Assembly: GCA_001783275.1 (NCBI GenBank)
Contig: MFRH01000004.1
Location: 6,265-41,423 of the forward strand
Length of the DNA stretch: 35,159 nucleotides
Reading direction: 5' to 3'
DNA from: Candidatus Margulisbacteria bacterium GWF2_35_9
GTDB taxonomy: Bacteria; Margulisbacteria; Riflemargulisbacteria; GWF2-35-9
In this document: positions 1-35,159 of the stretch, in pieces
Position numbering within the stretch: the stretch's first letter is position 1
How the letters are laid out: the number at the start of each line of letters is the position of its first letter
Translations under genes and position numbers: made by a program
The notes under the pieces: generated by a model
What the model was told of the DNA's origin: nothing
The model's database searches: none
Seen by the model: the letters and a program-made list of their open reading frames with translations, nothing else

Positions 1-158
1 GCATTAGTTGATGTTTTTGTAGCAATATTTTCAACGTCCGTCTGATAGACAATCCCCTCAAACGTAAATGGCTCACCCTCAGTTGTGTTTTGAACCTTTC
101 CACAACCTGCTAAAAAAGCGAATAAGATAACTATCCAAAGAATTGTTAATTTTTTCAT
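1..158 (-). CDS. Putative lipoprotein, C-terminus cut by window edge
   Basis: Only the first 52 codons lie in the window. The protein begins MKKLTILWIVILFAFLAGCG, a textbook lipoprotein signal peptide: two lysines, a hydrophobic stretch at residues 4-17 and a lipobox L-A-G-C with the acylated cysteine at residue 19. After cleavage it should be anchored to a membrane by lipid. The visible mature part (to residue 52) matches no family I recognise. No Shine-Dalgarno precedes the ATG at 158; instead a TATGAT box (minus strand, positions 165-170) ends six bases before it, so the mRNA may be leaderless. It is divergent from the PorV-like gene. Function unknown. Confidence 0.8.
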   Translation of the reverse strand, partial: MKKLTILWIVILFAFLAGCGKVQNTTEGEPFTFEGIVYQTDVENIATKTSTN

Positions 159-240
159 GCTTTTATCATACAAAATTTTCATTAATATTACTATATCTAG
201 GGATGATATTGACTGGCTATTTCTTTTCAGTACTACTATT

Positions 241-249
241 TGATATAAT
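241..249 (+). promoter_or_regulatory. Extended -10 promoter for the PorV-like gene
   Basis: TGATATAAT is a perfect -10 hexamer (244-249) with the upstream TG of an extended -10. No good -35 is visible at 17 bases. It gives a leader of about 24 bases containing the AGGAGG at 269-274. Confidence 0.55.
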
Positions 250-279
250 TGTTTTGATAGTAATAACTAGGAGGATGCA

Positions 280-1347
280 ATGAAAAAAATATTAATATTA
301 GTACTTTTGGTAGCAGTCTCTATTGTCTTTTCATTCAACACAGCAGAATATACTTCGGCAAAAATTATGGGGCTTGGGGGAGCCTATACAGCAATTGCAA
401 ATGATGAAATGGCTCTATTCTATAACCCCGCAGGACTTGCATATATCGATCCCGGTATGATGGGACATATCAATGTCGAAGGTACAGCCGCTCTTGATAA
501 TGGCATTACTCAAATTATTAATATTCTCGAACACCAAAACTTCGTAGCAGCAGCGACTACTCTAAATGGTAAATCTGGATCAGAATTTTTTGGTGCTGGT
601 ATTTCCTATTTTACACAAGGGATGTCGCTTGGAGCATTTACTTCTATGAAATTATTTCATAAATATTATATTGATCACGTTCACGTTGACATAAACAAAA
701 CATCCCTCATCTGTGTTGGTTTTGCTTCTAAAATGAATCCAGATTTCGCACTAGGGGTTACATTTAAGGCTCTTAACCTTGAAGGAATAAACAGCGATTT
801 AACCTATACCTACCTTAATTCAAAAGGTGCGTTTACCGGAATGACCTTTTGGCAAGATGATTACGATAAACGACTTTCTCTTGGTACTAACGTTGGTGCA
901 ATGTATAAAATGGGGGATTTAGGATTTGGAGCGTCAGTTGAAAACCTTTTTACTATGGAAGCAAGTAAAGTTGACTCCAGTGGGAGTAATGTCAGCGTTA
1001 ATAATTCTGAAGCGCCAAAACCAATTATAAGACTTGGGCTAGGCTATGTGACAAACCAAACCCTGTTAGCTGCCGATATCGCAAATATCACGGATGCAGC
1101 CAACATGACCTACCACTTTGGAGTTCAACAAAAACTGCTTGATATTCCGTTTTTTGAATGGCTCGGAGGAATTACAGCAAGGGCTGGCTATTTAACTGGG
1201 AAAAAAGATGGAATTGGCATTTCTTCAGCGACAATCGGAGCACAAGCAAGATTTTTAATTGCTTACTTGAACATCAATTTTGCTGAAAAAATAATCGGTG
1301 GCAATAAAACTCAAGAATTGAGTGTCTCTGGACAATTCACTTTTTAG
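280..1347 (+). CDS. PorV/UPF0164-like outer-membrane beta-barrel protein
   Basis: A 355-residue protein with an N-terminal signal peptide (residues 1-18) and, from residue 29, the signature of the PorV/PorQ and UPF0164 families, which are distant FadL relatives: MGLGGAYTAIANDEMALFYN followed by PAGLA. The rest alternates glycine-rich and aromatic beta strands and ends SGQFTF, with the terminal aromatic residue typical of outer-membrane barrels. The start is supported by AGGAGG at 269-274, five bases before ATG. Family members sit in the outer membrane; PorV of Bacteroidetes serves type IX secretion, but nothing nearby supports that here, so the cargo is unknown. A shorter relative lies at 3054-3857. 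Family call fairly sure, role open. Confidence 0.82.
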   Translation: MKKILILVLLVAVSIVFSFNTAEYTSAKIMGLGGAYTAIANDEMALFYNPAGLAYIDPGMMGHINVEGTAALDNGITQIINILEHQNFVAAATTLNGKSGSEFFGAGISYFTQGMSLGAFTSMKLFHKYYIDHVHVDINKTSLICVGFASKMNPDFALGVTFKALNLEGINSDLTYTYLNSKGAFTGMTFWQDDYDKRLSLGTNVGAMYKMGDLGFGASVENLFTMEASKVDSSGSNVSVNNSEAPKPIIRLGLGYVTNQTLLAADIANITDAANMTYHFGVQQKLLDIPFFEWLGGITARAGYLTGKKDGIGISSATIGAQARFLIAYLNINFAEKIIGGNKTQELSVSGQFTF

Positions 1348-1394
1348 TAAAAAAGCGAGGATTTCTGTTCTGTACTATATCTTAATAATCGCTT

Positions 1395-1406
1395 TATAAT
1401 ATAGGC
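1395..1406 (+). promoter_or_regulatory. -10 box placed for a leaderless pth transcript
   Basis: TATAAT at 1395-1400 is followed by exactly six bases and then the pth ATG. In a standard sigma-70 promoter the start point lies about seven bases past the hexamer, i.e. at the A of ATG. There is no Shine-Dalgarno and only a weak -35. Confidence 0.5.
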
Positions 1407-2015
1407 ATGGGTGAAACACTTGCTATATTTGGTTTAGGAAATCCAGGGGCAGAATACGCGGATACACGCCACAATGTGGGTTATATGGCAATTGATTGGC
1501 TAGCAAAAGAATGGAATGCTGGGCCTTTTAAGCAAGAGCATCGAGTATGTTCCTATGCCAGCTTGTCAAAACGATCTACGAAATTATTTCTTATTAAACC
1601 GCTGACCTTTATGAATAATAGCGGAAATGCAGTTAACTGGTTTAAGTCTTATTATAAAATTTTACCTGAAAATATATTGATTATTTATGACGACATTGCC
1701 TTGGGTCTTGGAAATATCAGAATTCGAAAACAGGGTTCTTCCGGTGGACATAACGGCATAGAATCAATTATCTCAAACATAGGAGCTAAATTCCATCGAA
1801 TCCGTGTTGGGATTAAGGGAGATCAGGACGTTTTTAAGATGCACAACTATGTTCTTTCAAGATTCAGCTTATATGAACAGGAAACACTTAACAAAAGTCT
1901 GGAACTTTTTCCAGAAATAATACTAACGATACTAAAAAGTGGTTATGACAAAGCAATGAACGTATATAATAATCATCCACCAGTCATTAACACTGGAAAT
2001 CCGTTGGAAATTTAG
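1407..2015 (+). CDS. pth: Peptidyl-tRNA hydrolase
   Basis: A 202-residue bacterial Pth, close to the usual 190-200. The cytosolic enzyme cleaves the ester bond of peptidyl-tRNAs dropped by stalled ribosomes, recycling tRNA. All key residues are visible: GLGNPG at 9-14 with Asn12, the catalytic His22 in TRHNVG, Asn70 in KPLTFMNNSG, Asp95 in IIYDDIALGLG and Asn116 in SSGGHNGI. They match E. coli Asn10, His20, Asn68, Asp93 and Asn114 with a constant offset of two. The gene is convergent with the pseudouridine synthase gene, the two stops being only five bases apart. No ribosome-binding site is present; initiation is probably leaderless. Confidence 0.96.
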   Translation: MGETLAIFGLGNPGAEYADTRHNVGYMAIDWLAKEWNAGPFKQEHRVCSYASLSKRSTKLFLIKPLTFMNNSGNAVNWFKSYYKILPENILIIYDDIALGLGNIRIRKQGSSGGHNGIESIISNIGAKFHRIRVGIKGDQDVFKMHNYVLSRFSLYEQETLNKSLELFPEIILTILKSGYDKAMNVYNNHPPVINTGNPLEI

Positions 2016-2020
2016 ATCGA

Positions 2021-2719
2021 TTAGGTATGCTTTAAGCTTTTTATTTCCGTTTCGCTCAATGGCTTATAATCACCGGGCTTAAGGTTGTCCAGTACTATAT
2101 TTCCTATACGAATACGGATTAAACGAATGACTTCTCCGCCCACTTTATTAATCATTTTTCTTATTTGTCGATTTCGGCCTTCTTTCAGGATGAAATGAAA
2201 TTCATTTGAGTTTATAAGAACTACCTTAGACGGCAGAGTTTTCTTTCCCTTTAAAAAAACACCCTCTTCTAACTGGGTAATTATCTCATCTGTTATTTCT
2301 ATATTTACAACAACGATATACTCTCTTTCGTGAAGATCCTGAGTATTTAAAAATTGCTTGGCAAATATGCCGTCATTTGTAAACAAAATAAGTCCCTCGG
2401 AATCTTTGTCCAACCGGCCAACGCTATGCAAATTTTTATATTCTTCCGGAAGTAAATCAAGGACTTCCTTTTCTCCCTCAGAAGGTAAGTTAGTAAAAAT
2501 CCCTCTGGGTTTATATACTTTTATATAGCGATAATCTTGTTTAAGTTGAATTAATTCCTCAGATAGTTCGACAATATCTTTTTCTGGATCAATTTTTCGT
2601 CCAGGCTCAGTGACAACTTCGCCATTAACCTTTATCCATCCTTTAAGCAGATACTCCTCGGTTTTACGACGGGATAAAATGCCCTCACTCGATAAATATT
2701 TCTGTATTCTCATTTCCAT
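2021..2719 (-). CDS. RsuA/RluB-family rRNA pseudouridine synthase
   Basis: A 232-residue protein with an N-terminal S4 RNA-binding domain (residues 3-50, MRIQKYLSSEGILSRRK) and a pseudouridine synthase domain of the RsuA/RluB/RluE/RluF group from about residue 62. The catalytic motif is VGRLDKDSEGLILFTND with Asp104 as nucleophile; the conserved EGRNRQIRKM lies near residue 180. It isomerises a uridine in rRNA, most likely 23S as for RluB, but the target cannot be read from sequence. Two starts compete: ATG 2719 (MEMRIQ) and ATG 2713 (MRIQ), the latter matching relatives better. Neither has a Shine-Dalgarno. A TATAAT (2732-2737) predicts a leader of only about six bases. Confidence 0.92.
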   Translation of the reverse strand: MEMRIQKYLSSEGILSRRKTEEYLLKGWIKVNGEVVTEPGRKIDPEKDIVELSEELIQLKQDYRYIKVYKPRGIFTNLPSEGEKEVLDLLPEEYKNLHSVGRLDKDSEGLILFTNDGIFAKQFLNTQDLHEREYIVVVNIEITDEIITQLEEGVFLKGKKTLPSKVVLINSNEFHFILKEGRNRQIRKMINKVGGEVIRLIRIRIGNIVLDNLKPGDYKPLSETEIKSLKHT

Positions 2720-2731
2720 ATTGATTGGCTC

Positions 2732-2737
2732 ATTATA
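2732..2737 (-). promoter_or_regulatory. -10 box for the pseudouridine synthase gene
   Basis: The minus strand reads TATAAT here, 12 bases before ATG 2719. The expected transcription start near 2725 leaves almost no leader. The -35 is weak. Confidence 0.4.
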
Positions 2738-2755
2738 GCGAACATCTCTTTAAGT

Positions 2756-2785
2756 AAAAAGGGGTTAAAAATCCAGCCCCCTTTT
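2756..2785 (-). terminator. Rho-independent terminator behind the cheW remnant
   Basis: An eight-base-pair stem AAAAGGGG (2757-2764) with CCCCTTTT (2778-2785) and a 13-base loop; on the minus strand it ends in a T run. It overlaps the stop of the cheW remnant and separates that locus from the pseudouridine synthase gene. Confidence 0.5.
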
Positions 2786-2933
2786 ATATATACAATAAAA
2801 CTGAGAGTCCTCTTGAGTCTATATTCAACTTCTCACATAAATTAATAATCGGAATTACTTTTCCTCTTAGATTTATGACACCCTTAACATATTTATCCAC
2901 ATTTGGTATCGGAGTTATTTCTTCCATTAACAT
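2784..2933 (-). pseudogene. cheW: Remnant of a cheW chemotaxis coupling gene
   Basis: Reading the minus strand from ATG 2933 gives 49 codons up to TAA 2784. Residues 5-38 are the most conserved core of CheW: EEITPIPNVDKYVKGVINLR followed by GKVIPIINLCEKLNI. Intact CheW is about 150 residues; here the first 35 or so and the last half are gone, an in-frame TAA lies four codons before the upstream TTG, and the end runs into SRGLSVLLYI and a terminator. CheW links chemoreceptors to CheA. The piece is too short for a CheW fold, so it is called a pseudogene. It fills most of the 334-base stretch (2720-3053) without an intact gene. A short regulatory peptide cannot be excluded. Confidence 0.75.
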
Positions 2934-3003
2934 CCCCAAAAACCGCTTTTACGTGCTTGTTTTCACATCATAAAATGGCTTACGTTATGGCAAGCATTTA
3001 TAA

Positions 3004-3034
3004 TTTATACTATTCAATTATAAATAAAAGTCAA
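3004..3034 (-). promoter_or_regulatory. Possible promoter upstream of the cheW remnant
   Basis: The minus strand shows TTGACT (3029-3034), a 19-base spacer and TATAAA (3004-3009). The spacer is long, so this is a weak call. Confidence 0.25.
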
Positions 3035-3053
3035 TAGACTAGAAGAAAGAGTA

Positions 3054-3857
3054 CTATAAACCACCATAGGAATAGGATAGGCAATATTTTATTTCTTTAT
3101 TTATGTCATAGGGCATAATAATTGTGTAGTTAATTTTTCCGAAAGTGATCGGAATTTCAATTCCGGCACTATACCCATTTCTATTAATACCCCCTGACAA
3201 AACAAGGTTGTGATCCAGGAGTAAGGCCATCCCCGTCGCGTAGTAAATTCCTTCGCCTGCTTTTCGAGTATATTCTAAAGAATGTGTCCACAATAACTTT
3301 TCCATGGGAATCCATCCAAGACTAAATAAAACATGAGGGGAAACATCAATAGCCGTTTGACTCGACTTTTCTTTAAAAAAATGATCCAAGGTTATGCCCC
3401 AAAACATCTTTGACGGAGGAGACATAATAAAACTTACTCCTACTTTAGTGGTCCATATCTGAGACGATACTGCCCCATCATTAAGATTGATATGTTCAAC
3501 TATCATCCCCCATTTAATCCGTTCACTCATTTGAGCACCAAAGCCTGCAACTTGGATGTCATAAGAATTACCCGTATTTTTCTCCGTGTATTTTACTGAT
3601 CCAAAACCAGTGCTTCCAATGGTTAAATACTCCATTTGATAATTTGTATAATCCAGATTACCCGTATCCAAAAACTGTTTTCCAAATCCAAAACCTTGAT
3701 TAACTAGGAATGCCGGATTTACAAACAATGCTTCTCCATTTAGGATTAAGGCAATATTTGCTCCACCCATACTCAAATAACTGGCACCTTGTAACGTAAT
3801 TGCAAAATCAAATACTAAACAACTCACGACTAATAAGAATATCCGAATTTTATGCAT
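3054..3857 (-). CDS. Small PorV/FadL-like outer-membrane protein
   Basis: A 267-residue protein with a signal peptide (residues 1-24). At residues 26-50 it carries YLSMGGANIALILNGEALFV followed by NPAFL, a recognisable variant of the PorV/UPF0164 signature GMGGAYxAxxxDxxAxxxNPAGL. The rest is beta-strand rich with amphipathic aromatic strands, consistent with an outer-membrane barrel. It is shorter than the 355-residue relative at 280-1347 and may be a trimmed, diverged paralogue. It is divergent from the aminotransferase gene. No Shine-Dalgarno is seen before ATG 3857; a poor TAATAT box stands six bases upstream. Substrate or partner unknown. Confidence 0.7.
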   Translation of the reverse strand: MHKIRIFLLVVSCLVFDFAITLQGASYLSMGGANIALILNGEALFVNPAFLVNQGFGFGKQFLDTGNLDYTNYQMEYLTIGSTGFGSVKYTEKNTGNSYDIQVAGFGAQMSERIKWGMIVEHINLNDGAVSSQIWTTKVGVSFIMSPPSKMFWGITLDHFFKEKSSQTAIDVSPHVLFSLGWIPMEKLLWTHSLEYTRKAGEGIYYATGMALLLDHNLVLSGGINRNGYSAGIEIPITFGKINYTIIMPYDINKEIKYCLSYSYGGL

Positions 3858-3947
3858 AATATAATATTATCTAATTTATCTTGATTCGTCATTGAATTAT
3901 TCATTATTAAATCTCAAATCGCTATTTTTTATATACTGCAAATATTA

Positions 3948-3975
3948 TATAATTGAGTCATTATCATAAAAGGAG
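3948..3975 (+). promoter_or_regulatory. -10 box and ribosome-binding site of the aminotransferase gene
   Basis: TATAAT at 3948-3953 is followed by AGGAG at 3971-3975, seven bases before ATG 3983. This fixes the start at 3983 and rules out the in-frame TTG at 3953, which lies inside the -10 box. Confidence 0.6.
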
Positions 3976-3982
3976 AAAACCC

Positions 3983-5278
3983 ATGAATCCTCAAGCACTT
4001 GAACTTAACGAAATTATACAAACCAATTCAAACGCCACGTTCACATTATTAAGCCATAAAGGTAAACGCATTTTTTTTCCTAAAAAAGGAATACTAGCTC
4101 AAACCGCTCAAGCAAAAGGTAAACGAATAAATGCCACTATTGGAGCTGCTGTAGAGGATGATGGCTCTCCGATGAGATTAAAATCCATTGAAAAAGAATT
4201 AAATATCGACCCGTCTTTATCCTTTCCCTATGCACCTAGTTTTGGCAGACCCGATCTACGTAAAAAATGGAAAGAACTGCTCGTACAAAAAAATCCGACT
4301 CTTGCATCTAAACCCTTTAGCAACCCAATTGTTACAAATGCTCTTACTCATGGGCTTAGTATCTGCGGATATTTATTTGTCGATCCAGGAGATAGTATTA
4401 TTATGCCAAATCCTTATTGGGGAAATTATAATCTAACCTTTCAAAATGCTTATGATGCCGAATTTGATAAGTTTCCCTTATTTGAAAAAGAGGGAGTTAA
4501 TATAGCTGGGTTTAAAGAAAAGCTGATGACTGGGCATATTGGAAAAAAATTATTACTTCTTAACTTCCCAAATAACCCCACTGGATATACGCCAAAACAA
4601 CAAGAAGTTAAGGATATTTGTGAAATTATTCTTCAATCTGCAAAATTAGGGAATACTATTGTTGTTTTAATCGATGACGCTTATTTCGGCTTGGTTTATG
4701 AAGACGGAATCGAGAAAGAATCCTTTTTTTCTTATTTATCCGATCTTCATGAAAACGTACTAGCAGTTAAAATAGATGGGGCAACAAAAGAAGATTATGT
4801 CTGGGGTTTTCGTGTCGGTTTTCTTACGTTTGGAATAAAGGGTGGAAACAATTCTTTGTATGAAGCACTGGAAGCAAAAACTGCCGGAGCTATACGAGGA
4901 AATATATCTAATGCGTCAAACTTATCACAATCACTCGTTCTTGGAGCTTATTCAAGCAAGACCTATCAGAAAGAAAAAGCCGAAAAAAACATGATCTTAA
5001 ATAACCGATACAAAAAAGTGAAAGATGCTCTTAAAAAAGAGAAATATGCTGAAGTTTTTCAGCCCTTACCTTTTAACTCCGGATATTTTATGTGTGTGCA
5101 ACTTAACGCTGTTCTGGATGAAGAAAAAATAAGGCAAATTCTTTTAGATGAATTCGACACCGGAGTTATTAGTCTTCCAAATATGTTAAGAGTCGCCTAT
5201 TCGGCTGTAGCTGAACATGATATCGAAGAACTTTTTGAGAATATATATAACGCATGTATAAAATCTAAAAGTCTTTAG
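3983..5278 (+). CDS. PLP-dependent class I/II aminotransferase
   Basis: A 431-residue fold-type I aminotransferase, cytosolic. Visible landmarks are the substrate/cofactor loop MPNPYWGNYN (141-150), LLNFPNNPTGYTP (192-204) with the Asn that contacts pyridoxal phosphate, IDDAYFGLVYED (230-241) with the Asp and Tyr that bind the ring, and IDGATKEDYVWGFRVGF (264-280), in which Lys269 should form the Schiff base and Arg277 bind the substrate carboxylate. Family members transfer amino groups between amino acids such as aspartate or alanine and 2-oxoglutarate; the exact substrate is not evident. The tyrosine stretch between Lys269 and Arg277 is longer than in classical AspC. It is probably co-transcribed with the SH3-like gene 12 bases downstream. 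Confidence 0.9.
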   Translation: MNPQALELNEIIQTNSNATFTLLSHKGKRIFFPKKGILAQTAQAKGKRINATIGAAVEDDGSPMRLKSIEKELNIDPSLSFPYAPSFGRPDLRKKWKELLVQKNPTLASKPFSNPIVTNALTHGLSICGYLFVDPGDSIIMPNPYWGNYNLTFQNAYDAEFDKFPLFEKEGVNIAGFKEKLMTGHIGKKLLLLNFPNNPTGYTPKQQEVKDICEIILQSAKLGNTIVVLIDDAYFGLVYEDGIEKESFFSYLSDLHENVLAVKIDGATKEDYVWGFRVGFLTFGIKGGNNSLYEALEAKTAGAIRGNISNASNLSQSLVLGAYSSKTYQKEKAEKNMILNNRYKKVKDALKKEKYAEVFQPLPFNSGYFMCVQLNAVLDEEKIRQILLDEFDTGVISLPNMLRVAYSAVAEHDIEELFENIYNACIKSKSL

Positions 5279-5290
5279 ACTAGTTGATAC

Positions 5291-5812
5291 ATGGTTGCTA
5301 AATTACTTCTGGGAACCATTTTCAGTTTTTGCTTTGTGTTTGGGGCAAATCAGTTTATTCAGGTTATTGAAACAACTACCAATATTTATGTTGAGCCCAT
5401 TCATACATCCGAGATCGTTGCCGTGGCTAAAAAAGGGGATATCTTTTTAGTACAGGAAATAACGAAACATTGGGTCGGAGTTTTCTTATTTTCAGGCGAA
5501 ACTAGGTTCATTCGAAAAAAATCGACTACCTTTGTCGACTACTCAAATAAAAGGATTGATCCTCCCTTAGCAAAAACAGTATTTTCTGCTCTTTATTTTG
5601 TTGAAACCCTTGCAATAGATGATGCGAAAGAGGCTTATCCTGATTATATTAACAATACTTTTATAAAAACAAATTATCTGAAACAGATTCCATTTCAACA
5701 ATTATTAGACGATAAATATAAACTGGATGTGTTCCACAAATTTAACCTCCCAGTTCCCCTTTATGAGGATATTGTTACCTTTGGTATTTTACATAAATGG
5801 TACACAGAATAA
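5291..5812 (+). CDS. Secreted bacterial SH3-like domain protein
   Basis: A 173-residue protein with a signal peptide (residues 1-19). Residues 23-75 read like a bacterial SH3 domain: TTTNIYVEPIHTSEIVAVAK followed by KGDIFLV and KHWVGVFLFSGETRFIRKK. In the family this pattern (starting residues, KGD turn, W-V strand, G-x-x-G-F-I strand) occurs in periplasmic proteins that often bind cell wall. The C-terminal 95 residues have no recognisable domain. The gene starts 12 bases after the aminotransferase stop without a clear Shine-Dalgarno, suggesting translational coupling. Export and fold call are good; the role is unknown. Confidence 0.65.
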   Translation: MVAKLLLGTIFSFCFVFGANQFIQVIETTTNIYVEPIHTSEIVAVAKKGDIFLVQEITKHWVGVFLFSGETRFIRKKSTTFVDYSNKRIDPPLAKTVFSALYFVETLAIDDAKEAYPDYINNTFIKTNYLKQIPFQQLLDDKYKLDVFHKFNLPVPLYEDIVTFGILHKWYTE

Positions 5813-5848
5813 GGAAATCCTCAATCATAAATAGTTTTTTGAAACTTA

Positions 5849-5877
5849 TTGATTTATTTCTACTCTATGGATATAGT
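5849..5877 (+). promoter_or_regulatory. Sigma-70 type promoter of the chemoreceptor gene
   Basis: TTGATT (5849-5854), a 17-base spacer and TATAGT (5872-5877). The predicted start point near 5884 lies downstream of the alternative starts TTG 5849 and ATG 5867, supporting ATG 5939 as the real start. Confidence 0.6.
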
Positions 5878-5938
5878 AATTTATATTAGTATCAATTTAG
5901 TATCAATACTGATTTCGCATTGGGGGCATTACATTTAT

Positions 5939-7621
5939 ATGACCACGACAAAAAAAAATAATAAGATTGATTTATCAAAAAATCATAAAGCTACTTTTTT
6001 TTCAGATTTATCCTTATACAAAAAGATAATAATTGCACCGATAATAATTATTTTTTTTCTAATAATTATTGGAATTGTTGCCTTCTTTTTTACCTCAGAA
6101 CAATCCGATACCCTAAATGACATTTATAACGTTCGAGGAAAAGAGACCAGAGACTGTTCTGTCTTATCAACCCTTCTGGCAAAAAACCACACCTCACTAT
6201 ATAAAGCAATTACATGGGTCGAATCTTCTTATCCTGATGACTTAGTCGACCCATTAATAGCTACCGTAAAGAGTACCATCCTAGACATTCGTCAGAAAAC
6301 ATCTGAAAAGATTAAGGACCCTTCTTTGCTCGAAACTGAACAAAGTATCTATTCCAATATAGACTCCATACTGGGAAAATATTTTATTGGGGTAAGGGAT
6401 ACCTTAGATATTCTTAAAGCTGATACCAGTACTGCAGTTTTATATATGGGGGATTCAGAAGAAATGTTTTTAAATATTATGAATTTATTCGATCAACTAT
6501 ATGAGATGGAAAGCACCTTAGGACAATCTGCATTTAATAATTCTATAACGAACATCCATAAATTTAAACAAATGTTTGTTAGTCTATTTATCATAGGAAT
6601 TACCCTAGCATTAATTATAACCATGATAACCGCAAAAAGCATTTCGACTCCAATTAAGAATTGTATTCATATATTAAAAAAACTTTCTGTTGGCGATGTG
6701 TCGACAAAAATACAGGTTAATCGGAAAGATGAAATAGGCGAATTATTATCTGCCACGCAGGAAATTATTAATAGTCAGATGTCATTAGGGGAGCTATTAC
6801 AAAATATCTCCAAAGGGAATCTGGTCGTTGAGATAGCAATGCTTTCCGATAAAGATATGCTTCGGCAAGCATGCCAATTAATGGTGACAAGTTTAAAAGA
6901 GATTATTACTAAAATTATTGATGCTTCTGCCACGATTGTTTCTGGAAGCGCTCAACTTCACTCCAGCGCCAGCAGTATTGCAGAGGGTGCCGGGCAACAA
7001 GCTGTTGAAACTGAAAAAACCGTTTTATCGGTTGAACAATTGCTTATACAAATTCAATCCACTCTTGATAATGCAATCGCAACTCGCAAAAATGCCGATC
7101 TTTCAGCAATTGAAGCAAAAAATGGCGGAGAATCTTTTATCCAAGCGGTTGAGGCAATGAGACATATATCTAAAGAAATTACAATTATTGAAGATATTGC
7201 GAGACAAACAAATTTACTGGCCCTTAATGCAGCAATTGAAGCGGCAAGAGCCGGCGAGCAGGGAAGAGGATTTGCAGTTGTGGCTGCAGAAATTCGAAAA
7301 CTGGCTGAGCGCAGTCAGAAGGCTGCCGGAGAAATTATCGAGCTGGCAAAAGTCAGTACAGTAGTTGCAGAACAAGCTGGTCAAATTTTAGCTGACTTAG
7401 TTCCAAAAATAGATAAAACCGCTACATTGGTAGCTGACATCACTATTGCAGCAGAAGAACAGGAGGTAGAAGTCTCATCAATAAACGAAGCAGCTTCTAA
7501 GCTCAGTGGAATCACTCAACAAAACTCAGCAGCTTCTGAAGAACTGTCAGCTCTATCAATAGAGTTAGCAACCCAAGCCGAAGAAATGAGCGGAATGATT
7601 TCTTACTTTAAGGTTACCTAG
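5939..7621 (+). CDS. Methyl-accepting chemotaxis protein
   Basis: From ATG 5939 a 560-residue transmembrane chemoreceptor. Order: cytoplasmic tail, TM1 (29-51), a periplasmic four-helix-type sensor (52-210), TM2 (212-232), HAMP (233-285), a second HAMP-like helical segment to about 330, and the signalling hairpin. The hairpin tip at 418-450 is the invariant CheA/CheW contact: [20 protein letters not shown] then [20 protein letters not shown]. It would sense a periplasmic ligand and control a CheA kinase not present in this window; only a cheW remnant lies 3 kb away. No C-terminal CheR/CheB-binding pentapeptide is present. GGGGG at 5922-5926 is a poor but possible ribosome-binding site. Upstream in-frame starts would add an odd hydrophobic segment and lie before the predicted transcription start. 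Confidence 0.9.
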
Positions 7622-7640
7622 AAATTAGACTTCAAAAAAC

Positions 7641-8471
7641 TTATGCTGTTTTTCTTGAACTAAATAATGTTGCTATAACGCCACCAAAGCCTAATAGATT
7701 TCCGATTAAAATGATGAGGACTCCTATAAAAGGAATCCAGCTAATCACTAGTAGAACCAATATTCCCATCATTGTTTCAACTAAAATTGGAAGATTTTCC
7801 TTTTTAAGTGACGCTGCTGCTTTTTTTCCTACAAGCTGAGCAAATGCAACATATCCAATAATAAATGAACATATTATAAAAAGAATTTCCAGCGGTATCA
7901 GCATTATACCGGCGATTGAAAAAATAAGTATCAATGCGAGTGGGAAAATAAGCACCACGCCTAAAATGCTCCACAAAAATGTCTTCAATGGGTCTGACTC
8001 GATACTTGATGACACCTTGCCTACCTGGGCTGGGAATAAAGCTACAATCAACAACGCAAGAGCAATAAAACCAATTAATCGAAACACCTTGAATACATGA
8101 AAAAAACCTGTCGCTTTTTCTGTTGGAATACTGTGAATGATGGTTGAAATATCTGCTGGGCTTGTTTCAATAATCCTTTGGGCTACTCTCGCCCCTTTTG
8201 TTTTTGTAACCGTTCCCCCAACGGATATAACATTCCCGTTCACGATTGCCTTTTTTCCAAGAACGACTGAACCCCCGATTGAAACAACATCTTCATCAAC
8301 AGTGCCATTTATAATTGCATCGCCCCCAATAGAAATGGCAGAACTCACTTGCAAGCCTTCTTCCACTTCAACGTTTGTTCCAAATTTTATAATATCTTTG
8401 CTTTCTGCAACCGCAATAGACATTAATAAAACACAGCTGACAACACAAATAATCTTAATTAACTTACTCAT
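7641..8471 (-). CDS. Membrane protein with bactofilin-like polymer-forming domain
   Basis: A 276-residue protein: signal peptide or TM (4-22), then about 70 residues of short right-handed beta-helix-like repeats (30-100) such as AISIGGDAIINGTVDEDVVS and VSIGGSVVLGKKAIVNGNV, and four hydrophobic segments (about 129-149, 165-187, 188-212, 232-268). The repeats resemble bactofilin/polymer-forming cytoskeletal domains, but the leading signal puts them outside the cytoplasm. Proteins of this layout are common in uncultured diderms and have no agreed role. GGAGGGG followed by six bases fixes ATG 8471; an earlier in-frame ATG at 8486 would lie before this site. It is convergent with the chemoreceptor gene. 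Confidence 0.72.
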   Translation of the reverse strand: MSKLIKIICVVSCVLLMSIAVAESKDIIKFGTNVEVEEGLQVSSAISIGGDAIINGTVDEDVVSIGGSVVLGKKAIVNGNVISVGGTVTKTKGARVAQRIIETSPADISTIIHSIPTEKATGFFHVFKVFRLIGFIALALLIVALFPAQVGKVSSSIESDPLKTFLWSILGVVLIFPLALILIFSIAGIMLIPLEILFIICSFIIGYVAFAQLVGKKAAASLKKENLPILVETMMGILVLLVISWIPFIGVLIILIGNLLGFGGVIATLFSSRKTA

Positions 8472-8504
8472 TTTTATCCCCTCCAATAACTCTATGTTGG
8501 ATTT

Positions 8505-8533
8505 ATTATAGTTAACTTGGGATTAAGATGCAA
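8505..8533 (-). promoter_or_regulatory. Promoter of the bactofilin-like gene
   Basis: On the minus strand TTGCAT (8528-8533), a 17-base spacer and TATAAT (8505-8510), with the GGAGGGG ribosome-binding site shortly downstream. Confidence 0.55.
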
Positions 8534-8623
8534 AGCGTTTTTAAATAATACAATAACTTCATGTTTTAATAAGAAGAATCAGGGAATAATGTAAACATAA
8601 ATACCGGGGGGAGATTTCACTTA

Positions 8624-8914
8624 ATGCGGATAACAGGTGCTCATGGATTCTACTGGCTTGACCGAGTTATTATTCAACTCCGTTATTTCTTTCTTGTTCC
8701 TGTTAGCATACGTATCCAATACTTTAATCTGCGTAAAACCCTCAAATATATTTGGATTCTTTCACTGAAGATTATATGTTTTTTTGCCATTTGTATTTTA
8801 ATGTACTTAGTACTTTTCTCCTTCAATTTTATTCACAAACAGTTTAGAAGTTATACTATGGATTCACTTGATATACCTGAGATTTCTAAAACGAACCCTA
8901 TCGCTGAGAATTAG
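8624..8914 (+). CDS. Small single-pass membrane protein, unknown function
   Basis: A 96-residue protein not recognised. Residues 1-40 are basic and aromatic (several Arg, Tyr and Phe), residues 44-70 form one strong transmembrane helix (IWILSLKIICFFAICILMYL...), and the tail to 96 is polar and acidic. The positive-inside rule suggests a cytoplasmic N-terminus. GGGGGGAG at 8606-8613 lies about ten bases before ATG 8624 and supports translation. It stands alone, divergent from the bactofilin-like gene and 89 bases before the HDOD gene. It could be a small partner of the signalling genes that follow, but nothing in the sequence shows this. Confidence 0.55.
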   Translation: MRITGAHGFYWLDRVIIQLRYFFLVPVSIRIQYFNLRKTLKYIWILSLKIICFFAICILMYLVLFSFNFIHKQFRSYTMDSLDIPEISKTNPIAEN

Positions 8915-9003
8915 TACACCTATTTTAAATATAATTTTTTCTATCTCTAATCATTTCCAATATTATTTGTTACAATAAATTAAAAAATGGTGTTAAATTC
9001 TTA

Positions 9004-9900
9004 ATGGAAAAAACGAATCAAAAACTATATCAGAAACTAACCTATAAGGTTGGGGACTTATTACCATTACCCACTACAGTTTCAGAACTTATTAAATTAG
9101 CAAACAACCCAAATGTTACCTCTCGGGATATAGGGAAAATAATTGAACGAGACCAAGCTATGGCTTCAAAAATACTTCGTTTGGCAAATTCAGCTTCTTA
9201 TGGGTTTTCACAGCGAATTCGAACAATCTCTCATGCTATTGTGTGTCTTGGTTTCAATAAAGTAAAAAGTCTCGCTTTAACAGTTTCAACATTAAAAATG
9301 TTAAGTGACTCTCTTGCTAAATACAATTTAGACGCTGGAGCACTTTATAAACATAGTTTGGCCGTAGCAGTTGCAGCAAATATCATTGCAGAAAAAACAA
9401 AAGCGAAAGACCCAGAAGAAGTATATTTAATGGGGCTTTTACACGATATTGGTAAGCTGATAATTAATACACATACAACCAACGAGCTTGAGGATGTTTG
9501 GACTTATTACAAAACTCATAAAGATATTAAATTTTTCCAAGCTGAAAAAGCGGTGTTTGGGTTTGATCATGCCGACATCGGGGGAGAAGCAGCCAGAGGG
9601 TGGAATTTGCCAAACGAACTTTGCAATGCTATCGGGTATCATCATACCCCCCATAGTGCTCCAGGAGATAATCGTTGTGCGTTTATTATCCACTTAGCTG
9701 ATGGAATTGCAAAAACGATTGATATTGGGAAAGGATTGTCTTCTGATCAATCTATCGCTGTAGAGCTGGAGGGTACTTTCAAAGAACGAAATCTAGAGGT
9801 TATTAATCTAAAAAATGAAGATATTATGGGAATACGAGAACAAGTATCCATTAAGCTCCATGAGGTTATTGATGAACTTGATAATAATGAGGATTCTTAA
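9004..9900 (+). CDS. HDOD domain signalling protein
   Basis: A 298-residue cytosolic protein with an HDOD domain over residues 18-215: LLPLPTTVSELIKLANNP, then MASKILRLANSASYGF, then GLLHDIGKLII with His147-Asp148, FGFDHADIGGEAARGWNLP and IGYHHTPHSAP. HDOD proteins are non-catalytic or unproven relatives of HD phosphohydrolases that act in two-component and second-messenger signalling. Here the histidines of the HD fold are unusually well kept. Its TAA overlaps the ATG of the hybrid kinase (TAATG), so the two are almost certainly translated together and likely act in one pathway. The ribosome-binding site is weak; TACAAT at 8971-8976 could be the -10. Confidence 0.9.
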   Translation: MEKTNQKLYQKLTYKVGDLLPLPTTVSELIKLANNPNVTSRDIGKIIERDQAMASKILRLANSASYGFSQRIRTISHAIVCLGFNKVKSLALTVSTLKMLSDSLAKYNLDAGALYKHSLAVAVAANIIAEKTKAKDPEEVYLMGLLHDIGKLIINTHTTNELEDVWTYYKTHKDIKFFQAEKAVFGFDHADIGGEAARGWNLPNELCNAIGYHHTPHSAPGDNRCAFIIHLADGIAKTIDIGKGLSSDQSIAVELEGTFKERNLEVINLKNEDIMGIREQVSIKLHEVIDELDNNEDS

Positions 9901-12257
9901 TGTTAAAATCTAGCCTAATAAGCCATGATCACCAACAAAGCAGCCCTCTTCTTAAATCTTTTAAGACATATACTGATCTTGAAGGAGCCTCTCCTGATAA
10001 TCTTGTAAAAATCATTTTTGAGCTTCTGGCAAAAGCCGATGATCTTAAAGCTAATGAGGAAGACATCGAAAATAGTTATTTCTTACAAAATGCAATCAGC
10101 GCTATTTTGCAAATTTCCTTAGGGGATCAAGACCTTGAAAACAAGCTTAAACAATCCCTTGAAATGATTATATCTACTCCATGGTTTGATCTGCTGTTAC
10201 GAGGCGGTGTATTTCTTCTGGATAAAGGAACCGATGACTGGGGTTTATCTATAAACTACAATCTCGGACTCGAAGATATTGATAAGAAGGTACACGCATT
10301 TACAAAATCTAATTCATGGCTAAGCACTGTGGACTCCTGCCAGATTAGTCACTTTAATTACAAAGAATCCGATTTTGATATTTTAAAGACTCCTGGCTTA
10401 GAATGCGGGCATTATTTAATACCTCTTATTTCCAACAATCAATCTATCGGAATGATTCTTCTTTTCTCTGTAAAAGACCATATATTCAGCAACGAAGCCG
10501 AAGACTTTTTCGCCATAATATCAAATATATTATCCGGCACAATTGAACGGGACATGACCCAGCAAATTCTGACAAATTATCGAGATCATCTTGAAGATCT
10601 TGTTAAAAAAAGAACTGATGAGCTTATGATACTCAATACAAATCTTGTTGAAGCTGTAAAAAATGCAGAGCAGGCAAATAAATTGAAGGGTGATTTTCTA
10701 GCCAATATGTCTCATGAAATCCGAACTCCGATCAATGGAATCCTTGGGATGACTACTCTTTTTAAGCGTGATAATCTAACTTCAGAGCAGATTGATCAAC
10801 TTGAAATTATTAAAATTTCTACAAATTCTTTATTAAATCTTGTTAATGACATTTTAGATTTCTCTAAAATTGAAGCCGGTCTGCTTGAACTTGAATCAAT
10901 CCCTTTTAATATTAAAAATTTATTATCTGATAAATTAAAGATGTTTAAGCCAATGCTAAATGATAAAGACATTAATCTTTTCTCCTTTGTTTCTGATGAT
11001 GTTCCAGAATATGTAAAAGGCGATCCTGCACGTATCCAGCAAATCATCATTAACCTGATTTCAAATGCCATCAAGTTTACCCATGAAGGCGGGATAGAGG
11101 TCAACTGTACCGTTAAAAAAGACCTCCAAAAACATCTTCTCCTTCAGTTTGAGGTTAAAGACTCTGGGATTGGTATTCCTAAAGGGAAGACTGGCATCAT
11201 TTTTGACAGTTTCCGTCAGGCAGACGGGTCTCACACCCGAAAATATGGTGGTACTGGTCTTGGTCTTTCTATTTGCAAACAGCTTGTTGGATTAATGCAT
11301 GGGAAAATATGGGTTAAAAGCAAGGTGGATGTCGGCAGTTCCTTCTTTTTTAATATCAAACTCGATAAACTGACTGATGCAGAGCTGACAGCACAAAAAA
11401 TAGACGACGTTTCAAAAACCATTAATATTGAAGATTTCAAAACACTTAAAGTTTTATTAGCAGAAGATTTTGCTATTAATCAAAAGGTCTTTAAAGGAAT
11501 GCTCGAAATGTTTGGGCACCAAACTGTTATAGCAAACGATGGAGTGGAGGCTCTTTCCCTATATCAAAATGAAAATTTTGACCTTGTATTTATGGATATC
11601 CAAATGCCAAATATGGATGGAGTAGAATCCACAATTAGAATTCGAGAATATGAAAATAAATCCGGAAAACGAACTCCGATTATTGCTCTTACTGCTCATG
11701 CGATGAAAGGTGATCGTGAAAAATATATTAGCAAGGGAATGGACGATTATTTATCAAAACCTATTAATAGCGAAAATTTAGAAAAGCTATTATATAAATA
11801 TATGTCCAGTGCTAAAGGATTAGGAGTTGTTCAATTAAAGCAGCCCGTTGATAGTGGATCTATTGCTAAAACTGATGCCGTTATTTCTAGCATAAATATT
11901 GACTCATTGAACACTACCAATGCTCCCATCGACATGGCTCAGGCAATAAAAGAGTTTCGTGGTAATGCTGATTTAGTTTATGAATTACTGGCTGAATCCG
12001 TTGTTACTTTCCAGAATCAAGCAACCGAAATTGAGAAAGCATTAGAACGTTCTGACTTTGAGTTTATTCGAAGTAATGCTCATTCAATAAAGGGTGGAGC
12101 AGCAAACATGATTATTAATGATTTATCCGCTGCTGCAAAAAACCTTGAATTTGCTGCAAAAGAAGGTAATATAGAGAAGTGTGCGCTTTATACAAAAGAT
12201 TTACGTTTTGAGTCTGATCGCCTCGCAACCTATTTTCAGGAGGAAGTTAAAAAATGA
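9900..12257 (+). CDS. Soluble hybrid histidine kinase (GAF-HisKA-HATPase-REC-Hpt)
   Basis: A 785-residue kinase with no transmembrane segment. Order: helical N-terminus; GAF-like sensor (about 65-215); coiled coil (225-262); HisKA with phospho-acceptor His272 in MSHEIRTPINGILGM; HATPase_c with the N box (NLISNAIKF, 385-393), DSGIGIP (421-427) and GGTGLGLSI (450-458); receiver domain (516-635) with Asp566 in FMDIQMPNMDG and Lys620; and a C-terminal Hpt domain (675-780) with His728 in SNAHSIKGGA. This permits a full His-Asp-His-Asp relay. It overlaps HDOD upstream (TAATG) and the first of five stand-alone receivers downstream (ATGA), the natural targets of the Hpt domain. The input signal is unknown and would be intracellular. 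Confidence 0.94.
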   Translation: MLKSSLISHDHQQSSPLLKSFKTYTDLEGASPDNLVKIIFELLAKADDLKANEEDIENSYFLQNAISAILQISLGDQDLENKLKQSLEMIISTPWFDLLLRGGVFLLDKGTDDWGLSINYNLGLEDIDKKVHAFTKSNSWLSTVDSCQISHFNYKESDFDILKTPGLECGHYLIPLISNNQSIGMILLFSVKDHIFSNEAEDFFAIISNILSGTIERDMTQQILTNYRDHLEDLVKKRTDELMILNTNLVEAVKNAEQANKLKGDFLANMSHEIRTPINGILGMTTLFKRDNLTSEQIDQLEIIKISTNSLLNLVNDILDFSKIEAGLLELESIPFNIKNLLSDKLKMFKPMLNDKDINLFSFVSDDVPEYVKGDPARIQQIIINLISNAIKFTHEGGIEVNCTVKKDLQKHLLLQFEVKDSGIGIPKGKTGIIFDSFRQADGSHTRKYGGTGLGLSICKQLVGLMHGKIWVKSKVDVGSSFFFNIKLDKLTDAELTAQKIDDVSKTINIEDFKTLKVLLAEDFAINQKVFKGMLEMFGHQTVIANDGVEALSLYQNENFDLVFMDIQMPNMDGVESTIRIREYENKSGKRTPIIALTAHAMKGDREKYISKGMDDYLSKPINSENLEKLLYKYMSSAKGLGVVQLKQPVDSGSIAKTDAVISSINIDSLNTTNAPIDMAQAIKEFRGNADLVYELLAESVVTFQNQATEIEKALERSDFEFIRSNAHSIKGGAANMIINDLSAAAKNLEFAAKEGNIEKCALYTKDLRFESDRLATYFQEEVKK

Positions 12258-12655
12258 GCATTATAATTATTGATGATGAGTTAATCAGCAGAAAAAAGCT
12301 GAGTGAGATTTTAAAGCCATATGGAGAATGTATTGAGTTTGACCGTGGTGATTCCGCATTGGTTGCTATTGAAAAAATGATAAAAAGCAAACAGCAGATT
12401 GATCTTATTACAGTTGATATCTCAATGCCCTACTTAAACGGTCTTGCTGTATTAAAGAAAATTCGAACCCTAGAGGTTGATAATAATGTCTTAGAAGTAA
12501 ATCAATCTAAAATAATTATGGTCACATCTAGCGTTAATCGCGATAATGTTATGGAAGCGTTATCTCAAGGTTGTAATGATTATATTCTTAAACCGTTCAA
12601 TGAAGAAGCAATTATTGCTCGGCTTAAAAAACAAAATATAATTGTTAGTGAATAA
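12254..12655 (+). CDS. Single-domain response regulator 1 of 5
   Basis: A 133-residue CheY-like receiver with no output domain. The acidic pair Asp7-Asp8 (IIIIDDELISRKKL), phospho-acceptor Asp55 (LITVDISMP), Thr91 (IIMVTSS) and Lys113 (DYILKPF) are all present. The gene overlaps the hybrid kinase stop by four bases (ATGA), with AGGAGG at 12238-12243 inside the kinase gene, so production is coupled to the kinase. Likely a phosphate acceptor of the kinase Hpt domain; its downstream partner is not evident. Confidence 0.92.
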   Translation: MSIIIIDDELISRKKLSEILKPYGECIEFDRGDSALVAIEKMIKSKQQIDLITVDISMPYLNGLAVLKKIRTLEVDNNVLEVNQSKIIMVTSSVNRDNVMEALSQGCNDYILKPFNEEAIIARLKKQNIIVSE

Positions 12656-12670
12656 AACAGGAGATTACTT

Positions 12671-13063
12671 GTGAACATAATGATAGTGGATGATGAACTA
12701 ATCAGTCGTAAGAAGTTGAGTATTATATTACAAGCTTATGGAAAGTGCTTTGAATTTTCTGATGGGGCCAGCGCCCTTGAGTTTTACAAAAATGCCGTAA
12801 AAGAAAATACCCAGATCGGATTAATCACCTTAGATATTGATATGCCAAAACTTACTGGGATTGAAACGCTCGGATTGATAAGAGATCTTCAGAAAGCCCA
12901 GAATGTACCTGCAAGTAACCGACCTAAAGTATTCATGGTAACATCCATGAACGATCAAAAAAACCTAATGAATTCTCTCACGCAAGGTTGTAGTGACTAT
13001 ATCGTTAAGCCCTTTGATGAAGAAAAAATTATAGATAAACTACATAATCATTTGCTCATTTAA
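12671..13063 (+). CDS. Single-domain response regulator 2 of 5
   Basis: A 130-residue receiver beginning at GTG 12671, supported by AGGAG at 12659-12663. Asp7-Asp8, Asp55 (LITLDIDMP), Thr91 (FMVTSM) and Lys113 (YIVKPFDEEKI) are intact. It shares the ISRKKL helix-1 motif and the GC[SN]DY[IV].KPF ending with its neighbours, showing tandem duplication. The C-terminal helix IIDKLHNHLLI differs most from the others. It starts 15 bases after response regulator 1. Confidence 0.92.
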   Translation: MNIMIVDDELISRKKLSIILQAYGKCFEFSDGASALEFYKNAVKENTQIGLITLDIDMPKLTGIETLGLIRDLQKAQNVPASNRPKVFMVTSMNDQKNLMNSLTQGCSDYIVKPFDEEKIIDKLHNHLLI

Positions 13064-13076
13064 GGAAAAAAGATTT

Positions 13077-13472
13077 ATGGATATTATAATTGTTGATGAT
13101 GAACTAGTTGCCAGAAAAAAACTGACAGAAATTTTAAAACAATTCGGTGATTGTCATGAATTTCCTGAAGGAAACAGCGCAATTACTTACTTTGGTAATA
13201 TGTTGCGCGATAAAAAGAAAATCGGTCTTATTACGTTAGACATCTCCATGCCAAGCGCTAGCGGTATTACAGTTCTCCATCGACTACGCGTTCTTGAACG
13301 AATTTCTGGGATTATTCCCACTCAACAAACTCCCATCTTAATGGTCACTGCCAATACAGACAAATCAAAGGTAAATAAGGCGTTGTCCCTAGGCTGTACC
13401 GATTATATTTTAAAACCTTTTGATGAAGTTACTATTCTTGCCCGTCTAAAAAAACATAATATAATACACTGA
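13077..13472 (+). CDS. Single-domain response regulator 3 of 5
   Basis: A 131-residue receiver. Asp7-Asp8 (IIIVDDELVARKKL), Asp55 (LITLDISMPSASG), Thr91 (ILMVTAN) and Lys113 (YILKPFDE) are all kept. An AAGGAA just after the previous stop serves as ribosome-binding site. The surface after Asp55 (SASGITVLHRL) and the segment before beta-4 differ from the other four copies, which would alter partner choice while keeping the active site. Confidence 0.92.
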   Translation: MDIIIVDDELVARKKLTEILKQFGDCHEFPEGNSAITYFGNMLRDKKKIGLITLDISMPSASGITVLHRLRVLERISGIIPTQQTPILMVTANTDKSKVNKALSLGCTDYILKPFDEVTILARLKKHNIIH

Positions 13473-13477
13473 GAACA

Positions 13478-13882
13478 ATGACAAAAAAAATAAACGCACT
13501 AATAATTGATGATGATGTAGTTAGCTGTAAAAAGTTATCTGAAATACTTGAACCCTATGCCACTTGCAGTGTGTTTTATGAAGGCAAAAAAGCAATTGAA
13601 GCTTATGACAGTATCATCCGTAAGGGCGATAAAATTGATTTAATTACTTTAGATATTGCTATGCCATTGTTTGATGGCATTGATACGCTAAAAGAATTAC
13701 GGTCCATTGAAAGCAACTATCATATTAATAAAGATGATTCTGCAATAATTATCATGATTACCAGTAGCTTTGATAAACACAAGATTACAGAGTCCTTTGA
13801 AAAAGGTTGCAACGATTATATTATTAAACCCTTCGACGAAAAGAAACTATTGGCTCGATTAAAAAGTAATAATCTTTTGTAG
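13478..13882 (+). CDS. Single-domain response regulator 4 of 5
   Basis: A 134-residue receiver with a four-residue N-terminal extension (MTKKINALIIDDD). Asp11-Asp12, Asp59 (LITLDIAMPLFDG), Thr95 (IIMITSSFDK) and Lys117 (YIIKPFDEKKL) are intact. It starts five bases after the stop of copy 3 with only a weak GAGA upstream, suggesting coupled translation. It is closest to copy 5 (shared DIAMPxFDGI, TSSF[DN]K, CNDYIIKPFDE), so these two probably arose by the latest duplication. Confidence 0.92.
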   Translation: MTKKINALIIDDDVVSCKKLSEILEPYATCSVFYEGKKAIEAYDSIIRKGDKIDLITLDIAMPLFDGIDTLKELRSIESNYHINKDDSAIIIMITSSFDKHKITESFEKGCNDYIIKPFDEKKLLARLKSNNLL

Positions 13883-13909
13883 AACTGTCCGGCATTATTA
13901 AGTAACTAA

Positions 13910-13938
13910 TTGCATAATTTCACTGAATTGGTTAATAT
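13910..13938 (+). promoter_or_regulatory. Possible separate promoter for response regulator 5
   Basis: TTGCAT (13910-13915), a 17-base spacer and TAATAT (13933-13938). The -10 lies inside a perfect 12-base palindrome GTTAATATTAAC (13931-13942), which could be a repressor site. The 117-base gap is the only large one in the array. Confidence 0.35.
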
Positions 13939-13999
13939 TAACTAATAACGACCATTAAAGTTATTTTTAAAGAAACTAATCACATAAAAGAGGTTATAA

Positions 14000-14392
14000 A
14001 TGAATATACTGATTGTAGAGGACGAAGTTATCAGCAGTAAGAAACTTTCAGAAATACTGTCGTCTTATGGGGATATCAAAGTATTTTATGATGGCAAAAG
14101 CGCAATCTCCTACTACAAAAAAAGCCTTAAAGAAAATATCCCAATTCAGCTAATTACACTTGATATTGCTATGCCAGAGTTTGATGGCATTGAAACCCTA
14201 ATTGAATTAAGAGCCTTTGAAAAAGAGTTAGGATTAAAACAGGACGATTGTTCAAAAATAATCATGGTTACCAGCAGTTTCAATAAAGAGAAAATTACAG
14301 AATGTTTTGCTCAAGGCTGTAATGATTATATTATAAAACCTTTCGATGAGGGGAAAATACTATCTCGTTTAAAGAATAATCGCTTACTCTAA
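14000..14392 (+). CDS. Single-domain response regulator 5 of 5
   Basis: A 130-residue receiver: acidic pair Glu7-Asp8 (LIVEDEVISSKKL), Asp55 (LITLDIAMPEFDG), Thr91 (IIMVTSSFNKE) and Lys113 (YIIKPFDEGKI). It is most similar to copy 4. Unlike the others it lies behind a 117-base gap with its own possible promoter, so it may be expressed apart from the kinase. AGAGG a few bases before ATG 14000 is the likely ribosome-binding site. It is convergent with the Popeye-like gene, ten bases away, with no clear terminator between. Confidence 0.92.
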   Translation: MNILIVEDEVISSKKLSEILSSYGDIKVFYDGKSAISYYKKSLKENIPIQLITLDIAMPEFDGIETLIELRAFEKELGLKQDDCSKIIMVTSSFNKEKITECFAQGCNDYIIKPFDEGKILSRLKNNRLL

Positions 14393-14402
14393 TTTTATCT
14401 AA

Positions 14403-15044
14403 TTACTTCGTTGACGCCATCTTTACTTTTTCAACCAAATCTTTACCAATTGTAGCTAAAATTTTATTCCATATTTCCGGCATTTCCATCTCCATTTTTT
14501 TAACCAAAGAATGTGTCCATTGCATATATTGAAGATCTTCTTGTGCAACAACCGTTGCAGAAGCAGCTTCGCCAGTTAATAAACTCATTTCAGCTACAAA
14601 ATTTCCTCGATTAAGAATTGCAACTTCTTTAAAGTTCTTTCTAACACTTGCCTTTCCCCCAGTAATGAACATTAAATTATTTAGTTTCTCTCCTCTGGTA
14701 ATAATAGCTTTCCCATTTTTAGGCTCTTGTTTGTCGCCTAATTTCCAAAAATACAGAAATTCCTTTCTGGTCATGATAGGAAAATGTGCTTGGTATACTG
14801 CTAAAATATCTTCTTCCATTTTAATGGGTTTTCTATCCTTAATAATACCAATAACCTTGTAAATATTCAGAATAACAAAAACTGAGTTCCAAAATGTAAC
14901 AATATAATTTCCAATGAGAATCGAGTATCCAATCATAATGAATTGAGCAGAAGTTAGCATGCATCTAAGAAATAGGATATCTTTGACCGTCAGGGCTATA
15001 AACATCAGCAAATAGCCAATATTTAGCAGTATATATACAGACAC
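14403..15044 (-). CDS. Popeye-like membrane protein with cyclic-nucleotide-binding-type domain
   Basis: A 213-residue protein: three transmembrane helices packed in residues 4-68, then a cyclic-nucleotide-binding (CNB) jelly roll at about 78-200. The CNB hallmarks are IITRGEKLNNLMFITGGKAS (114-133) and the phosphate-binding cassette FVAEMSLLTGEAASATVVA (149-167). The cassette keeps the Glu but has Ala where CRP and PKA-type domains have the phosphate-binding Arg. Three TM helices plus a non-canonical CNB is the layout of Popeye (POPDC) proteins and their bacterial relatives. GTG 15044 is preceded by AAAGGA, and the gene begins three bases after the STAS gene stop, so the two form an operon. 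Ligand not known. Confidence 0.75.
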   Translation of the reverse strand: MSVYILLNIGYLLMFIALTVKDILFLRCMLTSAQFIMIGYSILIGNYIVTFWNSVFVILNIYKVIGIIKDRKPIKMEEDILAVYQAHFPIMTRKEFLYFWKLGDKQEPKNGKAIITRGEKLNNLMFITGGKASVRKNFKEVAILNRGNFVAEMSLLTGEAASATVVAQEDLQYMQWTHSLVKKMEMEMPEIWNKILATIGKDLVEKVKMASTK

Positions 15045-15047
15045 TTT

Positions 15048-15419
15048 TTAATCCTTTAAGCTATCGATTGCGAGTGATTCATCCTTAAAGTTAGCCACAA
15101 TATCTAAAAGACTTGTAATTTTAAAAATTCTTAAAATATTATTGTTTGTATTACTGATAAGCAGTTTACCGCTTCTCTTTTTTACATTGATCGCACATGT
15201 AAACAACCCTTGAAGGCCTGAAGAATCGACAAAAGAGATATTTTTAAGGTTGATTATTATTTTATTTTTACCTTTTTCTAACTCACGATCAATCTCATCG
15301 ACTAAAATTTTATTATTGCCGATATCAATCGTCACACCTTCTTCTGAAGAGCGATCTTCATCCAACTTTTCAGGAGTAAAAATGACGATATCATTAACCA
15401 CTTTTTTATTTATTTTCAT
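15048..15419 (-). CDS. STAS domain protein, anti-sigma-factor antagonist type
   Basis: A 123-residue single STAS domain. The conserved beta-alpha core KIIINLKNISFVDSSGLQGL (53-72) includes Ser66-Ser67 of the D-S-S-G motif, whose serine is phosphorylated by anti-sigma kinases in SpoIIAA/RsbV-type proteins. It probably works in a partner-switching pathway, although no serine kinase or PP2C phosphatase is in the window. It is followed after three bases by the Popeye-like gene, suggesting joint function. An in-frame ATG at 15431 would add MYCI; neither start has a Shine-Dalgarno. A TACTAT box at 15432-15437 predicts a start point just before ATG 15419, so I choose the latter. Confidence 0.85.
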   Translation of the reverse strand: MKINKKVVNDIVIFTPEKLDEDRSSEEGVTIDIGNNKILVDEIDRELEKGKNKIIINLKNISFVDSSGLQGLFTCAINVKKRSGKLLISNTNNNILRIFKITSLLDIVANFKDESLAIDSLKD

Positions 15420-15531
15420 AATACAGTACATATAGTACTTTACTATTTAAAAATTGTTAAGTCCCGATATTTTATTTTTACTTATCTTTTGTAATCATTT
15501 TTTATTAAAATCTTATTCCTTTATTATTTTT

Positions 15532-15560
15532 TTTAGAGTGCTACAATGTTTATATATAAT
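15532..15560 (+). promoter_or_regulatory. Promoter of the 53-residue protein gene
   Basis: TTTAGA (15532-15537), a 17-base spacer and a perfect TATAAT (15555-15560), directly followed by a strong ribosome-binding site. Confidence 0.5.
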
Positions 15561-15578
15561 CCACCAAGGAGGCAAACA

Positions 15579-15740
15579 ATGCAAAAAGAACTACTCATAT
15601 CAGAATTTACAGATGAACTCATCAGCCGAATTGATACACATAAAACGATAGACTGTTGTGTAGACGAAATTAAAAAACTCGCTTTATTAGCTAAAAAAAA
15701 GATTCCAACTGAAAAGATTATTGTTAACTGGAAAAAATAA
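15579..15740 (+). CDS. Small 53-residue protein, unknown function
   Basis: MQKELLISEFTDELISRIDT followed by a Cys-Cys pair (about 27-28), a lysine-rich helical stretch and a C-terminus ending NWKK. It is soluble, probably all-helical, with no family I recognise. The evidence that it is real is translational: AAGGAGG at 15566-15572, six bases before ATG 15579, is the best Shine-Dalgarno in the window, and a TATAAT lies just upstream. An in-frame ATG at 15546 lies before the -10 box and is rejected. It stands alone between the STAS operon and the tRNA gene, with no partner indicated. Confidence 0.6.
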   Translation: MQKELLISEFTDELISRIDTHKTIDCCVDEIKKLALLAKKKIPTEKIIVNWKK

Positions 15741-15779
15741 AACGATCTAAGTGTCTATTGATTGTTTTGCCTAGAAACT

Positions 15780-15808
15780 AAAAAGGCCTCAAGAACACTT
15801 GAGACCTT
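15780..15808 (-). terminator. Rho-independent terminator of tRNA-fMet
   Basis: On the minus strand AAGGTCTCAAG, a short TGTT loop and CTTGAGGCCTT followed by a T run: an 11-base-pair stem with one G-U pair, starting ten bases after the tRNA CCA end. Confidence 0.85.
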
Positions 15809-15818
15809 CATATAGTTT

Positions 15819-15894
<76 letters not shown>

Positions 15895-15946
15895 TCATTC
15901 ATACACCTTTTGTTAAGGCTGGATTATTATACCAAGGTCACTCGGT

Positions 15947-16804
15947 CTAGTCAAATACTACTGTCTTATTTTGAAACTCAAGAATTTTATGCTCGCTATG
16001 TTTCTTCACTGCGTTAGTTAAAACCTGCTTTTCCAGTTCCTTCCCTTTGCAAATAAAATCGTCCAAACTGTCTTTATGGTCTACATGGATTACTTCTTGA
16101 GCAATTATCGGCCCTTTATCCAGATCATCCGTAACATAATGAGCAGTCGAACCTATAATTTTGACTCCTTTTTCGTATGCCTGTTTATAGGGATTTGCGC
16201 CAATAAACGCTGGAAGAAAGGAATGATGCACATTGATAATTCTATTTTGATAATGAGTTACAAATTCTGGTGAAAGGATTTGCATATACCTAGCTAATAT
16301 AATCAACTCTATTCCCATATTCTTCATTAATTCCAATTGCATCCGCTCCTGCTCCTGCTTATTGTCCTTAAACATGGGATAGAGATAAAAAGGAATTTCG
16401 TAATACTGTGCCAACCGTCGGTTTTCCTCATGATTGCTAATAATACATGAAATATCGATCCCTAATTCTCTGTTTTTTGTTTTATATAATACATCATGCA
16501 AACAATGATCTTTTTTTGAGACAAAAACCGCTGTTTTTGTTTTTACTTTGGAAAAATATAAGGAAATATCCATTCGCCAGGTTTGCTTCATATCTTCTAG
16601 AGAAGATAAAATATTCTCCTGATTGATTTTAAAATTCGTAATATCCCATTCTATCCTCATAAAAAATATATTTTCAGAAGAATCGATGTGTTGTTCAGCA
16701 TGAAGAATATTTCCGGAATTTCTATAAATATAATCGGTAACCGTATATACAAGGCCCTCTCTATCCGGAGCCGCAATTAATAATATGGCAGAATCTCTCT
16801 CCAT
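15947..16804 (-). CDS. purU: Formyltetrahydrofolate deformylase
   Basis: A 285-residue protein (E. coli PurU 280) with an N-terminal ACT domain (residues 5-85, AILLIAAPDREGLVYTVTDY) and a C-terminal formyltransferase-fold domain. Catalytic residues are visible: Asn191 and His193 in INVHHSFLPAFIGANPYKQA and the Asp in AHYVTDDLDKGPII (222-234). The enzyme hydrolyses 10-formyl-tetrahydrofolate to formate and tetrahydrofolate, balancing one-carbon pools and feeding PurT; the ACT domain usually senses methionine or glycine. AGGAG about ten bases upstream fixes ATG 16804; longer in-frame starts would run into the tamB promoter. It neighbours initiator tRNA-fMet, whose formylation uses the same folate. 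Confidence 0.94.
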   Translation of the reverse strand: MERDSAILLIAAPDREGLVYTVTDYIYRNSGNILHAEQHIDSSENIFFMRIEWDITNFKINQENILSSLEDMKQTWRMDISLYFSKVKTKTAVFVSKKDHCLHDVLYKTKNRELGIDISCIISNHEENRRLAQYYEIPFYLYPMFKDNKQEQERMQLELMKNMGIELIILARYMQILSPEFVTHYQNRIINVHHSFLPAFIGANPYKQAYEKGVKIIGSTAHYVTDDLDKGPIIAQEVIHVDHKDSLDDFICKGKELEKQVLTNAVKKHSEHKILEFQNKTVVFD

Positions 16805-16852
16805 GTTTAAATATCTCCTATTTACGTGGTTATAAAAATCCCTGAAAGACAT

Positions 16853-16858
16853 TATAAT
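16853..16858 (+). promoter_or_regulatory. -10 box of the TamB-like gene
   Basis: TATAAT ending ten bases before ATG 16869; the expected start point near 16865 leaves a leader of about four bases and no Shine-Dalgarno. Confidence 0.45.
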
Positions 16859-16868
16859 ACAATTAACA

Positions 16869-19800
16869 ATGAAAAAAAATCTTTTGATATTATTTACCGG
16901 CATTGCAGCTATAATTATTTCATCTCAAATATTTATAAATAATTTTATTAAAAAAGAAGTTCTAGCAAATGTTGCTCAATCAATAAATTCAAAAGTTTCG
17001 CTTTCTTCTGTGAGTTTAAGTCGATTCTCTTCTCTCGTCATTCGAAACATTAAAATTAACGATCCAACCCTTACAAATCGCAATATTTTTGAAATTGAAA
17101 AGATTAATATCTCCTTTAAGCCACTTCAGTTTTTACAAACAAAAGACATTATGAAATCCATTACTTCAATTAAGGTAACTAATGGAAACGCCATTATCCA
17201 TCATTATAAAGATGATAGTTTTAATCTCATTTCTTTACTTCGGCAATCGGAATCAACAACACAAAATGCACAAGCAGACCATCCACCTGAATTTGACATA
17301 AAATTTAGAAAATGTTCTTTAACTTACATCGATGAACGGGGATTTGGCCCACAACCGTTTAAAGAAGGGAAAACTCATAGGCTCTTTGATCTTACCGCTG
17401 CTATCGATTTGACAAAAGAACAAACGAAAATTAAAGCAAAGGGGACGCTAAATAAAACTGAAAACAATGTTGAAATAGCCGGAGCGATTCGAAAAGGTGA
17501 TTATCAAATTAATATTCATACCGATCAATCTGAAATATCGGATATTATTAATTACTTTGTTAATATGCCCGAGCTAACCTTTACAAATGCAGTGGGAGAA
17601 GTGGATGTTTCACTGAAACCCAATCAAGTCATTAAAAAAACGGATATTCCAATAGCGATTGATGTATCAGTGAACATCCGAGAAGGCACACTGAAGACAA
17701 AATGGCTCCCGCCACTATTATCTATTACCGGAGGGAAAGTACTCGTCTCAAATAAAGGCGTCTTTATCAAACATGTTCAGGGAGTGGCTTCTAATGAAGA
17801 ATTTGAGGTAAATGGAGACATTCTTGAATTCTATAAACTCAACTTAAACATTGTTGCCAATAATCTTAAATATAAAAACGCTTATGGCTTTCTTCCGTTT
17901 CTTCAATACTGGAATTTGAACGGTTCTGGGCCGTTTACGTTTAAGTTATTTACTGATCTCGATAAAGAACTCGTTATGTCTGGAAAAGTTCATAATTACA
18001 CTGGGAATATATTCCAATACACCGTGAATAATACAGATTTGAGTTTCAGTATGAAAAAAAACAAAATCAACTTAGAAATTCCTGTTATCCATTCATATAT
18101 GGGCTCCGGAATGGGTCAAGGAACAGTGATACTAAGAGATCAAAAAGCTCCCATTATTAACATGCAAATTTCTTTAAAGGATGTGTCGATTCATGATTAT
18201 TTTCAGTCTCCCCAATTTTTGAACAAAGGAAATTTAGAACTTCTCTTATATAATACAGGAGATGATATTAAAGGCACTGTTCTCTTTAGCAGCAATACTG
18301 CAACTGTTTTCGGTCAGGACTTAAAAGCAGTAACCCTTTTCTGGAATAAGAAAGCAGACCGACTGCTTTTTCTAAAAAACTCTTTTGCTTCTCTTAATTC
18401 ACTAAAATCTAAGGTGTTCTTTGATGGTTATCTTGATAACAAGCATTACTTTGATATTAATATTAATAACAAAATATATCCTATTGAAACTAATAATTTT
18501 TATTTCTTTAGCTCTAAAATCGGCACCTATTCTTTTGATTCTAGCATTCAGGGAAATTTTAAAGGTTATTTTAATGATGCTTTCAAGAAGAATCCACTGG
18601 ATACAACAACCGGAAAGTGTGTCTTAACCAATGCAAATTTCCATACTGATTTTCTTAAAACCGATATATTATCTGGAAACGGACAAGTGATTATCGACAA
18701 GTTTGTTTTTATTGATATGAATCTTAAGAACAATCATTCCGCCATCAATATCCATGCAAAAACTAGCAATAAAGGGCTTATTCATAGTTTATTCTCACTA
18801 GAAAATATTGCTATGGTTCACAGCAAATCTTTTGTAAAAACATCTGCGTTTGACTATTATGGATATGCTAGTGGAAAAATAAACTTGTTTCCAAGCCAGA
18901 ATGATTTATTTATTAAGAACTACGGGGTTACTGGCAATTTTATTATTACTAATACCTCTATTATTACAAGCAACTTTGTCACGCAAAATATCCATTACCT
19001 GTCAGGAGATATTAATCTGAATAATGGACTCTTACAATTAAATAATGCTCACCTCATTCAGTCGATTACTAATGCAAAATTTGATTTATCTTATGAGTCA
19101 ATAAAACAATTCTCAATCAATTTTTACAATTCTCGTCTTCAGAGCAATGAAATCGTTTATGTTCCAAACACTATCAAATTGTTTTTTAAAAACTTAGACG
19201 GCCATATTTCAAGAAAACAAGAGAACTATACTCTAAGCCTAAATATTGATACAAATTTTATTTCTTATAAATCCCTTGATATTCCAAATGTTAAAGGGAG
19301 CATCCAGCTACATGACTCTCTATTAAGTTTTAATAATCTAGACATATATAATAAGGAGGATATTTACAATGTTTCAGGAAACCTTACCACGGAATTTAGT
19401 AAGAAAAAAACAATAAATTTTAAACCAAAATATACGCTGGATTGTCGTTTTATTAAAGGGCGCCTAGAAAACCTATCGGAATTATATCAAAGACTTCGAC
19501 CTTTATGGACAGAAGATAATAAAAAAATTATCACTGCCTCTGATAAAGATACTCAAAAAAAGATTAATATATTATTAAATTATAATAAACTAATTCAAAA
19601 AAATTATGTAAATCTATATTCATTAAAAGAAAATAGTGTTGCAAAACTCCTCGATTCTATCAAAATTAAAGAGCAACAAGAAATATTAAATGACCTGCCG
19701 TCAGCAGAAGGCTCCATCACCGGATATCTTCATCTTTCAAATACCGATAACTTCCAGTTCTATAGCAATTTATCTATTCTATCCGGTAGAATTATTTATG

Positions 19801-21764
19801 GTTTTTTTGATTCTCTTAAGCTTCTTGCTAAACAAAAAAACGATGACATTGATATTGACATAAATTGTAACAATTTAACAATTCTTGATAACTTGTTTGA
19901 AGAAATCAATGCGTCTGCGATGTATACCCCTGATACACAAAAGTTATCAATCTCTAACCTTTCCACAACTTTTAAAGGAAATAAGTCGAATAACATTCTA
20001 TCTGGGAAAGTAAATCTGGCGTCATTATTTAAGGAAGAAAAAAAAGGCGAGGCTGATGATTTAGATTTGCATCTTGAGTTATTAGAAAATGATATCAATA
20101 TTTTATCTATCTTTAATGCATCTGCAAGAAAAATTTCAAATTATGGAAATATTGTCATCGATATTTCCGGAGCCCTTCATCAACCGCTTTTTAACGCATC
20201 AAAAATGGTGTTAAGCAACTTTCAAATCGACTTCGTACCTGATTTTCCAATTCAGTCACCCCTTAAAATAAATAGCGCCAATTTAACTCTTAAAAATAAC
20301 GTTTTATCTATTCCGCAAACAACTATTGTTTGGCAAGGGCCCGATACAAATTTTGCTGAAAATAAATTTGTTGTTAATGGAACCATTTTTATCAGTCCTT
20401 TTTTTAATAATTTTGATACACTGCCTATTATGCTTAACTTAACCTGCAAACCCACTCAACTCAATATAAATTTTGAGAATATCTACATAGGCAAATTAAA
20501 AACGGACCAAATATACTTAAACGGCACTCTATTGATCCCCTTCTCAAAGAAATCAAAAGCACAATATGAGGAGAATATTCTAAATGAAAAAGAAACTGGG
20601 CCAATCTTAAGAACGTCAATTACTTTTAATGATGGGAAAATACTCATACTCGGAAATAAATCACCGGATAAGCATAAACCCTCCATTCTTTTTGATACAA
20701 CCATTAATCTGGACAAAGAAATATATGTTACCGGAAAAGACTTCTCCACCGACGTAAATAATGTGTTAAATAATATTTCCATACAACTTGAAGAAGACCG
20801 CTCCAATATCCCTGTAAAAGGGTCATTAAATACAATCGATCTGGAACATAAATTCATTTTAAAAAACGGTAAGATCGTCTTTATGAATAAAGTATTTCAA
20901 TTAATGGAGAAATCCAAACAACGCGATATTTTTAAACAGTCTCCAGAAAACATAAAGGATAATGTTGTTGATATGCGAATGATACCTGACCCCAAATATC
21001 CAGGCAAACGCAAAACACAGCCTTACTTTGATATTAAAGCCTATTCAATTATTAATAAATCGGTCACTGTTACAGGAAACGCCGGGGTAACTACCAATAT
21101 TAAAACCAAAACGGAAGAACATTTATTTATCATATTTATAGAAGGGTTCCTGACATCTGCAAAATCATTTTCAATTGAACATTATCTCGTAAATAATAAT
21201 ACCTATAGCTTAGCCGAACCACGCATATATTTAGATCAACTGACTGCTGAACAGTTAGATACCATTTCAACCTACCTATTGCCAGTTCTGTTAAAACCCG
21301 AGTTTTATCAAAGTCTTATCAATAAAGGGCTACAAAATAACGAGGAAGCCAATGCACTCCTTAGAAATTATTCTGCATCTCAAATTAATTTATGGATCGA
21401 CCAGCAGCTTCGACCCTTTGAAAAAGATGTTGCCAATACAATGGGGCTTTACGACGTTAAAATTGAGCACAATCTTGGAGGAGAAATAATTAATACTGTA
21501 CCGGTTTTCAAAGAAGAAACATCCTCTCTTCCAGATCAGAAAGTTCAGATTGAATATGTGAAAGATTTGTTTCTAAAAAAGCTGTTCGTTAAACTTAAAA
21601 CTGGAATATCACAGGATCCGGTATCCAACAGTTATGCTGTTAAACTTACTGAATATGAACTTGCATGGCTATTAAATGATTACATCAGTATTAACTATGG
21701 TAATCATAATTTACAGGATAATGTATATGGAGCGTTCTCAATCAATGCGAATTTTAACTTTTAG
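16869..21764 (+). CDS. tamB: TamB-like outer-membrane assembly / lipid-transfer protein
   Basis: A 1631-residue AsmA/TamB-type protein. One N-terminal signal anchor (residues 4-25) is followed by about 1500 residues of repeating amphipathic beta strands, expected to form a long hydrophobic groove spanning the periplasm. The C-terminal part (from about 1280) is the TamB/DUF490 domain: IQLEEDRSNIPVKGSLNTID, an ILKNGKIVF strand, a polar loop, DIKAYSIINKSVTVTGNAG and a final strand ending NANFNF. TamB-like proteins carry phospholipid to the outer membrane and work with Omp85 proteins. The next gene, an Omp85 protein, overlaps its 3' end. It may lack a leader. The central repeats are too divergent to delimit by eye. 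Confidence 0.85.
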   Translation: MKKNLLILFTGIAAIIISSQIFINNFIKKEVLANVAQSINSKVSLSSVSLSRFSSLVIRNIKINDPTLTNRNIFEIEKINISFKPLQFLQTKDIMKSITSIKVTNGNAIIHHYKDDSFNLISLLRQSESTTQNAQADHPPEFDIKFRKCSLTYIDERGFGPQPFKEGKTHRLFDLTAAIDLTKEQTKIKAKGTLNKTENNVEIAGAIRKGDYQINIHTDQSEISDIINYFVNMPELTFTNAVGEVDVSLKPNQVIKKTDIPIAIDVSVNIREGTLKTKWLPPLLSITGGKVLVSNKGVFIKHVQGVASNEEFEVNGDILEFYKLNLNIVANNLKYKNAYGFLPFLQYWNLNGSGPFTFKLFTDLDKELVMSGKVHNYTGNIFQYTVNNTDLSFSMKKNKINLEIPVIHSYMGSGMGQGTVILRDQKAPIINMQISLKDVSIHDYFQSPQFLNKGNLELLLYNTGDDIKGTVLFSSNTATVFGQDLKAVTLFWNKKADRLLFLKNSFASLNSLKSKVFFDGYLDNKHYFDININNKIYPIETNNFYFFSSKIGTYSFDSSIQGNFKGYFNDAFKKNPLDTTTGKCVLTNANFHTDFLKTDILSGNGQVIIDKFVFIDMNLKNNHSAINIHAKTSNKGLIHSLFSLENIAMVHSKSFVKTSAFDYYGYASGKINLFPSQNDLFIKNYGVTGNFIITNTSIITSNFVTQNIHYLSGDINLNNGLLQLNNAHLIQSITNAKFDLSYESIKQFSINFYNSRLQSNEIVYVPNTIKLFFKNLDGHISRKQENYTLSLNIDTNFISYKSLDIPNVKGSIQLHDSLLSFNNLDIYNKEDIYNVSGNLTTEFSKKKTINFKPKYTLDCRFIKGRLENLSELYQRLRPLWTEDNKKIITASDKDTQKKINILLNYNKLIQKNYVNLYSLKENSVAKLLDSIKIKEQQEILNDLPSAEGSITGYLHLSNTDNFQFYSNLSILSGRIIYGFFDSLKLLAKQKNDDIDIDINCNNLTILDNLFEEINASAMYTPDTQKLSISNLSTTFKGNKSNNILSGKVNLASLFKEEKKGEADDLDLHLELLENDINILSIFNASARKISNYGNIVIDISGALHQPLFNASKMVLSNFQIDFVPDFPIQSPLKINSANLTLKNNVLSIPQTTIVWQGPDTNFAENKFVVNGTIFISPFFNNFDTLPIMLNLTCKPTQLNINFENIYIGKLKTDQIYLNGTLLIPFSKKSKAQYEENILNEKETGPILRTSITFNDGKILILGNKSPDKHKPSILFDTTINLDKEIYVTGKDFSTDVNNVLNNISIQLEEDRSNIPVKGSLNTIDLEHKFILKNGKIVFMNKVFQLMEKSKQRDIFKQSPENIKDNVVDMRMIPDPKYPGKRKTQPYFDIKAYSIINKSVTVTGNAGVTTNIKTKTEEHLFIIFIEGFLTSAKSFSIEHYLVNNNTYSLAEPRIYLDQLTAEQLDTISTYLLPVLLKPEFYQSLINKGLQNNEEANALLRNYSASQINLWIDQQLRPFEKDVANTMGLYDVKIEHNLGGEIINTVPVFKEETSSLPDQKVQIEYVKDLFLKKLFVKLKTGISQDPVSNSYAVKLTEYELAWLLNDYISINYGNHNLQDNVYGAFSINANFNF

Positions 21765-23466
21765 TCTTATTATTTTTCTATTATCTGTTTGCGGTGCTGT
21801 AACCATTAAGCCCAGTAATCCGGATATTTTTAACAATTACACAATCGGAGAAATTGTATTATCTGTTAACGCCAAAACAAATATAGATTTAAAACCTTAC
21901 TTGCAATACTTGGGAGAAAACAAAAAATTCTACACAATTTACCTGATCAATGATATCAGCAGTTTGTTGAATAGTGGCTATATTCAAGATCTATCAGCAA
22001 CTATCATTAAAACGGACCTTTCTACAGTTAAAGTTGTTCTCAATGTTTTTATGAACTCTCCAATAAAATATATCGAATTTAATAATGCCAGTATTTTTGG
22101 ATATAAAGAATTGGTGAATATGATCAGCAATAAAGTGGATTCCATATTAAATATTTCAACGATCAGTCATGACATAGAAGTCGTTGAAAAAGCATATCAT
22201 GACAAAGGATATATATTAGCAAAAGTAACCAATGTTTTTTTTATTAATAAAATACAAACACTCTTTTTTAATATAGAAGAAGGACGCATAAACTCTGTCT
22301 CTTTTGAAGGTCTCGATAAGGTCAACCCAAAACTCTTAATGCGTGAACTTAAAATAACTCCCGGCACTGTTTTTAACTCTAACTATTTGAACGAAGACCG
22401 AAACAGTTTGCTAAAACTGGGCTATTTTTCAAAAGTCAGTATACCTAAACTCACTCCCTCGGAGACTAGATCCGGTTATATCGATAGTATTTATCAAGTA
22501 CAAGAAAGAAAAATTAACAATTTGCAAATTGGTGTTGAGCAACTTCAAAACAGTCGATTGAGCCTTGCGTTGACCTTGAAATTTCCAAATTTTCGCAACA
22601 CCGGTGAGGGTTTATATTTTAAAGGCCAAAGCATTTTTTCAACCTCAGCAAACGACTATAGTTATTACTTAAAATACACCGAGCCTTGGTTTCTTAATCG
22701 CCCTATACCGCTTAATGTTATATTCTGGAATCAGGTGATTGAAGAAAGTATCAACACTACGAATATCACTCCTGTCCAACGAATCGGATGGGAAACAAAT
22801 GCCGAACTTAATTTAATGTCTCACATTCAAACTATCGTAGGGTATAGCAGTGAGGCAGTGAAAGATACCAACTCAACCTCTTCTTATGACAAACGCAATT
22901 TAAAACTGAGTATTCTTAAAAATACAACCACAGAGCTCAATAACCCTTTATCCGGGTACAAAGCCTATTTTACTATTGAAAAAGGAAATAATTTTTTTCA
23001 GATTTTGAAGTTTGGGGGAATTGATTATGTAAAATATAATTTTGACTATTCGGTGTTTTACAATATATACAAATCCGATGTTCTCGCCTTTCACTTCTCC
23101 ACTGGTTATGTTTTATACAATACTCAGGTTCAGCAACTTTTTGAACAAGACAAATTTCTTGTTGGAGGAGCGTATACACTAAGAGGTTATGATGAATCCT
23201 ATGCCAATATTTCGAGCGCTATTTTAGGAAATCGAAAGATCTTATTTAATATGGAATACCGCGTTCTCTTCACTTCATGGCTCCAAGGTGCTCTTTTTGC
23301 AGATTACGGGTTTGCAAGTGATAATCAAATCAATTTATCCGATTTAAAATTTGGCTACGGTGCCGGAATTCGCATCTTTACCCCAATCGCACCGCTTCGA
23401 TTTGATTTTGCTTTTGGGGAGAACAATCGCTTCGTTCTTCACTTTGCCTTAGGGCAATTATTCTAA
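21727..23466 (+). CDS. Omp85-family outer-membrane protein, TamA-like
   Basis: A 579-residue Omp85 protein: signal peptide (7-24), about three POTRA repeats (40-260; best seen in SVSFEGLDKVNPKLLMRELK then ITPGTVFNSNYLNEDRNSLL) and a C-terminal barrel (270-579). The barrel contains the signature loop-6 motif GGAYTLRGYDESY and ends FALGQLF with a terminal Phe. Its start overlaps the tamB 3' end; ATG 21727 has AGGA (21715-21718) eight bases upstream, while ATG 21745 is possible. Overlap with tamB suggests the TamA role (partner of TamB), whereas the next gene next to Skp is the better BamA. Paralogy of the two is clear; the role split is inference. Confidence 0.85.
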   Translation: MERSQSMRILTFSLIIFLLSVCGAVTIKPSNPDIFNNYTIGEIVLSVNAKTNIDLKPYLQYLGENKKFYTIYLINDISSLLNSGYIQDLSATIIKTDLSTVKVVLNVFMNSPIKYIEFNNASIFGYKELVNMISNKVDSILNISTISHDIEVVEKAYHDKGYILAKVTNVFFINKIQTLFFNIEEGRINSVSFEGLDKVNPKLLMRELKITPGTVFNSNYLNEDRNSLLKLGYFSKVSIPKLTPSETRSGYIDSIYQVQERKINNLQIGVEQLQNSRLSLALTLKFPNFRNTGEGLYFKGQSIFSTSANDYSYYLKYTEPWFLNRPIPLNVIFWNQVIEESINTTNITPVQRIGWETNAELNLMSHIQTIVGYSSEAVKDTNSTSSYDKRNLKLSILKNTTTELNNPLSGYKAYFTIEKGNNFFQILKFGGIDYVKYNFDYSVFYNIYKSDVLAFHFSTGYVLYNTQVQQLFEQDKFLVGGAYTLRGYDESYANISSAILGNRKILFNMEYRVLFTSWLQGALFADYGFASDNQINLSDLKFGYGAGIRIFTPIAPLRFDFAFGENNRFVLHFALGQLF

Positions 23467-23487
23467 CGTTAAATCAATTTAATTTGA

Positions 23488-23516
23488 GGGACAACTCATC
23501 TAATTTATGTTAAAAT
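23488..23516 (+). promoter_or_regulatory. Possible promoter before bamA
   Basis: GGGACA (23488-23493), a 17-base spacer and TAAAAT (23511-23516) within the 83-base gap before bamA. GGGG upstream of ATG 23550 is the ribosome-binding site. Confidence 0.35.
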
Positions 23517-23549
23517 GTGTCTCAAAATTAGCGATTAAGGGGAACTTAC

Positions 23550-25277
23550 ATGAATTCAATTAAAACCGCACTTATTTTATTATTATTTTCTTTTCTATTC
23601 TCAAATACTATTAATGAAATCATCATCTCTGGAAATAAAAATATACCGAAAGAAAGTATTCTATCGTTATTAAATTCAAAAGGTGGAGAATCTTTCTCGA
23701 CCGATAATGTTGTAAACGATATTGATACTATCTATGAGATGGGTTTTTTCAACGATAATATCTCTGCAGAAACAGTAAATGTTAATAAGGATAAACTAAA
23801 TATAATATTTACGGTTAAAGAAAATTCCGTGGTTAATACAATATACTTTGTGGGGTTACATGCATTTGATACAAGTGAAATTCTCGCCAGCTTCAATACC
23901 AAACAGGGAGAAACCCTTAATTTCAAAAAATTGAGAACCGATATTCAGACCTTAACCAAATTTTATCACGAACGAGGTTATGTTTTGATGAGTATCAAAG
24001 AAATTCTCGAACCCCAAGATGATAACATTCTAACGTTTGTTATCAAAGAAGGCCTCGTTGAAGATATCTTTTTTAAGGGTCTTTCCTTTACAAAAGAATA
24101 TGTTCTTACCAGAGAAATGAAAACAAAACCGGGTGATGCTTTCAACATCCACACCCTTCAGAAAGACATTCAAAATCTTCACAATACCGGGTACATCGAA
24201 GCAATTAATATTGAACCACCAATGGCTGGAATTGACCCAGACAACGTTGTCGTCGTTATCAATCTGAAAGAGAAAAAATCTGGATCATTACAATTTGGAG
24301 GCGGCATTAGTTCTTCTTCCGGTTTCTTTGGATTCCTCCAGCTAGGATTCAATAATTTCCTTGGTGAAGGTTACAATATGTCAACCAAAGCACAATGGGG
24401 CGAAAAACAGTTAACCTATGAATTCACCTATAATAATCCTTGGTTCTACCCAGACAAAACGTCACTAACGTTCAGGCTATGGAACACGGATGGGCAAATT
24501 GATGATTCTGGATTAGGATCCCTTCCTTCCACTCCTCTATACAATCAATCTTCTAGCCTTGAAGCATTAAGTTCCGGTGGAGAGATTACCATGGGAAAAC
24601 CGTTTACAGACGAGATCAGTGGCTTCTGGACTGCTCAGTTAAATAACGTCAAACCAGATGATTCAAGTATTTCTCCATATCGCATTCGAAGTATTGGTGC
24701 TGGAATCAACTATGATACAAGAGATTATATTTTTAACCCTTCATCCGGTGAATTTATTTCTCTCAAGGCCAATACCTCTCTTGAACTACTTGGAGCCACC
24801 GTTGAGTTTCTTAAAATTAAAGGTCGTACATTTAAGTATTTCCCTGTTGCTGATAATTTAGCACTTGGGTTTAAGTTTCTAGGTGATGTTTCTTTTGGGA
24901 CAATCTTTGATACTGAACGTTATTTTGCCGGTGGTGCAACAACCGTTCGTGGATATAAAGATGGTTATCCTTTTGCAATTGGTGGCATGAGAGGTTTGGG
25001 TACCGTTGAACTTCGTTATAATGTTTCTGATATTGTTCAGGTTTATGCCTTTTATGATGCCGGTTTTATTCGAAAAGGTTATGCAGAATGTACTACCTAT
25101 TACGGAACCAACAACTCTGGACACAATATTCGTACCGGAAAAGGTATCGGATTTAAAATAACAACACCCATCGGCCCATTACGGTTTGATTATGCTTGGG
25201 GTGACGGTAATCCATACAATGAAAATCTTGATAGTAGTGAAGGAGTTATTCACTTTAATATTGAAAATTCATTTTAA
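23550..25277 (+). CDS. bamA: Outer-membrane protein assembly factor BamA
   Basis: A 575-residue Omp85 protein: signal peptide (1-19), three POTRA domains (about 20-90, 92-167, 168-240) and a 16-strand barrel. Features seen are EIIISGNKNIPKESILSLLN in POTRA1, GDAFNIHTLQKDIQNLHNTG in POTRA3, the loop-6 motif V466-R467-G468-Y469 that packs inside the barrel, and a C-terminal Phe. E. coli BamA has five POTRA domains and 810 residues; three is common in other diderms. It inserts barrel proteins into the outer membrane. Position directly before ompH/skp and lpxD, as in many diderms, supports BamA rather than TamA. No other Bam subunit is in the window. Confidence 0.92.
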   Translation: MNSIKTALILLLFSFLFSNTINEIIISGNKNIPKESILSLLNSKGGESFSTDNVVNDIDTIYEMGFFNDNISAETVNVNKDKLNIIFTVKENSVVNTIYFVGLHAFDTSEILASFNTKQGETLNFKKLRTDIQTLTKFYHERGYVLMSIKEILEPQDDNILTFVIKEGLVEDIFFKGLSFTKEYVLTREMKTKPGDAFNIHTLQKDIQNLHNTGYIEAINIEPPMAGIDPDNVVVVINLKEKKSGSLQFGGGISSSSGFFGFLQLGFNNFLGEGYNMSTKAQWGEKQLTYEFTYNNPWFYPDKTSLTFRLWNTDGQIDDSGLGSLPSTPLYNQSSSLEALSSGGEITMGKPFTDEISGFWTAQLNNVKPDDSSISPYRIRSIGAGINYDTRDYIFNPSSGEFISLKANTSLELLGATVEFLKIKGRTFKYFPVADNLALGFKFLGDVSFGTIFDTERYFAGGATTVRGYKDGYPFAIGGMRGLGTVELRYNVSDIVQVYAFYDAGFIRKGYAECTTYYGTNNSGHNIRTGKGIGFKITTPIGPLRFDYAWGDGNPYNENLDSSEGVIHFNIENSF

Positions 25278-25292
25278 AAAAGGAGATTAGCT

Positions 25293-25733
25293 ATGAAGAA
25301 AACAATTATTTTACTACTCGTTCTATTTACTGCCTCATTTTGTGATTCTATTGGGTATATTGATTCACAACTCATTCTTAAACAATATAACCGAGCCATA
25401 ACTGCTCAGTCCGATTTAGCAAAAAAACAAAAAGAATTTCAGGATGTTTTAATGCTAAAACAAGAAGAACTTGAAAAAGCCAAAACCGAAAACAAAACCG
25501 AAGAGGAATTGCTTCAACTAAAAGAAGATCTTGAACAAGAGTTACAACCACAAAAAGAGGCTCTCTTTCAATTAAATCAAGAATTATCTCAAAAAATTGA
25601 AAAGGACATTGTAGATGCAACAAATAAGATTTCTAAACAACTTAGAATTGATGTTGTGTTGGATAAACAAGTAGTCGTTATTGGTGGAATGGATTTAACT
25701 AGCCTAGTTCTAAGCAAGCTAAATAATCAATAG
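25293..25733 (+). CDS. skp: OmpH/Skp-family periplasmic chaperone
   Basis: A 146-residue protein: signal peptide (1-17), a first strand IGYIDSQLILKQYN, then a long charged coiled-coil hairpin (35-108, rich in Lys, Glu and Gln) and a final KQLRIDVVLDKQVVVIGGMD strand segment. This is the Skp jellyfish subunit; the trimer holds unfolded outer-membrane proteins on the way to BamA. Length is close to E. coli Skp (161). GGAG lies seven bases before ATG 25293, 15 bases after bamA, so both are one operon. Confidence 0.93.
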   Translation: MKKTIILLLVLFTASFCDSIGYIDSQLILKQYNRAITAQSDLAKKQKEFQDVLMLKQEELEKAKTENKTEEELLQLKEDLEQELQPQKEALFQLNQELSQKIEKDIVDATNKISKQLRIDVVLDKQVVVIGGMDLTSLVLSKLNNQ

Positions 25734-25775
25734 CTCCACTTGCATCTTTAATCAAGTTACTTTAACCTTATATAT

Positions 25776-26753
25776 ATGAAATTATCATTCATTGCAAACG
25801 CTATTAATGGCAAACTTATAGGTGACGATACCGACGTTCTTCAGATTCGAAGTATCCAAACAGCAACCAAAGATGACCTGACGATTCTGCTCGATAAACA
25901 TTATTTAACCGATGCAAAACAAACCAAAGCAAAAGCGATTATTAGTTTTACGGCTGATTTAAATGCTAAACATATGATACTTGTTGAAAATCCACGTAAA
26001 ATTTTTTCAAAACTTGTGTCGTTGTTTGAAATTAAAGAAACCAAGAAAGGAATCTCTAAACTTTCATCTATTAGCAAAGATGCAAAAATTGGGAAAGATG
26101 TCTTTATTGATGACTTCGTTAAAATCGGATCAAATACGGTCATCGGCAATAACGTAATTATATACAGTAATGTTTCCATTGGAGACAATGTCGTTATTGG
26201 TGAGAATACGGTTATTTATCCAAATGTTACGCTTTATGATAATTCACAAGTTGGTTGTCGGTCTATTCTTCATTCGGGTGTTGTCCTTGGCGCTGACGGT
26301 TTCGGTTTTGAAATGAATGAAAAAAAAGAGTGGGATAAAGTCCCTCAAATCAGCAAAGTTATTATTGGCAATGATGTTGAAATCGGTGCAAACAGCTGTA
26401 TCGATCGAGGTGCAATTCAAGATACTATAATCGGAGATGGTACAAAAATTGATAATCTATGTCAGATTGCTCATAACTGTATTATTGGTAAACATAATGT
26501 CTTTTCTAGTAGTACAGCAATCGCGGGCAGCACAATAATCGGCAATCACAATATGTGGGGAGGTCAAAGCGGTGCCACTGGGCATTGCACTGTGGGGAAC
26601 GGGGTTGTGGTTATGGCAAGAGCTGGTGTTTCTAAAAATACATCCGATGGAGAAATCGTTTCTGGATTTCCAGCTCGAAAACACAAAGAAGAATTCAAAA
26701 AACAGGCATTTTTAAACAACTGGTTAAAAAAACAAATTCGCAAGGAGGATTAA
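25776..26753 (+). CDS. lpxD: UDP-3-O-acylglucosamine N-acyltransferase
   Basis: A 325-residue LpxD: N-terminal substrate-binding domain (1-95), then a left-handed beta helix of hexapeptide repeats (100-280, e.g. [20 protein letters not shown]) and a helical C-terminus. The catalytic His233 lies in [17 protein letters not shown], equal to E. coli His239. It adds the second fatty acid, from acyl-ACP, in lipid A synthesis in the cytoplasm. It follows skp by 42 bases and has no Shine-Dalgarno before ATG 25776, so translation may depend on the upstream gene. Length is typical (E. coli 341). Confidence 0.95.
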
Positions 26754-26759
26754 TTTATC

Positions 26760-27419
26760 ATGAAAAAAACACTTATTCTTTTACTATTGCTTCCAATTCT
26801 ATTTGGAGCACCATCTTTACTGGGAACCAACGGGCTAATAAATATGCCAGCTGCAACATCCATTAAATACAAAGAATTCGATTTTGGTCTTAATTGGGAA
26901 TTATTACAACAGGCATTGTCAAACGGAAGCCATCATCAAATTAACTACTTTGCCAATCTTGGAATTTTTGATGGGGTTGAACTTGGGTTTATCGGTAATA
27001 ATATAAAAGAAGGTGTATTTATCAGCGCAAAATATTATATGCTTAGCGATAAGTCTGAATATCCACTCGGTTTAGCCGCTGGAATGACAAATCTGTCTTC
27101 CCACACAAATACGGATCTTTATCTCGTGCTTAGCAAGAAATTTCCCAATAAACTTGCTGGTCACCTTGGGTTTAAATCCAATATCTTAGCAGGGAAGATT
27201 AGTTCAACGGTCATGTTCGGGGTGGAAATGCTGATGAGCCAATATTTAACTGTTATTGGTGATTTAATTGGATCGGAAGATACTTGGGTTTTATCATCCG
27301 GAGTTAGATTAAAAGTGATGGACGACATGCTGTTGAATGTATATCTGGCGGATATTGGCAATAATACCCAGAACAAAATGACGTTCAGCATTGGGGTTTC
27401 CTGGCACAATATCCTTTAG
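26760..27419 (+). CDS. Small outer-membrane barrel protein, YjbH-like
   Basis: A 219-residue protein with a signal peptide (1-17). The mature part opens LLGTNGLINMPAATSIKYKE, recalling the (G)xxGLIxxPTA opening of YjbH-domain proteins, and continues with amphipathic beta strands (FGLNWELLQ, LGLAAGMTNLSS, LLNVYLADIG) consistent with an 8-10-strand barrel. AGGAGG (26743-26748) precedes ATG 26760, six bases after the lpxD stop; the lpxC ATG comes seven bases after its stop. It therefore sits inside the lipid A operon and probably acts at the outer membrane. The YjbH link rests on a short motif and is tentative. Confidence 0.6.
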   Translation: MKKTLILLLLLPILFGAPSLLGTNGLINMPAATSIKYKEFDFGLNWELLQQALSNGSHHQINYFANLGIFDGVELGFIGNNIKEGVFISAKYYMLSDKSEYPLGLAAGMTNLSSHTNTDLYLVLSKKFPNKLAGHLGFKSNILAGKISSTVMFGVEMLMSQYLTVIGDLIGSEDTWVLSSGVRLKVMDDMLLNVYLADIGNNTQNKMTFSIGVSWHNIL

Positions 27420-27426
27420 CGCAAAC

Positions 27427-28239
27427 ATGGTTTACACCGTCAACAATAGCTTTTCTATTGAAGGAACAGGCATTCACTCAGGAAAAAAGGTAAAAATCAC
27501 CTTCGAGCCAAAAAATACGCCTGGAATCGTTTTCCGATCATGTGCAACACATGTAGAAATTCCTTTGAAACTTAAATATATTAAACCACTTAATCTTGGA
27601 ACGAATTTAGAAAAGAATGGCGTGTGGATTAAGACCATTGAACATTTATGTGCGGTTTTATGGTTTCTTAAAATCTCTGCTCTTTATATTGTTATTGAAG
27701 GAGAAGAAATTCCGATAATGGATGGAAGTGGCAGAGAATTACTAGAAATTATTGAACAACACAAGTTACGAAAGATTACGAAAGAGATAAAAACCTTAGT
27801 CATTACCCATCCAATTCATTTCACTCACAATGACTCTTTCTTTTTTGCACTACCTCATCGTCATTTATATATAAATTACACCATCAATTTTCCAAACACT
27901 CCCATTGGCACTCAGAACTATATATTTTCAAAACGTTCCGATTTTATTCACTCGATCAACCCCAATCGTACGTTTGGAAACATTAATGACGTTGAAAAGC
28001 TACATGCTGCAGGTTTAGCGCTGGGCGCAACTATGGAAAATGCACTTGTTTACAATGCAGAGAATTATATTTCTACCCCTCGATTTAATAATGAAGCTGT
28101 ACGGCATAAAATATTAGACCTATTAGGGGATTTATATTCATCTGGGTACTTTGTTCAAGGAAAAATTTTCGCTTATAAAACCAGCCATATATTAAATAAT
28201 AAATTTACGAAACTCTTAGTTCGACATTTTTCTATCTAA
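27427..28239 (+). CDS. lpxC: UDP-3-O-acyl-N-acetylglucosamine deacetylase
   Basis: A 270-residue zinc deacetylase, slightly shorter than E. coli LpxC (305). It carries out the committed step of lipid A synthesis. Zinc ligands and catalytic residues are visible: Glu72-His73 in TIEHLCAVL, His227 and Asp231 in VRHKILDLLGDLY, and His254 in KTSHILNN; IPIMDGSG (96-102) and NPNRTFG (178-184) are also standard. Longer in-frame starts overlap the previous gene; ATG 27427 begins at the family's usual position, seven bases after that stop. No Shine-Dalgarno is seen, so reinitiation after the upstream gene is likely. In this genome lpxC lies with lpxD and not with ftsZ as in E. coli. Confidence 0.94.
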   Translation: MVYTVNNSFSIEGTGIHSGKKVKITFEPKNTPGIVFRSCATHVEIPLKLKYIKPLNLGTNLEKNGVWIKTIEHLCAVLWFLKISALYIVIEGEEIPIMDGSGRELLEIIEQHKLRKITKEIKTLVITHPIHFTHNDSFFFALPHRHLYINYTINFPNTPIGTQNYIFSKRSDFIHSINPNRTFGNINDVEKLHAAGLALGATMENALVYNAENYISTPRFNNEAVRHKILDLLGDLYSSGYFVQGKIFAYKTSHILNNKFTKLLVRHFSI

Positions 28240-28255
28240 TTTTTTAGGGGATTTG

Positions 28256-28290
28256 AAAACAGCCTCATGAATTACTCATGAGGCTGTTTT
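28256..28290. terminator. Perfect bidirectional rho-independent terminator
   Basis: AAAACAGCCTCATGA (28256-28270), loop ATTAC, and the exact complement TCATGAGGCTGTTTT (28276-28290): a 15-base-pair stem flanked by A and T runs. It lies between convergent lpxC and the dehydrogenase gene and can stop both. Confidence 0.95.
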
Positions 28291-28295
28291 ATTAT

Positions 28296-29348
28296 TTATA
28301 CTATGTTTTTAACTACTAAATCACCAATTTCAGTAGTTGAATATCCCATTTTCCCAGCTGACATACTTTCCATTTGCTTAATTGTAGCCTTTACTGCTTT
28401 TTCAATACAATCAGCCATTTCCGGCTCTCCAAGATGATCCATCATCATCTGTGTGGCCAATATAGCTGCAAGAGGATTTATCACATTCATTCCAGTATAC
28501 TTGGGAGCACTTCCACCGATTGGTTCAAACATTGAAGCCCCTACGGGATTGATGTTCCCACCGGCTGCAACTCCCATTCCACCTTGGATCATTGCGCCTA
28601 AGTCTGTAATGATATCTCCAAACATATTATCTGTAACAATAACATCAAACCATTCTGGGTTTTTTACAAACCACATTGTCGTTGCATCCACATGGGCATA
28701 ATCACCTGTGATCCCGGGATATTCAGTGGCTACTTCGTTAAATGCTCGTTGCCACAAATCAAAGGCAAATGTTAATACATTTGTTTTTCCAACTAGTGTT
28801 ACTTTTTTTCTTCCATTATTTTTGGCATATTCAAACGCATAACGGATACAACGCTCAACGCCTTTACGCGTATTGATTGACTCCTGAATTGCAACTTCAT
28901 CTGGAGTATTCTTCTTAAGTACTCCGCCAGCTCCAGCATAAAGCCCCTCTGTGTTTTCTCTAATTACAACAAAATCAATTTCCTTAGGACCTTTATTTTT
29001 TATCGGAGTTTCAACTCCTTCATATAATTTTATCGGTCTTAAATTAACATACTGGTCCATTTCAAATCGAAGTCTTAGCAGAATACCCTTTTCAAGTATT
29101 CCTGGCTTTACGTCTGGATGCCCGATGGCACCAAGAAATATTGCTTTATAGGTTTTGAGTTTTTCAACTTCTTCATCTAAAAGAATTGTTCCTGTTTTCA
29201 AGTAGCGATCTCCACCTAAATCAAATTGATCATATTTAAATTTGATATGAAATTTTTTACCGGCTGCATTTAAAACTTTAATACCCTCTGAAACAACCTC
29301 TGGACCAGTTCCATCGCCAGGAATAACCGCTATTTTATATTCTTTCAT
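28296..29348 (-). CDS. Isocitrate/3-isopropylmalate dehydrogenase family enzyme
   Basis: A 350-residue beta-decarboxylating dehydrogenase. Visible are IAVIPGDGTGPEVVSEG (7-23), the substrate loop LLRLRFEMDQYVNLRPIKLY with the conserved arginines, VVIRENTEGLYAGAGG, the catalytic Lys in VGKTNVL, and the metal-binding VTDNMFGDIITDLGAM plus EPIGGSAPKYTG. The enzyme oxidises and decarboxylates a (2R,3S)-hydroxyacid using NAD(P) and a divalent metal. MDQYVNLRP also occurs in tartrate/D-malate and homoisocitrate relatives, and no leuA, leuC or leuD is nearby, so leuB is likely but not proven. AGGAGGA precedes ATG 29348. Own promoter and terminator make it monocistronic. Confidence 0.9.
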   Translation of the reverse strand: MKEYKIAVIPGDGTGPEVVSEGIKVLNAAGKKFHIKFKYDQFDLGGDRYLKTGTILLDEEVEKLKTYKAIFLGAIGHPDVKPGILEKGILLRLRFEMDQYVNLRPIKLYEGVETPIKNKGPKEIDFVVIRENTEGLYAGAGGVLKKNTPDEVAIQESINTRKGVERCIRYAFEYAKNNGRKKVTLVGKTNVLTFAFDLWQRAFNEVATEYPGITGDYAHVDATTMWFVKNPEWFDVIVTDNMFGDIITDLGAMIQGGMGVAAGGNINPVGASMFEPIGGSAPKYTGMNVINPLAAILATQMMMDHLGEPEMADCIEKAVKATIKQMESMSAGKMGYSTTEIGDLVVKNIV

Positions 29349-29448
29349 TTTCTCCTCCTAGAATTAATGTTATGCATACGATATTACAAATAATCAGAAA
29401 CGGGACAACCGTATTAACCATAACACACCATTGATTTACGGTAGCATA

Positions 29449-29477
29449 ACTATAATTGATTCTACAAAGTTAATCAA
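29449..29477 (-). promoter_or_regulatory. Promoter of the dehydrogenase gene
   Basis: On the minus strand TTGATT (29472-29477), a 17-base spacer and TATAGT (29449-29454). The same two hexamers and spacing occur at the chemoreceptor promoter. The leader of about 94 bases shows no riboswitch fold that I recognise. Confidence 0.6.
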
Positions 29478-29516
29478 GAACGATTTTTTAATCTATTTAT
29501 TGGATTGGATTAGTAT

Positions 29517-30419
29517 CTAGTGATTTTTATTAAACTTTTTTCGCAAATTACTTATTGCTTTTGTTTTCTGGAGAGATGGCTTTAATCGAGGACCTTTACG
29601 ATCGATCACCGGAGCAATTCGACTTATTCTTCTTTCAATTTGTGCTAGAAGGGTATCTTCTGTGATTTCTTCTTTGTTAGGTTCTTGTTGATTATTATGT
29701 TTAGAATTATTCTCTATTTCATTTATTTGGCTGTTAAATTTGCTAATAAAGTTTTTCTCATCTCCTGTTAACGTGACGAGTAGAAACTCATCCTCTTCTA
29801 ACTGATGTTGCTTTTCGTTCTTATTGACTTTCTTTGAATCCTTTTTTTCCTTTTTATCAAGTTCGTCTGATTGTGATTGCGACATGAATGTTCGATTATT
29901 ATTAATAAACTCTTCATTTAATTCTTCCGATACACTAACAATATCCCCAATTGACTCTTCTTTCATTGCACTTTGAGCTGACTCTTCTTTATCCACTACC
30001 TTCATGTGGTCCTTCTTATTGGTATTAAGCAACACCCCTTCATCCATTCCTCGGGTATACTCTTTCCCTTCATTCATTGCGGATAAGCGTTCTTGTCCAA
30101 TTTTTACTAACAATTCTTTCTGTCTCAGTTTTTGAATTCGATCTAGCTCCAAGTTGGCAAGATACTCTGTCTTATCTTTAACGATATCCTTATTTTCAAC
30201 ATATAGCACTTCTTCCTCAAAAGACTTCATTTCATTCACATTTGATTGAGAGTTAAAATTTAGCGCTTTTTGCTTATTGTTTTGACCAGGTATAAGGTCT
30301 TGTAAATTGTTAAAAATCGTATCAAGTTCGCTAAACAGGGTATCTTCGTTTAATATTGCAACTTCATCGGATTGATTATTTAACGCTATTTGATTTATCT
30401 GAAGGTTATTACTTCCCAT
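29517..30419 (-). CDS. Charged protein of unknown family, paralogue A
   Basis: A 300-residue soluble protein, not recognised. It has no signal or membrane segment and is rich in Glu, Lys, Asn and Gln. Residues 70-137 are a predicted helical core (LANLELDRIQKLRQKELLVK, then IGQERLSAMNEGKEYTRGMD, then EGVLLNTNKKD) that closely matches residues 62-129 of the next gene upstream. Further shared parts are I[EG]DI[IV].VSE[ED]LNEEFI, an acidic patch (about 207-230) and a basic C-terminus with NLRKKFN. Residues 175-205 are a low-complexity charged linker. It lies 16 bases after paralogue B and ends the minus-strand run. The layout suggests a structural or scaffold protein with two small interaction domains; function unknown. 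Confidence 0.65.
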   Translation of the reverse strand: MGSNNLQINQIALNNQSDEVAILNEDTLFSELDTIFNNLQDLIPGQNNKQKALNFNSQSNVNEMKSFEEEVLYVENKDIVKDKTEYLANLELDRIQKLRQKELLVKIGQERLSAMNEGKEYTRGMDEGVLLNTNKKDHMKVVDKEESAQSAMKEESIGDIVSVSEELNEEFINNNRTFMSQSQSDELDKKEKKDSKKVNKNEKQHQLEEDEFLLVTLTGDEKNFISKFNSQINEIENNSKHNNQQEPNKEEITEDTLLAQIERRISRIAPVIDRKGPRLKPSLQKTKAISNLRKKFNKNH

Positions 30420-30435
30420 TCATTAAACCCCGTTT

Positions 30436-31677
30436 CTATTTTTTCCAGTCAACTTCGCTAATTAATTTCTTAATTTTCTTTATATTCTGCTTGCTTTCTT
30501 TTATTTCATTAATTCGCTCTTTTTCTTTTCGATCCAATTCGCTCTGAAGTTCATTTATTTTTTTCTTGAGCTCATTTAATTGATTTTTTTTCTTGCTACC
30601 ATCATCCGTTCGAATTTTTAGATTAAAGAAAAATGCTTTCATTTGTAGAAAAAATGTCTCAACTGCTTCAATTATTTTATCTTGTATTATGTCTAGTGGC
30701 TGAACATTTGTTTTTACTTCCAGCTTTTCATATTTCTTAGGTATTGGTTCAACCACCACATCTTCTCGACCATGGTTGAATCGTTTTCTCAGTTTTTGAA
30801 TATTTTGAGTTTTCGTATTGCCTTTACGATTTTTTATGTCTTGAATTTTCATAATCTTCGCTTGTTGCTGCAAATGATTTCCGAGGTAATTATACATATA
30901 TCGTTCATTACTTGTCTTTATTACCTCTTTCTTAATCTCTTCCCCGATATTGATAATATTCTCCAAATCTGAAACATTATGAAATGCCTTAATAAATGAA
31001 TTATCATCATCTGTTAATTCTATTTCTATTATTTCATCTTCTTCTATTTCATAATCTTTTTCTTCCTGATTTGATTTCTCTTCATGAGCATCCTTATCGC
31101 CTGATTCTTTTTTTCTCTTTATGCCATTATTCGTAAAATCATCCTTCTTATCAAAATTCTTTTCTTGATCTTTTTTAATAAATTCTTCATTCAAATCTTC
31201 CGAAACATCTATAATATCTTCAATATTTTCTTTTTTCATAACAGTTTTAGCATCCAGTTTATTCTCTTCTAATGAACTATCTTTGATGTCTTTCTTCGTC
31301 GTATTTAACATAACCCCTTCATCCAGATTTCTGGAATAGGATTTCCCTTCCATTGCAGCATTTATTCTATCTTGACCTAACTTCACAAGGATTTGCTTCT
31401 GCTTCACTTTCATCATTCTGTCCTGCTCTAGTGACTCTATATACTTAGTTCCATTTTCAACAAAACTATTACTTTCTTTATAAATAACCTCATCTTCGAT
31501 GACTTTGTCCTCACTTATAATTGCATTATTCATATTGATATTAATATTGTTTTTGGAAGCACCCTCCGTTAAGCGTTCTAATCCACTTAATAGAGAATCA
31601 ATTTCATTAAATAAATCACCCGTTTCAGCACTATTGCTTATCGAGTTTGATTGGATTTGATTATTAATCTGTTCCAT
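30436..31677 (-). CDS. Charged coiled-coil protein of unknown family, paralogue B
   Basis: A 413-residue soluble protein, not recognised. Residues 20-40 (DLFNEIDSLLSGLERLTEG), 62-129 (YIESLEQDRMMKVKQKQILV, KLGQDRINAAMEGKSYSRNL, DEGVMLNTTKKD), 150-167 and the KLRKRFN motif near 295 align with paralogue A in the same order. It differs by a C-terminal extension: a hydrophobic helical patch (335-355, VETFFLQMKAFFFNLKI) and a long coiled coil (360-408). AAAGGA precedes ATG 31677, and the gene starts three bases after the TPR-like gene stop. The coiled coil suggests self-assembly or partner binding. No database family comes to mind. Confidence 0.65.
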   Translation of the reverse strand: MEQINNQIQSNSISNSAETGDLFNEIDSLLSGLERLTEGASKNNININMNNAIISEDKVIEDEVIYKESNSFVENGTKYIESLEQDRMMKVKQKQILVKLGQDRINAAMEGKSYSRNLDEGVMLNTTKKDIKDSSLEENKLDAKTVMKKENIEDIIDVSEDLNEEFIKKDQEKNFDKKDDFTNNGIKRKKESGDKDAHEEKSNQEEKDYEIEEDEIIEIELTDDDNSFIKAFHNVSDLENIINIGEEIKKEVIKTSNERYMYNYLGNHLQQQAKIMKIQDIKNRKGNTKTQNIQKLRKRFNHGREDVVVEPIPKKYEKLEVKTNVQPLDIIQDKIIEAVETFFLQMKAFFFNLKIRTDDGSKKKNQLNELKKKINELQSELDRKEKERINEIKESKQNIKKIKKLISEVDWKK

Positions 31678-31680
31678 TTT

Positions 31681-32100
31681 TTATTTTCCTTTTTCGTAAT
31701 ATTGCTCGATCTCGTTAGCTTTTGTCTCAACCCCTTGTTCCTTTAAAAAAGAAACAACGTCCTGTAGCTTATCCATATTTAAATCTGAATTTAAATACTT
31801 AATCATCTGACTGTACTTCTCAATTGCTTTATCATTAAGCTCTTTCCCAACATAAAAATCGCCAAGTGTTTTGAACGGTAGCGGAGAATACAAGTATTTT
31901 TTCTGAAGTGTATAAAATAGTGCTTCTGCTTCTTTTATTATTTCAGCTCTATCTGAGGTTTTTTCTTTTTTTATTTGTTTATTTTCGATAACAATATTAA
32001 TATTCCCTGTAGATATAGGCTCTTTTATTTTTTGATGAATCAGAATAAAAATACTGATACCTATCACCACTAGAAACACAAAAAATAAAAAAACAATCAC
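31681..32100 (-). CDS. Membrane-anchored TPR-like small protein
   Basis: A 139-residue protein with one N-terminal transmembrane helix (2-23, IVFLFFVFLVVIGISIFILI) and a helical domain (55-135) reading AEALFYTLQKKYLYSPLPFK, LGDFYVGKELNDKAIEKYSQ and so on, which resembles tetratricopeptide repeats (LGDxYxxxxxxxxAIxxY). It probably displays a TPR platform on the cytoplasmic face. It starts at GTG 32100 behind AAAGGGG seven bases upstream. It is followed after three bases by paralogue B, so the three genes 31681-32100, 30436-31677 and 29517-30419 form one unit and may encode a complex at the membrane. Confidence 0.65.
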   Translation of the reverse strand: MIVFLFFVFLVVIGISIFILIHQKIKEPISTGNINIVIENKQIKKEKTSDRAEIIKEAEALFYTLQKKYLYSPLPFKTLGDFYVGKELNDKAIEKYSQMIKYLNSDLNMDKLQDVVSFLKEQGVETKANEIEQYYEKGK

Positions 32101-32112
32101 AATATGACCCCT

Positions 32113-32134
32113 TTCCTTACATGCCTATAAGGAA
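32113..32134 (-). promoter_or_regulatory. Hairpin touching the ribosome-binding site of the TPR-like gene
   Basis: TTCCTTA and TAAGGAA (7 base pairs, 8-base loop) lie directly before the AGGGG Shine-Dalgarno of GTG 32100. It could limit initiation or end the upstream message; there is no T run, so a terminator is less likely. Confidence 0.3.
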
Positions 32135-32179
32135 GTATGCCCTATTTTTTATTTTTTAAACGAATTTATTTTTTACAGC

Positions 32180-32854
32180 TTATTGCGGTTCAGTTTGAGG
32201 TTGTAAAACATCATCGTTTGGGGAAATTACTCCCGCAGACACAATTAGCTTGAGACCCTCTTCAATTGATATACTGAGTACTTGAACATCCTTTTTAGGC
32301 ATCATCAGAAAAAACCCGGATGTGGGATTTGGTGTTGTCGGAACAAAAAGCGAAACAAATTCCTGTCTTCCTTTTGTTAAATCTGGAAAACTTTCTTTTG
32401 TAATAAACCCTAATGAATAAATACCTTTCCTTGGAAATTCAATCAATACAACACTTCTAAAAGATTTATTATCTGTTGTCACCGATTGTATTATTGTTTT
32501 TGTTGTCGTATAAACCATGTTAACAAATGGTAAGGACGTAAAATACTTCTCAAAGTACCTTGCTGCAGATTTTATAAATGCCATTTTTGCAAAATAACCA
32601 ATCGTGGTAATGAGGGCAATCGCAACCAAAAAGCCTAAAATTACTTCTGAAAATTCGTTTAGCTTTCCTCTGAGAAAAAGATTAATAAACCGACCGCTTG
32701 GTGATCCAAATAATCTAAAAATAAAAATAATAATCCAAATTGTAATAATCGAAGGTAAAATTACAACCAGCCCTGTAAAAAAATTATTTCGAGTATATGC
32801 TACTTTGTCCTTTTTTAATAATTTATTAATAACCTTAAAAAATTTGCCAAACAT
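32180..32854 (-). CDS. DUF502 family membrane protein
   Basis: A 224-residue protein of the DUF502 family. Two transmembrane helices are seen: residues 24-48 (FFTGLVVILPSIITIWIIIF) and 70-92 (VILGFLVAIALITTIGYFAK). The conserved family blocks follow: LPFVNMVYTTTKTIIQSV, FPRKGIYSLGFIT and FVPTTPNPTSGFFLMMPKKD. Members occur widely in bacteria and some plants as inner-membrane proteins of unknown role. AAGGG lies before ATG 32854, and the gene starts 13 bases after cmk, suggesting co-transcription. Confidence 0.92.
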   Translation of the reverse strand: MFGKFFKVINKLLKKDKVAYTRNNFFTGLVVILPSIITIWIIIFIFRLFGSPSGRFINLFLRGKLNEFSEVILGFLVAIALITTIGYFAKMAFIKSAARYFEKYFTSLPFVNMVYTTTKTIIQSVTTDNKSFRSVVLIEFPRKGIYSLGFITKESFPDLTKGRQEFVSLFVPTTPNPTSGFFLMMPKKDVQVLSISIEEGLKLIVSAGVISPNDDVLQPQTEPQ

Positions 32855-32867
32855 ATATATGTCCCTT

Positions 32868-33530
32868 CTATTTCTCAGAAACTATATTATAAAGCTTAAT
32901 AACCATTTCATCTATTGATATTTTTGATGTATCAATAACAATCGCATCATCAGCTATCGACAGCGGGGAAATAATTCTTTCTCGGTCACTTTTATCTCTT
33001 TCCTTTAATTCCTTCTTAATATCTTCTAGTGTTACATTTTCCGATGGAATTTTTTCTAATAACTCCAAATACCGTCTCTTTGCTCTTATTTCCACTGAGG
33101 CATCTAAATAAAATTTGTACGTAGCACTGGGAAAAACTACTGTTCCAATATCTCTTCCATCCATGATCACCGAATGTTTTTTTGCCAATTCTCGCTGTTT
33201 ACATATAAGAACATCTCGTAACTGTGGAATTTTTGAGAAAGCTGACACATTTGCAGCAACTTCTTGCAAGGCTACTTTATCAGACAAATCCTCTCCATCT
33301 ACCAGTATCTGATTACGAACAATTGTAAACTTTGTCATAGTTGTTATCTGCTCTATTCGGCTCATTTCCTCGACATTAATATTTTTTATTAAACATTTAT
33401 AAGTAATGGCTCGATACATAACTCCCGTATTGATATATGAAAATTTAAGTTTATCGGCTAATAACCTAGCAACTGTACTTTTACCCGAAGCAGCAGGGCC
33501 ATCAATTGCAATTACTGTTTTTTTACTCAT
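32868..33530 (-). CDS. cmk: Cytidylate kinase
   Basis: A 220-residue CMP/dCMP kinase. The P-loop GPAASGKST is at 11-19; YINTGVMYRAIT and IMDGRDIGTVVFPSATYKFY match the nucleotide monophosphate-binding regions; the lid region RAKRRYLELLEK carries the catalytic arginines, with DKSDRERIISPL after it. It phosphorylates CMP and dCMP with ATP in the cytosol. AAGGAT five bases before ATG 33530 is a good ribosome-binding site. Length is normal (E. coli 227). It lies 46 bases after the radical SAM gene, probably in the same transcript. Confidence 0.96.
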   Translation of the reverse strand: MSKKTVIAIDGPAASGKSTVARLLADKLKFSYINTGVMYRAITYKCLIKNINVEEMSRIEQITTMTKFTIVRNQILVDGEDLSDKVALQEVAANVSAFSKIPQLRDVLICKQRELAKKHSVIMDGRDIGTVVFPSATYKFYLDASVEIRAKRRYLELLEKIPSENVTLEDIKKELKERDKSDRERIISPLSIADDAIVIDTSKISIDEMVIKLYNIVSEK

Positions 33531-33576
33531 TTTTATCCTTCTTTCTACTTATATCTATATATATCTTTTTAAACTC

Positions 33577-34575
33577 TTAATTCAACAAACATGGCACACT
33601 TTGCTTGCATATTTTACATCTAATTCCATCTAAGTTATTTTCTAGTACTGAAAACCCTCTTCGAGCCACCAATATATTTTTACAGTTCTGACACTGCGTA
33701 ATATCTTCATAGCGCCCATAGACATTTTTAAGTCCGACTATTTTTGCAATCAAAATCGCCTTTTCAAAAAACGTATTGCTAATTGGGGTTTTTTGTTTGT
33801 AATCAAGCATCGGTCTAAACATGGATATATGCCAAGGGATATTGGGATTTAATTTAAATATCCATGTTGCAGCTTCTTCTATTTGCTTCTCATCATCATT
33901 TATATCCGTCACTAAATTTGTTACTAATTCAACATGTCTTTTTTCTGCAACAAGAAACTCGATATTATTCTTTACTGTTTCAAACGCATCTACCCCTGTC
34001 AGTTCTCTATATTTAGACTTTGTAAACGCCTTTAGATCAATGCTGTATGCATCAATTAACTCACCAAAATCTTTGAGCACCTCCAAATTAACAAATCCAT
34101 TCGTCACAAGTACTATTTTAATGTTTTTCGCCTTCAGCACCTTAGCAGCCTCAAAGATTGTCTCACTATTTATTAGCGGTTCATTATATGTAAAAGCAAC
34201 TAATTTCAGTCCATTTTTTATGGTCATATCTACAATATGAAGAGGGTCAACTTGTTCTAAGGGCCTTATAATTGTAGATCGCTGCGGTTGTGATATTTCC
34301 CAATTCTGGCAGTGCTTGCAACGGAAATTACAACCGATAGAACCCAATGATAATATGTTATGTCCAGGATAAAAATGATACAGCGGTTTTTTTTCTATGG
34401 GATCAATCGCAATTGAAGAGTACTTATTGAATGTTTCGGTCCATAATTTACCTGTTTTGTTGACTCTTATCTGACAATAGCCTTTTTGACCATCACCAAT
34501 TCGGCAATGATTCAAACATAGCTCACATTGAACACGTTTATTCTCTAATACACTGTAATACCTTGCTTCTTTCAT
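33577..34575 (-). CDS. AmmeMemoRadiSam-system radical SAM enzyme
   Basis: A 332-residue radical SAM protein. The 4Fe-4S motif CxxxCxxC is at Cys82, Cys86 and Cys89 (IGCNFRCKHCQNW). An extra cysteine cluster lies at the N-terminus (Cys17, 20, 24, 34) and a zinc-ribbon-like pair at the C-terminus (CQNC and CKIC). FTYNEPLINSETIFEA and YSIDLKAF are typical of the pyruvate-formate-lyase-activase-like group called AmmeMemoRadiSam. Its usual partners AMMECR1 and MEMO are not in the window. Function of the system is unsettled. No Shine-Dalgarno is present; TGGTATAAT ends exactly six bases before ATG 34575, so the mRNA is probably leaderless. Confidence 0.9.
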   Translation of the reverse strand: MKEARYYSVLENKRVQCELCLNHCRIGDGQKGYCQIRVNKTGKLWTETFNKYSSIAIDPIEKKPLYHFYPGHNILSLGSIGCNFRCKHCQNWEISQPQRSTIIRPLEQVDPLHIVDMTIKNGLKLVAFTYNEPLINSETIFEAAKVLKAKNIKIVLVTNGFVNLEVLKDFGELIDAYSIDLKAFTKSKYRELTGVDAFETVKNNIEFLVAEKRHVELVTNLVTDINDDEKQIEEAATWIFKLNPNIPWHISMFRPMLDYKQKTPISNTFFEKAILIAKIVGLKNVYGRYEDITQCQNCKNILVARRGFSVLENNLDGIRCKICKQSVPCLLN

Positions 34576-34581
34576 GGTCTA

Positions 34582-34590
34582 ATTATACCA
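34582..34590 (-). promoter_or_regulatory. Extended -10 promoter placed for a leaderless transcript
   Basis: On the minus strand TGGTATAAT (extended -10), then six bases, then ATG 34575. It has the same geometry as the pth promoter. Confidence 0.6.
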
Positions 34591-34629
34591 CCTTACGAAT
34601 GATTTGTTGCCATCATAACCCCCATTATA

Positions 34630-34635
34630 TATAAT
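34630..34635 (+). promoter_or_regulatory. -10 box of the phosphoribosyltransferase gene
   Basis: TATAAT at 34630-34635; a leader of about 38 bases then contains GAGGA (34671-34675), five bases before ATG 34680. The in-frame ATG at 34638 lies at or before the start point and is rejected. Confidence 0.5.
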
Positions 34636-34679
34636 GAATGAATCAAAGCGCCTGTCAAAATAGAGCTAACGAGGAAACA

Positions 34680-35126
34680 ATGGTAACAGAAGAAAACAAA
34701 AAACTCACTTGGACTGATTTTGATAAATTAACAAATAAAATTATTCAAAATATTCATGATTCTAATATTAAATTTGATGCAATTATCGGTATTGTCCGAG
34801 GTGGATTATTTCTAGCAGGACAGCTATCTTATAAACTTGATATTAAAAAAGTATACACTATTAACACACAGCTTTATGCTGATAAACAATTAATTAGCCC
34901 CAAGGTTCTATATTTTCCAAAAGATATTCACTTTAAAAATGCTTTGGTTGTTGATGATATCCTTGATACAGGGGCTACATTCAATTTAATCAATGACTTG
35001 CTTAAACAAATTTCTGACAATTACCATTGGGCCATTCTTTTAGATAAGGGAAAATCGAATGAGAAAATCGATTTTATTGGGCAAAATATTAATAGGGATA
35101 TATGGGTCGAATTCCCATGGAACTAG
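34680..35126 (+). CDS. Phosphoribosyltransferase, hypoxanthine/xanthine-guanine type
   Basis: A 148-residue type I phosphoribosyltransferase. The PRPP-binding motif ALVVDDILDTGATF (88-101) with its two acidic residues and the earlier loop IIGIVRGGLFLAGQLSYKLD (35-54) are clear. Size and the C-terminal DxWVEFPW resemble xanthine-guanine or hypoxanthine phosphoribosyltransferases, which salvage purine bases using PRPP; the hood that sets base choice is too short to name the substrate. The protein starts at ATG 34680 with GAGGA in front. It is divergent from the radical SAM gene. The last 33 bases of the window after its stop show nothing. Confidence 0.85.
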   Translation: MVTEENKKLTWTDFDKLTNKIIQNIHDSNIKFDAIIGIVRGGLFLAGQLSYKLDIKKVYTINTQLYADKQLISPKVLYFPKDIHFKNALVVDDILDTGATFNLINDLLKQISDNYHWAILLDKGKSNEKIDFIGQNINRDIWVEFPWN

Positions 35127-35159
35127 ATTTTCAAATAATTATCCATGACTTATCCACAG

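Follow-up and report, generated by a model that had tools for sequence, protein, structure and literature searches.

CheW is built of two five-stranded barrels; a pair formed by Arg62 and Glu38 aligns its receptor and kinase sites, and a working complex requires both residues (PMC3828127). A complete two-subdomain CheW domain extends over about 138 positions of the Pfam profile PF01584. In truncated pseudogenes of bacteria, a recognisable core stands between complete genes, and intact paralogues exist at other sites; a limited literature search for cheW pseudogenes returned nothing relevant. Here we describe a short reading frame with the core of a CheW domain in a stretch of 35,159 nucleotides (the window) from the draft genome of Candidatus Margulisbacteria bacterium GWF2_35_9. 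It differs in no essential from those pseudogenes, and is very probably a dead piece of an extra cheW copy.

The frame lies on the minus strand at 2784..2933 and comprises 49 codons followed by TAA (MLMEEITPIPNVDKYVKGVINLRGKVIPIINLCEKLNIDSRGLSVLLYI*). An alternative TTG start at 2939 extends it to 51 codons, and from stop to stop it measures 54. Its residues 3-41 matched positions 25-63 of the 138 in PF01584 with an E-value of 1.2e-11 and a score of 44.8 bits, above the family cut-off of 23.5, and CheW chains of solved structure in the PDB aligned to the same stretch (E about 7e-9). The match is far beyond chance and, because the chance of a spurious one is negligible, the observation of a conserved CheW core stands. 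The frame shares with stand-alone CheW proteins this core, including the motif NLRG with the equivalent of Arg62, but nothing of the profile outside positions 25-63; the domain lacks its N-terminal part and all of its C-terminal half. On the E. coli sequence, we take the position of Glu38 to lie upstream of the core, in the absent N-terminal part. Only half of the Glu38-Arg62 pair is thus represented, by the Arg62 equivalent in NLRG, while the region of Glu38 is missing.

Whether the missing ends persist nearby was examined with a permissive profile made from intact CheW proteins of the class, run with filters off and with stop codons read through. No other CheW-like piece was found in the six frames of 2601-3300, in agreement with the first-pass annotation, which had described a 49-codon core with both ends gone. 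Roughly 45-50 codons are absent at the N-terminal side and roughly 85-90 at the C-terminal side, and the upstream stop codon is just about 114 bp away from the remnant, the downstream start codon just 64 bp. The missing codons would need more space than this and therefore cannot fit between the remnant and its neighbours. A sequencing frameshift, the error that could have restored a full cheW frame, is excluded because the remainder of CheW occurs in no frame of this region and the flanking space is too small. The gene has physically lost both of its ends and is not merely frameshifted. Convincing direct repeats, as scars of deletion, were not found flanking it. Its 49 codons compare with at least 143 in intact frames, of which the genome holds copies elsewhere. 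Comparably short CheW frames numbered zero in the rest of the eight genomes of the class (all others at least 146 codons) and zero among 80 named loci (all at least 143 codons).

The remnant is flanked by two intact genes of its own strand. Downstream lies an rsuA/rluF-type pseudouridine synthase gene (2021..2719), recognised by the Pfam domains PseudoU_synth_2 and S4 and by TIGR00093 above its cut-off. Upstream lies a gene (3054..3857) of no Pfam family that is conserved in the class, with homologues in six of the seven other genomes; its product is predicted to be outer-membrane-like. The spacer between this gene and the remnant (2940..3053) is AT-rich, with 28% GC, and no N-terminal part of CheW was recognisable in it by the permissive six-frame profile search. 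The sole RNA-element match in the spacer was a sub-threshold Rfam hit (21.8 bits against a threshold of 50) that lies outside the remnant. The first-pass annotation had placed promoter-like sequence and a terminator around the frame, and of these signals the hairpin held up. A terminator-like hairpin (AAAAAGGGG...CCCC.TTTT) at 2757..2786, located by pattern scan and folding, extends up to the remnant's stop codon and sets the remnant apart from rsuA. The scan assigned the stem (2761-2780) to the plus strand; on the minus strand it forms 10 pairs and is not clearly better than shuffled sequences (z = -0.74). Promoter-like sites, on the other hand, were as frequent in 2600-4000 as in shuffles (6 against 7.4 +/- 2.8 expected), and the promoter-like sequence therefore deserves no weight. 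Inspection by eye revealed no clear ribosome-binding site for the remnant.

We then considered whether chemotactic coupling persists in the genome to which the window belongs (G000), a 2.35-Mb draft in 100 contigs that is about 87% complete with 4.8% contamination. A search for intact cheW and cheA found both. Six complete CheW domains are present: three in stand-alone CheW proteins (contigs C46, C67 and C39), one in a CheW-REC protein resembling CheV (C22), and two in CheA-type proteins, namely a CheA of 762 codons on C46 and a CheA-type tail on C67. Contig C46 thus carries a complete CheW of 167 codons, in contrast to the truncated remnant, together with the 762-codon CheA. A second CheA dimerisation domain sits at the edge of contig C18, and 17 signalling domains of chemoreceptors (MCP) were counted. 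Given these complete copies and receptors, coupling was not lost. The tail on C67 belongs to a 352-codon frame near the start of the contig (L065, 452-1510), in which a receiver domain is fused to the remainder of the HATPase domain and a CheW domain; the frame may have arisen by chimeric assembly or by an in-frame deletion within a CheA gene.

The intact chemoreceptor noticed about 3 kb from the remnant was corroborated as a methyl-accepting chemotaxis protein on the plus strand (5849..7621) with all three of the domains 4HB_MCP_1, HAMP and MCPsignal (E = 3.6e-30 for the last). It can be coupled by the complete CheW domains of the genome. The nearest homologues of its sensory half, in G002, G005 and G000, are on contigs in which no CheW was matched, save for one very weak hit on C67. 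We rejected a partnership of the remnant with this receptor, since the homologous receptors are essentially unlinked to cheW; a functional link of the remnant with the receptor 3 kb away is not supported.

To find clues to its origin, we compared the remnant with its closest intact relative in the genome, the CheW of C46, with which it shares 61% identity over 36 residues. The 36 codons differ at 11 first, 5 second and 20 third positions, with a dS of about 1.4; the differences between two intact paralogues, L001 and L021, are distributed alike (13, 4 and 17). The remnant also keeps 13 of the 15 columns conserved in the class. It is what is left of a separate CheW that had been under long selection, rather than of a recent copy of the C46 gene in decay, because its codon-position pattern is like that between intact paralogues; the same pattern, with the 13 conserved columns, suggests that the truncation came late, so that the core is still readable. 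Similarity did not single out a source lineage, since a large number of unrelated CheW proteins reach much the same score (about 47-50 bits over 36 residues). A second copy or a repeat element was also rejected: the matches of the 341-bp DNA stretch in the genome were the true cheW of C46 and short chance matches, and its match on C39 encodes a different protein in another frame. An origin as viral cargo was discarded, as viral contigs hold no relative of the remnant.

The syntenic site was compared among the other genomes of the class, of which four belong to the same family and none to the same genus. In G005, pth and the outer-membrane-like gene lie 4 bp apart without cheW, and in G003 they are separated by an unrelated gene, again without cheW; in G001 and G002 other genes lie downstream of the outer-membrane-like gene. 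As the readable relatives have no cheW at the site, nothing indicates a family-wide loss of an ancestral cheW there. The rsuA-type gene and the cheW remnant are specific to the lineage of the window among the compared genomes. The closest homologues of the rsuA-type gene in the class (49-50%) belong to another family of the order and stand at another place, and matches within the same family are at only 33-41%. Transfer may have brought this gene in, or the other genomes may have lost it.

The homology to CheW, the two physically missing ends, the intact cheW copies in other parts of the genome and the cheW-free site in the readable relatives lead us to favour a dead fragment that probably makes no useful product, and to infer an order of events. 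In this lineage the place between pth and the outer-membrane-like gene would have had, or received, a CheW gene long under selection, either a paralogue or one acquired horizontally; deletions would then have taken its first roughly 45-50 and last roughly 85-90 codons and left the core of the first subdomain, with coupling supplied by the six complete CheW domains elsewhere. Three features speak against a dead fragment: the still open frame with its CheW consensus, the need for a loss on each side, which is less simple than a single event, and the lack of convincing direct repeats at the breakpoints. The open frame says little, however, because 10-20 random substitutions would leave the core frame open in 34-56% of cases. 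A functional small protein, possible but unlikely on these sequences, would account for the open frame, the ATG starts and the retained NLRG core with its Arg62 equivalent, and the codon-position differences, which derive from comparison with paralogues only, do look coding. Nevertheless, a selected "mini-CheW" that would compete with or modulate others by binding to receptors or CheA is highly improbable: no other CheW frame so short was seen in the eight class genomes or the 80 named loci, most of the two-barrel fold and the region of Glu38 are missing (PMC3828127), and neither a clear ribosome-binding site nor a promoter beyond chance was seen. That a 49-residue core protein would be made and act as such in receptor arrays is scarcely to be expected.

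Alternatively, the organism may have a complete cheW of which the draft assembly dropped a part. The fragmentation, incompleteness and contamination of the draft are in keeping with such an artefact, yet the contig runs through intact genes on both sides, and the join is plausible, given that pth and the outer-membrane-like gene adjoin in G005 and stand close together in G003. An artefact would also take two separate losses, and a simple frameshift is excluded. Assembly loss is therefore an unlikely cause of the missing ends. The first-pass annotation had proposed either the loss of a coupling gene in this lineage or an escaped duplicate. The cheW remnant itself is real and the duplicate, or escaped copy, fits; but the idea that the lineage lost its main or even sole coupling gene, so that the chemoreceptor is now uncoupled, has next to no chance of being right. 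That a disrupted cheW lies 3 kb from a receptor is the sole point in its favour, and the six complete CheW domains, including those of the contig with the 167-codon CheW and the 762-codon CheA, refute it unless those contigs are contaminants.

The dead fragment would represent one extra CheW copy lost by a chemotactic bacterium with several paralogues, which is routine gene turnover and matters little; as a truncated gene fragment it is of an ordinary kind. Automatic annotation pipelines, however, may label it a small CheW.

Elsewhere in the window, at 9900-14392, the gene of a hybrid histidine kinase (HisKA, HATPase, receiver and Hpt domains) precedes an unusual tandem array on its strand, in which five stand-alone response-regulator genes, each with 130-134 codons, come one after another. 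The stretch 14403-15044 encodes a cyclic-nucleotide-binding protein that also scored above the cut-off for Pfam POPDC1-3.
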